Positions 1-64,000 of a stretch of DNA of 64,000 bases are shown here, piece after piece. The notes under the pieces were generated by a model. That model was not told the origin of the DNA, ran no database searches, and worked only from the letters and a program-made list of their open reading frames with translations. Source of the DNA: Nesterenkonia lutea (GTDB lineage: Bacteria > Actinomycetota > Actinomycetes > Actinomycetales > Micrococcaceae); contig NZ_JADBED010000001.1 of the NCBI RefSeq assembly GCF_014873955.1, positions 2,046,001 to 2,110,000 on the forward strand, written 5' to 3'. A program made the translations under genes and the position numbers. How positions within the stretch are numbered: position 1 is the stretch's first letter; every line of letters begins with the position of its first letter.

Positions 1-439
1 CGCCGGCGAAGGAAGCCGTCCCCCCGATGACCACCGTGAACGCCAGCACGGCCGAGGCTGTGCGCGCGATCCACGGCGGACGCTGCGGCAGGGATTCGTC
101 CGCGTTCTGGCTGCGCCTGCGGCGCCGCCGTGCCTGCCAGAGAGCCAGTCCGGCGGTGATCAGCAGGGGTGCCACGCCGATCCCCAGGATGCAGATCCAG
201 ACCACGGACCCACCCCCGCCTGCAGTCTCCACGGAGACGAGATTCAGGAGCAGCTGGCCGACCGTGATCTGCCCCCAGAAGATGCGAATCAGGACGGCGG
301 CGGTCAGCAGCGCGAGCCCAACCCAGACCAGGAGAAAGACGATGAGGCGCCCCAGGACGCGGCCGAGGGTTCGAGCCACATGGAGAATCCGCGGAGACCG
401 TCCGACGTCTCGCTCTCCCGATGCGCGACTCTTGCTCAC
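1..439 (-). CDS. Membrane protein, N-terminal part (LTA synthase/sulfatase-like), partial
   Basis: Only 146 N-terminal residues are visible; the rest lies beyond the left edge. The GTG start is preceded by GGAGG seven to eight bases upstream. A basic leader is followed by a membrane segment (about 31-54), the motif GQITVGQLLLNL (56-67), a second membrane segment (about 79-101), an Arg run (104-109) and the start of a third segment (126-146). This arrangement resembles the membrane region in front of the sulfatase or lipoteichoic-acid-synthase-like domain of actinobacterial cell-envelope proteins. The catalytic domain is not visible, so the function is inferred only from this resemblance. It is transcribed in the same direction as paaZ upstream, with about 120 bases between them. 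Confidence 0.5.
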   Translation of the reverse strand, partial: MSKSRASGERDVGRSPRILHVARTLGRVLGRLIVFLLVWVGLALLTAAVLIRIFWGQITVGQLLLNLVSVETAGGGGSVVWICILGIGVAPLLITAGLALWQARRRRRRSQNADESLPQRPPWIARTASAVLAFTVVIGGTASFAG

Positions 440-563
440 ACCCCATCACCTCCAGTCCGCCCCGGGCGGCAGCGGCTCAGGCACTCATGATACCGATCAT
501 CGGGCGCAGGCCTCAGCACAGACCAGCCCGGTCAGCCGCCGCCCGCGTTCGACGTCGGAGCGC

Positions 564-2672
564 TCAGACCCACTCGGGCTTGTTCTCCTTCGCGACGCGG
601 GTGAGCACATCGTAGGTCGCGACGATCTCATCGTGCTGGTTGTGCAGGACCGTGTCCCAACGGACCTCGCCGTAGTCATCGGTCTCGCGCGGAATGATCT
701 GCTTCGCGGTCAGCGTGACCCGGATCGAATCCTCGTAGGTCACCGGGGTCTGGAAGGAGAGGTTCTCCAGGCCGGTGTTCGCCAGCACGGGACCTGGCGC
801 CGGCTCCACGAAGAGTCCTGCGGCCCAGGCCACCAGCAGATAGCCGTGGGCCACCCGCCGCGGGAAGAAGGGATTCGCGGTGGCGGCCTCCTCGTTCGTG
901 TGCGCGTAGAAGGTGTCACCGGTGGACTCGGCAAAGTCGGTGATGTCCTGCAGACCCACTGTGCGCAGTCCCGAGGCGAACTGGTCACCGATGCGCAGCT
1001 CGGCCAGGGACTTGCGGAACGGGTGCACTGCTGTGCCCTCGGCCACGGTCTCCGGGGTCGCGGTGACGGCCTTGGCCCCGCGGTGCCAGACGCCGGTGAC
1101 CCCGGTGAGCAGGTCCGGGGAGCCCTGGACGGCGGTGCGCTGCATATAATGCTTGACCGCGCGGATGCCGCCGAGCTCCTCGCCGCCGCCGGCCCTCCCG
1201 GGTCCGCCGTGGACCAGGTGGGGCAGCGGTGAGCCATGGCCCGTGGAGGTCTTGGCGTCGTCCCGGTCGAGGAAGAGCACGCGCCCGTGGTGGGAGGCGA
1301 TGCCGCGGGTGAACTCGGCGGCGATCTCGGGGTCGTGAGTGCACACGGTCGCCACCAGGGAACCTCCGCCGAGGGCGGCGAGGTCCACGGCGTCGTCGAT
1401 GTCGCTGTAGCCCAGCACCGACGTGACCGGCCCGAAGGCTTCCACCGAGTGGACTTCGGCGGTGCGGGCCTCGGCGAAGGAGAGCACGGTGGCCGGGAAG
1501 TACGCGCCGAGCGCGGCATCGGCCGAGCCGGTGCCGGAGTCGGGACCGCCGACTCGCACGGCGCCGCCGGCGTCGACGAGCTTGTCCACGGCACGGGAGA
1601 CTTCGTCGCGCTGATCCAAGGATGCCAGCGGACCCATCGTGGTGTCAGCGTCACGCGGGTCCCCGAGGACCACCCGGGACTCGAGCCGGGCGCGCAGCGC
1701 CTCGACCACGGGATCGACCTGGGCCGAGGGGACGATGACGCGGCGGATCGCGGTGCACTTCTGCCCGGTCTTGGCCGTCATCTCCAGGGTCACGGACTTG
1801 ATGAAGGCCTCGAACTCCACCGTCTCCGGTGCTGCATCGGGACCGAGGATCGCGGCGTTGAGCGAGTCGGTCTCGCTGGTGAAGCGCACACCCTGGTTCG
1901 CCACATTGTCATGGGAGCGCAGCAGCTGAGCCGTGTTCGCCGAGCCGGTGAAGGCCACGTGATCGCGATGGTCCAGGTGATCCAACAGGTCACGGGCCGA
2001 TCCCGAGATCAGCTGCAGCGCACCTGCGGGGATCAGGCCGGACTCGATCATGAGCCGCACGCAGGCCTGGGTCACATAGGCGGTCTGCGAGGCGGGCTTC
2101 ACGATGGTCGGCACCCCGGCGATGAAGCTCGGTGCGAACTTTTCGAGCATGCCCCAGACGGGGAAGTTGAAGGCGTTGATCTGCACGGCGACACCGCTGA
2201 GCCGGGTGTAGATGTGCTCACCCAGGAAGGATCCGTCCCGGGAGAGCTGCTCCACCTGACCGTCGACGATGACATTGGCATTGGGCAGCTCCTTGCGGCC
2301 CTTGGAGGAGAAGGTGCGGATGGTGCCGATGCCGCCGTCCACGTCGATCAGGTGGTCCCTGCGGGTGGAGCCGGTCCGGTCGGAGAGCTCATAGAGCTCC
2401 TCGCGGTGCTCGTGAAGGTGGGCGGCGAGGTGCTTGAGCCGCAGCGCACGCTGGTGGATGGTCAGCTGTCCGAGGCTCGCCTGTCCCGCGGAGCGGGCAT
2501 GGGCGACGGCGGCCCCGGTGTCCAGCCCCTCGGTGGAGACCCGGCAGACGGGCTCCGAGGTGGAGGCGTCAAGGATCTCGCTGACCTTCTCCGGGGACTC
2601 CGGCGTCCACCAGGAGTCCTGGATATAGCTGGGCAGCAGGCGGGGAGCCGCAGATGTATCAGTGGCAGCCAT
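564..2672 (-). CDS. paaZ: Oxepin-CoA hydrolase / 3-oxo-5,6-dehydrosuberyl-CoA semialdehyde dehydrogenase PaaZ
   Basis: This bifunctional ring-opening enzyme of aerobic phenylacetate degradation hydrolyses oxepin-CoA and oxidises the resulting aldehyde with NADP. The 702 residues match the usual PaaZ size (about 680). An aldehyde dehydrogenase domain covers about 15-530, with the FNFPVWG motif (168-174), the general base E267 in ETDSLN and the nucleophile C306 in GQKCT. A MaoC-type hydratase domain follows (about 550-695), with the GDTFYAH dyad (D586, H591). The ATG has GAGAGG just upstream. It is alone here: no paaABCDE, paaK or paaG-like partner is adjacent, so those must lie elsewhere. A palindromic operator sits at its predicted transcription start. 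Other long frames on the opposite strand are GC-driven shadows. Confidence 0.93.
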   Translation of the reverse strand: MAATDTSAAPRLLPSYIQDSWWTPESPEKVSEILDASTSEPVCRVSTEGLDTGAAVAHARSAGQASLGQLTIHQRALRLKHLAAHLHEHREELYELSDRTGSTRRDHLIDVDGGIGTIRTFSSKGRKELPNANVIVDGQVEQLSRDGSFLGEHIYTRLSGVAVQINAFNFPVWGMLEKFAPSFIAGVPTIVKPASQTAYVTQACVRLMIESGLIPAGALQLISGSARDLLDHLDHRDHVAFTGSANTAQLLRSHDNVANQGVRFTSETDSLNAAILGPDAAPETVEFEAFIKSVTLEMTAKTGQKCTAIRRVIVPSAQVDPVVEALRARLESRVVLGDPRDADTTMGPLASLDQRDEVSRAVDKLVDAGGAVRVGGPDSGTGSADAALGAYFPATVLSFAEARTAEVHSVEAFGPVTSVLGYSDIDDAVDLAALGGGSLVATVCTHDPEIAAEFTRGIASHHGRVLFLDRDDAKTSTGHGSPLPHLVHGGPGRAGGGEELGGIRAVKHYMQRTAVQGSPDLLTGVTGVWHRGAKAVTATPETVAEGTAVHPFRKSLAELRIGDQFASGLRTVGLQDITDFAESTGDTFYAHTNEEAATANPFFPRRVAHGYLLVAWAAGLFVEPAPGPVLANTGLENLSFQTPVTYEDSIRVTLTAKQIIPRETDDYGEVRWDTVLHNQHDEIVATYDVLTRVAKENKPEWV

Positions 2673-2709
2673 GGGGTCCTCTCAAAGACAGCGGGACAGA
2701 CCGATCAGA

Positions 2710-2731
2710 ACTGACCGAACGGTCGGTAATT
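2710..2731. promoter_or_regulatory. TetR/PaaR-like operator upstream of paaZ
   Basis: The core ACCGA-ACGG-TCGGT is a perfect inverted repeat inside the pattern ACTnACCGnnCGnnCGGT. This closely resembles the 22-base motif I recall for the PaaR repressor of Corynebacterium glutamicum; that comparison is from memory. On the minus strand it lies about six bases after a -10-like TAGTAT (2743-2738), so a bound protein would cover the start of paaZ transcription. Similar palindromes occur near 12459 and 17846. Confidence 0.65.
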
Positions 2732-2737
2732 TATCCC

Positions 2738-2743
2738 ATACTA
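2738..2743 (-). promoter_or_regulatory. Putative -10 box of paaZ
   Basis: TAGTAT on the minus strand, with TGTCAC 17 bases upstream as a poor -35. The predicted start falls inside the palindrome at 2710-2731. This is read by eye. Confidence 0.4.
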
Positions 2744-2800
2744 GCCCGGGAGCACCGAATGTGACACTCCACACAGGCAGCGCCTGTCTACTCGGGGGCC

Positions 2801-3817
2801 TCAGGAGGCCAGGTTCACCACGGTGCGCCCGCGGACCTGGCCCGCGAGAATCTTCTCGGCCTGCGCGAAGACCTCGCCGAGGGCGATCTCCTGGGTCATC
2901 TCGTCGAGCAGCTCCACCGGCAGATCGCCGGCCAGGCGCGCCCAGGCCTCCTCGCGCAGCGCCCGCGGCGCGGTGACGGAGTTGATTCCCGCGAGGGTGA
3001 CTCCGCGCAGGATGAACGGCATCACCGTGGTGGGAAGATCGTGGCCCTGGGCGAGTCCGCAGCTGGTCACCGTGCCGCCGTCGTCGGTCTGGGCCAGGAC
3101 GTTCGCCAAGGTCGCCGAGCCGACTGAGTCGACCCCGCCCGCCCAGCGGCGCTTCTGCAGCGGAGCCCCGGTCTCGGCGAACTCCTGCCGGTCCAGCAGC
3201 TCGGTGGCCCCGAGGCGGTGCAGGTAGTCGCCCTGAGTGTCTGCGCGGCCGGTCACCGCGGTCACCTCGAAGCCGAGCTTCGCCAGCACGGCGATGGCCA
3301 CCGAACCGACTCCCCCTGCGGAGCCGGTGACGACGACGCGGCCCGCATCCGTCTGCACCCCGCCGCGCTCCAGCGCGAGCACCGAGAGCATGGCCGTGAA
3401 GCCTGCCGTGCCGATCGCCGCGGCGCGACCCGGGGTCAGCCCCTCAGGGAGCTTCACCAGGTATTCCGCCGAGACGCGGGCGCGCTGCGCGAGTCCCCCG
3501 TGGGCCGACTCACCGATTCCTCCGCCGGTGAGCACCACCGCATCGCCGGGGCTGAACCGCGCATCAGCCGAGGTTCTCACCTCCCCGACCAGGTCGATGC
3601 CGGGGACCAGCGGGGAGGTCCGGGCGACGCCGGGCTTTCCGGCCAGGGCCAGCCCGTCCTTGTAGTTGATCCCGGAGTACAGGACGTCGATGTCCACCGG
3701 GGAGTCTCCCCCGGAGCCGGCGAGGAAGTCATCGTCCAGATCAGCGAGCTCGGCCCGGTGGTCCTGGACGCGCCCCCCGGTCACGGTCTGTTCGATCAGT
3801 GCTGCACGAAACGTCAT
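2801..3817 (-). CDS. MDR-family NADPH oxidoreductase, YhdH/AcuI-like (acrylyl-CoA reductase type)
   Basis: A medium-chain dehydrogenase/reductase without zinc ligands, of the YhdH/AcuI type, 338 residues. Family members reduce acrylyl-CoA or related enones with NADPH. Visible marks are the INYKDGLAL segment near the N terminus, the PGIDLVGEV motif, and the Rossmann motif VTGSAGGVGSVAIAVLAKLG near residues 150-170. An ATG with AGGAG six bases upstream is preferred over a GTG three bases earlier. The start codon overlaps the stop codon of the Lrp-type regulator upstream (TGATG), so the two are probably co-transcribed and translationally coupled. Placement beside branched-chain acid genes would fit removal of acrylyl-CoA or methacrylyl-CoA-like intermediates, but the substrate is not proven by sequence. 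Confidence 0.85.
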   Translation of the reverse strand: MTFRAALIEQTVTGGRVQDHRAELADLDDDFLAGSGGDSPVDIDVLYSGINYKDGLALAGKPGVARTSPLVPGIDLVGEVRTSADARFSPGDAVVLTGGGIGESAHGGLAQRARVSAEYLVKLPEGLTPGRAAAIGTAGFTAMLSVLALERGGVQTDAGRVVVTGSAGGVGSVAIAVLAKLGFEVTAVTGRADTQGDYLHRLGATELLDRQEFAETGAPLQKRRWAGGVDSVGSATLANVLAQTDDGGTVTSCGLAQGHDLPTTVMPFILRGVTLAGINSVTAPRALREEAWARLAGDLPVELLDEMTQEIALGEVFAQAEKILAGQVRGRTVVNLAS

Positions 3818-4311
3818 CACAGTCTCCTTGGCATCGGGTGTTCCTGTTCGGTGTGGTCGTCGAAGATCAGCGCCGTCTGGGAGGACTGCACGCAGGCCAG
3901 GGACTGGATCCGCTCGAAGATCACGCGGCGCAGCTCCTCCACCGTCCGGGTGCGAACCAGCAGCACCGCGTCGTACTGCCCGCCCACCAGGGCCAGATGT
4001 CGCACGGCGGGCTCATCGGCGAGCGCCCGGCGCAGCACCTCCCAGTCATCCTGCTTCAGCGTGAGAAAGACGTAGGCGGCGGTGGCCATTCCGGCGGCCC
4101 GCGGATCGATCACCGCCGTGTAGCCCTTCAGGACTCCGGCCCGGCGCAGTCGGGAGATCCGCTCATAGGCGTTGGCGCGGGAGAGGTGCAGCGCGGCGGC
4201 TATGGCGGAGACCGACTGGCGGGCGTCGACGCTGAGCGCATGCAGGATCCGATGATCCACCGAGTCCAGGGAGATCTCCCGTCCTGCCGCTCCGTCTTGT
4301 GCCTCGCCCAT
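3817..4311 (-). CDS. Lrp/AsnC family transcriptional regulator (BkdR-like)
   Basis: A 164-residue regulator with an N-terminal winged helix-turn-helix (about 15-60; LDSVDHRILHAL and AAALHLSRANAYERISRL are typical Lrp features) and a C-terminal RAM/AsnC ligand-binding domain (about 75-150). It is transcribed divergently from the branched-chain oxoacid dehydrogenase operon, the arrangement of bkdR regulators known in pseudomonads and streptomycetes, so it likely controls that operon in response to branched-chain amino acids (inference). The ATG was chosen because homology begins there; a longer frame extends upstream into the intergenic region but lacks family-like sequence. A 16-base palindrome at 4449 is a candidate binding site. 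Confidence 0.88.
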   Translation of the reverse strand: MGEAQDGAAGREISLDSVDHRILHALSVDARQSVSAIAAALHLSRANAYERISRLRRAGVLKGYTAVIDPRAAGMATAAYVFLTLKQDDWEVLRRALADEPAVRHLALVGGQYDAVLLVRTRTVEELRRVIFERIQSLACVQSSQTALIFDDHTEQEHPMPRRL

Positions 4312-4448
4312 AGTTCTGGACGATACCAGCCGGAAAGGGTGCGGATCGAGCAGTCCGTCCAGCCGACGGGGACCCGCGACGGGACCCGTCTCGGATCGGT
4401 CCGCGCAATGGTCTCGAGACGGTGGGCTCCGCCACACTCATAGCAACA

Positions 4449-4464
4449 GTGTGATGCACCACAC
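4449..4464. promoter_or_regulatory. 16-bp palindrome in the Lrp-bkd intergenic region
   Basis: GTGTGATG-CACCACAC is an inverted repeat with 7 of 8 symmetric positions. It lies 33 bases before the E1 alpha start and 137 bases from the regulator start, the size and place expected for a Lrp-family operator. A second, shorter perfect palindrome, GTCTCGAGAC, is at 4411-4420. Confidence 0.5.
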
Positions 4465-4496
4465 GTGAGGACGAAGTCTTTTGAGGAGGCTGGGCC

Positions 4497-5681
4497 ATGA
4501 CCAGCGAGACCACCCAGGGGGCCACCGAGCAGGGCTCCCGCATCCGGGACACGAGCAGCAGCTTCGGGATCACCCCGGAGCAGTACATGCTCCCCGCCGC
4601 CCAGCAGATCCGCATGCTCGGCCCCGACGGGAAGCTGATTCCCGAGGAGGAGCAGGGCACGAGCCCGGGACACGAGTACCCGATCCCCGAGGACGACGCG
4701 CTGCTGGCCGCCTATGAGGCGCTGGTCGTGGGCCGCCGGGTCAACGATCAGAACTACGCCCTGGTCCGCCAGGGCCGGCTCGCGGTCTACCCCTCCTCGC
4801 ACGGGCAGGAGGCCTGCCAGGTCGGTGCCGCGCTCGCGCTGGGCGACGGGGACTGGATGTTCCCCACCTACCGCGACACCGTGGCCACCATCAGCCGCGG
4901 CGTCGACCCCCTTGAGGTCATGGTCTCCTTCCGCGGGGACTGGCACTGCGGCTATGACCCGCTGCAGTACAAGATCTCGGCGATGTCGACCCCGCTGACC
5001 ACCCAGCTGCTCCACGCCGTGGGCGTCGCCCATGCCGCCAAGCTCCGCGGGGAGGACACCGTCGTGCTGGCCATGTGCGGCGACGGCGCCACCAGCGAGG
5101 GCGACTTCCATGAGGCGCTGAACTTCGCCGCCGTCTTCGAGGTCCCGGTGGTCTTCTTCGTGCAGAACAACGGCTACGCCATCTCGGTGCCGCTCTCCCA
5201 TCAGACCGCCGCCCCCTCGCTGGCCCACAAGGCCATCGGCTACGGGATGGCCGGGGAGCAGGTGGACGGTAATGACATGGTGGCCGTGCTGGCCACGCTG
5301 CGCCGCGCCGTCGATCTGGCCCGCAGGAACTCGATGCCGTTGCTGCTGGAGGCCATCACCTACCGCATGCAGGCCCACACCAACGCCGACGACGACTCCC
5401 GCTACCGCGAGTCTGACGAGGTCGAGCAGTGGAAGCAGCGCGATCCGCTCCAGCGCATGCGCACCTTCCTCACCGACCGCGGAGTGCTCGACGAGGGCGC
5501 CGAATCCCGCATCAGCGGCAAGGCCGAGGAGGTCGCCGCCGCCCTGCGCCTGGCCATGACCACCGAACCGGCCATGGACCCGCTGGAGATCTTCGACCAC
5601 GTCTATTCCGCTCCGACCTCCCAGCTGCGTGAACAGCGCGCCAAGCTGGCCGACGAGCTCGAGCGAAGCCAGGAGGGCTGA
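4497..5681 (+). CDS. bkdA: Branched-chain 2-oxoacid dehydrogenase E1 component, alpha subunit
   Basis: Thiamine-diphosphate subunit of the cytoplasmic branched-chain 2-oxoacid dehydrogenase complex, which decarboxylates the oxoacids of Val, Leu and Ile. It is 394 residues long. The thiamine-diphosphate motif runs from GDG (195-197) to NN (224-225), and YPSSHGQEACQVG (98-110) and FPTYRD (122-127) are typical E1 alpha signatures. The ATG follows GAGGAGG. Three bases separate its stop from E1 beta, so the genes form an operon. The divergent Lrp-type gene supports branched-chain rather than pyruvate specificity, but sequence alone does not exclude another 2-oxoacid. It would supply branched acyl-CoA for energy or for iso/anteiso fatty acids. 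Confidence 0.9.
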   Translation: MTSETTQGATEQGSRIRDTSSSFGITPEQYMLPAAQQIRMLGPDGKLIPEEEQGTSPGHEYPIPEDDALLAAYEALVVGRRVNDQNYALVRQGRLAVYPSSHGQEACQVGAALALGDGDWMFPTYRDTVATISRGVDPLEVMVSFRGDWHCGYDPLQYKISAMSTPLTTQLLHAVGVAHAAKLRGEDTVVLAMCGDGATSEGDFHEALNFAAVFEVPVVFFVQNNGYAISVPLSHQTAAPSLAHKAIGYGMAGEQVDGNDMVAVLATLRRAVDLARRNSMPLLLEAITYRMQAHTNADDDSRYRESDEVEQWKQRDPLQRMRTFLTDRGVLDEGAESRISGKAEEVAAALRLAMTTEPAMDPLEIFDHVYSAPTSQLREQRAKLADELERSQEG

Positions 5682-5684
5682 CCC

Positions 5685-6758
5685 ATGGCCACCGACACCA
5701 CCACCGCGCCAGCCGGCGCTGAAACCGCCACCAAGCCCACCACCTTCGCCGCGGCCCTGAACACCGCAATGTCCGACGCCATGGAGCGTGAGGACTCGGT
5801 CTGCGTCTTCGGCGAGGACGTGGGCACCCTCGGCGGCGTCTTCCGCATCACCGATGGGCTGACCCAGCGCTTCGGAAAGGGCCGCTGCTTCGACACTCCC
5901 CTGGCGGAGTCCGGCATCGCCGGCATGGCCATGGGCATGGCGATGAACGGCATGCGTCCGGTCATCGAGATGCAGTTCGACGCCTTCGCCTACCCGGCGC
6001 TGGAACAGATCTTCAGCCACGTCGCCAAGACCGCGAACCGCTCCCGCGGACGGGTCCGCCTGCCCATGGTCATCCGGATCCCCTACGGCGGCGGAGTCGG
6101 CGGGGTCGAGCATCACTGCGACTCCTCCGAGGCCTACTACGCCCACACACCCGGGCTGAAGATCTATACCCCGGCCACGGTCACCGACGCCTACCTGATG
6201 CTGCGCGAGGCCATCGACTCCCCGGACCCGGTGGTCTTCTTCGAACCGAAGAAGCTCTACTGGACCAAGGAGACCGTGGACCTCAGCGCGCTGCGCACCC
6301 AGTACGAGTCCTCCGCCGCAGACACCGCCGCACCTGCGGCGGGAGTCGGAGCTGAGGGCCGCGCCGTCGTCGCTCGTGAAGGCACCGACGTCTCCTTCAT
6401 CAGCTACGGGCCCAGCGTGTCCACTGCGCTGAAGGCCGCCGATGCCGCTGCAGAGGACGGGATCTCCGCGGAGGTCCTGGATCTGCGCAGCATCGTCCCC
6501 TTCGACGACGCCGCTCTGGCCGCCACGGTGGAGAAGACCGGGCGTGCCATTGTGATCGCCGAGGCGCAGGGCTTCGTCTCCGTGGCCTCCGAGATCGTGG
6601 CGCGGATCCAGGAGCGCAGCTTCCATTCGCTCTGCTCCCCGGTGAAGCGCGTGACCGGCTTCGACATTCCGTATCCATCGCCGAAGCTCGAGGAGCACCA
6701 CCTTCCCAGCGTGGACCGCATCCTGGACGCCCTCGACGAGCTGCAGTGGGAGGACTGA
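5685..6758 (+). CDS. bkdB: Branched-chain 2-oxoacid dehydrogenase E1 component, beta subunit
   Basis: The 357-residue partner of the preceding subunit, forming the alpha2beta2 E1 decarboxylase. The N-terminal half is the pyrimidine-binding transketolase-like domain (GEDVGTLGGVFRIT, then DTPLAESGIAGMAMG); the C-terminal half is the transketolase C domain (about 225-350; VLDLRSIVPFD and IVIAEAQGF). An insertion rich in Ala (about residues 208-225, SSAADTAAPAAGVGAEG) separates the domains and looks like a flexible linker. The ATG lies three bases after the E1 alpha stop with GGAGG overlapping the end of that gene, indicating coupled translation. Confidence 0.92.
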   Translation: MATDTTTAPAGAETATKPTTFAAALNTAMSDAMEREDSVCVFGEDVGTLGGVFRITDGLTQRFGKGRCFDTPLAESGIAGMAMGMAMNGMRPVIEMQFDAFAYPALEQIFSHVAKTANRSRGRVRLPMVIRIPYGGGVGGVEHHCDSSEAYYAHTPGLKIYTPATVTDAYLMLREAIDSPDPVVFFEPKKLYWTKETVDLSALRTQYESSAADTAAPAAGVGAEGRAVVAREGTDVSFISYGPSVSTALKAADAAAEDGISAEVLDLRSIVPFDDAALAATVEKTGRAIVIAEAQGFVSVASEIVARIQERSFHSLCSPVKRVTGFDIPYPSPKLEEHHLPSVDRILDALDELQWED

Positions 6759-6759
6759 G

Positions 6760-8328
6760 ATGACCACATTCAACCTGCCCGATCTGGGCGAAGGACTGAC
6801 CGAGGCGACGCTGCTGAGCTGGCTGGTGGCCGAGGGCGAGGTGATCGTGGTGGATCAGCCCATCGCCGAGGTGGAGACTGCCAAATCTGCGATCGAGGTC
6901 CCCTCCCCCTATGCCGGAGTGGTCACCACACTGCACGGCGCCGTGGGCGAGACCATGATCGTTGACGAGCCGCTGATCACCGTGGACGCAGAGGGCGAGA
7001 GCAACGACTCAGACGGCACCGGCTCTGCCTCCCAGGGCACAGCTCCTGAGGGTGCCGGAGCCCTGAGCTACCGCGAGGAGGAGCGCGCCGGCTCGGTGCC
7101 CGCCACCGGCGCCGTCTCAGACCCTGAAGAGGCCCCGGCGGATGATGCTGAGGACGAGGGCTCGGGCAACGTCCTGATCGGCTACGGCACCTCCACCTCT
7201 TCCAAGACTCGACGACGCCGGCGGCGCGGCGGCGCAGCGGGTGAGCGCGAGCGCGGCGCCGCAGCCGCTGGGCCGCGCGGTGCCCCAGCCCCGGTCCCTG
7301 CCGCGGCGGAGCAGAAGGCCCCCCGGGTGTCCTCCCCACTGGTGCGTCGACTGGCGCGGGACCACTCACTGTCCCTGACCGAGCTCAGCGGGTCCGGCCC
7401 GGACGGGATGATCCTGCGTGCCGATGTGCTGGCAGCGATCGAGTCCTCCTCCGCCAGGTCCTCCGCCGCCGAGTCCGCCGTGCCGCAGCGGGAGACCGCG
7501 ATCGGCGCAGACAGCTCCGCCGGGACAGCTCGCTCGGCACCCGCTTCGGCTGCGCCGGCACCTTCGCCGACGACCTCCGGCGGGTCCTCGAACGCGGCCG
7601 CCCCCGGCGGTCTTCAGGTGCGGGAACGCGTCCTGATGTCGGGGATGCGCAAGGCGGTGGCCACCACCCTGTCCCGCTCGCGCCGGGAGATCCCGGAGGC
7701 GACCGTGTGGCAGGACGTGGACATGACCGAGGTGCTCGCCCTGCGGGCCAGACTGAAGGAACAGGCCGCCAGGGACGGAAGCTCCGCCCCTTCGCTGCTG
7801 GCTCTGCTCAGCCGCTTCGTGCTGGCGGGGCTGGCCCGCTACCCGGATCTGGCCACCCGGCTTCAGGAGCGCGAGGACGGGAGTCAGGAGATCGTCCACT
7901 TCGACGGTGTCAACCTCGGGTTCGCGGCCCAGACCCCCTCGGGTCTGGTGGTCCCGGTGATCAGGCACGCCGAGCGGCTCTCCGCACGGGGACTGCATGC
8001 CGAGATCGCTCGGCTGGTGGGCGAGGCCCGCGAGGGTTCGATCTCCGGCAAGGAGCTCACCGGCGGCACCTTCACCGTGAACAACTACGGCGTCTTCGGC
8101 TCGGACGGGGCCACGCCCATCATCAACCACCCGGAGGTGGGGATCCTGGGCATCGGTCGCATCCTGGACCGGGCCTGGGCGGTGGACGGCGAGCTGGCGG
8201 TCCGCAAGGTCGCGACGCTGACCATCGCCTTCGACCACCGAGTGTGCGACGGCGGCACCGCCGGCGGATTCCTCAACTTCGTGGCCACCTGTCTGGAGGA
8301 TCCGTCCTCCGCCCTGGCTGACCTCTGA
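6760..8328 (+). CDS. bkdC: Dihydrolipoyl acyltransferase E2 of the branched-chain complex
   Basis: Core of the complex, transferring the acyl group from E1 to CoA through a swinging lipoyl arm. The single lipoyl domain is at 1-80, with lipoyl-lysine K42 in ETAKSAIEV. A long Ala/Glu/Arg-rich linker follows, with a run of basic residues (TRRRRRRGG). The peripheral-subunit-binding domain is near 192-232 (SPLVRRLARDHSLSL). The catalytic domain ends with the HRVCDG motif (catalytic H493). One base separates it from E1 beta. No E3 (lipoamide dehydrogenase) gene is present in the window, so E3 is presumably shared with the pyruvate complex. A strong terminator follows 36 bases after the stop. Confidence 0.93.
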   Translation: MTTFNLPDLGEGLTEATLLSWLVAEGEVIVVDQPIAEVETAKSAIEVPSPYAGVVTTLHGAVGETMIVDEPLITVDAEGESNDSDGTGSASQGTAPEGAGALSYREEERAGSVPATGAVSDPEEAPADDAEDEGSGNVLIGYGTSTSSKTRRRRRRGGAAGERERGAAAAGPRGAPAPVPAAAEQKAPRVSSPLVRRLARDHSLSLTELSGSGPDGMILRADVLAAIESSSARSSAAESAVPQRETAIGADSSAGTARSAPASAAPAPSPTTSGGSSNAAAPGGLQVRERVLMSGMRKAVATTLSRSRREIPEATVWQDVDMTEVLALRARLKEQAARDGSSAPSLLALLSRFVLAGLARYPDLATRLQEREDGSQEIVHFDGVNLGFAAQTPSGLVVPVIRHAERLSARGLHAEIARLVGEAREGSISGKELTGGTFTVNNYGVFGSDGATPIINHPEVGILGIGRILDRAWAVDGELAVRKVATLTIAFDHRVCDGGTAGGFLNFVATCLEDPSSALADL

Positions 8329-8364
8329 GGTCGCATGAGCTGCACCGCTGAGGGATGAGGAGGG

Positions 8365-8403
8365 AGGGGCCGGGATCGACAGGTCATGTCGATCCCGGCC
8401 CCT
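8365..8403 (+). terminator. Intrinsic terminator of the bkd operon
   Basis: A perfect 16-bp stem (AGGGGCCGGGATCGAC with its complement) and a 7-base loop AGGTCAT, followed by a modest pyrimidine tract (CTTCC). It lies just after the E2 gene. Actinobacterial terminators often lack a long U tract. Confidence 0.8.
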
Positions 8404-8537
8404 CTTCCATTCGTCCTGGCGGGTCGTCCGGCTGAGCGTGCTGGCCTTCCGGAACTCACAACAGGCCCTCAGAGGGTGCGATCCAGGCCCCTGAATAGTA
8501 GGACTGGAGGTTCCGACCGGACTTTCGAGGAGCCAGC

Positions 8538-9380
8538 ATGAGCGCAGACCGCCCAGGACGTCGCACCTACGTGCAGCCGGCGGCCTATCAGTCGCTTCCC
8601 GGTGGGCCGCTGGACCCTGATCGGGGCTTCTACGCCGAGGTGGCCGCGGCTCCGCGGACGCTGACCCGCCAGTTCGAGGTGCCGGTCCGCCCCGGTCAGG
8701 CGTGGGAGGTCAGCGCCGGTTCGATCGTGCGGATCAGCGCCGTCGACGGGCCCCAGGTCGGGGACCTGAACCTGTGGAATCTGCACGACCCTCAGGAACG
8801 ATTCTGGGCCGCACGGACGCGGCAGCTGCAGCGCGCATCGATGACCACCTACGACCGCTTCTGGTCCACACTGCCTAATCTTCGGCCCATGGCCACCGTG
8901 GTCGGAGACTCTCTGGCCGGTCACCCGGATGCCGAGGTCATCCACGATCTCCTGGGAACGCGCTGCGACCCCTATGTGAATCGCATGCTGACCGGGGTGG
9001 ACTTTGACCGGCACTGCCACTCGAACCTGACCCGGGCGGTCCGGGACCACGGCCTGAAGGAGTCAGACATCCACGACGTGCTCAACGTCTTCCAGCTCGC
9101 CGGTCTGAACGAGAACCGCGAGTACTTCATGGACACCTGCCCCACCCAGCCGGGAGACCACTTCGAGTTCTTCGCCGAGATCGATCTGCTCTGCGCGCTC
9201 TCCACCTGCCCCGGCGGGGATCTCTCGCTGCGCATGTGGGGACCCGAGGCGGCGACCCCCGAGGAGCAGCTGCAGCACTGCCACCCACTGGGCGTCGAGA
9301 TCTTCTCAGTCGATGCCCAGGCGCTCCGCGGCTGGCGCCAGCCGGAGACTGCGGCGTACCGCAGCGTCGAGGGACGCTGA
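8538..9380 (+). CDS. DUF1989 / urea-carboxylase-associated family protein
   Basis: A 280-residue soluble protein whose opening after residue 45 (VRPGQAWEVSAGSIVRIS) and central part (DGPQVGDLNLWN) match the DUF1989 family often encoded beside urea carboxylase or guanidine-carboxylase genes. The central region has several Cys and His residues (RCDPYVN, HCHSN, DTCPT, STCPGGDLS) that could bind a metal. The biochemical role of the family is poorly defined. No urea carboxylase, allophanate hydrolase or transporter is adjacent, so it is an orphan here. GAGGAG lies six bases before the ATG. It sits between the bkd terminator and a repeat-rich convergent junction. Confidence 0.8.
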   Translation: MSADRPGRRTYVQPAAYQSLPGGPLDPDRGFYAEVAAAPRTLTRQFEVPVRPGQAWEVSAGSIVRISAVDGPQVGDLNLWNLHDPQERFWAARTRQLQRASMTTYDRFWSTLPNLRPMATVVGDSLAGHPDAEVIHDLLGTRCDPYVNRMLTGVDFDRHCHSNLTRAVRDHGLKESDIHDVLNVFQLAGLNENREYFMDTCPTQPGDHFEFFAEIDLLCALSTCPGGDLSLRMWGPEAATPEEQLQHCHPLGVEIFSVDAQALRGWRQPETAAYRSVEGR

Positions 9381-9390
9381 GAGACTCTGG

Positions 9391-9440
9391 GGGGACACTG
9401 GGGGACACCGAGGGACACCGAGGACGCCGAGGGACGCCGA
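9391..9440. repeat. Short tandem repeat, about 10-base unit
   Basis: Consecutive units close to GGGACACCGA / GGGACGCCGA, one of them a base shorter, lie between two convergent genes. The last codons of the DUF1989 gene (GAGGGACGCTGA) look like one more diverged unit, so the repeat may have expanded from the gene end. No coding role is apparent. Confidence 0.75.
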
Positions 9441-9460
9441 CCGCGAATAGGGCCTGCCGC

Positions 9461-10342
9461 TCAGGCCTCGGGGTAGTCGTAGAAGCCCTTGCCGGACTTC
9501 TGGCCCAGCTCCCCACGCGCCACCATGTCCCGCATAAGCTGGGGCGGCGCGAAGCGCTCCCCCAGCTGGGACTCGAGATACTCGGCGATCCCGAGCCGCA
9601 CGTCGAGACCGACGATGTCGGTCAGCGCCAGCGGCCCGATCGGGAACCTGTAGCCCAGCACCATCGCATTGTCGATGTCTGCGGGCGCGGCCACACCCTC
9701 TTCCACCATCCGGATGGCCTCGAGTCCGATCGCCACGCCCAGGCGTGAGGAGGCGAAGCCCGGCGCGTCCTTGACGACCACGGGGGTCTTGCCCAGGGCT
9801 TCGACCCACCGCGGGCTCAGCTCCGCCAGCTCCTCACCGGTCCGCTCGGCGAGCACCACCTCCACGAGCTTCGAGGCGGGCACCGGGTTGAAGAAGTGCA
9901 GTCCGCAGAACCTCTCGGGCCGCTGCAGATGCTCGGCGAGCGTGGTGATGGACAACGAGGAGGTGTTGGTCGCCAGCCATGCCTCGGGTGCAAGCTGGGC
10001 CTCGGCGCGGCGCAGCGAGCCCACCTTCAGGTCCATGTCCTCGGGCACCGCTTCGACCACCAGTCCGCAGCGGCTGAAGCCGGTGACATCGGCTGTGGTG
10101 GTCAGTCGGCTCGTGAAGCTGGCCAGCTCGCCGTGGATCTTTCCGCGTTTCAGCGAGGCTGCCACATCGGCTTCGATGCGACCGGCGGCGGCCTGCGCCG
10201 CCTCCTCGGAGACATCGACGACGACGACCTCCTCGGCCCCGGCGATGAGGAATGCGTGGGCGATGCCCGCCCCCATGCGACCCCCGCCGAGCACGCCGAC
10301 GGTGCTGGGGAAGGGAGGCGTGGCTGACTGGGGGGTGCTCAT
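9461..10342 (-). CDS. 3-hydroxyacyl-CoA dehydrogenase (3-hydroxybutyryl/3-hydroxyadipyl-CoA type)
   Basis: An NAD-dependent L-3-hydroxyacyl-CoA dehydrogenase of the FadB2/PaaH type, 293 residues. The N-terminal Rossmann domain has GGGRMG at 19-24 and the conserved NTSSLSIT; GLHFFNPVP and DAPGFASSRLG lead into the C-terminal dimerisation domain, which includes GYRFPIGPLALTDIVG. It is the last gene of an operon with enoyl-CoA hydratase and thiolase, with a four-base overlap of its start with the hydratase stop. The trio could serve phenylacetate (3-hydroxyadipyl-CoA) or short-chain fatty acids. The PaaR-like operator upstream of the thiolase favours phenylacetate, but this is an inference. Confidence 0.9.
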   Translation of the reverse strand: MSTPQSATPPFPSTVGVLGGGRMGAGIAHAFLIAGAEEVVVVDVSEEAAQAAAGRIEADVAASLKRGKIHGELASFTSRLTTTADVTGFSRCGLVVEAVPEDMDLKVGSLRRAEAQLAPEAWLATNTSSLSITTLAEHLQRPERFCGLHFFNPVPASKLVEVVLAERTGEELAELSPRWVEALGKTPVVVKDAPGFASSRLGVAIGLEAIRMVEEGVAAPADIDNAMVLGYRFPIGPLALTDIVGLDVRLGIAEYLESQLGERFAPPQLMRDMVARGELGQKSGKGFYDYPEA

Positions 10343-11223
10343 GGGTTCTCTCCTGGTGTCGTTGCCGGCTGCTCTGCCGGTGTCGTTGCCTGCTGCTCTG
10401 CCGAGGGCCCGGCCTTCTCTGCCGCCTTGCGGTCCCGCCGGTCGAGGAAGGCCTGCATCCGCTCGAACTTCGCCTCGGACTCGAAGAGGATCGCCTGCGC
10501 GAGGTTGTCCACCTGGGGGTGGGCCTCGCGGGGCATGGAGAAGACCTGTTTGCTGATCCGCACAGCCAGCGGGTCCTGCTTGGCGATGCGGTCAGCCAGG
10601 GCGTTCGCGGCGTCGAGCAGCTCGAGGGCCGGGTGCACGGCGTTGAGCAGGCCGTGGGCGAGTCCCTCCTGGGCATCGAGGATGCGACCTGCCAACAGGA
10701 TCTCTTTGGCGATGCCCTCGCCGGCGAGCTCGCGCAGGCGCCAGAGCGCTCCTGCGGCCGGGATGATGCCCAGACCGGTCTCAGGCTGGCCGATCTTCAG
10801 CTCAGGTGTGCCGAGCCGGAAGTCAGCGGCCCAGGCCAGTTCGGCCCCGCCCCCCAGCGCATAGCCGTCGAGAGCGGCGATCACCGGCATGGGCAGCTTC
10901 GCGAGGCGTTCGAAGGCGGTGGAGTTCACGCCGCGCAGGGCGTCTGCGCGTCGTCGCTCCCGAAGCTCTCTGATGTCGGCTCCCGAGGCGAAGATGCCCT
11001 TTCCGCCGGATTCGGTGCCGGAGAGGATCAGGATCTTCGGGTGGTGCTCCAGATGCGCGCAGACCGCGTGCAGCTCGGTGATCATCGTGGCGTCGATGGC
11101 ATTGCGGACCTCGGGACGGTCCAGCTGGGCATGCAGGCGGTCTGCCGTCTCGGTGATCCGCAGCGTGGTGAAACCCGTGGCGTCCAGAGGGGCGTGCAGC
11201 ATGTCAGGCTCTGGGGTGCTCAT
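10339..11223 (-). CDS. Enoyl-CoA hydratase/isomerase family protein
   Basis: A crotonase-fold protein of 294 residues from the ATG at 11223, inside the operon with thiolase and hydroxyacyl-CoA dehydrogenase. The oxyanion-hole segments SGGKGIFASGADIREL and ALDGYALGGGAELAWAADF are clear, and PETGLGIIPAAGALWRL carries the catalytic region of hydratases. The C terminus ends in a low-complexity tail rich in Ala, Thr, Pro and Gln (TPAEQPATTPGENP) that is not part of the fold. The gene starts four bases after the thiolase stop and its stop overlaps the next start. It may hydrate 2,3-dehydroadipyl-CoA or an ordinary enoyl-CoA. Confidence 0.88.
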   Translation of the reverse strand: MSTPEPDMLHAPLDATGFTTLRITETADRLHAQLDRPEVRNAIDATMITELHAVCAHLEHHPKILILSGTESGGKGIFASGADIRELRERRRADALRGVNSTAFERLAKLPMPVIAALDGYALGGGAELAWAADFRLGTPELKIGQPETGLGIIPAAGALWRLRELAGEGIAKEILLAGRILDAQEGLAHGLLNAVHPALELLDAANALADRIAKQDPLAVRISKQVFSMPREAHPQVDNLAQAILFESEAKFERMQAFLDRRDRKAAEKAGPSAEQQATTPAEQPATTPGENP

Positions 11224-11227
11224 TGAT

Positions 11228-12433
11228 TCACGCCCTCCCGAGCAACAGGGCGGAGCCCTGGCCGACTCCGACGCACATGGTCGCGAGACCTCGGCTGACA
11301 CCCTCGTCCTCCATGCGGCGGAGCAGGGTGAGCACGATCCGGCACCCGGAGGAGCCCAGCGGATGGCCCAGCGCGATCGCGCCGCCGTCGGCGTTGACTA
11401 TTGCCGGGTCGAGTCCGAGCCGGCGCATGCTGGCCAGAGACTGGGTCGCGAAGGCCTCGTTCAGCTCGACGGCGCCGAGGTCCTCGATCTTCCAGCCGAC
11501 CCGGTCGAGCACCTTGCGGGTGGCGGGGACGGGGCCCATGCCCATGATCTCCGGCGGCACGCCGGCGTTGGCCGCGCCCACGACCCGGGCCCGAGCCGTC
11601 AGTCCGTACTTCGCAACGGCGGCCTCAGAGGCCACGATGACCGCGGAGGCCCCGTCATTGAGCGAGGAGGCGTTGCCGGCGGTGACCACGCTGCCCCCGG
11701 GGACCACAGGTCGCAGTCCCGCCAGGGATTCCGCGGTGGTGCCGGGCCGCGGCCCTTCATCGGTGTCCACCACCGTGACGGCGCCCTTGCGGCCGGGGAC
11801 CTCGACCGGGGTGATCTCGCGGCGGAGACGGCCTGCCTCCATGGCCGCCACGGCGCGCCGCTGAGACTCCGCGGCGAAGGCGTCGGCATCGGTGCGGCTG
11901 ATCCCCTCGACCCGTGCCACCTCTTCGGCAGTCTCGGGCATGGAGTAGGTGAACTTGTCCATGGCGAGGAACTTGGGGTTCGTGAAGCGCCAGCCGATGG
12001 AGGTGTCCACGACCTCCCCCGGTTTGGCGAAGGCGGTGGTGGGCTTGGCCATCACCCAGGGTGCGCGGGACATGGATTCCACGCCGCCGGCGACGACGAT
12101 GTCTGCGGCGCCCGCGGCGATCATCTGCTGCGCCTGGGCGATCGCGCTCATGCCCGAGGCGCAGAGCCGGTTGACGGTGATCCCGGGGACACTGTCAGGG
12201 AACCCGGCAAGCAGCCAGGCCATCCGCGCGACGTTGCGATTCTCCTCGCCTGCGCCGTTGGCGTTGCCGAGGATCACCTCGTCCACGTCGGCGGGATCGA
12301 TCCCGGATTCCTCCACCACCTGGCGCACCACCAGGGCGGCGAGATCATCGGGACGGACCGAGGAGAGGGCGCCGCCGTATCGGCCCACTGGTGTGCGGGT
12401 TCCGGAGACGAGATATGCAGGGCTGATCGCCAC
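11228..12433 (-). CDS. Acetyl-CoA C-acyltransferase (thiolase, PaaJ/PcaF-like)
   Basis: A 401-residue degradative thiolase that cleaves 3-oxoacyl-CoA with CoA. C91 in NRLCASGM is the acyl-carrying nucleophile, the GHPLGSSGCRI motif provides the active-site His, and MCVGVGQGSA carries the second catalytic Cys. The first gene of a three-gene operon. The frame opens with GTG; an ATG seven bases upstream is in another frame, and GAAAGG lies eight bases before the GTG. The promoter region has two palindromes related to the paaZ operator, so its product probably makes succinyl-CoA plus acetyl-CoA from 3-oxoadipyl-CoA. A general fatty-acid role cannot be excluded. Confidence 0.92.
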   Translation of the reverse strand: MAISPAYLVSGTRTPVGRYGGALSSVRPDDLAALVVRQVVEESGIDPADVDEVILGNANGAGEENRNVARMAWLLAGFPDSVPGITVNRLCASGMSAIAQAQQMIAAGAADIVVAGGVESMSRAPWVMAKPTTAFAKPGEVVDTSIGWRFTNPKFLAMDKFTYSMPETAEEVARVEGISRTDADAFAAESQRRAVAAMEAGRLRREITPVEVPGRKGAVTVVDTDEGPRPGTTAESLAGLRPVVPGGSVVTAGNASSLNDGASAVIVASEAAVAKYGLTARARVVGAANAGVPPEIMGMGPVPATRKVLDRVGWKIEDLGAVELNEAFATQSLASMRRLGLDPAIVNADGGAIALGHPLGSSGCRIVLTLLRRMEDEGVSRGLATMCVGVGQGSALLLGRA

Positions 12434-12458
12434 GTCATGCGCCTTTCGCAGGAATAAC

Positions 12459-12472
12459 TGACCGATCGTTCA
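12459..12472. promoter_or_regulatory. TetR-like operator at the thiolase operon promoter
   Basis: TGACCGA-TCGTTCA is a 14-base palindrome with one mismatch. On the minus strand it follows directly after a -10-like TATAGG (12478-12473), so it would cover the start of transcription, the same geometry as at paaZ. Confidence 0.6.
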
Positions 12473-12490
12473 CCTATACTCTTCCACGCG

Positions 12491-12506
12491 TTGACTGTGC
12501 GGTCAA
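12491..12506. promoter_or_regulatory. Second palindrome of the same family
   Basis: TTGACTG-TG-CGGTCAA is symmetric except for one position and contains the CGGTCA half-site of the neighbouring operator. It falls about 13 bases or more upstream of the thiolase -10 region and before the divergent HD-domain gene, so it could serve either promoter. Confidence 0.55.
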
Positions 12507-12543
12507 TCACAGCGCGCACGCGGACGTGGTCCACAATGGAGAC

Positions 12544-13182
12544 ATGAGCGAAACCATCGCAGGCATCACGGTCCCCGACTCCCCCATGGCGCGCGAGGCC
12601 ACCGAGCTCCTCCGCGATGTGGCCCCGCCACTGGTCTTCCACCACTCTCGGCGCGTCTTCCTCTTCGGATCCCTGCGCGGCGCCCAGCTCGGCACCAGCG
12701 CCGATCCCGAGCTGCTCTACATCGGTGCGATGTTCCACGACCTCGGCCTCACCGAGACCTACCGGCGAACCGATCAGCGCTTCGAGATCGACGCCGCAGA
12801 CGAGGCGCGTCGGTTCCTGCTGAGTCACGGCATCGACCCCTCCGAGGCGCAGAAGGTCTGGACGGGCATCGCCCTGCACACCACGCCGGAGATCCCGCTG
12901 CATATGGATCCAGAGATCGCGCTGGTGACCCGCGGCGTCGAGCTCGATGTGCTCGGGCTGGGCTACGACGCGATCACCGATCAGCAGCGCGCGGACGTGG
13001 TCGCGGCGCACCCCCGGCCCGACTTCAAGAATCAGATCCTCGAGGCGTTCACCCAGGGGCTCAAGGATCGACCGGAGACCACCTTCGGCAACGTGAAGGC
13101 CGACGTGCTCGCACATTTCCTGCCTGGATTCGAGCGCGGAGACTTCGTCGAGGTCATCCGCCGCTCCCCCTGGCCGGAATGA
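12544..13182 (+). CDS. HD-domain metal-dependent hydrolase, cyanamide-hydratase-like
   Basis: A 212-residue protein with an HD fold: metal ligands H33/H34 (FHHSRRV), the HD pair H65-D66 (GAMFHDLGL) and later Asp residues, plus the RFEIDAADEARRFL segment typical of cyanamide-hydratase-like HD proteins. The real substrate is unknown. It is divergent from the thiolase operon, with a palindrome in the shared region. The ATG has a CACAAT sequence ending six bases before it, which may be a -10 box of a leaderless transcript; an upstream GTG in frame has no support. A G-rich hairpin after the stop probably ends transcription. Confidence 0.8.
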   Translation: MSETIAGITVPDSPMAREATELLRDVAPPLVFHHSRRVFLFGSLRGAQLGTSADPELLYIGAMFHDLGLTETYRRTDQRFEIDAADEARRFLLSHGIDPSEAQKVWTGIALHTTPEIPLHMDPEIALVTRGVELDVLGLGYDAITDQQRADVVAAHPRPDFKNQILEAFTQGLKDRPETTFGNVKADVLAHFLPGFERGDFVEVIRRSPWPE

Positions 13183-13190
13183 TGCGGGGC

Positions 13191-13230
13191 GGGGCGGGGC
13201 GGGTCTGCCTGCGCAGTCCCACCCCGCCCC
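13191..13230 (+). terminator. Hairpin after the HD-domain gene
   Basis: GGGGCGGGGCGGG pairs with CCCACCCCGCCCC across a 14-base loop, with one mismatch in 13 pairs. It starts nine bases after the stop codon. The left arm is part of a GGGGC triplicate. Confidence 0.65.
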
Positions 13231-13237
13231 GGTCCAG

Positions 13238-13305
13238 CTCAGCCCCTGACTCGGCTCAGCCCCTGCTTCAGTTCAGCCCCTGACCCGGTTCAGCCTCTGA
13301 TCCGG
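13238..13305. repeat. Four tandem 17-bp units
   Basis: Units close to TTCAGCCCCTGACCCGG begin at 13238, 13255, 13272 and 13289, each 17 bases long with two to five differences. They fill the junction between the HD gene terminator and the end of the convergent ABC transporter operon. No reading frame is supported. Confidence 0.85.
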
Positions 13306-13312
13306 TTCCGAT

Positions 13313-14104
13313 TCACTGCAGCAGGGTCTTGTCGTCGACCACGGCGCCCTTGAGCTTGCCGAACTCGGCGAGCAGGTCCTGCGAGGTCATCTGCGCCTTC
13401 CGTTCGGCGCCGACGTCAAGGATGATCCGACCCTCGTGCATCATGATCAGCCGGTTGCCGACCTCGAGCGCCTGCACCATGTTGTGCGTGACCATCAGCG
13501 TGGTCAGCCCCTTGTCCTGCACCACGCTGCGGGTCAGCCGGGTGACCAGCTCCGCGCGCTGCGGATCCAGGGCGGCGGTGTGCTCATCGAGCAGCAGCAC
13601 GCGGGGATCCGAGTACGTGGCCATGAGCAGGCTCAGCGCCTGGCGCTGACCACCGGAGAGCAGCCCCACCTTGGTCTTCAGCCGTCCCTCGAGCCCCAGT
13701 TCGAGCTGGGTGAGGGCTTCGGCGAAACGCTCCCGCTTGGCCTTGGTGACCCCGCGGGAGAGCCCGCGGGGCCGCCCGCGCCGATCAGCCAGGGAGAGGT
13801 TCTCCTCGATGCTGAGATTGGGTGCGGTGCCCGCCATCGGATCCTGGAAGACTCGGCCGACCTTCGCGGCCCGCTGGTGCTCCTTGAGCTTGCTGACATC
13901 GCTGCCATCGAGGGAGACGACTCCCTCGTCCTGATGGATGCGGCCCGCCACGGTGTTGAGCAGGGTGGACTTGCCGGCGCCGTTGGAGCCGATGACGGTG
14001 ACGAAGTCGCCCTCCTTGAGTTCCAGGTTCACATCGACCAGCGCGCGACGCTCGTTGACGGTGCCCGGGAAGAACGTCTTGGAGACTGAGGAGATGTTCA
14101 ACAT
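13313..14104 (-). CDS. ABC transporter ATP-binding protein (TrpX/PF04392-type importer)
   Basis: The cytoplasmic ATPase of an importer, 263 residues from the ATG at 14104, chosen because MLNISSVSKTFFPG begins the ABC fold and a ribosome site (AAGGGAG) precedes it. Walker A is GSNGAGKST, the signature is LSGGQRQALSLL and Walker B is VLLLDEHTAALD. It begins one base after the permease stop, so it is the last gene of the operon. The neighbouring permease and binding protein belong to a family that imports tryptophan, tyrosine or other small substrates; the cargo is not determined. Tandem repeats follow its stop. Confidence 0.88.
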   Translation of the reverse strand: MLNISSVSKTFFPGTVNERRALVDVNLELKEGDFVTVIGSNGAGKSTLLNTVAGRIHQDEGVVSLDGSDVSKLKEHQRAAKVGRVFQDPMAGTAPNLSIEENLSLADRRGRPRGLSRGVTKAKRERFAEALTQLELGLEGRLKTKVGLLSGGQRQALSLLMATYSDPRVLLLDEHTAALDPQRAELVTRLTRSVVQDKGLTTLMVTHNMVQALEVGNRLIMMHEGRIILDVGAERKAQMTSQDLLAEFGKLKGAVVDDKTLLQ

Positions 14105-14105
14105 G

Positions 14106-15056
14106 TCAGACTCCCTTCTCTGCTGAGGTCTTGGAAACGGGAGCATCTTCGGTGGTCAGCGGCTCGGCCGCGGCGGCCAGCGGGGAACGGTCCTTCCGAC
14201 GCAGACTCAGTCGCGAGAAGCCCTTCCACTGCGGCAGCAGCAGGGCCGCCACCACCAGGACTGCGGACATGAGCTTCATGTCGTTCGGGTTCAGACCCAC
14301 GTTCAGCGCCAGCTGGATGGCCAGCCGGTAGACCACGGCGCCGAGGATGACCGCCAGCGTGGCCTGGATGACCGTGCGGCTGCCGAAGATGGCCTGGCCG
14401 ACGATCACCGAGGCCAGACCGACCAGGATCAGGCCGATGCCCATGCCGATGTCGGCGAAGCCCTGGTGCTGGGCGACCACGGCGCCGGCGATGCCGACCA
14501 GACCGTTGGAGAGCATGAGCCCGGTGATCTTCTGCCGGTCGGTGCTGACCGCGAAGGAGCTGATCATCTGCTCGTTGTCACCGGTGGCGCGCAGCGCGAG
14601 GCCGTTGTCGGTCTGCAGATACCAGTCCATCACCAGCTTGAACAGCAGGGCGACGACGGCGAGCACGGCCACGGAGGTCCAGCCCACGCCGGTGAACCCG
14701 CGCATCATGGAGATCACTGTGTCCTGGCCCAGGAGCGGCACATTGGCGCCGTCCATGATGCGCAGGTTGATCGAATACAGGCCGATCATCGTCAGGATGC
14801 CGGCGAGCAGTCCGTTGATGTTGCCCTTGGTGTGCAGCAGACCGGTGATCAGTCCGGCCACGCTGCCGACCACGAAGGCAGCCGCCGTCGCCAGGAACGG
14901 GTCAGTGCCGTTGGTGATCAGGATCGCCGCGGTGGCCGCCCCGGAGGTGAAGGAGCCGTCCACGGTCAGGTCGGGGAAGTTCAGAATTCTGAAGGTCAGG
15001 TACACGCCCAGGGCCATGATCGCGTAGATCAGCCCGAGCTCGAATGCTGTGATCAT
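14106..15056 (-). CDS. ABC transporter permease (PF02653-type)
   Basis: A hydrophobic 316-residue permease with about eight to nine membrane segments, of the branched-chain amino-acid/ribose-type inner-membrane family that pairs with PF04392 binding proteins. Typical features are the start LGLIYAIMALGVYLTFRIL, the DLTVDGSFTSGAAT segment, and a long stretch of Gly-rich helices (GLVGIAGAVVAQHQGFADIG). The soluble C terminus is Lys/Ser rich. It lies between the binding protein, 175 bases upstream, and the ATPase directly downstream. Confidence 0.88.
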   Translation of the reverse strand: MITAFELGLIYAIMALGVYLTFRILNFPDLTVDGSFTSGAATAAILITNGTDPFLATAAAFVVGSVAGLITGLLHTKGNINGLLAGILTMIGLYSINLRIMDGANVPLLGQDTVISMMRGFTGVGWTSVAVLAVVALLFKLVMDWYLQTDNGLALRATGDNEQMISSFAVSTDRQKITGLMLSNGLVGIAGAVVAQHQGFADIGMGIGLILVGLASVIVGQAIFGSRTVIQATLAVILGAVVYRLAIQLALNVGLNPNDMKLMSAVLVVAALLLPQWKGFSRLSLRRKDRSPLAAAAEPLTTEDAPVSKTSAEKGV

Positions 15057-15231
15057 GTGTCCTCAATCATCGTCGCGGCCGGATCATCGGCCGACGGCGG
15101 GTCCACGTCCACCCGGCCGGACGCCGGATCAGCCTCATGCGGCTGTTCCGGCGCCCGGCCAGATGGTCAAATGTTGGTCATGACCGGTGGGTGCCGGCCT
15201 GGGGAGGTCGAGTCATCTCACCCGTGCAGGG

Positions 15232-16308
15232 TCACTCTTCCTCTTCCTCCTCAGCGTCTTCCTCTGCTGCCTCGTCAGCCTCGGCCGGGTCCTCGGCGTC
15301 GACGTCTTCCCCGACCACGGTGTCGGCGCGGTCCAGCAGCTCCTGGTCCAGCTCCACGCCCATGGCCTCGGCGGCCTCAGGGTTGACGATGAGCTCCAGG
15401 GTCTCCTGGGTCTCGACCGCCATGCTGGCTGGATCCTCGCCGTCTTCGAGGATGCGGATGGCCATCTCGCCGGCCTGGCGGCCGAGGTTCTCATAGTTGA
15501 TGCCATAGGTGGCCACGGAGCCGCGGATGACGGAGTCACCCTCGGCGGCGATCACTGGAATGCTGTTCTGCTGACCGTACTGCAGCACCGACTCGAGCGC
15601 CGAGACCACTGCGTTGTCAGTGGGGACGTAGATGGCGTCCACGTCCAGGGACTCCACGCCCTGCTGGACCTCGGAGGAGTTCGAGATGGTCGCCTCCTGG
15701 ATCTCCAGGCCGAGCTCATCGGCGGCCTCCTGGGCCAGGTCCACCTGGACCTGGGAGTTGGCCTCGCCGGAGGAGTAGACGATGCCCACGGTCTCGGCAT
15801 CGGGTGCGATCTCCTGCAGCAGCTCGAACTGCTCCATGACCGGGTTCAGATCCGAGGCACCGGTGATGTTGGCGCCCGGCTCCTCCCAGGAGTCCACCAG
15901 ACCGGCTTCCTCAGGGTCGGTCACGGCGGAGAACACGATCGGCTTGTCGGTGATCGCCTGGGCCGCGGCCTGGGCGGTCGGTGTCGCGATGGCGTGGACC
16001 AGATCCATGTCCGAGGACGCGAAGGTGCCGGCGATGTTGCTCGCCGTGGCCTGCTCGCCCTGAGCGTTCTGCTCATCCCATTCCACCTCGATGCCTGCAT
16101 CCTCGAAGGCGGCCTTGAAGCCGTCGCGGGCCTCGTCCAGCGAGGGGTGGGAGACGATCTGGGTGATGCCGATCGAGTAGCTGCCGCCCTCTTCGGCGGT
16201 CTCGCCCCCGGTCTCCTCCGACTCAGTGTCCCCGCCGCAGGCGGTGAGCATCAGGGCTGTGGCGGCCACGGCTGCGGAGAGCCTGATCGCGTGGGTGCGG
16301 TGTGTCAT
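15232..16308 (-). CDS. ABC transporter substrate-binding lipoprotein (PF04392 family)
   Basis: A 358-residue exported binding protein of the TrpX/PF04392 group. The signal peptide ends in the lipobox LTAC with lipid-bearing Cys at 24. The mature protein begins with an acidic Glu-rich linker and then IGITQIVSHPSLDEARDGF, the usual start of this fold; IVYSSGEANSQVQVDLAQ is also typical. The last 30 residues are almost entirely Asp, Glu and Ala, ending in EEEEEE, an extension not expected for the fold. It is the first gene of the operon with the permease and ATPase. Substrate unknown; aromatic amino acids are one family precedent. Confidence 0.88.
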   Translation of the reverse strand: MTHRTHAIRLSAAVAATALMLTACGGDTESEETGGETAEEGGSYSIGITQIVSHPSLDEARDGFKAAFEDAGIEVEWDEQNAQGEQATASNIAGTFASSDMDLVHAIATPTAQAAAQAITDKPIVFSAVTDPEEAGLVDSWEEPGANITGASDLNPVMEQFELLQEIAPDAETVGIVYSSGEANSQVQVDLAQEAADELGLEIQEATISNSSEVQQGVESLDVDAIYVPTDNAVVSALESVLQYGQQNSIPVIAAEGDSVIRGSVATYGINYENLGRQAGEMAIRILEDGEDPASMAVETQETLELIVNPEAAEAMGVELDQELLDRADTVVGEDVDAEDPAEADEAAEEDAEEEEEE

Positions 16309-16379
16309 GGTTATGCCTCTTCTGTGGTGCGTACAGATGATTCGAGCGATTCAGATGGTGCGGTGGGTGCAGCGGCGAT

Positions 16380-17744
16380 TCAGCGTCCCCCCGGGGTCAC
16401 GGAGAACTCCTCGCGCTCACTGTCATCATTGAGGTTAATCCCCTGGAGCTTCTTCGGGATCACCGAAACGGCCAGGAAGGAGATGATGGCCAGCACCGAG
16501 ATGTAGACACCGATCAACCAGGACTGCCCGGTGGTGTCCAGGATGGTCTGCGCGATGGTGGCCGCGAAGGCGCCGCCGATGATCGAGCCCAGGGCATAAC
16601 CGATGGAGACGCCCGAGAACCTGATGGAGACGGGGAACATCTCGGCATAGAGCGCGGACTGTGGCCCGTAGGAGGGTCCCAGACCCATCGTCAGGATGAA
16701 GATCGCGAGTGCGAACAGCGGCAGCGAGGCCGTGTCGAGCAGGAACCACATCGGCACCGCCCAGACGATGATGATGCCGTAGCCGATCTGGAAGGTCTTC
16801 ACACGACCGATGCGGTCCGAGATCCAGCCGCCGTAGAGGGTGAAGATGAGCCAGCCCACGCCACCGATCAGCGAAGCGATGAGCGTGTCATTGCGCTCCA
16901 TGCCCAGCGTGTTCACCCCGTAGGCGGCGAAGAACGCGATGACCAGGTATCCGGCGGCATTGTTCGCGGCGAAGATCAGCGCGGCGAGGAAGGTGAACTT
17001 CTTGTGGGTGGTCAGCAGCGCCTTCAGCGGGGCAGAGGATTCCTTCTTGCGCTCCTTCATCTCCAGGAAGACCGGGGACTCATCGACCTTCATCCGGATG
17101 AAGAAGCCGACGATGATCAGCACGAAGGAGAAGAGGAACGGCACGCGCCAGCCCCAGGAGATGAACTGCTCTTCGGTGGTCACCGCGTTGAGCGCGAACA
17201 TGAAGCCGGTGGCCAGCAGCATGCCGATGGGAACGCCGATCTGCGGGTAGGCCCCGAAGAGTCCGCGCTTGTGCCGCGGAGCATGTTCGACGGCGAGCAG
17301 CGCGGCGCCGCCCCATTCTCCGCCGGCAGAGAGGCCCTGGAGCACACGCAGCAGGATCAGCAGGATGGGCGCTGCCACGCCCCAGGTCGCGTGGGTGGGC
17401 AGCAGGCCGATGAGGACCGTGGCGCCACCCATGCCCATCAGGGTGATCACCAGGACGGCCTTTCGACCGAAGCGGTCCCCCATCCAGCCGGCGAGGACGG
17501 CGCCGAGCGGGCGGAAGAGGAACGAGATGCCGACGGAGGCCCAGGCGACGATCTGCGCCAGTGCCTGGTTCTCCTCGCCCAGCGGCTCGAAGTAGAGCAC
17601 CGCCAGCACGAAACCGGCCGCCTGGGCGTAGATGAAGAAGTCGTACCACTCGATGGTGGTGCCGACGAGGGTGCCCGCGAGGACCTTCTTCTCCTCACGG
17701 GTCAGCACATGCCCCTCGCTGCTGAGATAGGTGGACTGGCTCAT
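16380..17744 (-). CDS. MFS transporter, metabolite:H+ symporter (MHS) family
   Basis: A 454-residue, 12-helix permease. GTTIEWYDFFIYAQAAG at the N terminus and the loop GWMGDRFGRKAVL are hallmarks of the MHS group (proline/betaine, shikimate, citrate and aromatic-acid transporters). The internal ATG at 17744 is preferred because GGAG lies five bases upstream and homology begins with the following cytoplasmic segment; an upstream ATG has no ribosome site. The upstream region contains a palindrome like the paaZ operator, which hints at an aromatic or related acid as cargo. That is an inference; osmolyte transport is the main alternative. Confidence 0.85.
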   Translation of the reverse strand: MSQSTYLSSEGHVLTREEKKVLAGTLVGTTIEWYDFFIYAQAAGFVLAVLYFEPLGEENQALAQIVAWASVGISFLFRPLGAVLAGWMGDRFGRKAVLVITLMGMGGATVLIGLLPTHATWGVAAPILLILLRVLQGLSAGGEWGGAALLAVEHAPRHKRGLFGAYPQIGVPIGMLLATGFMFALNAVTTEEQFISWGWRVPFLFSFVLIIVGFFIRMKVDESPVFLEMKERKKESSAPLKALLTTHKKFTFLAALIFAANNAAGYLVIAFFAAYGVNTLGMERNDTLIASLIGGVGWLIFTLYGGWISDRIGRVKTFQIGYGIIIVWAVPMWFLLDTASLPLFALAIFILTMGLGPSYGPQSALYAEMFPVSIRFSGVSIGYALGSIIGGAFAATIAQTILDTTGQSWLIGVYISVLAIISFLAVSVIPKKLQGINLNDDSEREEFSVTPGGR

Positions 17745-17803
17745 ATCTGCTCCAAATGCTGGACTCGTCATAATGACGAACGGGTGATTCACGAGTGAGG
17801 CCT

Positions 17804-17817
17804 GTGACTCAGGTCAC
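17804..17817. promoter_or_regulatory. Palindrome GTGAC-TCAG-GTCAC
   Basis: A perfect 5-bp inverted repeat with a 4-base spacer, 60 bases before the MHS transporter start. It may be an operator, different from the neighbouring TetR-like site. The regulator is unknown. Confidence 0.4.
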
Positions 17818-17845
17818 TGACATGCCGCAAATGTATCAGAATTAA

Positions 17846-17863
17846 TGACCGAACGGTTGGTCA
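17846..17863. promoter_or_regulatory. TetR-like operator in the MHS/acyltransferase divergent region
   Basis: TGACCGAACGGTTGGTCA is an 18-base palindrome with one symmetric mismatch pair, sharing the ACCGAACGG core with the paaZ site. On the plus strand it begins six bases after TATCAG (17834-17839), the same geometry as at paaZ, which suggests control of the acyltransferase. It could equally affect the MHS transporter. Confidence 0.55.
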
Positions 17864-17970
17864 GTCGTGTGATCTGCAGAAATCACGTCGGCTACAGTGA
17901 ATCCAGCGGTTTCGACCCGCCGCCCCGTGCCATCCTTTCGCGAGCGCCAGAGAGAGCCAGTTCCCGGTCC

Positions 17971-18987
17971 ATGTCCCGCACCACTGTCCAGTCAGCACCG
18001 CGCGAGTCAGCTCCGCGCATGCAGTGGATGGATCTCCTGCGCGGCGTCGCGGTCCTGCTCGTGGTGGTCCTGCACGGCTCCGACATCCCTCGGGCCAACG
18101 GACAGGGAGTCGACGCCTGGGCCGAGCTGAACCTCTACCTGGAACCGTTCCGGATGCCGCTGCTGATGTTCCTCTCCGGCACCCTGCTGCCCCGCTCGCT
18201 GCGAAAGCCGGCGGCGGGATATCTGTGGGGCAAGTTCGGCGCCGTCGTCTGGCCGCTGCTGGTCTGGCTGACCGGATTCGGCGTGCTGATCTACCGCGGG
18301 GGTCCAGCAGAGCCGCGGTACTGGCTCAACGGGGACTACCTGTGGTTCCTGATGGCCCTGACGCTGTGCTACCTGGCGGGAATGCTGCTGAAGCCGTTCA
18401 TCTCGCGACCCGTGCTGCTGGTGGTCCTGGCCGTGTGCGTGTTCATCGCGATGCTGGTGATGCGGCACCTCACCGAGGTGGAGAACGCGCTGTACACCCG
18501 CACCCTGTACTACGGCGCATTCTTCTTCCTCGGTGCCGCCTGCTCCCGAGTCCTGCTGCGCTGGGCCGCGGCTCCGTGGCTGCTCGTCGCAGCCATGGGC
18601 GTGCTGGTCGCCTGGCTCGCCCAGCACGGCCTCGAAAGCCGCGAGCTCCGCTCGGGCACCCTGTTCGCCGCCCCCACGGCGGTGCTCGGCATCGCGGTGA
18701 TCCTCTGGCTGGCACCCCGGATCCCTGCCGGACGGTTCAACCAGTTCCTGCAGTGGTGCGGCCGCAGCTCCATCGTGGTCTACGTCAGCCATTTCCCGAT
18801 CATCGTCCTGATCCACCGTGGGGTCAGCCAGATCGGGGTGGATCCGGTGCTGCATGTGACGGCATGCACCGTGGGCGGACTCGCACTCACCCTGCTGACG
18901 GTCTGGCTGCGCCCGTGGACCCGCTGGCTCTACACGGTTCCCGGCAATCGCCGGGTGGCGGAGCGGCTGGCCGCCCGGCGGCACTGA
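17971..18987 (+). CDS. Acyltransferase 3 (OafA/YrhL-like) membrane protein
   Basis: A 338-residue integral membrane acyltransferase of about ten helices. The catalytic His sits in the N-terminal motif LVVVLHGSD after MQWMDLLRGVAVLL, as in O-antigen and sugar acetyltransferases. FRMPLLMFLSGTLLPRSL and YFLGA-like segments fit the family. The likely role is acylation of a cell-surface polysaccharide or lipid. The ATG at 17971 was chosen because family similarity begins soon after; a longer frame starting at 17845 overlaps the TetR-like palindrome and is unlikely. It is followed 70 bases later by dnaX in the same direction. A ten-C homopolymer follows the stop. Confidence 0.85.
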   Translation: MSRTTVQSAPRESAPRMQWMDLLRGVAVLLVVVLHGSDIPRANGQGVDAWAELNLYLEPFRMPLLMFLSGTLLPRSLRKPAAGYLWGKFGAVVWPLLVWLTGFGVLIYRGGPAEPRYWLNGDYLWFLMALTLCYLAGMLLKPFISRPVLLVVLAVCVFIAMLVMRHLTEVENALYTRTLYYGAFFFLGAACSRVLLRWAAAPWLLVAAMGVLVAWLAQHGLESRELRSGTLFAAPTAVLGIAVILWLAPRIPAGRFNQFLQWCGRSSIVVYVSHFPIIVLIHRGVSQIGVDPVLHVTACTVGGLALTLLTVWLRPWTRWLYTVPGNRRVAERLAARRH

Positions 18988-19056
18988 CCCTGCCTCCCCC
19001 CCCCCGCTGAGCCCGCTGCATGCGCATGTCAGGGGGAGCGGATAAGGTTTCTCACT

Positions 19057-21687
19057 GTGAGCACCGCCCTGTATCGCCGCTATCGTCCCGACACCTTCGC
19101 CGAGGTGATCGGACAAGAGCATGTCACGGCCCCGCTGATGACAGCCCTGGGCAAGGACGCGGTCTCCCACGCCTACCTCTTCTCCGGCCCGCGCGGCTGC
19201 GGAAAGACCACCTCAGCCCGGATCCTGGCCCGGTGCCTCAACTGCGCGCAGGGCCCGACGGGAACTCCCTGCGGGGAGTGTGACTCCTGCGTGGACCTCG
19301 CCACCGGCGGCTCCGGCTCCCTGGATGTCATCGAGATCGACGCGGCCAGCCACGGCGGCGTGGACGACGCCCGGGATCTCCGTGAGCGCGCCACCTTCGC
19401 CCCGGTGCGGGATCGCTACAAGATCTTCATCATCGATGAGGCACACATGGTCACCGCGGCGGGGTTCAACGCGCTGCTCAAGATCGTCGAAGAGCCGCCG
19501 GAGCACATCAAGTTCATCTTCGCGACCACCGAGCCGGACAAGGTCATCGGCACCATCCGCTCACGCACGCACCACTACCCCTTCCGGCTCGTGCCGCCCG
19601 AGCCGCTCATGGACTACCTGCACCGGCTCTGCGACCAGGAATCGGTGAGCGTGGCCCCCGGGGTGCTGCCGCTGGTCATCCGGGCCGGCGGCGGATCCGT
19701 CCGCGACACCCTCTCCGTGCTGGACCAGCTGATCGCCGGCTCGGCCGAGCGTGGGCTGGACTACGACCGCGCGACGGCGCTGCTCGGCTTCACCCACGCC
19801 ACCCTCCTCGATGATGTGGTCGAGTCCGTGGCGGCCCTGGACGGCGCGACCGCCTTCGCGGTCGTGGACCGCGTGGTCCAGTCGGGTCAGGACCCGCGGC
19901 GCTTCGTGGAGGACCTGCTGGAGCGGCTGCGTGATCTGATCATCGTGAAGTCCGTGCCGGAGAACCCGGGCGCGATCCTGCGCGGAATCCCCGAGGATCA
20001 GATCCGTGTGATGCAGAGCCAGGCCGGCAAGCTGGGCTCGGCCGAGCTCTCCCGCTCCGCTGACATCACCGCGCAGGCGCTGACCGATATGGTCGGCGCC
20101 ACCTCCCCGCGGCTGCACCTGGAGCTGCTCATGGCCCGGCTGCTGCTGCCTCACGCCGAACAGGGGCACGCCTCGGTGGCCGCCCGTCTGGAACGGGTGG
20201 AGCGCCGGCTGGACTTCTCCGCCGGAGCCGGAGTCACCCCGGGGGCAGAGGCCGAGAGCGGTTCCTCCCCTGCACCTGCTGCAGAGCCGGCCCCGCAGCC
20301 CCGAGCGGAACCGGGTCAGCAGGCCACCGGCGAGAAGTCGGTCCAGGAGTCCGGCGCGGACCTGTCCGAGCGAGACTCCGAGCTGAGTCCCGAGCCGAGT
20401 TCACCGGCGCAGGGCTCCGAACCGGGTTCACCGGGCCCGGACACCGCCGCCCCGGCGGCCTCAGGCCACCCCACCCAGACCGATGCCGAGTCCTCCACGC
20501 CGTCCGGCACCCAGGCTGTTGCGCCGCCGGCCTCCACTCCGACCTCCACGCCGTCCGGCACCCAGGCCGCCGCGCCGTCGGCTCAACCTCAATCCTCAGC
20601 AGGCGTCTCCCCCGCTGAGCAGATGCGCCGAGCCTGGCCAGACATCGTGGATTCACTCAAGTCCCAGTCCCGGATGCTGTGGATGCTGGTCAAGGGCAAT
20701 GTGAGCGTCGGTGACTTCGATGGTCAGACGCTGACGCTGGACTTCGCCAACGAGGGGGCCCGCTCCACCTTCGCGAACCGACACGGCGAACAGGCGCTCA
20801 ACTCTGCCGTCCAGGATGTCCTGGGCATGCAGGTCCGGTTCACGCTGAACAGTTCCGCGTCCTCTTCTTCAGCCTCGTCCCCAGGCGGTGGTGGGGGCCC
20901 AAAAGCTGACCGCCGGCTGAGCCCGGCGGCCGCAGGGGATGCACGCGGAGGCGAGGAGCCCCCCTCTGATGACGAGTCCCCTGCCTGGGTCCAGGAGGAG
21001 CCCCCGGAGCCTTATGACCCGGAGTTCTACGAGGCCCCTCCCGAACCTCCCGTGGAAGCACCCTCCCCCCGCCCGGCCGACCCTGAGCCGAACGAACCCG
21101 ATCATGACGAGCTGGACGGGCCGGACGAGCAGGACGAACCGGACGAGCTGGCGGCAGGCCGGACCGCGGCAGCTCAGCCCGGGCCGGCCGAGACTCCCAA
21201 GCCGTTGGACGCCAGACCTCCCGTCCCCGCCTTCGCACGACGGGCATCCGCAGGACCCCGTCCCTCGGACCCGTCGAGCAGTCCTGTCGAGACCAGCAGG
21301 TCCGCTGCCGCGGGCGCCGCGCCCTCGGGCAGCCCTGCCACGGGCGCCCCGAGCCGGGCTGCCGAGATACGACGGCGGCTGGCTCAGCGCCGCGGCGAGG
21401 CGGCACCGATCCCGACTGAACCGCCCGCCGATCAGGCTCAGCCTGCCCCGCCGCCTGACCCGGGCTGGGACTCCGGTCCGCCCAGTGACTATGATCAGAC
21501 CGCTCCACCTCCCTGGACCCAGGCTCAGCCCGGCGCCCCCGCGGCCGAGGCGGCGAAGCCGCCGGAGCCCGAGGATGTCGCCAGCGAGGATGACATCGCG
21601 CTGGAACACTCGGGGGTCTTCGGACGCAGGGCCTTCGAGAAGCACCTGGGTGCCACGCTCTTGGAGGAGCGCAGGCTCAACGATTGA
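19057..21687 (+). CDS. dnaX: DNA polymerase III subunits gamma and tau
   Basis: Clamp-loader ATPase of the replisome. Of 876 residues, the first 370 form the conserved AAA+ module: Walker A GPRGCGKTT (44-52), the zinc-binding Cys set (C60, C63, C72, C75, C78), Walker B with IIDEAHM, and the SRT motif before HHYPFRL. The rest is largely low complexity, rich in Pro, Glu, Ala and Ser, with one folded island near 520-600 (PDIVDSLKSQSRMLWMLVKG to the VRFTLNSS segment) resembling actinobacterial tau. The final residues (VFGRRAFEKHLGATLLEERRL) are conserved-looking. The GTG start has TAAGGT ending eight bases upstream, suggesting a near-leaderless transcript. recR follows after 47 bases. Confidence 0.95.
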   Translation: MSTALYRRYRPDTFAEVIGQEHVTAPLMTALGKDAVSHAYLFSGPRGCGKTTSARILARCLNCAQGPTGTPCGECDSCVDLATGGSGSLDVIEIDAASHGGVDDARDLRERATFAPVRDRYKIFIIDEAHMVTAAGFNALLKIVEEPPEHIKFIFATTEPDKVIGTIRSRTHHYPFRLVPPEPLMDYLHRLCDQESVSVAPGVLPLVIRAGGGSVRDTLSVLDQLIAGSAERGLDYDRATALLGFTHATLLDDVVESVAALDGATAFAVVDRVVQSGQDPRRFVEDLLERLRDLIIVKSVPENPGAILRGIPEDQIRVMQSQAGKLGSAELSRSADITAQALTDMVGATSPRLHLELLMARLLLPHAEQGHASVAARLERVERRLDFSAGAGVTPGAEAESGSSPAPAAEPAPQPRAEPGQQATGEKSVQESGADLSERDSELSPEPSSPAQGSEPGSPGPDTAAPAASGHPTQTDAESSTPSGTQAVAPPASTPTSTPSGTQAAAPSAQPQSSAGVSPAEQMRRAWPDIVDSLKSQSRMLWMLVKGNVSVGDFDGQTLTLDFANEGARSTFANRHGEQALNSAVQDVLGMQVRFTLNSSASSSSASSPGGGGGPKADRRLSPAAAGDARGGEEPPSDDESPAWVQEEPPEPYDPEFYEAPPEPPVEAPSPRPADPEPNEPDHDELDGPDEQDEPDELAAGRTAAAQPGPAETPKPLDARPPVPAFARRASAGPRPSDPSSSPVETSRSAAAGAAPSGSPATGAPSRAAEIRRRLAQRRGEAAPIPTEPPADQAQPAPPPDPGWDSGPPSDYDQTAPPPWTQAQPGAPAAEAAKPPEPEDVASEDDIALEHSGVFGRRAFEKHLGATLLEERRLND

Positions 21688-21734
21688 CCCCCTCAGACTG
21701 ATCGACCACCCCATCAGGAAGGCTCGTCCACACC

Positions 21735-22331
21735 GTGTATGAAGGCGCAGTCCAAGATCTGATCGATGAACTCGGGCGCCTGCCCGGAATCGGCCCCAAG
21801 TCCGCGCAGCGCGTGGCCTTCCATATCCTCGAGGCCGATGTTGAGGACATGAAGCGGCTGGCAGACGCGATCACCACGGTGAAGGAGAAGGTGAAGTTCT
21901 GCGCGATCTGCTTCAACGTCTCGGAGGAGGACACCTGCCGGATCTGCCAGGACAGCCGGCGTGATCCGAGTCTGATCTGCGTGGTGGAGGAGTCCAAAGA
22001 TGTCATGGCCATCGAGCGCACTCGCTCCTTCCGCGGCAGGTATCACGTCCTGGGCGGCTCCATCAATCCGATCGCCGGGATCGGCCCAGATCAGCTTCAT
22101 ATCCGCGAGCTGCTCAGTCGCCTCTCCGATGACACGATCAAAGAGGTCATCATCGCCACAGACCCGAATCTCGAAGGCGAGGCCACCGCGACCTACCTCT
22201 ACCGGATGCTCAGTGCCATCGGGATCAAGCTGACCCGTCTGGCCTCCGGACTCCCGGTGGGCGGCGATCTGGAGTATGCAGACGATGTCACCCTCGGTCG
22301 CGCCTTCGAGGGCCGCACCGTGATGTCCTGA
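21735..22331 (+). CDS. recR: Recombination mediator protein RecR
   Basis: A 198-residue DNA-binding protein that acts with RecO in loading RecA at gaps. It has an N-terminal helix-hairpin-helix ([18 protein letters not shown]), a four-Cys zinc finger (CAIC and CRIC, about 56-70), a Toprim domain ([31 protein letters not shown]) and the C-terminal [19 protein letters not shown]. Full family length, GTG start. dnaX-recR is a widely conserved pair. In many actinobacteria a lysC-asd locus comes next; here the solute transporter operon intervenes. Confidence 0.96.
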
Positions 22332-22660
22332 GCCGCCGATGCCGTTCCGGACCCCGTGTCGAGATAGTTATGCAAGCGTGATCAGGCAATGCTCAGGTTT
22401 CTTCGGCCCGCATTTCGGGCTCTTTACGCGCTCCGCGGTTGCCTAGGCGCACCAGGCAAGCACGGCCACGGGCAGTTCATCACGACGAATTCTTTCGCTC
22501 TTTCTCCAGCAGGCCCGCCGGTGCTCTGCGTTGTCATCTCAGAAGAATCCGGTTTCCAAATCCCTTTCATCGGTCTAGCGTGATGAGTCAGGTGGCTGTG
22601 TGTTCCGACCCACGCCACCGACTCGCACCGGACGTACACCAGAGGATGAGGTAAGCACCG
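22332..22660. other. Intergenic region upstream of ehuB
   Basis: A 329-base stretch, less GC-rich than its surroundings, with no convincing gene (a 64-codon frame at 22389-22583 has no ribosome site or recognisable product). It contains the imperfect inverted pair TTGCCT...AGGCAA (about 22439-22459) and a hairpin GGTGGC...GCCACC at 22591-22619, and probably the ehu promoter. GAGGATGAGG lies before the ehuB start. The length suggests regulation, possibly osmotic. Confidence 0.5.
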
Positions 22661-23563
22661 ATGAGCAACAAGACTTCAATGGCAGTCCGAGCAGGCGCTG
22701 TGGGCGCCGCCGCACTGCTGGCCCTCACCGCCTGTGGCGGCGGCGACGAAGAGGCCGAGACCGAAGAGACCGCAGCGGGCGGCGAGGAGACCATCACTGT
22801 CGCCATCGCCGGCGAAGAGCCTTACTCCTACCTGAATGAGGATGGAGAGCCCGAGGGCGCCACCATCGCCCTGGCCGAGGAGATCTTCGGCGAGATGGGC
22901 TACACCGTCGAGGCGGAGGAGACGGATTGGGACAGCCTGATCCCGGGTCTGTCTGCAGACCGCTTCGATGCCGTCTCTGCAGGCATGTCCATCCTGCCCG
23001 AGCGCTGCGAGCAGGCATCCTTCGCTGAGCCGGAGATCATGTACACCACCGCCCTGCTGGTGGAAGAGGGCAACCCGCTTGGAGTCCAAGACCTCAACGA
23101 CGTGGCCGATGCCATGGAGTCCGGCGAAGACATCACTCTCGCCACTCTCTCCTCAGGTGTTGAAGCCGGCTACGTCGAGGAGCTGGGCATCGATGCCGAG
23201 GGTGTGGGCTCCGCCGATGACGGCGTGGACATGGTCACCGGCGGTCGCGCCGACGTCTTCGCCCTGACTGCGATCTCGCTCAGCGAGATGGCCGGCGATA
23301 TGGACGGCGTCGAGGTCACCGAAGGCTTTGTCCACGAGATGGACGGCGTGATGCAGTACGGCGCCGGCTCCACCGTCTTCCCCCAGGATTCCGAGATGCT
23401 CGATGAGTACAACGAGCACCTGGCTGAGCTCAAGGAGAGCGGCGAGCTGCTGGAGATCATCGGGGAGTTCGGCTTCACCGAAGCCGAGATCCCGCCTGCT
23501 GAGCTCACCGCAGAGGCACTCTGCGAGGGCGACCTGGAGTCCCTCCAGGACATCGAAGACTGA
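22661..23563 (+). CDS. ehuB: Ectoine/hydroxyectoine ABC transporter substrate-binding lipoprotein
   Basis: A 300-residue exported lipoprotein with lipobox LTAC (Cys 25). The mature part is a type-3 solute-binding fold (bacterial SBP_bac_3) whose segments ILPERCEQASFAEPE, VEEGNPLGVQDLNDV and SSGVEAGYVEELGI are close to EhuB of ectoine importers. The order binding protein, two permeases, ATPase also matches ehuBCDA. It captures the compatible solute outside the membrane. A GAGG-containing ribosome site lies upstream. After its stop comes a strong hairpin that may keep its mRNA more abundant than that of the membrane genes. Another polar amino acid is the alternative cargo. Confidence 0.83.
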   Translation: MSNKTSMAVRAGAVGAAALLALTACGGGDEEAETEETAAGGEETITVAIAGEEPYSYLNEDGEPEGATIALAEEIFGEMGYTVEAEETDWDSLIPGLSADRFDAVSAGMSILPERCEQASFAEPEIMYTTALLVEEGNPLGVQDLNDVADAMESGEDITLATLSSGVEAGYVEELGIDAEGVGSADDGVDMVTGGRADVFALTAISLSEMAGDMDGVEVTEGFVHEMDGVMQYGAGSTVFPQDSEMLDEYNEHLAELKESGELLEIIGEFGFTEAEIPPAELTAEALCEGDLESLQDIED

Positions 23564-23586
23564 CCTGACAGCTTCATAGGTCTCAC

Positions 23587-23617
23587 GGTGGCCGGCCCCG
23601 CGCAGGGGCCGGCCACC
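23587..23617 (+). terminator. Intra-operon hairpin between ehuB and ehuC
   Basis: GGTGGCCGGCCCC pairs perfectly with GGGGCCGGCCACC across a five-base loop. With 98 bases between ehuB and ehuC, this is the usual position of an attenuating or mRNA-stabilising hairpin after a binding-protein gene. No U tract follows, so read-through is likely. Confidence 0.7.
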
Positions 23618-23661
23618 GCTTCGGTGACAACACCTCCAGCAGAGAGGAACCATCTCCTACC

Positions 23662-24444
23662 GTGGACTGGTTAGACCAGCAACAACAGAACTTTGAATCG
23701 CTGCAGAACTTCGGTCCCAGACTCTGGGAAGGATTTCTGCTCACCGTGCAGCTCACCGTCGTCGGCGCGGCGCTTGCCTTCGTCATCGCCGTCATCCTGG
23801 GCCTGATGGCTGGCAGCCCGAACCTGTGGCTCAAGGGCCCGGCCCGAGTCATCATCGAGTTCTTCCGCGGCACCTCGCTTCTCGTCCAGCTCTTCTGGGT
23901 CTTCTACGTGCTGCCCCTGTTCGGACTGACCCTGGAGAGTGCCTTCACCGTGGGCGTCATCGCCCTGGGTGTGAACTACGGGGCCTATGGCGCAGAAGCC
24001 GTGCGCGCCTCCCTGACATCGGTGTCTTCCGGTCAATGGGAGGCCACCGTCGCGCTCTCGATGTCCTGGCCGCACAAGATCCGTCGGATCATCTTTCCGC
24101 AGGCGTGGGCGCTGATGATTCCGTCCCTGTCGAACCTGCTGGTGCACCTGCTCAAGGGCTCGGCCGTGGTCTACATCATCGGTCTCAATGACTTCAACTT
24201 TGAACTCGACCAGCTGCGCCGGGCCACGAGCGCCTGGTTCTCCTACGCATTCGTCGGCCTGATCGGCTACTTCCTGCTCGCGCTGATCCTCACCCGCCTG
24301 ATGCTCCTCCTGGAAGCCAGAGCCAAGCACAAGCTGGGCCAGGGACCCACCCTCAAGGAGATCCTCTCGCCCACCCCCAAGATGCCGATCTCCTCGGCCC
24401 ACCCCGGTTCCGCGCCGATGGTGCCCGGCGGGGGGCAGCGATGA
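23662..24444 (+). CDS. ehuC: Ectoine/hydroxyectoine ABC transporter permease EhuC
   Basis: A 260-residue inner-membrane permease with about five helices and the EAA-type loop (EATVALSMSWPHKIRRIIFP). The FFRGTSLLVQLFWVFYVLP segment and the PSLSNLLVHLLKGSAVVYI segment are typical of HisM/EhuC permeases. Start is GTG with only a weak ribosome site, consistent with lower expression than ehuB. Its stop overlaps the ehuD start by four bases. The C-terminal tail (about 30 residues, Pro/Ser rich) extends beyond the fold. Confidence 0.82.
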   Translation: MDWLDQQQQNFESLQNFGPRLWEGFLLTVQLTVVGAALAFVIAVILGLMAGSPNLWLKGPARVIIEFFRGTSLLVQLFWVFYVLPLFGLTLESAFTVGVIALGVNYGAYGAEAVRASLTSVSSGQWEATVALSMSWPHKIRRIIFPQAWALMIPSLSNLLVHLLKGSAVVYIIGLNDFNFELDQLRRATSAWFSYAFVGLIGYFLLALILTRLMLLLEARAKHKLGQGPTLKEILSPTPKMPISSAHPGSAPMVPGGGQR

Positions 24445-25142
24445 ACATCACGACCCCGCTCGCCGCCGCACAGCCCTCCAACGAACAGACCGGCAGCGTC
24501 TGGAACTGGGACTTCACCTTCGAGATCTTCCCGGAGATCCTGAGCGCCTTCATTCAGGTCACCCTCCTGGTGACCGTGGTCGGCACCATCATCGCGGCGG
24601 TCCTCGGACTCGTCATCGCGATCCTGATCCGAGTGCTGCCGGCACCGCTCGCCTTCCTGGTGCGCTGGGCGGCCAACTTCATCCGGATGACACCCATCGT
24701 CGTCCAGCTGCTGGTGCTCTACTACGGCTTCACCTGGATGGATCCGCTGCTGATCGGGTTCATCGTCTTCGGCATCCACTACGCCACGTATATGTCTGAG
24801 GTCTACCGCGCAGGCATCGAGTCCGTGCCCAAGGGACAGTGGGAGGCCACGAAGGCTCTCTCGATGAGTGCCGGCCGCACCTGGCGCCGCGTGGTCGTTC
24901 CACAGGCGCTGCGGTCCACGATCCCCTCGCTGGGAAACTACGCGATCTCGATGTTCAAGGACACCCCTTTCCTCTTCGTGATCTCGGTGGCGGAGATGGT
25001 CCGCGTGGCCCAGACGATCGGAGCCCAGACCTTCCGCTACACCGAGGCCATCACGATCGCTGGCCTGATCTTCCTCGCCGCCAGCTACCCCACAGCACTT
25101 CTGATCAACCGACTGGAGAAGCGCCTTGCCTACGCCAACTGA
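24441..25142 (+). CDS. ehuD: Ectoine/hydroxyectoine ABC transporter permease EhuD
   Basis: The second membrane subunit, 233 residues. Segments [42 protein letters not shown] and IGAQTFRYTEAITI follow the EhuD pattern closely. The EAA loop contacts the ATPase. The gene overlaps ehuC by four bases and ehuA by 17 bases, so the four genes are one transcriptional and translational unit. Confidence 0.85.
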   Translation: MNITTPLAAAQPSNEQTGSVWNWDFTFEIFPEILSAFIQVTLLVTVVGTIIAAVLGLVIAILIRVLPAPLAFLVRWAANFIRMTPIVVQLLVLYYGFTWMDPLLIGFIVFGIHYATYMSEVYRAGIESVPKGQWEATKALSMSAGRTWRRVVVPQALRSTIPSLGNYAISMFKDTPFLFVISVAEMVRVAQTIGAQTFRYTEAITIAGLIFLAASYPTALLINRLEKRLAYAN

Positions 25143-25920
25143 TCCCGAAACACCGGTCATCGAGTTCGTCGATGTCGAAAAGCGCTTCGGTGAGAACATC
25201 GTCCTGAAGGATCTGAACTTCTCGGTGCGCCGCGGCGAGCGGGTGACTCTGATCGGACCCTCCGGATCCGGCAAGACCACCATCCTTCGTCTGGTGATGA
25301 CCCTGGAGGAGCTCACCGGCGGCTACATCTTCATCGACGGAGAGCCGCTGACCCACCGCGAGAAGGAGGGCAAGCGCGTCCCCGTCTCCGCCAAGGAGCA
25401 GAAGCAGCTCCGCACCCGGATCGGCATGGTCTTTCAGCAGTTCAACCTGTTCCCGAACATGACCGTGCTCGAGAACATCATCGAAGCCCCCATCCACGTG
25501 CTGGGCCAGTCCAAACAGGAGGCCACTCAGAAGGCGCATTCGCTGCTGGAACAGGTGGGCCTGCCGGACAAGGCCGATGAGCACCCGACGAGCCTCTCCG
25601 GTGGTCAGCAGCAGCGTGTGGCGATCGCGCGCGCGCTCGCCATGGACCCGGAGATCCTGCTTCTGGACGAGGTCACCTCCGCGCTGGACCCTGAAGTTGT
25701 CGGCGATGTCCTCAACATCCTGCGCAAGGTGGCGGACACCACGAACGTCACCATGCTGATCGTGACCCATGAGATGAGCTTCGCCCGGGACGTCTCCCAC
25801 AAAGTGATGATGTTCGACGGCGGGCATGTGGTCGAGGAGGGCACCCCGGAGAAGATCTTCTCTGAGCCCTCCCACGCCCGCACCAAGCAGTTCCTCAGCG
25901 CCGTGCTGAGAGATGCCTGA
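25126..25920 (+). CDS. ehuA: Ectoine/hydroxyectoine ABC transporter ATP-binding protein EhuA
   Basis: A 264-residue ATPase with Walker [11 protein letters not shown] loop [10 protein letters not shown], signature LSGGQQQR and Walker [12 protein letters not shown]. The segment after Walker A ([23 protein letters not shown]) is an insertion typical of EhuA relative to other amino-acid ATPases. It starts with TTG, with GGAG seven bases upstream, inside the 3' end of ehuD. lysC begins 56 bases later in the same direction. Confidence 0.87.
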
Positions 25921-25976
25921 GCAGATTTAGAATAGAAGCACGTTCCAACGCACCCCCAGGAGTGAGACAACCTGTC

Positions 25977-27260
25977 ATGAGCCTGATCGTTCAGAAATAT
26001 GGCGGATCATCCGTCGCCGATGCCGAAAGCATCAAACGTGTGGCAAAGCGGGTCGTCGAGACCAAGAACGCCGGCCATCAGGTCGTCGTGGTGGTCTCCG
26101 CAATGGGCGACACCACAGACGACCTGCTGGACCTCGCCGGCCGCATCACCTCCGCGCCACCCTCGCGAGAGATGGACATCCTGCTGTCTTCGGGCGAGCG
26201 CATGTCCATGGCGCTGCTGGCCATGGCCATCCACGAGCTCGGTGAATCGGCACAGTCCTTCACCGGGTCCCAGGCCGGCATGATCACCGACGCCATCCAT
26301 GGCAAGGCACGCATCATCGAGGTGAGCCCCAAGCGTGTGCAGGAGTCCCTCGATGAGGGACACGTGGGCATCGTCGCCGGGTTCCAGGGCATGAGCCGGG
26401 AGTCCCGCGACATCACCACGATGGGTCGCGGCGGTTCCGACACCACCGCAGTCGCCCTCGCCGCGGCCATGCACGCTGACGTCTGCGAGATCTACACAGA
26501 TGTGGACGGCGTCTTCACCGCGGATCCGCGGGTGGTCAAGACCGCTCGCAAGATCGACTCCATCTCCAGCGACGACATGCTGGAGATGGCGGCCGCGGGC
26601 ACCAAGGTGCTGCACCTGCGTTCGGTGGAGTACGCCCGTCGCTTCGGAGTGAAGCTTCACGTGCGGTCCTCCTTCAGCCAGCTCGAAGGCACCTGGGTCA
26701 TCCCCGACCCCAAAGACACCGTCACCATCCAGGAAGGCGAACCCTTGGAACAGCCCATCATCTCTGGCGTCTCGCATGACGCATCTGAAGGCAAGCTCAC
26801 CATCACCGGTGTCCCCGACGTGCCTGGCAAGGCGGCTGAGATCTTCAACCTCATCGCCGAGGGTGCGGTCAACATCGACATGATCGTGCAGGACGTCTCC
26901 GTAGCGACCAGGACCACGAACATCTCCTTCACCCTGCCGGGCGAGGACGGCCCGCGCGCCCAGGAGATGCTCCACGCGCATAAGGAGACCATCGGCTTCG
27001 AGTCGATCGACTTCGTGCCGCAGGTCGGCAAGGTCTCACTGATCGGCGGCGGGATGCGCAACCACCCGGGTGTCTCAGCCCGCTTCTTCACCGCACTGCG
27101 CGACGCCGGGATCAACATCGGCCTGATCTCCACCTCTGAGATCCGCGTCTCGGTGATCACCGACGTGGAGCTGCTGGACCGCGCCGTGCAGGCGATCCAC
27201 ACCGCCTTCGGCCTGGACGCAGATGAAGAGGCGAAGGTCTACGCCGGCACCGGTCGCTAG
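25977..27260 (+). CDS. lysC: Aspartate kinase
   Basis: Phosphorylates aspartate, the first step toward Lys, Thr, Met, diaminopimelate and, where present, ectoine. The 427 residues give the actinobacterial alpha form: kinase domain with KYGGSS near the N terminus, [28 protein letters not shown], and two C-terminal ACT domains (about 265-420; [18 protein letters not shown] and [21 protein letters not shown]) for allosteric feedback. The ATG at 25977 gives the usual start ([10 protein letters not shown]); a GTG 15 bases upstream is possible. The normal partner asd is not downstream; a GNAT gene follows eight bases after. The adjacent ehu operon suggests a compatible-solute theme. Confidence 0.95.
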
Positions 27261-27268
27261 GTCCACCC

Positions 27269-27838
27269 ATGGGCACCGAGGTGCGCTCGGCCGTCGGAAG
27301 TTTCGCCGACTTCCATGAGGTGGTCGGGGTCAAGAAGCCCGGCGGCCAGGGCTGCTGGTGCATGTCCTGCCGGGACTCCCGCGTCCCCAACGAGGCTCGT
27401 CCCGAGTTCATGCGCCAGCTCTGCGACCAGGACCCCAGCCCCGGAGTCATCGGCTACGTCGATGACACGCCCGCCGGCTGGTGCTCGGTCGCGCCGCGCA
27501 GCACCTACCGACGGCTGATGAACTCTCGGACGATCGGCTTCCTCGATGACCGTGATGCCTGGTCCGGGGTGTGCTTCGTGATCCGGCCTGCGTTCCGAGG
27601 ACGCGGACCCATGCATGATCTGCTCGACGGGGCGGTGTCCCACGCCGCAGCTCACGGAGCGCAGGTGGTCGAGGGATATCCCCTGGAGCTGGAGGCCGAG
27701 GCCTCACGGGTGGATGTGATCAGCGGCTATGTCGGCACCACCGGGCTCTTCGAGGCGCACGGCTTTCACCGGGCAGCACCGACCGCCGCTCACAGCGGAC
27801 ACCGGCCGCGGTGGATCATGCGCCGGGAACTCGCCTGA
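27269..27838 (+). CDS. GNAT-family N-acetyltransferase
   Basis: A 189-residue GNAT-fold protein. The opening Cys cluster in GGQGCWCMSCRDSR is typical of a subgroup of uncharacterised acetyltransferases, and the acetyl-CoA loop is in CFVIRPAFRGRGPM (R/Q-x-x-G-x-G/A type). ASRVDVISGYVGTTGLFEAHGF forms the C-terminal strand region. The substrate is unknown. It begins eight bases after lysC with no good ribosome site, so translation is probably coupled to lysC. A strong hairpin follows its stop. Confidence 0.8.
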   Translation: MGTEVRSAVGSFADFHEVVGVKKPGGQGCWCMSCRDSRVPNEARPEFMRQLCDQDPSPGVIGYVDDTPAGWCSVAPRSTYRRLMNSRTIGFLDDRDAWSGVCFVIRPAFRGRGPMHDLLDGAVSHAAAHGAQVVEGYPLELEAEASRVDVISGYVGTTGLFEAHGFHRAAPTAAHSGHRPRWIMRRELA

Positions 27839-27878
27839 GCCGCGAGGCACCCGCGGACCACGAGGCCCGCTCAGCACA

Positions 27879-27918
27879 CAGGCGGCAGGTGTACCCTTTA
27901 CGGGTTCCCTGCCGCCTG
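27879..27918 (+). terminator. 11-bp hairpin between the GNAT and glycosylase-like genes
   Basis: CAGGCGGCAGG pairs perfectly with CCTGCCGCCTG. Inside, ACCC and GGGT add four pairs around the loop TTTAC. It is 40 bases after the GNAT stop and 26 before the next start. No U tract follows, so it could be a terminator or a control element of the downstream gene. Confidence 0.6.
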
Positions 27919-27944
27919 CGCACTTGGTACGAGTGATATACCCG

Positions 27945-28868
27945 ATGGTAACCCAGACACCAGCTCCCATTCAGGCAAATGTCGGTCTCACGGCGATTCC
28001 TGAACAGGAGCACCGTGAACGCGCCGCCGCGCACCAGGACGCCGTGGACCGGCTCACCGAGGACTTCCTCGCCCGCCGGCACGCCGGCACCAAGCACCCG
28101 GTGGAGGACTTCCTCTTCACCTACTACTCACATTCCCCCGGCAAGCTCTCCCGCTGGCACCCCGGAGCGGGCGTCGCCCTGGAGGGCGAGGCGGTCGAAC
28201 AGGCCGAGTGGAAGCACTACCGCAGGGTTCCTGCCGGGGTGAGCCTCGACGTCGAAGGATTCCGTCGGGATCGGGCGTCGATGATCGGTTTCGCCCGCCG
28301 CCTGTTGAGCACGACGGCGGCCGCACCGGCTCAGCTGGGATGCTTCGGCCTGCATGAGTGGGCCATGGTCTACAAGTCCGTGGAGCATGGACAGCGCCAT
28401 GATCAGGTCCCGCTGCGGCTGGGGGCGGCCGGCACGGACGAGGTGGTCGAGGCCGCGAACATCCGCTGCACCCACTTCGACGCGTACCGCTTCTACACAC
28501 CCTCGGCCAGGCCGTTGAACGCACTGGAACCCACGCGTGAATCGCAGACGCGGCTGGAGCAGCCGGGCTGTCTGCACGCCAATATGGACCTCTATAAATG
28601 GGCCTATAAGTTGATCCCGGCGGTCAGCAGCGACCTGCTGCTGGAATGCTTCGACCTGGCCTCACGCATCCGCGAGCTGGACATGCGAGCCTCGCCCTAC
28701 GACCTCGCCGACTGGGGCTACGAGCCGGTCCAGATCGAGACCCCGGCGGGCCGTGCGGCCTATGCTCGGGCGCAGAAGGGCTTTGCCGAAGAGTCCCAGG
28801 TGCTGCGCGCCAAGCTCCTGACGGTGCTGGACCAGATCGAGGAACCTGCTGATGAGCGAGTTCGCTGA
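27945..28868 (+). CDS. 3-methyladenine DNA glycosylase-like protein (actinobacterial family)
   Basis: A 307-residue protein of an actinobacterial family usually annotated as 3-methyladenine DNA glycosylase. Recognisable parts are KHPVEDFLFTYYSHSPGKL and RWHPG near residues 48-70, CFGLHEWAMVYK, and the block RCTHFDAYRFYTPSARPLN. It lacks any obvious helix-hairpin-helix with a catalytic Asp, so the DNA-repair assignment is from name convention, not from a motif I can confirm. ATG at 27945 was chosen; a longer frame reaches back through the hairpin and is unlikely. It ends two bases from the convergent oxidoreductase gene. Confidence 0.65.
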   Translation: MVTQTPAPIQANVGLTAIPEQEHRERAAAHQDAVDRLTEDFLARRHAGTKHPVEDFLFTYYSHSPGKLSRWHPGAGVALEGEAVEQAEWKHYRRVPAGVSLDVEGFRRDRASMIGFARRLLSTTAAAPAQLGCFGLHEWAMVYKSVEHGQRHDQVPLRLGAAGTDEVVEAANIRCTHFDAYRFYTPSARPLNALEPTRESQTRLEQPGCLHANMDLYKWAYKLIPAVSSDLLLECFDLASRIRELDMRASPYDLADWGYEPVQIETPAGRAAYARAQKGFAEESQVLRAKLLTVLDQIEEPADERVR

Positions 28869-28870
28869 AT

Positions 28871-29527
28871 TCAGGCGTCGGCGAGGACTCGACCGCACTC
28901 GCTGAGCAGATCCTGCATCCGCTCGGCTCCATGTCGGCCGTTGAAGATCTCCGTGCCGTTCTCGAAGGCTCTGCCAGCCGCAAGCGGGCCGGCATCCACG
29001 GGGTCATAGCCCAGCGAATCGATGAACCCGGAGACCCTGCGCTTGGCCTCGGTGTCGTCAGAGGCCACAGCGAGCGCCCGCCGGTGCGGGTCCCCCGCCG
29101 GGTGGGAATCGAGCTCGAGGTCGCCGTAGCCGATGTGGTTCAGCGTCTTCACCACGCGAGCGGTGCCCAGAAACTCTGCGATGACCTCACTGGTGCTGGT
29201 GCCGGTCTCGAACTCGTCCATGAATCCGTCCACCGGAGCCCAGTAGTTCATCGTGTCGATGACCACCTGGTCGCGGAGCACCGAGGTGTCGATGCTGCGG
29301 TACCTGTGCAGCGGGACGGCCAGCACGATGATGTCGGCGCCGCGCAGATCTTGACGGTCCACTGCCGTGGCGCCGGGAACGATCACTTCGGTGAGCAGCC
29401 GGATGTCGGCGGCCGGCTTGCTCGTGGCGATGGTGACCGCATGACCGGCCCGCACGGCCTGGCGGGCGACGGCGGTGCCGACCCGGCCTGCACCGAGGAC
29501 TCCGATTCTCAGTGGCGTCTGCGACAT
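28871..29527 (-). CDS. NADPH-dependent F420 reductase-like oxidoreductase
   Basis: A 218-residue Rossmann protein of the F420:NADP oxidoreductase / NAD-binding family: GVLGAGRVGTAVARQAVRAG near the N terminus, then IIVLAVPLHRY and VVIDTMNYWAPVDG, and the C-terminal helical part with RVVKTLNHIGYGDLE. Whether it uses F420 or another partner cannot be told. It is a single gene; its 125-base upstream region holds an AT-rich near-palindrome that stands out from the GC-rich background and may be an operator. Confidence 0.8.
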   Translation of the reverse strand: MSQTPLRIGVLGAGRVGTAVARQAVRAGHAVTIATSKPAADIRLLTEVIVPGATAVDRQDLRGADIIVLAVPLHRYRSIDTSVLRDQVVIDTMNYWAPVDGFMDEFETGTSTSEVIAEFLGTARVVKTLNHIGYGDLELDSHPAGDPHRRALAVASDDTEAKRRVSGFIDSLGYDPVDAGPLAAGRAFENGTEIFNGRHGAERMQDLLSECGRVLADA

Positions 29528-29582
29528 GATGTTCCCATCCCTTCATGGCGAAGCCCTGCTCTTCGGGCCTTCGGCGCTGGTC

Positions 29583-29597
29583 CTTTAAAATTGAAAG
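29583..29597. promoter_or_regulatory. AT-rich near-palindrome upstream of the oxidoreductase
   Basis: CTTTAAAATTGAAAG fits CTTTnAAnTTnAAAG with symmetric halves. It lies 56 bases before the start codon. MarR- and HxlR-type regulators of redox enzymes use sites of this kind; the regulator is not adjacent. Confidence 0.4.
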
Positions 29598-29652
29598 ATT
29601 TCGCAGGGCATAACGCGAGCGCCGGGCGGTTTGTTCCGGTCGGTGACAGGGT

Positions 29653-30210
29653 TCACAGTCCCGCCGGATCGTCGCTGAGCTGGCCATCGATGTACAGCCA
29701 TCGTCCCGACTCGCGGCGGAAGCGGCTGAGCTCCTGCAGCCGTCCCCGAAGTGGCCTGCTGCCCGGGTCCTGGCTCTGTTCCGCCTCCTCGTAGGCCGCC
29801 ACGAACTCGACGGCTCCGGTCGAGTCGAAGGGGCCACCCGTCGTCGTGCTCAGGATGGCCAGTCGTCTCCAGCGGGGCCCCGGCGTGGTCAGCTCAGCGA
29901 GTTCAGGTCTGGTCTCCGGGGCCCAGGTCTGGTGCAGATAGGCGCCGAATCGTGCCGGGTCGGCACTGAGCAGGGCGTTGGCGCTGTAGCGCGATCGCAT
30001 CAGGGCCTCTGCAGTCGGCGCGGGCGCACCGGAGTGGAAGCGACCGCAGCATGCCCCATAGGTGTCCCCGGACCCGCAGGGACAGGGCACCGCCGAGTCT
30101 GGTTGCGCCGGGTCTGGGTGCTCGGCGGCAGGATCTGAGCGCGCCGGGTCTGGGTGCTCGGCGGCGGGGCTGGGCGGACCGGACCGCCGGCCTGGTGGCG
30201 TCTCGATCAT
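29653..30210 (-). CDS. YchJ-like SEC-C motif protein
   Basis: A 185-residue soluble protein of the YchJ family. The zinc-binding SEC-C-like motif is [19 protein letters not shown] (43-61), followed by the NTF2-like YchJ domain ([13 protein letters not shown] to the WLYIDG end). Residues 12-40 form a low-complexity repeat (AAEHPDPA) encoded by a 36-base direct repeat. Function of the family is not established. It is divergent from purS, with a 351-base gap carrying a large inverted repeat. Confidence 0.83.
30105..30165. repeat. Direct repeat in the YchJ N-terminal region
   Basis: A perfect 25-base segment occurs at 30105-30129 and again at 30141-30165, period 36 bases, equal to 12 codons. It encodes the repeated AAEHPDPA region, so it keeps the frame. 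Confidence 0.85.
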
Positions 30211-30256
30211 CGCTCCAGCTTCTCATCCGAACCCTCTGCCCGGCGCCCCTCCGCTC

Positions 30257-30330
30257 CATCTGTTGGGCGCAATACGGTGCTTCTCGCCGCCGCGCGGGGA
30301 CGTATTCCACCCTTTCTCGCCCAATAGATG
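30257..30330 (+). other. Large nested hairpin, candidate structured RNA
   Basis: The outer arms CATCTGTTGGGC (30257-30268) and GCCCAATAGATG (30319-30330) form 12 pairs, one a G-U pair when read on the plus strand. Inside, AATACG (30271-30276) and CGTATT (30301-30306) form six perfect pairs around a 24-base loop. On the minus strand the G-U becomes an A-C mismatch, so the plus strand is favoured. It lies upstream of the apparent purS -10 box, so it may be part of a longer leader, a DNA-level site, or belong to the YchJ side. Confidence 0.5.
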
Positions 30331-30424
30331 TGCAGGGCATGCATCCCCCCTCAGCGCCCCCTCGTCGCCGTGCGCGGGTCGTCGCCGTGCGCGGGCGCGT
30401 GTGCAGCGCCTTCCGGGCACCCGG

Positions 30425-30430
30425 TAGACT
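30425..30430 (+). promoter_or_regulatory. Putative -10 box of purSQL
   Basis: TAGACT, 131 bases before purS; -35 not clear. Confidence 0.4.
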
Positions 30431-30561
30431 GGACCGGCAAGCTCGCGGAGCGTGCCGCCGTCGTCCTCAGCTGTGCTGCCCAGGACTCGTGCAGCGCGTG
30501 AGACGGCACCTGGAAGCGGTCCCGCGAGCTCATCCACTCGCACCATCGCACAGGAGACGCT

Positions 30562-30822
30562 ATGCCGCGCATCATCGTCGAGGTCATGCCAAAGCCCGAG
30601 ATCCTCGATCCCCAGGGCAAGGCCATCGCCTCTGCACTGCCCCATCTGGGATTCACCGGCTTCTCCGGGGTCCGCCAGGGCAGGCGCTTCGAGCTCACCG
30701 TGGACGGCGAGGTCACCGAGCAGGTCCTCGCCAGCGCTCGCACCGCGGCCACCGAGATGCTCTCCAATCCTGTGATCGAAGACGTGATCAGCGTGCGCGT
30801 GGACGACGAGGACGCTGCATGA
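30562..30822 (+). CDS. purS: Phosphoribosylformylglycinamidine synthase subunit PurS
   Basis: The small bridging subunit (86 residues) of the three-part FGAM synthase, step four of purine synthesis. Recognisable by [17 protein letters not shown] near the start, [17 protein letters not shown] and the final [16 protein letters not shown] lies seven bases before the ATG. The stop overlaps the purQ start (ATGA), so purS-purQ-purL form one unit. Confidence 0.95.
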
Positions 30823-31598
30823 GCACTGAGACTCCCCTCATCGGGAACCTGCACGCCGCCCCCGCCGAGAACCCGCTGAGCGGGGCCCGCATCGGCGTCG
30901 TCACCTTCCCAGGCACGCTCGATGATCGCGACGCCGCCCGCGCCGTGCGCCTCGGCGGCGGCACCGCCGTGCCCCTGTGGCATGCCGACGAGTCGCTGCA
31001 GGGCGTGGACGCGGTCGTGCTGCCCGGTGGGTTCTCCTATGGGGACTATCTGCGCGCCGGAGCCATCGCCCGCTTCGCCCCCATGATGAACAAGATCATC
31101 GACGCCGCCACCGCCCCCTCGGCAGCCCGCCTTCCGGTGCTGGGCATCTGCAACGGCTTCCAGGTGCTCACCGAGTCCCACCTGCTGCCCGGCTCCATGG
31201 TGAAGAACGAGCACCTGAAGTTCCTCTGCAAAGACCAGGTGCTGCAGGTGGAGAACACCGACACCGCCTGGACCTCGCAGTTCACCGCGGACGAGCTCAT
31301 CGCCGTCCCGCTGAAGAACCAGGACGGCCAGTACCTCGCCGATCCCGCCACGCTGGAGGCGCTGGAGGCCGAGGGCCGGGTGGTCTTCCGCTATGTGGGA
31401 GAGAACCCCAACGGGTCGCGCAACGGCATCGCCGGCATCACCAATGAGACCGGCAACGTCGTGGGCCTGATGCCGCACCCCGAACATGCGGTCGAGGCCG
31501 GCTACGGTCCCGATGACGCCACCGGTATGCGCAGCGGCACCGACGGACTGACCATCTTCACCTCCGTGATCGCATCTCTTGCCGGAGGTGCTCAGTGA
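30819..31598 (+). CDS. purQ: Phosphoribosylformylglycinamidine synthase subunit PurQ (glutaminase)
   Basis: The class-I glutamine amidotransferase subunit that provides ammonia to PurL. The nucleophile Cys is in [11 protein letters not shown]; the His-Glu pair is in [11 protein letters not shown]. At 259 residues it is longer than typical PurQ because about 23 residues ([20 protein letters not shown] and following) precede the usual start [13 protein letters not shown]. The four-base overlap with purS supports the upstream ATG. purL overlaps its end. Confidence 0.95.
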
Positions 31599-33970
31599 GC
31601 GAGCAGACTGTGACTGACAAAGAATTCAACATCGACACCGTGGAGCACGCCTCCACCACTCCGGACACTGACCTCCCCTGGGCGGCACTCGGACTCAAGG
31701 AGGACGAGTACGACCGGATCGTGGCGATCCTGAGCCGACGGCCGACGGCGGCGGAGCTGGCCATGTACTCGGTGATGTGGTCCGAGCACTGCTCCTACAA
31801 GTCCTCCAAGGTCCACCTGCGCCAGTTCGGTGAGAAGGTCACCGAGGAGATGAAGAAGGACCTGATGGTCGGCATCGGCGAGAACGCCGGCGTGACCAAC
31901 CTCGGCGACGGCTGGGCCGTCACCTTCAAGATCGAGTCCCACAACCACCCCAGCTACGTGGAGCCCTACCAGGGCGCCGCGACCGGCGTCGGCGGGATCG
32001 TCCGCGACATCATCTCCATGGGTGCCCGCCCGGTCGCAGTCATGGATCCGCTGCGCTTCGGCGACATCGACCACCCCGACACCAAGCGCGTGCTGCCCGG
32101 CGTGGTCTCCGGCATCGGTGGCTACGGCAACTCCCTGGGCCTGCCGAACATCGGCGGCGAGGTCGTCTTCGACTCCGTCTATCAGGACAACCCCCTGGTC
32201 AACGCCCTGGCCGTGGGTGTGATGCGCCATGAGGACATCCGCCTGGCGAATGCCTCCGGCGTGGGCAACAAGGTGGTCCTCTTCGGGGCGCGCACCGGCG
32301 GCGACGGCATCGGCGGCGCCTCGGTGCTGGCCTCGGAGTCCTTCGACGATTCCAAGCCCTCCAAGCGGCCCGCCGTGCAGGTCGGCGATCCCTTCGCCGA
32401 GAAGGTGCTCATCGAGTGCTGCCTCGAGCTCTTCCAGGCAGAACTCGTGGAGGGCATCCAGGACCTGGGTGCGGCCGGGATCTCCTGCGCCACCTCGGAG
32501 CTGGCCTCCAACGGGGAGGGCGGGATGCACGTGGAGCTCACCAACGTGCTGCTCCGCGACCCCTCGCTGACCCCCGGCGAGATCCTGATGTCCGAGTCCC
32601 AGGAACGCATGATGGCCGTGGTGACCCCCGCCAACGCCGCGGAGTTCGAACGTGTCATGGCCAAGTGGGAGGTCGAATACTCCTGGCTGGGCGAGGTGAC
32701 CGACACCGGCCGGCTGATCATCGAGTGGGCCGGCGAGAAGATCGTCGATGTGGACCCGCGCACTGTGGCCCATGACGGCCCGGTCTACGAGCGTCCCTAT
32801 CACCGCCCCGCGGGTCAGGACGCGCTGCAGGCCGACACCTTCCGCTCCTCCGGCGCCGCTGCGGACCTGCCGCAGACGGCCGAGGAACTCGGCGGCGCCG
32901 TCGTCGATCTGATGACCAGCCCGAACATGGCGGACGTCTCCTGGATCACCGATCAGTTCGACCGCTTCGTCGGGGGCAACACCGCGCTCTCCCAGCCCGA
33001 TGACTCCGGTGTGATCCGGGTGGACGAGGAGACCGGACTGGGCGTCGCGCTCTCCACCGATGCGAACGCGCGCTATGCCTATCTGGACCCCTACGCCGGC
33101 GCGCAGCTGGCGCTGGCCGAGTCCTACCGCAACGTGGCCACCACAGGGGCCGTTCCGATGGCGGTCTCGGACTGTCTGAACTTCGGCTCCCCTGAGGACC
33201 CAGAGGTCATGTGGCAGTTCGCTGAGGCCGTCCGCGGTCTCGCCGACGGCTGCCAGCAGCTGGGCGTGCCGGTCACCGGCGGCAACGTCTCCCTCTACAA
33301 CCAGACCGGGGGCCGTGCCATCCACCCGACCCCGGTGGTGGGAGTGCTCGGCAGGTTCGACGACGTCGCCCGACGCACCCCTTCCGGATTCGAGCGCTGG
33401 GCAGACGGCCAGGCCGTCTACCTGCTCGGCACCACTGCCGATGAGCTGGACGGCTCCGAGTTCGCTCGCGGACGCGGCCACCTCGGCGGACTGCCGCCGA
33501 AGGTGGACCTGGCTGCGGAGAAGCTGCTCGGCGAGATCCTGATCAACGCCTCCCGGGACGGCATGATCGACGCCGCCCACGACCTCTCCGAGGGTGGCCT
33601 CGCCGCGGCCCTGGCCGAGATGGGTCTGCGCTTCGGCGTGGGTGCCCGCGTGGCGGTGGACGGGCTCTGTGAGCGCGATGGGCTGGATCCCTTCACCGCA
33701 CTCTTCAGCGAGTCTCAGGCCCGCGCCCTGGTGGCGCTGCCCCGTTCGGAGGAGCTGCGCTTCACGGATATGACCTCGGCGCGAGGCTTCCCCGCCCTGC
33801 GCATCGGCGTGGTCGACGCGACCTCCGGGGACCTCGAGGTGGCAGGCCCGTTCGCCGGCGGCAGCTTCACCCTTGGCCTCGATGAGCTCCGCGAGGCGTG
33901 GAGTGCGGTCATCCCCTCCCGCTTCGGGGCTCTGGGCGAGGCCACGGAGGCGCTGCGCCAGGAGAAATGA
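31595..33970 (+). CDS. purL: Phosphoribosylformylglycinamidine synthase subunit PurL
   Basis: The ATP-dependent synthetase subunit, 791 residues, the small PurL form that needs PurS and PurQ. Motifs include [15 protein letters not shown] near residue 60, [21 protein letters not shown] with catalytic His, and the second half [17 protein letters not shown] and [17 protein letters not shown] start overlapping the purQ stop by four bases. A very long frame on the opposite strand is a shadow. Confidence 0.96.
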
Positions 33971-34033
33971 GTCCAGCGATGCGGCTTGGGCCTCTCGCCT
34001 AGGATGATGACAGATCCACAAGGGAGGAAGACC

Positions 34034-34411
34034 ATGCAGCACACCCACCGAGCACTTGTCATCGAGGACGACGACGATATTCGTCGCCTTCTCGAGATGG
34101 TGCTGACGCAGGCTGGATTCGGCGTGGACGCGGTCTCCACGGGCAACGAGGGTGTGGCCGCGGCAGCCTCCGGGGACTATGCCCTGATCAGTGTTGACGT
34201 GGGGCTGCCCGATATCAACGGGCTCGAGGTGGTCCGCAGGGTGCGACCGCACTTCACCGGGAAGATCGTCATGGTCAGCGCCCGCTCCAGTGTGGGGGAC
34301 CAGGCCTCCGGCCACGGGGCCGGGGCCGACCTGTACCTCACGAAACCCTTCCGTCCTCGTGAGCTGAAGCAGAAGTTCGTCGATCTCATGTCCCCCGCAG
34401 AGGCCGGCTGA
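34034..34411 (+). CDS. Single-domain response regulator (receiver only)
   Basis: A 125-residue CheY-like receiver with no output domain. Acidic pocket E11/D12/D13, phosphoacceptor D55 in ISVDVGLPDINGLE, S82 in MVSARS and K104 in YLTKPF are all present, so it should be phosphorylatable. The ATG follows GGGAGG. It converges with a glycosyltransferase that ends in an Hpt-like domain and lies 2 kb from a membrane histidine kinase, so it most likely belongs to their signalling path. Confidence 0.9.
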   Translation: MQHTHRALVIEDDDDIRRLLEMVLTQAGFGVDAVSTGNEGVAAAASGDYALISVDVGLPDINGLEVVRRVRPHFTGKIVMVSARSSVGDQASGHGAGADLYLTKPFRPRELKQKFVDLMSPAEAG

Positions 34412-34429
34412 GCAGCTTCGCCGCCGCAG

Positions 34430-34450
34430 GTCGCGGAGCGCACCCGCGAC
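34430..34450. terminator. Hairpin between convergent receiver and glycosyltransferase genes
   Basis: GTCGCGG and CCGCGAC pair around AGCGCAC. An outer pair GCAGAGGC (within the receiver gene end) and GCCTCTGC (about 34454-34461) can extend it. It could end transcription from both sides. Confidence 0.5.
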
Positions 34451-34462
34451 GGGCGCCTCTGC

Positions 34463-36316
34463 TCAGGCCGTGATGAACCGTCCGCGGATCTCCTCGACGG
34501 TCTGCTCACCGATGGTTGCGATGATCGCCAGCTCGCGGCGCAGCGCGACGTAGTCCTCGGAGTCCAGATGGGCGCTGAAGTCTCTGGCGCACTGGGCCAG
34601 GCGCTCTGCTCCCAGCATCTCGGAGGAGACCCTGATGCTTGCGAGAGCGTCGGCCGTCGCAGTGTGGTCCTCTGCCGCTGCCGCGAGGCGCAGATTCGCC
34701 CAGCGTCTCGGCCAGATGATTCCGAAGGTGTTGACCAGCTCTCGGGCGAAGTCCTCCGCGCCGTCGAGCTCCTCGGCCAGGGTGGTGATGATCTCGGCAT
34801 CCAGCAGGGGCAGCTCGAGCAGTCCTGCCCGCGGGCCTGCCGCAGGCAGGAGCAACATTCCATCGGCGTTCCGGGCGGTCTTCGCCCATGAGGTCTGGCC
34901 CCTGGCCATCCGGTTCATCGCGCGGGGGTAGTAGAGGTAGGTCAGGTAGACGTAGCCGAGGTACACCAGCCCGTAGAAGATGCCGCTGGCCAGGCTGATG
35001 TCCTCGCGGCAGGTGTACTTGTAGAGGAGCCCCCAGAGGAAATACGGGAGGATGAGGAACACGGCGGCCAGCAGCACGATCCACTCCAGCGAGCCTCCGG
35101 CCGTGAATTGGATCCGCCCCTCGGTCACGGCCAGCACCAGCAGCAGCGGGCCCAGCAGCAGGTTGATCATCAGCAGCCAGGGCTGGCTCATGAAATAGTG
35201 GATCTCCGCCCATCCTGAGCGACGCAGGTTGCCGCTGCGTCGAAGCGGCGGAAGCAGCTCGGCGCACTCCATGTTCCCCTGCGCCCAACGCGTGCGCTGG
35301 GTCAGCAGCCGCCGAGTATAGGGCAGGGCCTCCTGAGAGACGTGGGCCTCGGGGACATAGTGAGTGCGGTGCCCGCCGGCGATGATGTTCAGCCCGAGCT
35401 CATAGTCCTCGCAGAGCTTCCTGCCCCAGGGCTGGCCGTACTCCGCGTCCAGGTCATCGAGCACCGAGAGCCGGGTGAACTGGCCGTTTCCACCCATGCC
35501 CACCGTTCCGGTCTTCACGCGCAGCATCTGCATGGCCGAGTTCGAGGTGCGAAACTCGATGTCCTGCATCCGGATCAGCGTCCTGCCCAGAAAGTTCTTC
35601 AGTCCTCCGGAGAGGGGACGGGGTCGGCGATCCCCGCGGTTCTTCATCCAGACCTCCAGCTGCACGGCGCCCACGGTGTCCTCACCGAAGGCGTCAGGCC
35701 CTGCCAGCAGGTCAAGGGCGTTGCCGGAGAGGAAGCCGTCCGCGTCGAGCACACCGATCACCGTGCGGCGGCGCTGGCTCCGGTCTTGGCTCGCCGCTGC
35801 CGAGATCACCCGATAGGCCGCGTTCAGGGCATGGCCCTTGCCCGTCCTCGCCTCGGGCCGGCGTCGCGAGATCAGATGAACCTTGTCGTCGAAGTCCTGC
35901 AGTTTTCGCACGATCGAAGCGGTGGCGTCTTCGCTGGCGTCATCGATGACCCAGACGTGGAGCCCAGGAAAAGTTGTCCGTGCTGCGGACACCGTCTCCG
36001 CGATGACGCTCTCCTCATCGCGGCAGGGGATCATCACATGCCAGGTCAGCGCGTCAGCGCTTCCCGGTCGGCTCGCTCTGCGCACCACATAGGTGTGCAC
36101 GAGCAGGGAGATGTAGGTCAGCGCCAGCGAGGAGATGACGGTGACCGTGATCAGACCGGCGTCGCGGACCGGGTGCGCCCCGAAATCACCGAAGGCCCCG
36201 GAGAAGCAGAACACCGTGGCGGCGAGGGCGCCATAGAGGGCACAGCCGAGGAAGACCAGCGGCGAGACGCGGAGGGTGCGCTGCCGGGTCGACACATTCC
36301 TGGGACCCGAATACAT
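34463..36316 (-). CDS. Processive family-2 glycosyltransferase fused to a degenerate Hpt domain
   Basis: A 617-residue membrane enzyme. Two N-terminal helices (about 20-40 and 55-78) precede a GT2 domain with VIDDASED (123-130), DAD (191-193), ED (303-304) and QRTRW (340-344), the pattern of processive synthases (cellulose, hyaluronan, chitin type). About four further helices follow (375-465). After a Pro/Gly linker, residues 503-617 resemble an Hpt four-helix bundle: ASIRVSSEMLGA aligns with the Hpt core, but the phosphorylated His is Ala559 and the following Lys is Arg562. It is transcribed after the histidine kinase, 12 bases apart. Likely makes an exopolysaccharide under phosphorelay-linked control; the polymer is unknown. 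Confidence 0.85.
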   Translation of the reverse strand: MYSGPRNVSTRQRTLRVSPLVFLGCALYGALAATVFCFSGAFGDFGAHPVRDAGLITVTVISSLALTYISLLVHTYVVRRASRPGSADALTWHVMIPCRDEESVIAETVSAARTTFPGLHVWVIDDASEDATASIVRKLQDFDDKVHLISRRRPEARTGKGHALNAAYRVISAAASQDRSQRRRTVIGVLDADGFLSGNALDLLAGPDAFGEDTVGAVQLEVWMKNRGDRRPRPLSGGLKNFLGRTLIRMQDIEFRTSNSAMQMLRVKTGTVGMGGNGQFTRLSVLDDLDAEYGQPWGRKLCEDYELGLNIIAGGHRTHYVPEAHVSQEALPYTRRLLTQRTRWAQGNMECAELLPPLRRSGNLRRSGWAEIHYFMSQPWLLMINLLLGPLLLVLAVTEGRIQFTAGGSLEWIVLLAAVFLILPYFLWGLLYKYTCREDISLASGIFYGLVYLGYVYLTYLYYPRAMNRMARGQTSWAKTARNADGMLLLPAAGPRAGLLELPLLDAEIITTLAEELDGAEDFARELVNTFGIIWPRRWANLRLAAAAEDHTATADALASIRVSSEMLGAERLAQCARDFSAHLDSEDYVALRRELAIIATIGEQTVEEIRGRFITA

Positions 36317-36328
36317 GGTCCGGCCCGG

Positions 36329-38035
36329 TCAGTCGCCGGCGGCGTGCGCACGCCGACTGATGTGGTGGTCGAGCGTGAACCGGAAGCGGGAACCCTCGCC
36401 GGGCGCGGAGCGCACCGTGATGGACCCCCCATGGGCCTCGATGATGGACTGCGAGAGCGCGAGTCCCAGACCGGCTCCCGCGGTGGCGGACTGACGTGCC
36501 GCCGGCGCCCGATAGAAGGGGGTGAAGACCTGGCTGGCCTCCTTCTGGCTCATCCCGGGCCCGTCATCAGAGACCTGCACGAAGACTCCCTCGGCTCCCT
36601 CCGGCACGGTGCCGGCCGTCACCGTGACGTGACCGCCCGTCTGGGTGTACTTCAAGGCATTGCTGATCAGGTTGTCGATGACCTGGGCAAGACGCAGGCT
36701 GTCGGCGATGACGGGCACTGAGCTCTCCAGCTGCGTCTCCAGCGAGATCCCCCGCGTCACCGCCAGCGGGTGAAATCCCTTCACGCAGTCGGCGACGAGC
36801 TCCTCCAGGTCGAGGCTGCGCATATCCAGGGTCAGCCGTCCCACCACGGCCTGCTGCTCCAGCAGCAGATCCTCCACCAGCTTGCTCAGCCTCTCGGCAT
36901 TGCGCCGAATCACCGAGAGCTGCTCCAGGGAGTCCTCCCGGGCGGCGGAGACCGGCAGCTCCTGCAGCGCGTCCTCGGTGAAGTCGGCGAAGCCGACGAT
37001 GGAGGTCAGCGGGGTCCGCATCTCGTGGGAGACCGTCGCGATGATCTCGTGCTGCGCACGCAGCAGGTGGTGCTCCTCGGTGATGTCGCGAAAGATCAGA
37101 AAGATGGCGTCCCGGGAGCCGTCCTCGGCGAGCACAGCTCGCGCGCTCACGGTGATGACCCGCTGCTCCGGCCCAGGAGCACCGGCCAAGAAGTTGAAGT
37201 TGTCGAACTCCTCTCCTCTGTTCGCACGCGCCGCGGGACGACTGTCCGGAGGAATCGAGGTTCCGTCGGTGTAGAAGATCAGGTGTCCGGCCTCGGTGGG
37301 GTCGGGGTTCCCCTCTGAGGAGACCACGGCATGGATCTCTCGCTGAGCGCGGTTCGTCATCACGTCATTGCCGTGGGCATCCATCACCAGGACCCCAACG
37401 TTGAGGTTCTCCCCCACGTCGCGCAGGAGCCGGTCACTGCGTTCGCGCTGCATGCCCATCTTGCGCTCACCGGCGAGCGCTCGCTCCATCTCGGCCCGGC
37501 TGGCCTCGACCCGCTGCAAGATTCCGATCACGGCGAGGGACATCACGGCCAGTGCGACCGGCAGCACGGTGTAGCGGGAGAACGAGGCGACGTTCAGCGG
37601 CTCGGTGATCACCGCCAGCGAGGGGATGCTGATGGTCAGGATCACCATTCCCACCGCAAGCCCGGCTCCCGCGCGCCGAAATCTCACCACGAGCCAGAGG
37701 GAGGGCACCAGGCTCAGCGTGGACAGGACCGCGCCGTCCGGCAGGGTGGCGACGCGGCAGATGCCGCAGGCGACGATGCTGATGACCGGAACGGTCCACT
37801 CCAGCGGCCGTGGCAGCCCCTGACGTGGGGCGAAGACGACGGCGACCGTGGCCGCCAGCAGCAGCCCCAGGCCCAGCGCGACTCCGGCCAGCGAGGTGGT
37901 CTCGGGTTCGTAGATCGCCAGCGCCAGCACTGGAGCTGCGAGCACCACGAGGAAGGTGAGCTGTTGAACGAGAGAGAAAGATTTGCCGCTGGAGTGGTAG
38001 AGCAGCGCCCCCGCAAGGGTCCCGATACGCGTCAT
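36329..38035 (-). CDS. Membrane sensor histidine kinase with PAS domain
   Basis: A 568-residue kinase: six or so N-terminal helices (about 25-175) without a large external loop, a coiled region (176-205), a PAS-like domain (about 206-320), then HisKA with H337 in TVSHEMRTPL, and HATPase with DNLISNALKYT, DDGPGMS and AGLGLALS. The membrane part looks like an intramembrane or ligand-binding sensor. It is the first gene of the operon with the glycosyltransferase; the likely receiver is the convergent single-domain protein at 34034. GTAGGG precedes the ATG. Signal unknown. Confidence 0.92.
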   Translation of the reverse strand: MTRIGTLAGALLYHSSGKSFSLVQQLTFLVVLAAPVLALAIYEPETTSLAGVALGLGLLLAATVAVVFAPRQGLPRPLEWTVPVISIVACGICRVATLPDGAVLSTLSLVPSLWLVVRFRRAGAGLAVGMVILTISIPSLAVITEPLNVASFSRYTVLPVALAVMSLAVIGILQRVEASRAEMERALAGERKMGMQRERSDRLLRDVGENLNVGVLVMDAHGNDVMTNRAQREIHAVVSSEGNPDPTEAGHLIFYTDGTSIPPDSRPAARANRGEEFDNFNFLAGAPGPEQRVITVSARAVLAEDGSRDAIFLIFRDITEEHHLLRAQHEIIATVSHEMRTPLTSIVGFADFTEDALQELPVSAAREDSLEQLSVIRRNAERLSKLVEDLLLEQQAVVGRLTLDMRSLDLEELVADCVKGFHPLAVTRGISLETQLESSVPVIADSLRLAQVIDNLISNALKYTQTGGHVTVTAGTVPEGAEGVFVQVSDDGPGMSQKEASQVFTPFYRAPAARQSATAGAGLGLALSQSIIEAHGGSITVRSAPGEGSRFRFTLDHHISRRAHAAGD

Positions 38036-38091
38036 GATGTCCCTACCTTACTGGTGAGGACCAGGGTATGAGTCTTTTGACCTGGGGCGGA

Positions 38092-39045
38092 TCAGAGTCC
38101 GAGCGAGGACTGCACCTCGACGAGTGCCTGTGCGGAGCTGCGCAGCGACTCGGCCTCGTGTTCTGAGAAGGGAGTGGTCGTCACCGGCTGCACTCCCCGG
38201 GCGGAGACCACGCTGGGGATGGACAGCGCCACACCGCTGATGTCGAGGAAGCCGTCCAGCACGCTGCTCACCGGCAGGATGGCGTGCTCATCATGGAGGA
38301 TCGCCTCCACGATCCGGGTCGCGGAGAGGCCGATGGCGTAGTTGGTGGTGCCCTTTCCTGCGATGACCTGATAGGCGGCGTGGCGGACTTCGTCGGAGAG
38401 GGTGTCCAGCTCATCGGCGCTGAAGACCCGAGCGCCTTCGCGCTCCCAGTCCAGCAGCGGGGTCACGCCGATGCTGGCGGCGGACCAGAGCGGGAACTCG
38501 GTGTCCCCATGCTCCCCGACGATATGGGCATGCACGCTGGACTGGGCCACCCCGGCCCGCCGAGCGAGCTTCCAGCGCAGCCTCGCCGTGTCCAGCACGG
38601 TCCCGGAGGAGAAGACCCGGCCGCTGGGCAGCCCGGAGATCTGCTGGGCGGCCACGGTCAGCACGTCACAGGGGTTGGTGACCAACAGGTACACCGCCTC
38701 AGGGGCGCGTTCGAGCAGCTTCGGAAGCATGCTTCGAAGGATCTCCACATTGGTGCCCGCGAGGTCCAGCCGCGTCTGGCCGGGGTGCTGCTTGGCCCCG
38801 GCAGTGATCACGACGACGTCGGCGCCCTCCACGTGCTTCAGATCCGCGCCGCCGTCGATGTCGCTGGCGCCGGTGAACTGGCTTCCGTGGGCCAGGTCCA
38901 GGACCTCAGCCTCCACCCGGGCGGCGTCGACGTCGTAAAGCCGCACGTGCCGGGCAGAGCCTCTGATCATGGCCGCATAGGCGGTGGCTGTGCCGACGCT
39001 GCCGGCTCCGACGATGGCCAGGGTGGAGTTCTCGATGACGCTCAT
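38092..39045 (-). CDS. ldh: L-lactate dehydrogenase
   Basis: NAD-dependent interconversion of pyruvate and L-lactate. 317 residues with GAGSVG near residue 14, AGAKQHPGQTRLDL (Gln at the substrate-specificity site, which marks lactate rather than malate dehydrogenase), and catalytic His in GEHGDTEF. TAGGCT ends six bases before the ATG, suggesting a leaderless transcript. Confidence 0.93.
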   Translation of the reverse strand: MSVIENSTLAIVGAGSVGTATAYAAMIRGSARHVRLYDVDAARVEAEVLDLAHGSQFTGASDIDGGADLKHVEGADVVVITAGAKQHPGQTRLDLAGTNVEILRSMLPKLLERAPEAVYLLVTNPCDVLTVAAQQISGLPSGRVFSSGTVLDTARLRWKLARRAGVAQSSVHAHIVGEHGDTEFPLWSAASIGVTPLLDWEREGARVFSADELDTLSDEVRHAAYQVIAGKGTTNYAIGLSATRIVEAILHDEHAILPVSSVLDGFLDISGVALSIPSVVSARGVQPVTTTPFSEHEAESLRSSAQALVEVQSSLGL

Positions 39046-39051
39046 CCGGTC

Positions 39052-39057
39052 AGCCTA
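39052..39057 (-). promoter_or_regulatory. -10 box of ldh (leaderless)
   Basis: TAGGCT on the minus strand ends six bases before the start codon, so transcription should begin at or beside the ATG. Confidence 0.5.
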
Positions 39058-39084
39058 GGGCAGCTCGCTGGACCGGGACAGGGG

Positions 39085-39438
39085 TCACTTCCAGCAGAGG
39101 CAGAACGGGTGCCCCGCGGGGTCGGCGTAGACGTTGAAACGCTGGGCCCCGGCGGCCATCTCCAGCACCTCTGCGCCCAGCTCGACGACCTCGGTGTGCG
39201 CCACAGCGATGTCCTCGACATCGAGGTCGAGGTGGATCTGCTGCGGCCGGCCCTCCGGCCACTGCGGCGGCTGGTGATCCGGCGCGAGCTGCACGGCGAG
39301 CTGAGGCTCCCCCCGCACCGAGACCGTGTGCCAGTCCTCCTCGCGGTGCACCTCCCCGCCCATGACGCTGGCCCAGAAGCTGCTCTCGGCGTGGATGTCG
39401 GAGGCGTCGAAGACGACTGTCTGCGCTGTGATCTTCAT
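39085..39438 (-). CDS. VOC-family (glyoxalase-like) protein
   Basis: A 117-residue protein from the ATG at 39438 with two beta-alpha-beta-beta-beta modules of the vicinal oxygen chelate fold (VVFDASDIHAESSFWASVMG; QIHLDLDVEDIAVAHTEV; FNVYADPAGHPFCLCW). Conserved His and Glu may bind metal. Substrate unknown; some such proteins confer drug binding. Monocistronic. Confidence 0.8.
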   Translation of the reverse strand: MKITAQTVVFDASDIHAESSFWASVMGGEVHREEDWHTVSVRGEPQLAVQLAPDHQPPQWPEGRPQQIHLDLDVEDIAVAHTEVVELGAEVLEMAAGAQRFNVYADPAGHPFCLCWK

Positions 39439-39486
39439 GCGACCCAGTCTGCGCCGGGCCGGATGCCCGGTCAATGGCAGCGCAGG

Positions 39487-40252
<766 letters not shown>

Positions 40253-40266
<14 letters not shown>

Positions 40267-40921
40267 AGCGGTCCAATCTTCGCTCGAGGCGGTCTTGAAT
40301 CATGGAGAGCACCAGACAGAACACCCAGTAGATCACCGCCGCCTCCACATAGACGATCATGAACTCCTGGCTGAACGCGGCTATCTCCTGGGCCACCCGG
40401 AACATCTCGGTGACGAGGATGAGCGAGGCCAGCGAGGTGTCCTTGACCAGGGAGATGAAGGTGTTCGACAGCGGCGGCACCGAGACTCGCGCCGCCTGCG
40501 GCAGGATCAGCCGTCGCAGCGACTGGCTGCGGGACATGCCGATGGTGTACCCGGCCTCCCACTGACCCTTGGGCACCGAGAGGATGGCCGCCCGGATGAT
40601 CTCCGCCGCATAGCCGCCCACATTCATCGAGAAGGCGAACACCGCGCTGGGCCACGGGTCGAAGGAGAGTCCGATCGAGGGCAGCCCGTAGAAGATCACG
40701 AAGAGCTGCACCAGCAGCGGGGTGCCCCGGATCACCGAGATATAGAAGCGGGCGATGCCGGAGAACAGCCGATTGCCGCTGATGCGCATCATCGCCAGCA
40801 GCAGCGCCAGGCTCAGTCCCAGCGTGAAGCTCGCCAGCGTCAGCGGGATCGTCCCGGTCAGCCCCCCGCGCAGCAGCGGCCAGAAGGAATCGCTGATCAG
40901 CGCCCAATCGATGTCGATCAC
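40253..40921 (-). CDS. Amino-acid ABC transporter permease (cystine-type)
   Basis: A 222-residue HisM-type permease with about five helices and the EAA loop ([20 protein letters not shown]). [20 protein letters not shown] and [14 protein letters not shown] are typical of cystine/His permeases. Starts 36 bases after the binding-protein stop. Confidence 0.9.
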
Positions 40922-40957
40922 GGGTTGCCCCCTATCGCGACCTGCCCGTCAGGGAGA

Positions 40958-41794
40958 TCATTCACTGACGTCCTCGCCGAAGTACTTCTCTGAGATCTCG
41001 GCCAGGGTGCCGTCCTCGGCGAGGGTGGCCATGGCCTCGTCCACGGCCTCGACCAGTGAGTCGCTGCCCTGACGGAAGGTCAGCGCGGAGAGGGACTGCT
41101 CCTCGGTCTCGGCGGCGATCTTGATGTTCTCGTTGTTCTCCGTGGCCTGGTAGTCCAGGTAGGTGAGCTTGTCGTTGACGGTGGCGTCCACCCGGCCCTG
41201 CTCCAGGAGCGTCACGGACTGGGCCCAGCCTTCCACGGCCTCGACCTCGGCACCAGATTCGGTGGCCAGCTCGTACCAGTTCGAGGTCAGCGACTGTGCC
41301 GTGGTCGCGCCGTCGAGGTCTTCGAAGCTGGTGATCTCGTCATTGTCCTCAAGGGTGACGATCACCCCGTTGGAGACCGTATAGGGCGCGGAGAACTGGT
41401 AGCTCTCTTCGCGCTCCTCGGTGATGGAGACCTGGTTGGCGATCACGTCGAAGCGGGCTGACTCCAGCCCGGCGAACATCGCGTCCCACTGGGTCTCTTC
41501 GAACTCGACCTCGACGCCGAGCTCCTCGCCCACGGCGGTGACGATCTCCACGTCATATCCGGTGAGCTCCCCCGAGCCGTCCTCGTGGTAGCTGAAGGGA
41601 CGGTAGGTCCCCTCGGTGCCCACGGTGAGCACGCCCTGCTCCTGCACCTCTTCGAGCGTCAGCCCTGAGGCAGTCTCACCATCGGCGGCGCCGTCGGCAC
41701 TCTCCGACTGGGGGTCCTCACCCCCGCCGCAGGAGGTCAGCGCCAGTGCCGCGGCGGCAGAGACGGCGAGCGTGGAGATCAGGCGTGTGGTCAT
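40958..41794 (-). CDS. Amino-acid ABC transporter substrate-binding lipoprotein (cystine-type)
   Basis: A 278-residue SBP_bac_3 lipoprotein; lipobox LTSC with Cys 22. TYRPFSYHEDGSGELTGYDV and FDVIANQVSITEEREESYQF follow the FliY/TcyA pattern. First gene of the operon; GGGAAG precedes the ATG. Divergent from a DNA-repair-like gene. Cystine is the likely but unproven cargo. A 17-base-period direct repeat lies upstream. Confidence 0.87.
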   Translation of the reverse strand: MTTRLISTLAVSAAAALALTSCGGGEDPQSESADGAADGETASGLTLEEVQEQGVLTVGTEGTYRPFSYHEDGSGELTGYDVEIVTAVGEELGVEVEFEETQWDAMFAGLESARFDVIANQVSITEEREESYQFSAPYTVSNGVIVTLEDNDEITSFEDLDGATTAQSLTSNWYELATESGAEVEAVEGWAQSVTLLEQGRVDATVNDKLTYLDYQATENNENIKIAAETEEQSLSALTFRQGSDSLVEAVDEAMATLAEDGTLAEISEKYFGEDVSE

Positions 41795-41845
41795 AGAAGC
41801 TTCCCTTGGGTCGGCGCCCCATGCGGGCGGCGCGCAGCAGATCGG

Positions 41846-41875
41846 TCGTGGACAGGCATCAGTCGTTGACAGGCA
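41846..41875. promoter_or_regulatory. Direct repeat upstream of the cystine-type operon
   Basis: TCGTGGACAGGCA and TCGTTGACAGGCA, 17 bases apart, one mismatch. Possible regulator site on one face of the helix. Confidence 0.4.
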
Positions 41876-41942
41876 CAGAACGGTATCACCGGCCCGGCGC
41901 GGTGCAGCCCCCTCTGTTACGCCATACGTCGCCGAGCACCGG

Positions 41943-41948
41943 TAGCCT
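41943..41948 (+). promoter_or_regulatory. -10 box, leaderless
   Basis: TAGCCT ends six bases before the ATG at 41955. Confidence 0.5.
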
Positions 41949-41954
41949 GTGCCG

Positions 41955-42443
41955 ATGCGCATCTGGAGCCTTCACCCACGCCACCTCGACCGCCAGGGCC
42001 TCGTCGCCTGCTGGCGGGAGACCCTGCTGGCCCAGGCGGTGCTGAACGGAGGCACCAGGGGGTATACGAATCACCCGCAGCTGATCCGGTTCCGCGCCCG
42101 GCCCGAGCCGCTGGCCGCCGTCGGCACCTATCTGCACGGCGTCGTCGAGGAGGCGGAGAGCCGCGGGTACCGCTTCGACCGCAGCAAGATCCTCAGCGGC
42201 AGGGCGCCCGGGGAGGACGGTGCGGAGACGTTGGACGTGACCGAGGGCCAGCTGCTCCTGGAATGGGAGCATCTGGGCGCCAAGCTCGCGGCCCGGTCAC
42301 CGGAGAAGGCGCGGGAGAACCTGCTCGCCGCACAGGCACAGACGCCCCGACCTCCTGTCCCCGCCCCGCATCCGATGATGCGGGTGGTCCCCGGCTCGGT
42401 CGAGCCCTGGGAGCGCGCGGAAGCGTCCCGGCCCGGCCACTGA
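41955..42443 (+). CDS. Pyrimidine-dimer DNA glycosylase / endonuclease V-like protein
   Basis: A 162-residue protein beginning MRIWSLHPRHLDRQGLVA and continuing with WRETLLAQAVLNGGTRGYTNHPQL and RFRA, the signature of the T4 endonuclease V-like family often named pyrimidine-dimer DNA glycosylase. In the phage enzyme Thr2 is the nucleophile; here residue 2 is Arg, so true glycosylase activity is doubtful. The last 45 residues are Pro-rich. The ATG is six bases after a -10 box. A strong bidirectional hairpin follows. Confidence 0.72.
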   Translation: MRIWSLHPRHLDRQGLVACWRETLLAQAVLNGGTRGYTNHPQLIRFRARPEPLAAVGTYLHGVVEEAESRGYRFDRSKILSGRAPGEDGAETLDVTEGQLLLEWEHLGAKLAARSPEKARENLLAAQAQTPRPPVPAPHPMMRVVPGSVEPWERAEASRPGH

Positions 42444-42479
42444 GCCGGAGCCGCCTGCCGCTGAGCAGGCGGCTCCGGC
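42444..42479. terminator. Bidirectional terminator hairpin
   Basis: A perfect 15-bp stem GCCGGAGCCGCCTGC with complement, loop CGCTGA, directly after one stop codon and ten bases from the metQ stop on the other strand. Confidence 0.85.
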
Positions 42480-42489
42480 CGATCGCGGA

Positions 42490-43338
42490 TCAGAAGGCCG
42501 GGGCCAGCGTCTCGTCGTGCTCCTCGACGAGGAACTCGCGCACCTCGTCGCTGGTCATGGCGTCCTCGAGGACCTGGATCTTCTCGGTGTCGAGGTCACC
42601 CTCGCGGGCCACCACGGAGATTGCGAAGCGCTCGTCGATGTTCTCCTCCACGGCGATCGCGTCTTCGGGAGTCAGTCCGAGACTGCCGATATAGGTCGGG
42701 TAGTTGAAGACGGCGGCGATGCCCTCCTCCTCATAGGCAGAGGTGAGGTTCAGCAGGTCCACCTGGACCCATTCGATGTTCTTCGGGTTCTCCTCGACAT
42801 CTGCCAGCGTGCCTTCGAACCCGACGCCCTCGGCGAGGGTGATGAGCCCCTGATCGTCGAGGATCGCCAGCGCGCGCCCCTCGTTGGAGGCATCGTTGGG
42901 CATCGCGATCCGGGCGCCGTCGGGGATCTCTTCGAGGGACTCGTAGTCCTGCGAGTAGAACCCGACGCGCGCGTTGTAGATCGGCTGCACGATGGCGAGC
43001 TCGGCGTCGTTCTCCTGGTTGTAGGCCTGCATGTACGGCTCGTGCTGGGCGAAGTTCGCGTCCACCTCGCCGTCGGCCAGCAGCCGGTTGTACTGGACGT
43101 TGTCGCTGACCTGCACCAGCTCGATCGTGTAGCCGTCCTCCTCGGCGACCTCGGCGGCGGCTTCGACCACATCGGTCATCGGGGTCGTGTGGGAGGCGAC
43201 CTGGATGAGCGTGTCCTCACCCTGCGCCCCATCGGCCGCCGGCTCGCCTGAACAGGCGGCGGTGGCGAAGAGCGCGAGGACGACGGCGGCCCCGCTGAGC
43301 GCGCGGACAGGACGGTTCTGCAGTGATTCGGCGTTCAA
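42490..43338 (-). CDS. metQ: Methionine ABC transporter substrate-binding lipoprotein (MetQ/NlpA)
   Basis: A 282-residue NlpA-type lipoprotein from a TTG start at 43338, chosen because GGAG lies four bases upstream; a TTG 51 bases earlier has no ribosome site. Lipobox TAAC with Cys 29. SHTTPMTDVVEAAAEVAEED, VQYNRLLADGEVDANFAQHEP and IAMPNDASNEGRALAIL are MetQ signatures. Last gene of metNIQ. Binds methionine outside the membrane. Confidence 0.9.
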   Translation of the reverse strand: MNAESLQNRPVRALSGAAVVLALFATAACSGEPAADGAQGEDTLIQVASHTTPMTDVVEAAAEVAEEDGYTIELVQVSDNVQYNRLLADGEVDANFAQHEPYMQAYNQENDAELAIVQPIYNARVGFYSQDYESLEEIPDGARIAMPNDASNEGRALAILDDQGLITLAEGVGFEGTLADVEENPKNIEWVQVDLLNLTSAYEEEGIAAVFNYPTYIGSLGLTPEDAIAVEENIDERFAISVVAREGDLDTEKIQVLEDAMTSDEVREFLVEEHDETLAPAF

Positions 43339-43437
43339 GGTTCTCCTCGATCGGAATGGATGGGCCGGTTGCGGGCCCTGTTGTGTCAACGACGTCGGCG
43401 CTCCAGTTATGCCAGGCTGCGGCTCTGCGCCGGATGC

Positions 43438-44115
43438 TCAGCGGGAGCGGCGGTCCAGCGCCATGGAGAGCCTCGTGCCGCAGGCCTGGATCAGCATCAC
43501 CAGGACCACGATCACGGCGATCGTCACGTACATGATGTCGTACTCATACCGCTGGTAGCCGTAGCGGATGGCAAAGTCTCCGACGCCGCCGCCGCCCACG
43601 ACCCCCATGATCGTGGAGTAGGAGATCATCGAGATCGTCACCGTGGTCAGAGAGAGCACCAGCCCGGAGCGCGCCTCGGGGTAGAGAAAGCGGGTGACCA
43701 GCTGCAGCGTGCTGGCTCCGAGCGAGTCGGCCAGCTCCACGGTGGCCTGCGGGATCTCCACGAGCGTCTGTTCAGCCCAGCGCGCGTAGAGCGCGATGGC
43801 CACGAAGGAGAGCGGGACGGCCGCCGCCGTGGTGCCGAAGGAGGTGCCCACTGCCCAGCGGGTGAAGGGGATCAGCGCCACCACGAAGAGCAGGAAGGGC
43901 ACTGAGCGGACCACGTTGACGAACCCGTTGAGCCCGGCATAGAGCCAGCCGCGCTCCTTGGGTCCGCCGCGGCGCGCCAGGTACATGCCGGTGCCCATGG
44001 GCAGGCCGATGAGGACGGCGGCCAGCAGCGACCAGCCCAGCATCGCCCCGGTCTCCAGGATGGAGGTGATGATCTCGCCCTGATAGGTCGCCAGCCGCTC
44101 GGCGAAGTCGTTCAC
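43438..44115 (-). CDS. metI: Methionine ABC transporter permease MetI
   Basis: A 225-residue permease with about five helices. FVNVVRSVPFLLFVVALIPFT and VGGGGVGDFAIRYGYQRYEYD are MetI marks. GTG start overlaps the metN stop by four bases. Confidence 0.92.
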   Translation of the reverse strand: MNDFAERLATYQGEIITSILETGAMLGWSLLAAVLIGLPMGTGMYLARRGGPKERGWLYAGLNGFVNVVRSVPFLLFVVALIPFTRWAVGTSFGTTAAAVPLSFVAIALYARWAEQTLVEIPQATVELADSLGASTLQLVTRFLYPEARSGLVLSLTTVTISMISYSTIMGVVGGGGVGDFAIRYGYQRYEYDIMYVTIAVIVVLVMLIQACGTRLSMALDRRSR

Positions 44116-44903
44116 CGCGTCTCCCCCTCGAGGTAACGGCGCGCCCGCTCGGAATAGCTGTTGAAGCGCTCCCGCTCCGCGGGTGCCGCGATGTCCACGA
44201 TGCCGGTGAGCAGCCCCGCCTCGAGGATGGCGGCGCGGTCGCAGGCGCCGCGGATGACCTCCAGCTCGTGGCTGACCACCACGATGGAGGTGTCCATCTC
44301 CCGGCGCACACGCAGCAGGGTGGCCATGACCTCATCGGTGTGCTGGCTGTCCAGCGAGGAGGTCGGCTCATCGCAGAGCAGGATGTCTGGTTCGTTCACC
44401 AGGGCTCGTGCGATGGCCACGCGCTGTTTCTCGCCTCCGCTGAGCTGGGCGGGATGCTTCGACGCGTGTGCCCCCATGTTCACGAAGTCCAGCATCTGAA
44501 GCGCCCGCTCCTGCGCCCGGCCGCGCGGCGGGCGGGGCCCCTGCGCGGTCCGCCGCCGGTGCAGGCTCAGCGGCAGGGCGACGTTCTGGGCCACGGTCTT
44601 GTTGGAGAGCAGGTTGAACTGCTGGAAGATCATGCCGATCCGGCGACGCTGGGCCCGGCGCTCTGCGGGGCGCAGGGAGGCGAGGTTGATGCCGTTGACC
44701 GTGACCGAGCCGGCGCTGGGGGTCTCCAGTGCATTGATCAGCCGCAGCAGCGTGGACTTGCCGGAGCCCGACTCCCCCACCACACCGAAGATCTCGGCCT
44801 CGGCGATGCTGAGGCTGACCTTCTCCAGGGCATGGACCTGCCGGCCCCCTCCGGAGCCTCCGCGCTGGGTGAAGCTCTTTGTGACCTGTGCGAACTCGAT
44901 CAT
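44112..44903 (-). CDS. metN: Methionine ABC transporter ATP-binding protein MetN, lacking the NIL domain
   Basis: ATPase with Walker A GESGSGKST, signature LSGGEKQRVAI and Walker B LLCDEPTSSLD. It is 263 residues, about 80 shorter than typical MetN, and ends soon after the ABC fold; the C-terminal NIL/ACT domain that gives methionine feedback is missing. A basic insertion (RRRTAQGPRPPRGRAQ) follows the Q loop. First gene of metNIQ, 19 bases after the flavodoxin stop, so probably in one operon with it. Confidence 0.88.
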   Translation of the reverse strand: MIEFAQVTKSFTQRGGSGGGRQVHALEKVSLSIAEAEIFGVVGESGSGKSTLLRLINALETPSAGSVTVNGINLASLRPAERRAQRRRIGMIFQQFNLLSNKTVAQNVALPLSLHRRRTAQGPRPPRGRAQERALQMLDFVNMGAHASKHPAQLSGGEKQRVAIARALVNEPDILLCDEPTSSLDSQHTDEVMATLLRVRREMDTSIVVVSHELEVIRGACDRAAILEAGLLTGIVDIAAPAERERFNSYSERARRYLEGETR

Positions 44904-44922
44904 CGCGGAAGCAGCAGCGGCA

Positions 44923-45399
44923 TCAGCTCAGGCCGTAGGCCAGCAGCGACTGGGACCAGTCCTCGATCCCTGGCCAATCTCTGAAGTCCGCGTTCTCCGG
45001 CGCCTTCGCCACCTTCAGCATCAGCTTCTCGAGGAAGCTGAGCTTCTCGGCGTCGATGGCTCCGCGGAAGTAGGTGACCTCGCGGTGCGGATGGCTGCGC
45101 AGCTCTTCGGCCAGCTCAGGCGCCAGGCTGGGCCCCCCGCCCACGGCGAAGAGGAACAGCGGCTTGCCGCTGAGCTCGGTCTGGTTCGCCTCCAGGAACA
45201 GCTTCCCCGGACCCCACAGCTTCTGCTGGTAGACCGGGATGCCGAGCACGACGTTGTTCGTCTCGTAGAGCCAGGCACTCGCTTCAGAGACGTCCTTGAC
45301 ATGCGCGGACACGCCGCGGTTCTGCAGAGTGGAGGCGATGTGCTCACCGATCTCTGCGGTGGACCCATGCTTGCTCGCGACAACGACCATCGTGGTCAT
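44923..45399 (-). CDS. Flavodoxin-domain protein
   Basis: A 158-residue flavodoxin-fold protein (HemG-like group): FMN phosphate loop ASKHGSTAEIGEHIA, then NNVVLGIPVYQQKLWGPG and LFAVGGGPSL. May act as a small FMN oxidoreductase. -10-like TAAGCT near 45440. Upstream of metN in the same direction. Confidence 0.82.
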   Translation of the reverse strand: MTTMVVVASKHGSTAEIGEHIASTLQNRGVSAHVKDVSEASAWLYETNNVVLGIPVYQQKLWGPGKLFLEANQTELSGKPLFLFAVGGGPSLAPELAEELRSHPHREVTYFRGAIDAEKLSFLEKLMLKVAKAPENADFRDWPGIEDWSQSLLAYGLS

Positions 45400-45488
45400 A
45401 GTTCAACCGCCTTCTTCGCAGAAACTCTGGTTCGTCACCGAGCTTACCAACGCCGGGGCCGCGTGGGGCCTGGCCTGCTGAGATGAGC

Positions 45489-47474
45489 TCAGCGCACGCC
45501 GCGCAGATCCAGGGTCAGCTCGGTCTGTGCTCCGTCCTCGAGGCTGACCGGGATGCCCCAGTCCTGCTGGTAGAGGTGGCAGGCGGCGTGCATCGGGATC
45601 TCCTCTCCGGGGGAACCGTCACAGGCGGCGGCACGGGCGGTGATGTGCAGAACCCCCGCCGAGACCTCTGGGTTCAGCCGCAGGGTCCGGCGCAGACCCT
45701 CGGAGCTCCCCCCGCCGTCGAGCAGGAGATTCTCCGGCGAGGAGGAGATCTTCAGCTGGGTGGGGTCCCCCCAGCGGTCGTCGAGCTTCTGGCCAGTGGG
45801 AGCTTCGAAGCCGATGGCCAGGGAGAACTCTCCCGGGGACACCGCCGTGGTGGGGCGCTGAGTCTGCGAGGCACCTTCGTCCACGGTGAGGTACTCCTCG
45901 GGGACGGCGATGCGGACCAGCTCATGCGCGTTGGTCTCGACCACGAGCAGGCTGGCGCCGTCGGCGTCGAGCAGCACGTCGGAGGGCTCCTTGAGCCCCC
46001 GCGCCACAGTCGTCACGCCTGCCGCCACGGTGGTCCCGTCCGCGGCGAGGTGCTCCCCGCGGTAGCGCCGGATCGCCCCGTTATAGGTGTCTGCCACCAG
46101 CACGGAGCCGTCCGGAAGCGCGGTCACGCCCAGCGGATGCTGCAGCCGGGCCTGGCCCGGCTCCCCGTCTCGGAAGCCGAAGTCGAAGAGGCCTTCGCCG
46201 ATGAGCGTCTCCACGGCCGGTCCGGCCGGGGCATCGACGCCGTCAGCCGAGGCGGAGGTGCGGATCACTCGCAGCGAGGAGGTCTCGGAATCCGCGATCC
46301 AGATGTCGCCGGCGGCATCCTCGGTCAGTCCCGAGGTCTGCGCGAACCAGGCCTGATCAGCCTGCGCGTCGAGGAGACCCTCCAGTCCGGTGCCGGCGAA
46401 GATCGCCAGTTCACCGGTGCGCGGCTCGAAGGTGAAGATCTGGTGTGTTCCGGCCATGGCAACGACGACGGCGCCGAGGGTCTCCGACCACAGCACGTCC
46501 CAGGGCGAGGACAGCGAGACGTTCAGCGGCTCGGTTCCCAGCGATCCCGACTCCACCGCGCCGGCCCGGGCGCGCTCGGCATCGAGCAGGCGCTGGACGC
46601 CGTTGCCTGCGAGCGTGGTGACGGCACCGGTCTCGGTGTTGATCCCGCGGAGCCGGTGGTTGACCGTGTCGGCGACGACGATGTCATAGCCGACCTGCTG
46701 GCTGATCGCCTCGGGGAGCACCGTCAGGCCCTGGGGCTCGTTGAACCGCACGCTCTCGGCCGAGCCGTCATGGTGACCCTTCTCGTGGTCTTCGCCGCCG
46801 CCCCAGGAGCGGACGACGGTCGACAGGTCCGGAGACAGCTCGACGATCCGGTGGTGCCCGGTGTCTGAGACCAGGAAGTTCCCGACGGCGTCCTGCCGCC
46901 CTCCCAGTGCACGGGTCACCGGAACGGCCTTGCCGGGGAAGCGCAGCGTGCGCGAGACCGGCTCCGGGGGCACGTAGGGGCCGTTGCCGCGGTGCAGGGT
47001 CCCTTTGTCCTCGTGCTCGGCGGCGAGCTCCTCGACCAGCGAGGTGAGACCGGCGACGTGTCCCTCTCCCGCGAGCGAGGCGGCGATGTAGCCCTGCGGG
47101 TCCACGACCACCAGGGTGGGCCAGGCTCGCGCCGAATAGGCCTGCCAGGTGATCAGGTTCGGATCGTCGAGCACGGGGTGGGCGATCTCGTAGCGTTCCA
47201 CGGCGGCGGCGAGCGCATCCGGGTCTGCCTCGTGTTCGAACTTCGGGGAGTGCACGCCGACGGTGACCAGGATGTCGCTGAACCGCTCCTCCAGCGGGCG
47301 CAGCTCGTCGAGGACATGCAGGCAGTTGATGCAGCAGAAGGTCCAGAAGTCCAGGATGACGATCTTGCCGCGCAGGTCCTCGAGGGAGACCTGCTTGCCT
47401 CCGGTGTTCAGCCAGCCTCTTCCGACCAGCTCGGAAGCGCGCACGCGCTCAGCACGGCGAATCGTCTCTGTCAT
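45489..47474 (-). CDS. Thioredoxin-NHL repeat protein
   Basis: A 661-residue protein: N-terminal thioredoxin/TlpA-like domain (about 20-160) with TFCCINCLHV, then NHL repeats forming a beta propeller (about 175-500; VSDTGHHRIVEL, VADTVNHRLRGI, WIADSETSSLRVI, VADTYNGAIRRY), then a C-terminal beta domain. Similar to bacterial relatives of NHLRC2. No signal peptide. Role unknown, perhaps redox signalling. AGGAG precedes the ATG. Confidence 0.88.
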   Translation of the reverse strand: MTETIRRAERVRASELVGRGWLNTGGKQVSLEDLRGKIVILDFWTFCCINCLHVLDELRPLEERFSDILVTVGVHSPKFEHEADPDALAAAVERYEIAHPVLDDPNLITWQAYSARAWPTLVVVDPQGYIAASLAGEGHVAGLTSLVEELAAEHEDKGTLHRGNGPYVPPEPVSRTLRFPGKAVPVTRALGGRQDAVGNFLVSDTGHHRIVELSPDLSTVVRSWGGGEDHEKGHHDGSAESVRFNEPQGLTVLPEAISQQVGYDIVVADTVNHRLRGINTETGAVTTLAGNGVQRLLDAERARAGAVESGSLGTEPLNVSLSSPWDVLWSETLGAVVVAMAGTHQIFTFEPRTGELAIFAGTGLEGLLDAQADQAWFAQTSGLTEDAAGDIWIADSETSSLRVIRTSASADGVDAPAGPAVETLIGEGLFDFGFRDGEPGQARLQHPLGVTALPDGSVLVADTYNGAIRRYRGEHLAADGTTVAAGVTTVARGLKEPSDVLLDADGASLLVVETNAHELVRIAVPEEYLTVDEGASQTQRPTTAVSPGEFSLAIGFEAPTGQKLDDRWGDPTQLKISSSPENLLLDGGGSSEGLRRTLRLNPEVSAGVLHITARAAACDGSPGEEIPMHAACHLYQQDWGIPVSLEDGAQTELTLDLRGVR

Positions 47475-47529
47475 CAGGGGTCTCCTGTCGGTGCTGCGGT
47501 GTCCCAGTCGGTGACGCTGGGATCATGGT

Positions 47530-48414
47530 TCATTCGGTCCCAGACTCGGTCTCTGTCTCAGGCCCAGTCTCAGACTCTGTTCCTGACTCAGTCTCGGTCT
47601 CCTCCAGCGCGGCGGCCGTCTCCGCGGTGATGGCCTCCGCCATCGCGGTGAACTCCGCCGAGGCCGCCGCTTCCCCTCCGGTGAAGGAGACCATGATGAT
47701 GTCATCGTCCACCTGCGTGAACAGGATCTGGGCGAAAGTTGTTCCTTCGCCCTCCCGCTCCCAGGAATAGCTCACGCTCTCCTCGCCGGAGGACTCGAGC
47801 GCGGGCTCGCTGATGCTCAGCTCGTAGTCGATCCCCTCCAGGGTGAACGCGGTCTCCGCGCAGGTCTCCAGCAGGCGCCGCACATTGTCTCGGTGTCCCT
47901 GAACCTGCTCGGCATCCTCGGCACCTTCAAGCGCCGCGAGCTCGATGGAACCGGCTCCGGAGAAGCCCTCGGCGAAGAAGTCGGCACGCACCGTGTCCTC
48001 CCCGAGCAGCAGCGGCGAGAAGTCGACCGCCGCCAGCGGCTGCGCGCAGGTCTCCGGCGTCACCGCCGCATCCGGGTCCTCCCCCGCCAGGGAGTTGTCG
48101 CGAAGCAGGTCGCGGTAGGACTGGGCCACCTCGTCCGAGACGAATCCCACCTCGTTGAAGCCGAAGCTCCCCGCGCGCTCGAGACCCGCCTGCGCGGCGT
48201 CGACCAGCCGATCCGGACCGCTGACCTCTCCAGCCCCGGCTGAGGGATCCCCGCCCTCCTGGGCCTCGCCGCCGTCCTGGGCATCGGAGCTGTCAGGCGA
48301 CTCGGTGCCGGTCGCCTCGTGACCCTCCGGGAGCTCCTGCTCCTGATCTGCGGAGCAGCCGCTCAGCAGCAGCAGGCCGACCAGAGCTGCGATCCCTGCT
48401 CTCCCCCGGGTCAT
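47530..48414 (-). CDS. Lipoprotein with acidic repeats
   Basis: A 294-residue lipoprotein; lipobox LSGC with Cys 20. An acidic low-complexity linker precedes the folded part (about 65-265), and the last 25 residues are a Glu/Thr/Ser repeat (ETESGTESETGPETETESG). No family recognised; the folded part has sensor-like or mycobacterial LpqN-like size. Overlaps the ctaG-copD gene by four bases, so it may be involved in copper or cytochrome assembly. Confidence 0.7.
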   Translation of the reverse strand: MTRGRAGIAALVGLLLLSGCSADQEQELPEGHEATGTESPDSSDAQDGGEAQEGGDPSAGAGEVSGPDRLVDAAQAGLERAGSFGFNEVGFVSDEVAQSYRDLLRDNSLAGEDPDAAVTPETCAQPLAAVDFSPLLLGEDTVRADFFAEGFSGAGSIELAALEGAEDAEQVQGHRDNVRRLLETCAETAFTLEGIDYELSISEPALESSGEESVSYSWEREGEGTTFAQILFTQVDDDIIMVSFTGGEAAASAEFTAMAEAITAETAAALEETETESGTESETGPETETESGTE

Positions 48415-50576
48415 CGCGGCTGGTCGCGTTCTGCCATCTGGGCGAACATGTCGTTGTAGTCATGCAGCTCGGCGTCGCCCGTGCGATCAGCCTCACGGTC
48501 CAGGCGCTTCGTCTCGCGCTTGTCGTCCTTGGACCAGATGACTCCGGCCGCGAAGGACATCAGGATCGCGGGGATCTCTCCGAGGGCCCACATGAGTTCG
48601 CCACCTCGGCGCTGATCCTCCAGCGCGGTGAAGCCCCAGTCGTGGCCGATGTTGCCGAACCAGGCGGCTTCGATCAGCTGGTCCGAGCTGGTCAGCGCCA
48701 CCGCAAGGAAGGCATGGAAGACCATGGTGGCCAGCAGGATGATCAGCCGCATCGGATGCGCGGGGCGCTGGGGCAGCGGGTCCGCCCCGATCAGCACCAG
48801 GGCGAAGATGTAGCCGGTGGCCAGGAAGTGGAAGATCATCAGCTCGTGGCCCACGTGGTGATTCAGCACGAGTCCGAAGACCGGGGTGTAGTAGAAGATC
48901 AGCAGCGAGCCGGCGAAGTTCACCGCGGCCACGATGGGGTGGGTGATGAACCGCGAGAATCGCGAGTGCACCAGCCAGAGGATCCATTCGCGGGGGCCTC
49001 GGGTGCCGTCGGTGCGCGCCGGCAGCGAGCGCAGCGCAAGGGTCACCGGGGAGCCCATGACCAGGAAGATCGGGGCGACCATGGTCAGCGTCATGTGCTG
49101 GATCATGTGTCCGGAGAACAGCACCATGCCGTAGACGGCTGGACCGCCGGAGGTCACCCAGAGCAGCACCGCGAGCCCGAGCAGCCAGCTGGCGGCGCGC
49201 AGCAGCGGCCAGCTGTCGCCGCGGCGGCGCATCCGCACCATGGCCAGCACGTACCAGGCGGCGAGGAAGGTGACCACGGCCACCCAGAGCCAGTCCGGGC
49301 GCCACAGGGTGAACCAGAGGGCTCCCTCAGGCTCCGGCGGAAGGTCGTATCCGGTCAGCGTCCGGGCCGGGCTCGCGTCCGGCGGAAGCTCTTCGGACAC
49401 CGGCGGCGCGGTGCGCCCGAGGATCGTGCTGATGCCGATCACCGCGGACATGAGCGTCACCTCGACAAGGATCAGCTGGAAGAGGAGCCCGGCAGGTCGC
49501 GTCCGGCTGCTCAGCCGAGGAATGATCCAGGACCGGTGCATCCAGCCGATGAGGGCGAGTCCGAGGGTGGCGAGGAGCTTGGCGGAGAGCATCAGTCCGT
49601 ACTGGGTGCTCACCAGCTGGTCCAGCGACTCGATGCGAAGGCTCGCATTGATGACGCCCGAGGCCGCCACGGTCAGCAGGGCGAGCCCGGCCAGCACCGA
49701 GTAGCGGCGCAGCAGCGTCTCGGTCAGATCATCGGTCGGGTCCTCGGTCCCTGCCTGGCTCGTCCGCCCGTTCGGGGCGGCCGCCTGGCGCCCGAGTGCT
49801 GGGGAGAGCAGGGCGAGGACCACGAGTCCGCCGACCCAGACGACGACGCCGAGCAGGTGGAGCCCCAGCGAGTTGACCGCGGCGTAGTGGTCATCCCCGG
49901 ACGCCGAGTGGCCCACCAGAGCCATCGGCAGAATCGCGGTGAGCCCGAGGATGACGATGAAGAACAGTCCGGCGGGAGCGCGCACAGCGGTCACCAGCGT
50001 GGTGAAGAGCGCGGCGATGATCACCACGGCGGTCCACGCCTGACCGGTGGCGATGGACTGCACATAGCCGAAGAAGCCTGCCGCGAAGGAATCTGAGGCC
50101 GAGAGCTGGAGCCCGGAGATGTCGGAGAAGGTCAGCACGAGCACCGCCACGGCAGCCACGGTCCAGAGGACGCCGGCAATGCCCGCGATCTGCAGGATCC
50201 GCGTGAAGATCGGGTGCTCCCCCGCGGGTCCGGTGCCCCCCTCGGCGCGTTCGACCTTCCGCCGCTGTCGCGGTCCGCGCCGCGCGGGCACGGCCACCGC
50301 CGCCAGGATCACGGCCGCCAGTGCGGTGGCCATGGAGAGGTGATGGATGAAGCGTGCCACCGGAAGGCCCCAGCGGGTCAGGGCGCCGGAGTCTGAGAGT
50401 TCACCGGCTTCGCCGACACCGGTCAGGACGCCGGAGATGATCAGAGCGACCAGGCCGGCGAGGATCGCTGCCACGGTCAGCGGCACCGGCGCGCGCCAGA
50501 GCGCCGCAGGACGCTGCTCGCGGCGGGGCGACGAGTCTCGGGCGCCGGCGGCGGGGCCCCGCGTGGAGGTGCTCAC
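48411..50576 (-). CDS. CopD-CtaG fusion: copper resistance / cytochrome c oxidase assembly membrane protein
   Basis: A 721-residue integral membrane protein. The N-terminal half (about 30-380) has CopD-type helices with conserved His (FIHHLSMATALA, GHSASGDDHYAAVN); the C-terminal half is caa3-type CtaG (VYGMVLFSGHMIQHMTLTMVAP, HHVGHELMIFHFLATG). Probably handles copper for the oxidase. Overlaps the small membrane gene upstream by four bases. Operator-like palindrome at the operon promoter. Confidence 0.92.
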   Translation of the reverse strand: MSTSTRGPAAGARDSSPRREQRPAALWRAPVPLTVAAILAGLVALIISGVLTGVGEAGELSDSGALTRWGLPVARFIHHLSMATALAAVILAAVAVPARRGPRQRRKVERAEGGTGPAGEHPIFTRILQIAGIAGVLWTVAAVAVLVLTFSDISGLQLSASDSFAAGFFGYVQSIATGQAWTAVVIIAALFTTLVTAVRAPAGLFFIVILGLTAILPMALVGHSASGDDHYAAVNSLGLHLLGVVVWVGGLVVLALLSPALGRQAAAPNGRTSQAGTEDPTDDLTETLLRRYSVLAGLALLTVAASGVINASLRIESLDQLVSTQYGLMLSAKLLATLGLALIGWMHRSWIIPRLSSRTRPAGLLFQLILVEVTLMSAVIGISTILGRTAPPVSEELPPDASPARTLTGYDLPPEPEGALWFTLWRPDWLWVAVVTFLAAWYVLAMVRMRRRGDSWPLLRAASWLLGLAVLLWVTSGGPAVYGMVLFSGHMIQHMTLTMVAPIFLVMGSPVTLALRSLPARTDGTRGPREWILWLVHSRFSRFITHPIVAAVNFAGSLLIFYYTPVFGLVLNHHVGHELMIFHFLATGYIFALVLIGADPLPQRPAHPMRLIILLATMVFHAFLAVALTSSDQLIEAAWFGNIGHDWGFTALEDQRRGGELMWALGEIPAILMSFAAGVIWSKDDKRETKRLDREADRTGDAELHDYNDMFAQMAERDQPR

Positions 50577-50848
50577 GCGTCGTCGTTCTTCCGGGGGTCG
50601 CCGTCGGGCTCGGCAGAGCCGCCTGTGCCGTCCGGCTCGCCGGAGCCGTCTCTGCCGTCGGCCCGCTGCTGCCAGCGCTGCGATTCCTGCATCTTGCGCC
50701 GGGCCAGCACGATCACCAGGATCAGCAGGAGGAGGCTCCCGATGCCGAAGACCAGGGGGGACCAGCCGGGCAGCTCATCGCTCGGAGTGGCCGCTGCGGC
50801 GTTCGCGAGGACGGAGGAGCCGAGCGCCAGCGCTGATGGGACTGTCAT
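50573..50848 (-). CDS. Small single-span membrane protein
   Basis: 91 residues with a possible signal-like Ala-rich N terminus (about 1-20), a short Pro/Asp linker, one helix (about 33-50, LVFGIGSLLLLILVIVLARR) and a Gly/Asp-rich tail. It resembles the C-terminal membrane anchor of CopC-like proteins without the copper-binding domain. First gene of the CopD-CtaG operon; AGGAAGG precedes the ATG. Confidence 0.65.
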   Translation of the reverse strand: MTVPSALALGSSVLANAAAATPSDELPGWSPLVFGIGSLLLLILVIVLARRKMQESQRWQQRADGRDGSGEPDGTGGSAEPDGDPRKNDDA

Positions 50849-50892
50849 GGTTCTGCGCCTTCCTGCGGGATCACTTTCCGGGCCTGCGACAA

Positions 50893-50909
50893 TTCTACGC
50901 CGCGTAGAA
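50893..50909. promoter_or_regulatory. 17-bp perfect palindrome over the CopD-CtaG operon promoter
   Basis: TTCTACGC-C-GCGTAGAA. On the minus strand its end contains TAGAAT (50897-50892), a good -10 box, so a bound repressor would block transcription. Sites of this form are used by BlaI/CopY-type repressors; the regulator is not in the window. Confidence 0.65.
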
Positions 50910-51034
50910 GAACCTGCGGCGTGGGAGAAGCGGATGGGACGACGTCGGCCCCCCACCCGATCAACTGGGCGAGGGGCCGAGACGTTCAGCCGGGCCGCAG
51001 CGAGTCCGCATGGGACCGCCACGACTCATGTGGC

Positions 51035-51319
51035 TCATTTGCCGGTGGCGGCAGCCTTCAGCTTGGAGCCTGCCGAGAGCTTCACAGAGTAGCCCTCGGG
51101 GATCTGGATGGTCTCGCCGGTCTGCGGGTTGCGTCCGGTGCGCGCGGCGCGCTTGGTGCGCTCCACTGCCAGCCAGCCGGGGATGGTGACCTTCTCGCCC
51201 TTGGAAACCTGTTCGGTGAAGACCTCGAAGACGGAATCCAGAACGCCGTTGACGGCGGCCTGGGAGTTGCCGGACTTCTCTGCGACTGCTGCGACGAGCT
51301 CGCTGCGGTTCAGTGCCAT
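51035..51319 (-). CDS. HU-family DNA-binding protein
   Basis: 94-residue nucleoid protein: LNRSELVAAVAEKSG, VTIPGWLAVERTKRAARTGR, NPQTGETIQIP. No long Lys-rich tail seen in mycobacterial HU. ATG; ribosome site GAGGA. 187 bases before it a small membrane gene starts. Confidence 0.94.
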   Translation of the reverse strand: MALNRSELVAAVAEKSGNSQAAVNGVLDSVFEVFTEQVSKGEKVTIPGWLAVERTKRAARTGRNPQTGETIQIPEGYSVKLSAGSKLKAAATGK

Positions 51320-51743
51320 ATGTTTGTCCTCCTGGACGTATTCGGTGGCAGTCCCCGACCTGACCTGAGCGCGTTGCTGGTGCGATATGCAGCGGCGGCG
51401 CGCCGGTCATGCCGCGTGGGGCTTTCAGAACGGCAACTTACCACGCAGGCCCGGATGAACCAGCATAGAAGCCCGTGATTCTGGGCTGAAGACGTCCGTT
51501 TTCCGCTCCGCGAACACTCTGCGAGGTCCTGGATCGGGTGCTGCGAACACAAGAACCACTCGCGAGAGGACTGACGCTGTTCCTCCAGGGGTGAGGAACA
51601 GCAGCCTCCGCACGGATGGCTGTCTTGGACGGGTTCAGGGCACAGAGGTGCAGCAGAACGACCAAGGGGTGGGCCGCCCGAAGGCGGCCCACCCCTTGGT
51701 GAGCGTCTCGACTCAGCGAGACACCGGACTCAGCCTCTGGAGA
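51320..51743. other. Intergenic region between rpsN and the HU gene
   Basis: 424 bases. It holds the rpsN terminator and, on the minus strand, a -10-like TATGCT near 51460 that probably serves the HU gene. No supported gene. Confidence 0.5.
51661..51700 (-). terminator. Terminator of the rpmB-rpmG-rpsN operon
   Basis: A perfect 18-bp stem with a four-base loop (CGAA as read on the plus strand), 43 bases after the rpsN stop. Confidence 0.88.
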
Positions 51744-52049
51744 TCACCAGGATGACTTGGTGATGCCGGGAAGCTCACCCTTGTGAGCCATGTCGCGGAA
51801 GCGGATGCGCGAGATGCCGAACTTCTGGAAGGTGCCGCGGGGGCGACCATCGATGGCGTCGCGGTTGCGCACGCGGATCGGGGAAGCATCACGGGGAAGC
51901 TTCTGCAGGCCCACGCGGGCCGCCTCGCGGTCCTCGTCGGACGCGTTCGGGTCAACGAGGGTCTTCTTCAGCTGCAGACGCTTCTCGGCGTAGCGCTCAA
52001 CGATGACCTTGCGCTGTTCGTTCTTTGCGATCTTGGATTTCTTGGCCAT
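51744..52049 (-). CDS. rpsN: Ribosomal protein S14 (long, zinc-free form)
   Basis: 101 residues: the long form, [20 protein letters not shown] to [20 protein letters not shown], with no Cys. Last gene of the operon, two bases after the rpmG stop. Confidence 0.96.
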
Positions 52050-52051
52050 GA

Positions 52052-52219
52052 TCAGCGCTCCTCTCGGAAGTCGACATGCTTGCGAACGACCGGGTCATAC
52101 TTCTTGAGCACGATGCGGTCGGGGTTGTTGCGGCGGTTCTTGCGGGTCACGTAGGTGAACCCGGTGCCTGCCGTCGACTTCAGCTTGATGATGGGACGTA
52201 CGTCCTTGTCCTTTGCCAT
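52052..52219 (-). CDS. rpmG: Ribosomal protein L33 (Cys-free form)
   Basis: 55 residues, [20 protein letters not shown] to [11 protein letters not shown], with no Cys, so the zinc-free type. Its ATG overlaps the rpmB stop by one base (TAATG). Confidence 0.95.
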
Positions 52220-52455
52220 TAGAGCTTCTCACCCTTCTCGATCAGCTCGGCGACGACTACGTCGATGCCGCGGACGTCGATGGTCTTGATGCCCTTGACG
52301 GACAAGGTCAGCGTCACATTGCGTCCCAATGAAGGAACCCAGTAGCGCTTCTTCTGGATGTTCGGGTCGAACCGGCGCTTGGTGCGCCGATGCGAGTGGG
52401 AAATTGAGTTGCCGAACTGCGGCCCCACTCCGGTCACCTGGCAACGTGCTGCCAT
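52219..52455 (-). CDS. rpmB: Ribosomal protein L28
   Basis: 78 residues, [36 protein letters not shown]. One Cys only, so no zinc ribbon. GAGGAG lies six bases before the ATG at 52455. First gene of the operon. Confidence 0.96.
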
Positions 52456-52792
52456 GATCACTCCTCTTGCGTAAGTACGTGAATGTATACGGGCGGTCCC
52501 CGATTCTGGGTCCCGCCACCAGCTATGACACCGTTACTTGCGAGGACGGACCAGGCTGGGTGAGATCCAACCGAAGTGCCTTCTCATTCGCACAGCGAGA
52601 CGCTGCACGGACGGTGGTGCTTGATGTGGTGCTCTGGAATCCAGGCTTCACAACAACCCTGCTGCTTTCCGGCGCCAGACCCCTGCGTTCCTCTCTCCAG
52701 GAGGACGCGCATGAGCACAGCGCAGCACGGCTTGCGACTGTCAATACTAGCCCGCCCCCGGGGATAGGGCAAAGCGGCGGTACAGTCGTGGC
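52456..52792. other. Intergenic region between rpmB and the EamA gene
   Basis: 337 bases carrying divergent promoters. TATACA-like -10 on the minus strand near 52480 and an inverted CGTA-AG-TACG. I looked for a Zur box and saw none. No supported gene. Confidence 0.45.
52781..52786 (+). promoter_or_regulatory. -10 box, leaderless
   Basis: TACAGT ends six bases before the GTG start of the EamA gene. Confidence 0.5.
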
Positions 52793-53707
52793 GTGAACCA
52801 GAATGCCACCCTGACGCGCAGGGCTCTTCCCGTGGCGGCGATCATCGCCACCGTGCTCATGTGGGCCTCGTCCTTCGTGCTGATCCGCTGGTCCGCGGGG
52901 GAACTCTCACCTGGACCGCTGGCCCTGCTGCGACTCGTGGCCGGGGCGGTGACGCTGAGCGTGCTGCTGCTCATCGTCAGGCGCGGGCGGCTCTCGCTGC
53001 CCAGCCGGTCCGCACTGGGGCTCACCGCGCTCTATGGCGTGATCTGGTTCGCCCTCTACACCCTGGTCTTCAACCTGGCCGGACACTACATCGATGCGGG
53101 CACGATCGCCATGGTCGTCAACCTCGCTCCGATCATGGTCGGAATCGGTGCGGTCATCTTCTTCAAGGAGTCCTTCTCTCCCCGACTCTTCACCGGGATG
53201 GTGGTCTCGCTCTGCGGGATCGGGCTGATCAGCGTGGCTGGATCCACCGGCCAGCTGGCGCTGGCAGGACTGGGCATCGCGCTGATCGCCGCGTTCCTCT
53301 ACGCGGGAGGCATGTTGATCCAGAAGCTGGCGCTGCGCCACACCGATCCGCTCACGGCCACCTGGCTGGCCTGCGCCGCAGGGACCGTCGTCCTGCTCCC
53401 CTTCCTCGGTGCCACCGTGGAGGAGGTGCAGACCGCCTCCACCCCGGTGATCGTCGGGGCGATCTACATGGGGATCGGGCCCACCGCGCTGGGATTCTGG
53501 TTCTGGGGATACGCGATGAACCACTTCCCCACCGGCAAGGTCGCCGCGAGCACGCTGGCCGTCCCCGCCGTCGTGGTGCTCATGTCCTGGCTGACGCTGG
53601 ACGAGGTGCCCCCGCTGCTGGGCATCGTCGGCGGGGCGGTGACGCTGACCGGGGTGGCTATCGCACAGCTGCGGCGCCCCGTGAGACAGGTGTCACCGGC
53701 GCGCTGA
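52793..53707 (+). CDS. EamA/DMT-family transporter
   Basis: 304-residue, ten-helix permease made of two EamA repeats (about 12-145 and 155-295). WASSFVLIRWSAGELSPG and GPTALGFWFWGYAMNHFPTG are typical. Cargo unknown. GTG start. Its last 50 bases overlap the end of the convergent amidase gene. Confidence 0.85.
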   Translation: MNQNATLTRRALPVAAIIATVLMWASSFVLIRWSAGELSPGPLALLRLVAGAVTLSVLLLIVRRGRLSLPSRSALGLTALYGVIWFALYTLVFNLAGHYIDAGTIAMVVNLAPIMVGIGAVIFFKESFSPRLFTGMVVSLCGIGLISVAGSTGQLALAGLGIALIAAFLYAGGMLIQKLALRHTDPLTATWLACAAGTVVLLPFLGATVEEVQTASTPVIVGAIYMGIGPTALGFWFWGYAMNHFPTGKVAASTLAVPAVVVLMSWLTLDEVPPLLGIVGGAVTLTGVAIAQLRRPVRQVSPAR

Positions 53708-55103
53708 ACTTCTCCCCGCTGGCGATCTCATAGGCCCGCGCGGCGCGCAGCAGCGAATGGTCTCGGGTTCGGGCGGCGACGATCTGGAGTCCCACCGGCA
53801 GTCCGGATCCGGTCAGTCCGCAGGGCACGGAGACGGCCGGCTGCTGGGTCATGTTGAACGGATACGTGTATGGCGTCCAGCTGGTCCACAGCTGGGAGGG
53901 CCAGCCCTCAGGGGCCTGCCGGGCGGCGTCGAAGGCCGGGATCGGCATGGTCGGGGTGACCAGCAGGTCATACCTCTGGTGGAAGTTTCCCATGCGCACG
54001 CCCGTGTCCATCCGCACGGCCGTGGCACTGAGATAGTCCAGCGCCGTCGCGTCGGCGTACTTCTCGATGCCTTCGCGCAGCCCCGGGTCGATCTTCTCCA
54101 GCGCTCCGGGACCGTAGGCCTGGAGCACCTTGGCGGCGCCGGTGAACCAGAGCACGTGGAAGGCCTCGACCGGATCCTCGATGTCCGGGTCCACCTGGTC
54201 CACCTCCGCCCCCAGGGAGGCGAGCACCTCCACCGCCTCGCGCACGCGCTGCTCAACCTCTGGATCGTTGGTCCCGAAGCCCAGCGTGGGCGAATAGCCG
54301 ATCCGCACCCCGGCGAGCGGAGAGGACTCGGTCTCCAGTGACTGCAGATCCGCGGTGAAGGATCGTGAAGGAGAGGGAAGCGCCGACCAGTCCCGCGAGT
54401 CGAAGCCTGAGATCACGTCGAGCAGCAGGGCCGTGTCAGTCACGGTGCGCGCCATCGGTCCCGCATGCGCCAGCGTGCCGAAGGGGCTCGCGGGGTACAT
54501 CGGCACTGTGCCGTAGGTGGCCTTGATCGCCACCGTGCCGGTGAAGGCGGCGGGTATCCGCACCGAGCCGCCGCCGTCGGTCCCCACGGCCCAGGGCCCC
54601 ATGCCCGACCCCACGGCCGCAGCCGCACCGCCGGAGGACCCGCCTGCGGTCACCGAGGGGTCCCAGGGGTTGGTGGTGGCGCCGAAGCGCTGGGAATCGG
54701 TGGTGCCCTTCCACGCGAACTCTGGGGAGGCGGTCTTTCCCAGCAGGACTGCACCGGCCTCCCGCAGCCGCGCGACACAGGGGGCGTCCTGCTCCCAGGG
54801 GCCGGCCTCGTCGATGAGGCTGGACCCGCGGAGCGTGGGCCATCCCTTGGTGTAGAAGATGTCCTTGATCGAGGTCGGAACCCCATCGGCAGGACCCACC
54901 GGCTGTCCCTCGGACCAGCGCCGGGCCGAGTCCCGAGCGGAGTCCAGCGCGGAGTCCCGGTCCACCAGGACGAAGGCGTTGACGGCATCGTTGTGCGCCT
55001 CGATGCGTTCCAGCGTGGCCTCCGTGGCGTCCACCGGAGTGAACTCTCCGCTGCGGTATCCCGCAAGCAGCTCGACGGCGGTCAGTTCAGCAAGGTGCGT
55101 CAT
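53658..55103 (-). CDS. Amidase (amidase-signature family)
   Basis: 481 residues with the Ser-cisSer-Lys triad: K80 in PTSIKDIFYT, S156 in TAGGSSGGA and S180 in DGGGSVRIPAAF. Hydrolyses a C-N amide bond; substrate unknown. AGGAGG precedes the ATG. In line with a 2-hydroxyacid dehydrogenase upstream and a divergent FadR-type regulator, it may belong to a small amide or hydroxy-acid catabolic unit. Confidence 0.9.
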   Translation of the reverse strand: MTHLAELTAVELLAGYRSGEFTPVDATEATLERIEAHNDAVNAFVLVDRDSALDSARDSARRWSEGQPVGPADGVPTSIKDIFYTKGWPTLRGSSLIDEAGPWEQDAPCVARLREAGAVLLGKTASPEFAWKGTTDSQRFGATTNPWDPSVTAGGSSGGAAAAVGSGMGPWAVGTDGGGSVRIPAAFTGTVAIKATYGTVPMYPASPFGTLAHAGPMARTVTDTALLLDVISGFDSRDWSALPSPSRSFTADLQSLETESSPLAGVRIGYSPTLGFGTNDPEVEQRVREAVEVLASLGAEVDQVDPDIEDPVEAFHVLWFTGAAKVLQAYGPGALEKIDPGLREGIEKYADATALDYLSATAVRMDTGVRMGNFHQRYDLLVTPTMPIPAFDAARQAPEGWPSQLWTSWTPYTYPFNMTQQPAVSVPCGLTGSGLPVGLQIVAARTRDHSLLRAARAYEIASGEKFSAPVTPVSRGAAAVR

Positions 55104-55147
55104 GCGCCCCTCCTCAAGCTCGTGAGTCCGGGGACTCAGCGGGTGAA

Positions 55148-56170
55148 TCAGATCTCAGCTGCTCCAGGTCTGGAAGACGAGGGGACGTACCCCTTCGCCT
55201 TGTCCACGACGTTCTTCAGCGGCTCCCCCTCCAGCCAGCGCTCAGCGTTGTGCACGAACTGTTCGGCGAGCGCGTCCCGCCAACCCAGCACATCACCGGA
55301 CATGTGGGCGGAGATCGTCACAGTCTCCAGGTCCCACAGCGGCGAATCCTGTGGCAGCGGCTCCTCCTCGAAGACGTCGAGCGTGGCTCCGGAGAGGTGC
55401 CCGGCCTGCAGCGACCTGACCAGCGCCGGTTCGTCCACGGACTCCCCGCGGCCGATGTTGATCAGGTGAGCCCCTGGGCGCATCGCAGCCAGCGACTCTT
55501 CACCGATCAGCCCGAGGGTCTGCGGCGTCAGCGGTGCGGCGTTGACGACATGGTCGAACGCCCCGATGTGCCGGGGCAGCTCGGCGCTGTCCAGAACGGT
55601 TCCGAAGTCGGGATCCTGCGTCCGAGTAGTGCGCCCGGCCCCGGTGACGGTGATCCCGACGGCGCGCAGCAGCCGCGCAGTCTCGCGCCCGATGGCTCCG
55701 GTGCCGATGATCAGCGCTGAGCGCCCCTGCACCCTGTGGGTCTCCCGATGAGCCCATTCTCGACGCTGCTGGTGCCGCAGGTTTCCGGCGAAGTCCTTGG
55801 CGTGGGCGAGGATCGCGGTCAGCACATACTCGGCGATGGGTCGGTCAAAGATCCCCTGGGCGTTGGTGACGGTGACCTCGGAGCGTCCCAGCTCGTCGAA
55901 CATGAGCGAATCAACCCCGGCCGCGGCCACATGGATCCACTCCAGCGAGGCCGTCCGTGACCAGGCCTGCTCCACCGCCGGAGAGAAGAAGTCCCAGAGG
56001 AAGAGCGCCTGTGCGCCGTCGACTGCGTCTCCGAGCCCGGCCGCATCGGTGTAGCGCAGCTCAGCCCGGCTCTCGATCTTGTCGAGCCCGCCCGGTCTGT
56101 CCAGACTGCCCGGACTCGCGGCCCCCGCGGCGGGACACAGCACAGTGATGATCGGCAGCGCTGGTGTCAT
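55148..56170 (-). CDS. D-2-hydroxyacid dehydrogenase family protein
   Basis: 340 residues from the ATG at 56170, which has AGGTGA just upstream; a longer frame is unlikely. NAD motif GTGAIGRETARLLRAVG, INIGRGESVDEPALV and catalytic His in ISAHMSGDV. Substrate unknown. Followed by the amidase after 44 bases. Confidence 0.88.
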   Translation of the reverse strand: MTPALPIITVLCPAAGAASPGSLDRPGGLDKIESRAELRYTDAAGLGDAVDGAQALFLWDFFSPAVEQAWSRTASLEWIHVAAAGVDSLMFDELGRSEVTVTNAQGIFDRPIAEYVLTAILAHAKDFAGNLRHQQRREWAHRETHRVQGRSALIIGTGAIGRETARLLRAVGITVTGAGRTTRTQDPDFGTVLDSAELPRHIGAFDHVVNAAPLTPQTLGLIGEESLAAMRPGAHLINIGRGESVDEPALVRSLQAGHLSGATLDVFEEEPLPQDSPLWDLETVTISAHMSGDVLGWRDALAEQFVHNAERWLEGEPLKNVVDKAKGYVPSSSRPGAAEI

Positions 56171-56243
56171 GCTCACCTGTCCTTCACATCGATCGCTCGT
56201 GCCGGCGTCGCTGGTCTCGCGTTCTTTCATACTGGGGTGCGGC

Positions 56244-56249
56244 TATGCT
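56244..56249 (+). promoter_or_regulatory. Putative -10 box of the GntR-type gene
   Basis: TATGCT, with the palindrome at 56265 downstream of the expected start. Confidence 0.4.
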
Positions 56250-56264
56250 ATGAATACCTGTGAA

Positions 56265-56278
56265 GATTGTCAACAATC
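56265..56278. promoter_or_regulatory. FadR/GntR-type operator
   Basis: GATTGT-CA-ACAATC, perfect 14-base palindrome matching the TTGTnnACAA type of FadR-subfamily sites, ten bases before the regulator ATG. Confidence 0.65.
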
Positions 56279-56288
56279 CGGAGATGCC

Positions 56289-56957
56289 ATGAGTTCCCCC
56301 GCAGGTTTTCAACCCGTCCACCGAGAGTCCACCTCCTCCCTGATCACGCGCGCTCTGCGCGAAGGGATCATGAACGGTCGCCTTCCCGCCGGGGCTCAGC
56401 TCTCCGAGGCGGGTCTCGCCGCCGAGTTCGGCGTGAGCCGTGGGCCCCTGCGTGAAGCGATGCAGCGCCTGGTCCAGGAGGGTCTGGTGCGCAGCGAGCT
56501 CAACCGCGGACTCTTCGTCAAGGAGCTCGACGAGGAGGAGATCCGAGATCTCTACCTGACCAGGACCGCGATCGAGACGGCCGCGGCACGCACGGTGGCG
56601 CACTCCTCCGGCGCCGTCGCGGCGTCTCAGCGACTGCGCGAGCGTGCCGCCGCGATGGCCGAGGCGGCGGCGTCCGGGGACCTGAAGGCTCTGGCGGACG
56701 CCGATTTCGCCTTCCACGAGGAGCTCGTGAGCCTCGCCGGCAGCCCTCGACTCCACCGGGTGCACGAGACACTGATGGTCGAGACACGAATGTGCATGAC
56801 CGCGCTGCAGGGGACCTACTTCGACCCGGAGGACCAGGTCGCCGAGCACAGCCGGATCGCCGAAGCAGTGGCCTCTGGCGACGACGCGGCGCTGCAGCGG
56901 GAGATCGAGGAGCATATGCAGGAGGCACTGGACCGACTGGTCCGCGCGGGCCGGTGA
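56289..56957 (+). CDS. GntR-family regulator with FCD domain
   Basis: 222 residues: winged helix (about 15-80; ALREGIMNGRLPAGAQLSEA, FGVSRGPLREAMQRL) and FCD ligand domain (about 88-215; LTRTAIETAAAR, DFAFHEELVSLAGSPRL, EHSRIAEAVASGD) with the His/Asp metal-binding set. GGAG before the ATG. Divergent from the dehydrogenase, so probably controls it and the amidase. Ligand unknown. Confidence 0.92.
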   Translation: MSSPAGFQPVHRESTSSLITRALREGIMNGRLPAGAQLSEAGLAAEFGVSRGPLREAMQRLVQEGLVRSELNRGLFVKELDEEEIRDLYLTRTAIETAAARTVAHSSGAVAASQRLRERAAAMAEAAASGDLKALADADFAFHEELVSLAGSPRLHRVHETLMVETRMCMTALQGTYFDPEDQVAEHSRIAEAVASGDDAALQREIEEHMQEALDRLVRAGR

Positions 56958-57004
56958 GCGGAGCCGCACGGAGGGCCCCATGGCACTTCCCCACTCGCCG
57001 GGGA

Positions 57005-57010
57005 TAAGCT
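57005..57010 (+). promoter_or_regulatory. -10 box, leaderless
   Basis: TAAGCT ends six bases before the ATG of the aldo/keto reductase. Confidence 0.5.
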
Positions 57011-57016
57011 CTGCCC

Positions 57017-58018
57017 ATGGAATTCAGATACCTCGGAAACTCTGGCCTGAAGATCTCTGAGATCACATACGGCAACTGGCTCACCCACGGCTCGCAGATC
57101 GAGAACGACGTTGCGACCACCTGCGTCCATGCCGCCCTCGACGCGGGGATCACCACCTTTGACACCGCCGACGTCTACGCGAACACCGTGGCGGAGCAGG
57201 TGCTCGGCGATGCCCTCGCCGGACAGCGGCGCGAATCCCTGGAGATCTTCACCAAGGTCTACTTCCCGACGGGACCCAAGGGGCACAACGACACCGGGCT
57301 CTCCCGCAAGCACATCCTCGAATCCATCAACGGCTCACTGAACCGGCTCGGCACCGACTACGTGGACCTCTACCAGGCTCACCGCTACGACTATGAGACT
57401 CCGCTGGAAGAGACCATGCAGGCCTTCGCCGACGTGGTCCGCTCGGGCAAGGCGCTCTACATCGGGGTCTCGGAGTGGACCGCCGATCAGCTGCGTGCCG
57501 GGCACGCTCTGGCCAAGCAGCTGGGCATCCAGCTCATCAGCAACCAGCCGCAGTACAACATGCTGTGGCGGGTCATCGAGCCCGAGGTGGTCCCGGCCTC
57601 CGAGGAGCTCGGCGTCTCACAGATCGTCTGGTCGCCGATCGCCCAGGGCGTGCTGACCGGCAAGTATCTTCCGGGGCAGCCTGCCCCGGAGGGATCGCGC
57701 GCCTCGGACAAGGAAGCGGGCAAGTTCATCGAGCGGTATATGAACGACGAGATCCTCACGGCTGTGCAGAAGCTCAAGCCCATCGCTGAGGACCACGGAC
57801 TGAACCTGGCTCAGCTTGCTGTGGCCTGGGTGCTGCAGAATCCCAACGTCGCCTCAGCACTGGTGGGTGCCTCGCGCCCCGAACAGATCGCAGGCAATGT
57901 GGCCGCCGCGGGAGTGACCCTCGATGACGCAGCGATGCACTCCATCGACTCCGTCCTGGGGGATCTTGCCCAGCAGGATCCAAGTCTGACGAAGTCCCCG
58001 GAGACCCGCATCAGCTGA
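57017..58018 (+). CDS. Aldo/keto reductase
   Basis: 333-residue TIM-barrel NADPH reductase close to the voltage-gated-channel beta/YghZ group: FRYLGNSGLKISEITYGNW, catalytic Asp and Tyr in FDTADVYANTVAEQ, DLYQAHRYD, and VASALVGASRPEQIAGNV. Substrate unknown. Confidence 0.9.
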   Translation: MEFRYLGNSGLKISEITYGNWLTHGSQIENDVATTCVHAALDAGITTFDTADVYANTVAEQVLGDALAGQRRESLEIFTKVYFPTGPKGHNDTGLSRKHILESINGSLNRLGTDYVDLYQAHRYDYETPLEETMQAFADVVRSGKALYIGVSEWTADQLRAGHALAKQLGIQLISNQPQYNMLWRVIEPEVVPASEELGVSQIVWSPIAQGVLTGKYLPGQPAPEGSRASDKEAGKFIERYMNDEILTAVQKLKPIAEDHGLNLAQLAVAWVLQNPNVASALVGASRPEQIAGNVAAAGVTLDDAAMHSIDSVLGDLAQQDPSLTKSPETRIS

Positions 58019-58084
58019 GCCCGGGCCGCCTGACCCATCAGGTGCGTCTTTACCGGATCGTTATGAGTACGGCGCGCCGCGTCG

Positions 58085-58090
58085 TACACT
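58085..58090 (+). promoter_or_regulatory. Putative -10 box of the LAxTG protein gene
   Basis: TACACT; the transcript would start near 58097 and carry a hairpin GGCGGGG...CCCCGCC (about 58113-58132). Confidence 0.4.
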
Positions 58091-58162
58091 GGCGGCTTGA
58101 CTATTGACATCGGCGGCGGGGTCGGGGCCCCGCCGTCCATCACGCATGAGGGGCACGACTGG

Positions 58163-59299
58163 ATGAAGCGGGGAGCGCAGACAGCCGCGTCCTGGAGCGG
58201 CGCTGCGCTCCTCAGCCTCACGCTCGTGCTCGCCGCCGTTCCTGCCCATGCAGATGCCGCGACCGACGAACCGAGCATCCCTGAATCGAGCCTCGCTGAG
58301 CCCAGCACCACGGGGTCAGCTGAGACCACCGCTGACCCGGATGACATGCAGAACCAGGACGACGACTCTCCGAGCACGGGTGACGAGACTCCGACGGATC
58401 CCCCGGAAGAACCCACCGAGCAGCCGACCGACTCAGAGGAGCCCACCGAGACTCTGGAGCCCACCGAGCCTCAGGAACCCACGGAGGAGCCCGCCGAGCC
58501 GGAGGAGCCCACCGATGAGCCCTCGGGCACGCCGTCTCTGGAGCCCACCGACCCGGACGACGAACTCAGCCCGAGCCCTTCTGGGGACCCAGAGGCTCCC
58601 GCGACCGGGGCTCCCAGTCAGGGACCGGGACAGCAGCCGGGACAGGACGAGCACTACATCAGGTGCGGCTCTGTGCTCGTCGCACCCGGACAGACTGAGA
58701 CGCCGCGCCTGGACATGAGCAGCGGACTCACCGGACTCACCACGGGTTCCAGTCTCACCGGAGCCTCCATCCGGATCGAGGGAAACGTCGTCTATTATCA
58801 GGCGCCGTCCCCGCTGCCACCCGGCGCCTCCCAGGATGACTTCTCGGTGAGTGCCGTGGCACCGGACGGAAGCCCCGTCTCGACTCGCTGCTACGTGGGC
58901 CTGCAGGAGGGAGCCGGCGGTGGTTCTTCCGCGCAGCCGCCGTCACCCAGCCCGACCAGAGCCTCACAGACCGAGGAGACACCCGGCTCCGGTTCTGTCG
59001 CACCCACCGGCTCTGCCGCGCCCACCACTTCCGCCGCACCCACCAGCTCCGGCACGCCGCAGGAGTTCCCTGAAGGCACTGCACTCCCAGGGATCCCAGG
59101 CATGCCGGGCTACACCCTGCCGGAGCTGAGCTCCCCCGCCTCGACTGATGAAGGGGCTCCGACTGCGGAGCCGGAACTGGCACAGACCGGTCCCGACGCC
59201 GCCAGTGTGGCCGCCTCGGTGTCTCTCGCGGTGCTGGCGATCATCGCCGGGGCGGCCGCGATCGCGCTGGCCTCACGACGGGCTCGCGCGGCACAGTGA
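58163..59299 (+). CDS. Cell-wall-anchored surface protein (LAxTG sortase substrate)
   Basis: 378 residues from the ATG at 58163, which has GAGGGG nine bases upstream. Signal peptide with cleavage after AHA (residue 30). Then a long Pro/Glu/Thr-rich segment of EPTEP-like repeats (about 60-150), a small Cys-containing region (about 165-255, two Cys that may form a disulfide), a Pro/Thr/Ser linker, and the sorting signal LAQTG (339-343) with a helix and basic tail. LAxTG is used by class E sortases. No sortase gene is in the window. Function: probably an extended surface stalk; no family recognised. Confidence 0.8.
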   Translation: MKRGAQTAASWSGAALLSLTLVLAAVPAHADAATDEPSIPESSLAEPSTTGSAETTADPDDMQNQDDDSPSTGDETPTDPPEEPTEQPTDSEEPTETLEPTEPQEPTEEPAEPEEPTDEPSGTPSLEPTDPDDELSPSPSGDPEAPATGAPSQGPGQQPGQDEHYIRCGSVLVAPGQTETPRLDMSSGLTGLTTGSSLTGASIRIEGNVVYYQAPSPLPPGASQDDFSVSAVAPDGSPVSTRCYVGLQEGAGGGSSAQPPSPSPTRASQTEETPGSGSVAPTGSAAPTTSAAPTSSGTPQEFPEGTALPGIPGMPGYTLPELSSPASTDEGAPTAEPELAQTGPDAASVAASVSLAVLAIIAGAAAIALASRRARAAQ

Positions 59300-59305
59300 G
59301 CGGCC

Positions 59306-59322
59306 CGCCGGGCAGCCCGGCG
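59306..59322. terminator. Hairpin between convergent genes
   Basis: CGCCGGGC-A-GCCCGGCG, seven bases after the surface-protein stop. Confidence 0.6.
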
Positions 59323-59326
59323 TGAC

Positions 59327-59881
59327 TCACCACTGATTCGGTGCAGGCTTCCGCGCCGAGGGAAGCGCCGAGCTGCGCCGCCAGGTCTGCAGCTCTTCGC
59401 TCACGGTCAGGTCCTCCGGCACCTCATGCCCGAGCTCCCGAATCGCCTCGATGATGTCCTCATTGGCGACCGGACCTTGCGCGGAGAGCAGCCTGCCGGC
59501 GATGTGTGCGCGGACGTAGATCTCGCCGTCGACCACTGCGCGCTGTTCGAAGTAGAAGCACTTCTCGTCGAAGCCGATCATGCGGGTGTGGATCTCGAAG
59601 CGAGTCATGAACGTCACCGAGCGGCGAAAGGTGATCTGCTCCGACTGCACCACCGGGGACCATCCGCGCCGACGCATCAGGGCCCACATTCCGGAGCGTG
59701 CCATCAGATCAAAGCGGCCCAGATCGAAGAGCGAGAAGTACTGGCCGTTGTTGATGTGCCGAGCGATGTCGATGTCAGTGGGCAGCGCGCGCAGCGAGAC
59801 CACGGAAGACTCCCACGGAGTCATGGAGGGTCGACGACGCGCGCGGAGCAGAATCAGGAGGGTGCGGAAGATCACATGCAT
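59327..59881 (-). CDS. Acyl-CoA thioesterase, 4HBT-like
   Basis: 184 residues from the ATG at 59881. Hot-dog fold: DIDIARHINNGQYFSLFDLGRFDL with active-site Asp/Asn, then QSEQITFRRSVTFMTRFEIH. Preceding helix may touch the membrane. Substrate unknown. Confidence 0.83.
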   Translation of the reverse strand: MHVIFRTLLILLRARRRPSMTPWESSVVSLRALPTDIDIARHINNGQYFSLFDLGRFDLMARSGMWALMRRRGWSPVVQSEQITFRRSVTFMTRFEIHTRMIGFDEKCFYFEQRAVVDGEIYVRAHIAGRLLSAQGPVANEDIIEAIRELGHEVPEDLTVSEELQTWRRSSALPSARKPAPNQW

Positions 59882-59930
59882 GCGCTCAGTGTGCCACAAG
59901 CTACCGCTGAGTAATAAGCCGCCGCCAGGT

Positions 59931-60737
59931 TCAGCGCGGCAGCACTGAGGACCCCTCAGGGCCGGAAGGCTCCTGGTCGGCTGGGCGCAGGACATAGCCG
60001 GCGCCCCGCACGGTGTGGATCATGCGGGGCATGTTCGACTCGATCTTCTTGCGGACGTAGGAGATGTAGAGCTCCACGATGTTGGCCTGACCGGCGAACT
60101 CGTACTCCCAGACCTGCTGGAGGATCTCAGACTTGGGCAGCACCGTCCTGGCGTGACGCATGAGCAGCCGGAGCAGCCGAAACTCGGTGTCGGAGAGATC
60201 GATGTCGCGCCCCGCACGCTGCACGGTGCGAGCGGCGGTGTCCAGCTCCAGGTCTCCGACCACGAGCCGCTCCCCGTCGGTCCGCACCGGCAGTCGCGCG
60301 GTCATCAGATGCAGCCGTCGCAGCGACTCCTCCACCGTGATGATGCCGGTCATGTGGTCATCCAGCGGATGGACGGCGCCCAGGACATCGGTGAGCTCTG
60401 CCTCGGCATCGAACCAGAGCAGCGCCGCCGTCTGCTCGCGGCTTCCCCGCAGGCCGTCGAGGATCCTGTCCAGGTCCGCCACCCTGCGACTGGCGCGGAC
60501 GTCCACGACGAAGATGTCCGGAGCGTCGGCCTGCAGACTCGCTCTGGCGGCCTCGGCGCTCGAGGCCTGGAGCACCTTCACGTCGAGTCCACGGAGCCGC
60601 TGACTCAGCTCCGAGGCCGCGGGCGAGGGTCCACCGAGGATCAGCACAGGCGAGGAGATGGACAGCGGGGAGCCCTCCGAGGGAGGCGAGGACGGCGCAC
60701 CCGCGCGCTGGCGCCCTGCACCGTCTTCCTGCTCCAT
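59931..60737 (-). CDS. OmpR-type response regulator with degenerate receiver
   Basis: 268 residues. C-terminal winged helix (about 160-252) is normal: LSDTEFRLLRLLMRH, ILQQVWEYEF, RKKIESNMPRMIHTVRGAGY. The receiver (about 29-148) keeps D79 but has Gly-Gly (35-36) where the acidic pair should be and Gly131 in place of the conserved Lys. The 28-residue N-terminal extension is Pro/Ser rich. The ATG at 60737 has GGAG nine bases upstream; an ATG at 60800 is an alternative. No histidine kinase is adjacent. Confidence 0.85.
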   Translation of the reverse strand: MEQEDGAGRQRAGAPSSPPSEGSPLSISSPVLILGGPSPAASELSQRLRGLDVKVLQASSAEAARASLQADAPDIFVVDVRASRRVADLDRILDGLRGSREQTAALLWFDAEAELTDVLGAVHPLDDHMTGIITVEESLRRLHLMTARLPVRTDGERLVVGDLELDTAARTVQRAGRDIDLSDTEFRLLRLLMRHARTVLPKSEILQQVWEYEFAGQANIVELYISYVRKKIESNMPRMIHTVRGAGYVLRPADQEPSGPEGSSVLPR

Positions 60738-61019
60738 CGAATGGATCTCCAGATCTGTCTCCCGGTCACGCTCATCAGGACGCGGCAGACGTCCCAGCAT
60801 CCCCAGACTGTCAACATCTGCGTCCAGGGTGAAGTCACAGGCTCAACAACAGCTTGACCCCTGCACCTCCGGGGCGAAGAGCTCGGCGGGCAGTTCCCTG
60901 AGGGTCTCGAGTCCCGGTGTGCATTCATGACAGACTGAACACAGTGACCGGCATCACCCCATGTCGGCACTCGGTTCGACCCGCTGAGCCGCCCACCCGG
61001 CACGTGAAGAGGAGACCAG

Positions 61020-62132
61020 ATGATCATCGGAGTTCCCGCTGAAGTCAAGAACAACGAATACCGCGTGGCCCTCACCCCCGCAGGGACTCACGACCTGATC
61101 GGGCGCGGCCATCGGGTCCTGCTGCAGAGCGGAGCCGGCGCCGGCTCCGGCTTCGCCGACACCGAGTATGAGTCCGCTGGCGCCGAGATCCTCGGAGTGG
61201 CCGAACAGGTATGGGCACAGGCCGAGCTGATCCTGAAGGTCAAGGAGCCCCAGGCCGAGGAGTTCGAGCAGATGCGGGAGGGTCAGGTCCTCTTCACCTA
61301 TCTCCATCTTGCGGCGGAGCCCGAGTGTGCGCGTGCCCTGCAGGAGCGAGGCGTCACCGCGATCGCCTATGAGACCGTCACCGGGCCCCATGGGCTGCCG
61401 CTGCTGGCCCCGATGAGCGAGGTGGCGGGCAGACTTGCTCCGCAGGTGGGCGCCTATCATCTGATGCACTCCCAGGGAGGTTCGGGCATCCTGATCGGTG
61501 GCGTGCCCGGGTCCCGACCCGCGAAGGTGGTCGTCATCGGCGGCGGCAAGGCCGGCGAACAGTCGGCGCTGACCGCCCTGGGGATGGGAGCCGATGTCAC
61601 GGTGCTGGATCTGAACATCGATCGGCTTCGTGAGCTTTCGGCCCTGTCCGGACGCGGACTCACCACGCTCGCCTCGAACACCTTGACGCTCACCGAGGAG
61701 GTGGCTGCGGCAGACATGGTCATCGGCTCGGTGCTCGTGCCCGGTGCCACGGCGCCGAAACTGGTGACCCGGGAGATGGCCTCGGCCATGCGTCCGGGGT
61801 CCGTGCTGGTGGACATAGCCATCGACCAGGGCGGCTGCTTCGAGGGCTCCCGTCCCACCACGCACGCCGATCCGACGTTCACGCTCGGCGAGCAGATCTA
61901 CTACTGCGTCGCGAACATGCCGGGTGCGGTCCCGCACACCGCCACGGCCGCGCTGACCAACTCCACGCTCCGGTTCGTGTTCGCACTGGCGGACAAGGGC
62001 TGGAAGCAGGCGCTGCGCGAGAACCCGCACCTGGCCAAGGGACTCAACGTCCACGGAGGGGCGATCACCAATGCCCCGGTGGCGGAGGCGCTCGGCGCCG
62101 AGTACCGCGACATCGAGGACGTCCTGGCCTGA
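61020..62132 (+). CDS. ald: Alanine dehydrogenase
   Basis: Converts L-alanine to pyruvate and ammonia with NAD. 370 residues: K75 in LKVKEP, H96 in FTYLHLA, MSEVAGRLAPQVGAYHL, nucleotide motif VVIGGGKAGEQSAL (Lys-Ala-Gly instead of the usual Thr-Val-Gly), and CVANMPGAVPHTAT. AGAGGAG precedes the ATG. Ends head-to-head with the next gene's stop. Confidence 0.94.
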   Translation: MIIGVPAEVKNNEYRVALTPAGTHDLIGRGHRVLLQSGAGAGSGFADTEYESAGAEILGVAEQVWAQAELILKVKEPQAEEFEQMREGQVLFTYLHLAAEPECARALQERGVTAIAYETVTGPHGLPLLAPMSEVAGRLAPQVGAYHLMHSQGGSGILIGGVPGSRPAKVVVIGGGKAGEQSALTALGMGADVTVLDLNIDRLRELSALSGRGLTTLASNTLTLTEEVAAADMVIGSVLVPGATAPKLVTREMASAMRPGSVLVDIAIDQGGCFEGSRPTTHADPTFTLGEQIYYCVANMPGAVPHTATAALTNSTLRFVFALADKGWKQALRENPHLAKGLNVHGGAITNAPVAEALGAEYRDIEDVLA

Positions 62133-63248
62133 TCAGAGGCTCTGGACCTCGCTGAGCCGCCGGCCCGGCACCGGCGTGAAGTACGTCTGGACGAGGCCCT
62201 CACCGACGTCCTGGAGTCGGGCCGGACTCCATCGAGGCTCACGATCCTTGTCGATGATCTGCGCGCGGATGCCTTCACGGAAATCTTGTGATCGCAGCAT
62301 GTGCACAGCGATCGTGAACTCCTGCTCCAGCGCCGCTCGCAGCGAGAGCTGTTCGGCGGCGAGGATCGCCCGGTGAGCGACCTTCAACGAGACCGGTGAC
62401 TTCTCCCGCAGCGCCTGTGCGGCTGCGCCGGCCTGCTCATGCGCGGGTGCGAGCTCATCGAGACGCTCGAGCACCTGCTCCACCGTGGGAGCCGAATACG
62501 CCTGGTCGATCCACTCTCGGGCCTCAACGAGCCCCGAAGACTCGGCGGCCACGGCGAACTTCGGGAGCACGACCTCCACAGGTGCGGTGCTCAGCGCCTG
62601 GGTCAGGTCATTGAGCTCCTCCGCGGGGACCAGCACGTCGGCCAGTCCGGCGGCGATGGCATCTGCGGCATCGAGATGGGCGCCGGTGAGCCCGGCGTGC
62701 AGACCCAGCCGTCCAGGAGCCTGAGCCAGGAGCCAGGTCCCGCCGACGTCGGGAGAGAACCCGATGGTGGTCTCCGGCATGCCTGCTCGTGTGCGTTCGG
62801 TGACCACCCTGTGTGAGCCATGGGCCGAGACGCCGATGCCTCCACCCAGCACCAGCCCGTCCATCAGTGCGATGAAGGGCTTGGGGTACTCGGCGATCGT
62901 CTGGTTGAGCGCGTACTCGTCGGCGAGGAACGGCTCGCTGGTGAAATCGGCGGCGTAGCCCGGCGTGCCGACAGGGAGGATCTCTCCGCCGTCCTGGGAC
63001 TGCAGGGCGACCATCTCCTGGTACAGGCTCGAGACATCGCCGCCGGCGCAGAGCCCTCGGTCACCGGCACCCCTGATCAGCACCTGTGTCACCGTGTCGT
63101 CCACGGCCCAGTCCCGGAGCTGCACCAGCAGGCACTCACACATGAGCTGGGTCAGCGCGTTGACGGTGCGGGGTCGGTTCAGCGTGATGATTCCCAGGTG
63201 GCCGCGCAGCTCGAAGGCCACATCTCCGGTATACGTCTCCCTGCCCAT
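62133..63248 (-). CDS. Enoyl-CoA hydratase/isomerase family protein, 3-hydroxyisobutyryl-CoA hydrolase-like
   Basis: 371 residues, longer than simple hydratases and matching 3-hydroxyisobutyryl-CoA hydrolase of valine breakdown: FELRGHLGIITLNRPRTVNA, GDRGLCAGGDVSSLY, SAHGSHRVVTERTRAGMPET, TIGFSPDVGGTWLL. Would act downstream of the branched-chain dehydrogenase. TAACCT ends seven bases before the ATG, so probably leaderless. Confidence 0.88.
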   Translation of the reverse strand: MGRETYTGDVAFELRGHLGIITLNRPRTVNALTQLMCECLLVQLRDWAVDDTVTQVLIRGAGDRGLCAGGDVSSLYQEMVALQSQDGGEILPVGTPGYAADFTSEPFLADEYALNQTIAEYPKPFIALMDGLVLGGGIGVSAHGSHRVVTERTRAGMPETTIGFSPDVGGTWLLAQAPGRLGLHAGLTGAHLDAADAIAAGLADVLVPAEELNDLTQALSTAPVEVVLPKFAVAAESSGLVEAREWIDQAYSAPTVEQVLERLDELAPAHEQAGAAAQALREKSPVSLKVAHRAILAAEQLSLRAALEQEFTIAVHMLRSQDFREGIRAQIIDKDREPRWSPARLQDVGEGLVQTYFTPVPGRRLSEVQSL

Positions 63249-63255
63249 GTGACAG

Positions 63256-63261
63256 AGGTTA
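63256..63261 (-). promoter_or_regulatory. -10 box, leaderless
   Basis: TAACCT on the minus strand, seven bases before the ATG at 63248. Confidence 0.45.
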
Positions 63262-63335
63262 CACTGCGCGTTCTGCCCGCCCAAAAGTGCCGTGACCTGG
63301 GCCTGTGTCCAGTCTGCGTAGTCAGTGCGGCGGAG

Positions 63336-64000
63336 TCAGGCGTTCCAGAGGCCGTAGGAGTCAGCCAGGGAGGCGATCTTCTGCGCGCGCGCGAGGCGGG
63401 GCAGATATGAGCCGTCGCCGATGGACCCGCCGGCCTCGTGTGCCTCGATCAGCTCGCGAGCCCAGCTCAGCTCGTCCTCTGAGGGTGCCAGGCCGGTGTT
63501 GATGTGTTCCACCTGGGCCCGGTTCAGCGAGAGCTTGCCGGTCATGCCCATGTTGGCGGTGACCAGACAGGCCTCTGCGGTCTGCTGCGGATCGGCATCG
63601 GCGGCAGTGGGTCCGTCGATCGCGCCGGGAAGCCCGCCGACGCGGGAGGCGATGACCAGCCTGGACCTGGCGTAGGCCAGCGCCATCGGGTCGGCGGAGA
63701 CGCCGACGTCCTTGCGGAAGTCATTGGTTCCGAAGGCCAGCCGGAACGTGCCGGGGGCCGAGGCGATCAACGTGGCATTCTCCACGCCGAGAGCCGACTC
63801 CACCAGGGCGATCACCGGCGTGCCGGCGCGCAGCCGCATGGCGGTGTAGGTGACCTGCTCGGGACGCTCCGTCTCGGCCAACATGACACCGCGGAGCCCT
63901 TCGGCCCGGGAGAGGGCGCTCAGATCGTCCTCCCAATGCTCAGAGGTCGTGGGACTGATGCGCACCCAGGCCGTCATGCCGCCGTTCAGGGCGCGCAGCA
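63336..64000 (-). CDS. HpcH/HpaI aldolase / CitE-like CoA ester lyase, partial
   Basis: The 5' end lies outside the window; the frame stays open to the right edge. Visible part: RISPTTSEHWEDDL, VIALVESALGVENA, AFGTNDFRKDVGV with the metal-binding Asp region, and the C-terminal LSLNRAQVEHINTGLAPSEDE. Resembles citrate lyase beta-like and malyl-CoA lyase proteins. Substrate unknown. Confidence 0.85.
   Translation of the reverse strand, partial: LRALNGGMTAWVRISPTTSEHWEDDLSALSRAEGLRGVMLAETERPEQVTYTAMRLRAGTPVIALVESALGVENATLIASAPGTFRLAFGTNDFRKDVGVSADPMALAYARSRLVIASRVGGLPGAIDGPTAADADPQQTAEACLVTANMGMTGKLSLNRAQVEHINTGLAPSEDELSWARELIEAHEAGGSIGDGSYLPRLARAQKIASLADSYGLWNA

Follow-up and report, generated by a model that had tools for sequence, protein, structure and literature searches.

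A putative surface-polysaccharide synthase of Nesterenkonia lutea ends in a domain that is predicted to adopt the fold of Hpt proteins and has lost the phospho-accepting His, and its gene adjoins those of a membrane sensor kinase and of a receiver protein that consists of little else than the receiver domain. The surroundings of the lost His are conserved among homologues, the three genes are tightly associated across several genera, and similar His-less Hpt-like proteins form a wider family that includes the domain, for which the name psHpt was coined in this analysis and whose members are often encoded next to OmpR-type regulators. We think it probable, if by no means certain, that the three proteins form a docking module in which a two-component system directly and post-translationally controls the synthase via its tail.

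Results

Organization of the locus

The locus lies in the 64-kb window, that is, the whole stretch of DNA that was analysed, from a genome of 2.96 Mb, and is flanked by two ORFs that were identified by eye, one purL-like at 31595 and the other lactate-dehydrogenase-like at 38092. The lone receiver gene (34034..34411, + strand; 125 aa, its start being an ATG inside a longer listed ORF) is convergent with a pair of genes on the - strand, which encode the GT2 synthase (34463..36316, 617 aa) with its C-terminal His-less Hpt-like domain and a sensor histidine kinase (36329..38035, 568 aa) that is a membrane protein; the ORFs of the window agree with the coordinates given to the three genes in the first-pass annotation. 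The kinase stop and the synthase start are separated by a gap of 12 bases and, judging solely by this spacing, the two genes are likely co-transcribed. The stops of the receiver and synthase genes lie 51 bases apart, and an inverted repeat read by eye at 34408-34466, CTGAGCAG / CTGCTCAG, extends across the gap between them, where it perhaps serves as a terminator shared by both genes.

The kinase and receiver have the hallmarks of a two-component pair. The kinase matches the Pfam models HisKA and HATPase_c, along with a sub-threshold match to PAS_4, its N-terminus contains hydrophobic segments as judged from hydropathy, and H337, by our own count, is the presumed His of HisKA. The receiver matches Response_reg (1e-21) as its sole Pfam family, and the scan of its 125 aa found no output domain. 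The acidic run E11-D13 and the residues D55, S82 and K104 are invariant or nearly so in 15 aligned rows, in line with the earlier description of a convergent, receiver-only protein with a full active site. From the protein families, the kinase would be expected to phosphorylate the lone receiver.

The synthase and its relatives

The synthase matches PF13641 (1.7e-25), and this match together with the motif positions places the GT2 catalytic region at residues 94-347 (35276..36037, - strand). The D, DAD, ED and QRTRW motifs initially noted in the protein were located as DDAS at 125, LDADG at 190, ED at 303 and QRTRW at 340, and the corresponding D, DxD, ED and QxxRW motifs are invariant across 69 rows; with membrane helices around the GT-A domain, the protein has the features of a processive GT2 enzyme. 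The nearest folds to the full-length predicted model (pLDDT 87.1, pTM 0.87) are PcManGT, BcsA and hyaluronan synthase. Hydropathy indicates two segments N-terminal and three C-terminal to the catalytic domain, and the last of these appears in the predicted model as a split helix (442-457/459-471). With this odd number of segments the tail would be extracellular, unless the last post-catalytic segment fails to cross the membrane.

With 535.2 bits, the synthase also passes the curated cut-off of 520 bits of the NCBIfam model NF053846, 'glyco_with_XrtP', from which it could be taken for the glycosyltransferase of an exosortase XrtP system with a merely incidental tail. We give this hardly any credence, as the exosortase model PF09721 is matched in none of 20 genomes with psHpt-bearing GTs as opposed to 6 of 18 with tail-less relatives, and a single branch with a support of 100 parts the psHpt-bearing from the tail-less GTs. 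In those six genomes the exosortase adjoins the GT, and in three it scores above the Pfam cut-off. In the N. lutea genome (G000) no PF09721 match was found, and an XrtP-associated identity of its synthase was rejected. The NF053846 GTs and other tail-less relatives are nevertheless the nearest proteins outside the psHpt-GT group, with 39-46% identity over the catalytic part; they differ in that 16 of 16 are devoid of a psHpt domain, a receiver in the flank and a kinase in the flank, and some have a neighbouring exosortase.

An Hpt-like tail without the phosphorylated His

The tail domain spans residues ~507-614 (34475..34798, - strand) as delimited by the helices in the models. Taken alone, the synthase scores 13.9-16.1 bits against PF01627, for which the Pfam cut-off is 24.6, and a PF01627 call is present in 9 of the 120 homologues listed; a single-sequence search of solved structures gave nothing at E 0.01, and an NCBIfam scan of the excised domain gave no match at E 1. 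The similarity emerges at the level of the family, where all 18 members scanned match Hpt at E <=1, with 4.1e-6 as the best value. A profile of the domain finds the Hpt protein 7c1i as its best match among solved chains (E 0.0015), and of the eight chains listed up to E 10, five are Hpts. The predicted structure (pLDDT 89, pTM 0.83) consists of four helices arranged in the Hpt fold, and a fold search with it returned exclusively Hpts at ranks 1-24. The family profile and the predicted fold thus agree on the Hpt-like C-terminus that the first-pass annotation had proposed, and in the profile comparison with Hpt models that it had called for, the C-terminal region is Hpt-like at the level of the family. 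No Hpt match was found in the N. lutea genome at E 0.001, and the psHpt profile matches the synthase tail only.

An alignment of 114 rows, consisting of the query and 113 of the 120 listed proteins (P0001 being the window's own; seven proteins shorter than 590 aa were excluded), supports the reading that Ala559 (codon 34640..34642, - strand) occupies the position of the phosphorylated His and Arg562 (34631..34633, - strand) that of the conserved Lys. At the former, Ala is found in 70 rows, Gly in 38, Glu in two (one of them P0114), Ser, Val and Asp in one each and a gap in one, the column being meaningless for P0113, which ends out of frame; His is found in none of the 114. Position 562 is Arg in 98 rows, Gln in seven, Lys in five, His in two and Ala and Leu in one each, so that a basic Arg or Lys is present in 103, and Asp556, Ser560 and Gly569 are each conserved in 113 of 114 rows, although the rows do not represent independent cases since many, including many of those from Brevibacterium, are near copies. 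As to the conserved surface that was asked for in homologues, the residues D556, S560, R/K562 and G569 around the lost His are conserved. The loss of the His does not look like an accident, as the domain appears to be conserved even though the site cannot accept phosphate. Without the phospho-accepting His of PF01627 in any of the 114 rows, the tail is better described as Hpt-like than as a phosphotransfer domain. From canonical Hpts such as HptB (7c1i), the ArcB Hpt (1a0b) and Ypd1 (1c02) it differs in the missing His, in the Lys that is mostly replaced by Arg and in the subsequent residue, which is a Gly directly after the conserved Lys in canonical Hpts and a Val in the synthase tail.

Receiver phosphatases are also found among four-helix bundles, namely CheZ and the phosphatase face of HisKA with its ExxT motif, and a tail of this kind could reset the receiver at the membrane. 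Both the fold and the expected contact face would suit such a role, and a Thr is present at +4 from the His site in 38 of 93 stand-alone psHpts (see below), reminiscent of ExxT. The synthase family itself makes a phosphatase improbable, with Val at +4 in 109 of 114 rows, Ala or Gly at the site in 108 and, at +1, Ser in place of an acid in 113.

Association of the three genes

Kinase, synthase and receiver occur together in Nesterenkonia, Enteractinococcus, Brevibacterium, Brachybacterium and Arthrobacter. In all of the 21 loci where the synthase is complete, the kinase and receiver adjoin it, a count in which three genomes are represented twice (L005/L035, L006/L034 and L012/L039); the receiver is convergent in 18 of these, and three Arthrobacter-type loci contain the same genes in another order. 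Among 12 loci from four genera, only the kinase, GT and receiver families are common to all four, while one further gene cluster links two Nesterenkonia loci with one from Brevibacterium and another links one Brachybacterium with one Brevibacterium locus. The co-occurrence of the genes, suggested earlier as a check, is borne out within Nesterenkonia, where the psHpt-GT is found in 8 of 30 genomes and the lone receiver lies next to it in the same eight (E 2.4e-36 or better); six of the other 22 genomes have weaker receiver matches, the best at 1.2e-27, in frames of 261-290 aa.

The association follows the domain and not the glycosyltransferase. Across the order, a sample of 396 genomes, N. lutea included, yielded 29 GT relatives at E 1e-80, and the 1.5-kb flank contains a receiver for 13 of 13 GTs with the domain as opposed to 0 of 16 without it; the corresponding numbers for the kinase are 11 of 13 and 0 of 16, and for the two remaining domain-bearing GTs the kinase is located slightly further out. 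In L070 and L088 (G421), the psHpt-synthase gene is broken up into two frames that overlap, with the receiver and kinase still in place. At L031:6283-8181 and L055, a Nesterenkonia locus, it is the kinase gene that reads in two frames, of which one is long and the other a 98-aa piece of the kinase end, perhaps as the result of a frameshift.

Stand-alone psHpt proteins and their regulators

Proteins that consist of a psHpt domain without an attached enzyme were reached via contig L044 and then by an Hpt search across the order. They are encoded in frames of 120-234 aa (for example at L119-L130, L134 and L044:2298-2717) and have the motif D-A-V-L-S-L-K-T-S-S, in which the His site is occupied by Leu; an NCBIfam scan of two of them gave nothing at E 0.01. 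A profile of the stand-alone psHpts has matches in 92 of 197 Micrococcaceae genomes, eight synthase-bearing ones included, and in 16 of 32 genera, and in 31 of 345 genomes sampled across the class, where several of the weaker matches, located in long frames, may be canonical Hpts; the domain is thus frequent in Micrococcaceae and also occurs in other actinomycetes. The synthase case described in the first-pass annotation is real, but it is not a single one, being part of a wider His-less Hpt-like family that is often accompanied by DNA-binding regulators.

From 102 psHpt loci that were read, nine repeated domains were dropped to leave 93, a chosen and mostly best-scoring part of the matches, so that the rates given here may be lower among the remainder. 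The His site is occupied by Leu in 80 of the 93, Ile in seven, Gln and Arg in two each, Val in one and His in one. The sole His-bearing copy, L129:2478-3074 (the same as in L147), has a Thr in place of the Lys and is possibly a relic or a revertant. A receiver protein is present in the short flank of 64 of the 93, in convergent orientation in 61, in tandem in two and divergent in one, and none was seen in the short flank read for the other 29. All 61 convergent regulators (246-446 aa) match both Response_reg and Trans_reg_C, which marks them as OmpR-type.

Fusions to signal peptidases and surface-matrix contexts

A second membrane enzyme with a psHpt domain at its C-terminus, a SipW-like signal peptidase I, was found in five loci, four from one Micrococcaceae genus and one from another family (L234:1175-2215, L235:1256-2368, L237:959-2200, L239:1839-2861 and L246:1348-2328). 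All five fusions score above the cut-off of TIGR02228, and 'SipW-like' is a loose name, since the scores against the SipW model, 55-61 bits, fall far short of the cut-off of 190. The fusion gene is convergent with that of a receiver protein in 5 of 5 loci, and the two receiver proteins scanned are OmpR-type. The fusions came from 16 loci that were selected because their open frames are long or their taxa distant; of the others, L243, L244 and L248 are part of long frames with additional matches to kinase and receiver models, L241 matches poorly and lies within a kinase, and the remainder look stand-alone.

Further psHpt genes lie near genes for surface structures. In the Arthrobacter-type loci L229 and L233, sets of psHpt, kinase and regulator genes flank a cluster that encodes a SipW-like signal peptidase and exported proteins with alternate, SipW-dependent-type signal peptides, and in L229 a synthase module is found across the mfd gene from this cluster. 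In L231, a distance of ~11 kb that contains Flp pilus assembly genes separates a psHpt match from a receiver of the same subfamily, so that one psHpt and its kinase-regulator genes are on opposite sides of Flp pilus genes. The surface matrix may be a common theme of these contexts; in B. subtilis, the matrix proteins TasA and TapA are cleaved by SipW (PMC4551309).

The stand-alone proteins and the fusions bear in opposite ways on the possibility that the tail sequesters the receiver or competes for it with the kinase, with the synthase feeding back on signalling. The plant pseudo-HPt AHP6 is a precedent for this type of action, and 61 of the 93 stand-alone psHpts are convergent with OmpR-type regulators and have no enzyme attached. 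The fusion to two different membrane enzymes suggests instead that the enzyme is the target, and in the GT module sequestration of the receiver alone would be without a known consequence, as that receiver has no output domain. We therefore regard sequestration as unlikely for the synthase.

Kinship and co-inheritance of psHpt and receiver

A profile of the lone receivers was run against the 197 genomes, and its first 110 matches were compared by distance with the 150 psHpt matches listed. A listed psHpt lies within 3 kb of 81 of these receivers, eight of which are synthase-linked, and within 20 kb of 16 more; the other 13 are beyond 20 kb, six of them in genomes without a listed psHpt, which indicates that the receiver subfamily also occurs apart from psHpt. 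The eight synthase-linked receivers rank first, partly by construction, with seven of the eight being either in the profile itself or in the genome of one of its rows. The divergence of psHpts and receivers is correlated over 64 pairs (Mantel r 0.713, compared to a mean of 0.584 after re-pairing within the nine genomes that hold several pairs, with 0 of 2000 re-pairings as high), a result that speaks for co-inheritance and not for contact, since linked genes diverge together without touching.

In three trees, which were built by a quick method, are unrooted, carry long-branch warnings and in two cases include few columns, one branch each sets apart the GT-fused psHpts, the lone receivers and the psHpt-bearing GTs, with supports of 93, 99 and 100, respectively. 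As there is one split per tree, a single origin is the simplest explanation, and the module is likely to have arisen a single time, from a system composed of a kinase, an OmpR-type regulator and a psHpt, in which the psHpt would have been fused to a GT2 enzyme and the regulator would have shed its DNA-binding domain; the direction of these events is our inference, since the trees are unrooted.

Covariation between the domain and the receiver gave no signal. The mutual information from 79 pairs, with an effective number of 54 and accordingly low power, yielded an AUC of 0.47 at the chosen interface positions, and at the same effective number none of the 153 chosen interface pairs fell within the top 1%, where 1.5 would be expected. 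This result fits a tail that is purely structural or serves for oligomerization, with the adjacent two-component genes regulating something else, and such a role would also agree with the habit of four-helix bundles, which often dimerize. We nevertheless find it quite unlikely, as the domain and the receiver gene go together in 13 of 13 cases as opposed to 0 of 16 without the domain, and psHpt and the receiver subfamily are found together in other contexts as well.

Discussion

Our preferred explanation for the synthase module is that its tail serves as a docking site. First, the membrane kinase would phosphorylate the lone receiver by the usual phosphotransfer. Next, the receiver, in one of its phosphorylation states, would dock on the psHpt domain of the synthase, presumably with the face by which receivers normally meet Hpt domains. 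Finally, the phosphate would stop at the tail and not be passed on, as psHpt has no phospho-acceptor His, and docking itself would alter the activity, partners or localization of the synthase and thereby, possibly, polymer output. A docking site was already suggested in the first-pass annotation, none of whose three grounds for refutation was borne out, and the Hpt-likeness, the conserved residues and the co-occurrence of the genes speak in its favour, whereas the covariation at the interface, in an underpowered analysis, does not.

The proposed arrangement can be compared with several known systems. Among bacterial GT2 enzymes that make polymers, control by c-di-GMP is the best known, and the PilZ tail of BcsA switches the enzyme with this messenger. 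In the N. lutea synthase the C-terminal domain is Hpt-like instead of PilZ, and the enzyme could be switched or placed by contact with the receiver much as BcsA is by its PilZ tail with c-di-GMP. GGDEF was found in only 1 of 22 psHpt-GT genomes and not in that of N. lutea, and the other 21 therefore appear to lack the c-di-GMP route that BcsA uses. Plants are known to possess pseudo-HPts, and those of the AHP6 type are similarly Hpt-like, have likewise lost the His and are thought to bind receivers; however, they are stand-alone inhibitors of a phosphorelay, whereas here the domain is located on a synthase and encoded beside a receiver gene. Single-domain response regulators that act by protein contact, CheY on FliM and DivK on DivL, are described in PMC12471899. 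The lone receiver resembles these in being a receiver without an output domain that is presumed to bind a partner, although in this case that partner would be part of a polysaccharide synthase, namely its His-less Hpt domain.

No title or abstract on a GT2-Hpt fusion, a SipW-Hpt fusion or a bacterial family of His-less Hpts was found in a search that covered mainly the freely accessible literature. A two-component survey, in its passage on filtering, dropped His-less sequences solely among hypothetical or partial proteins, which reduced their number from 17,727 to 17,724 (PMC4558063). That this His filter had hidden the psHpt family was considered and rejected, as the change described in that passage explains little.

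Two-component systems are usually understood to lead from a sensor to transcription. The parts of the present module are known as such, and what appears to be new is this variant of two-component control, the wider psHpt family being the larger claim. Tentatively, and with a little short of even confidence, we suggest that psHpt is a general receiver-docking adaptor, which modulates OmpR-type regulators when it stands alone and, when attached to the C-terminus of a membrane enzyme such as the GT2 synthase or the SipW-like signal peptidase, subjects matrix-building enzymes directly to a two-component system in a way that bypasses transcription and c-di-GMP. Since the N. lutea module is simple, with one kinase, one lone receiver and one psHpt match, whether a dead Hpt serves as a dock on an enzyme is a directly testable question. 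If docking is true, a widespread actinobacterial domain would let kinases directly steer the enzymes of surface polymers and matrix proteins, and it may modulate many OmpR-type regulators as well.
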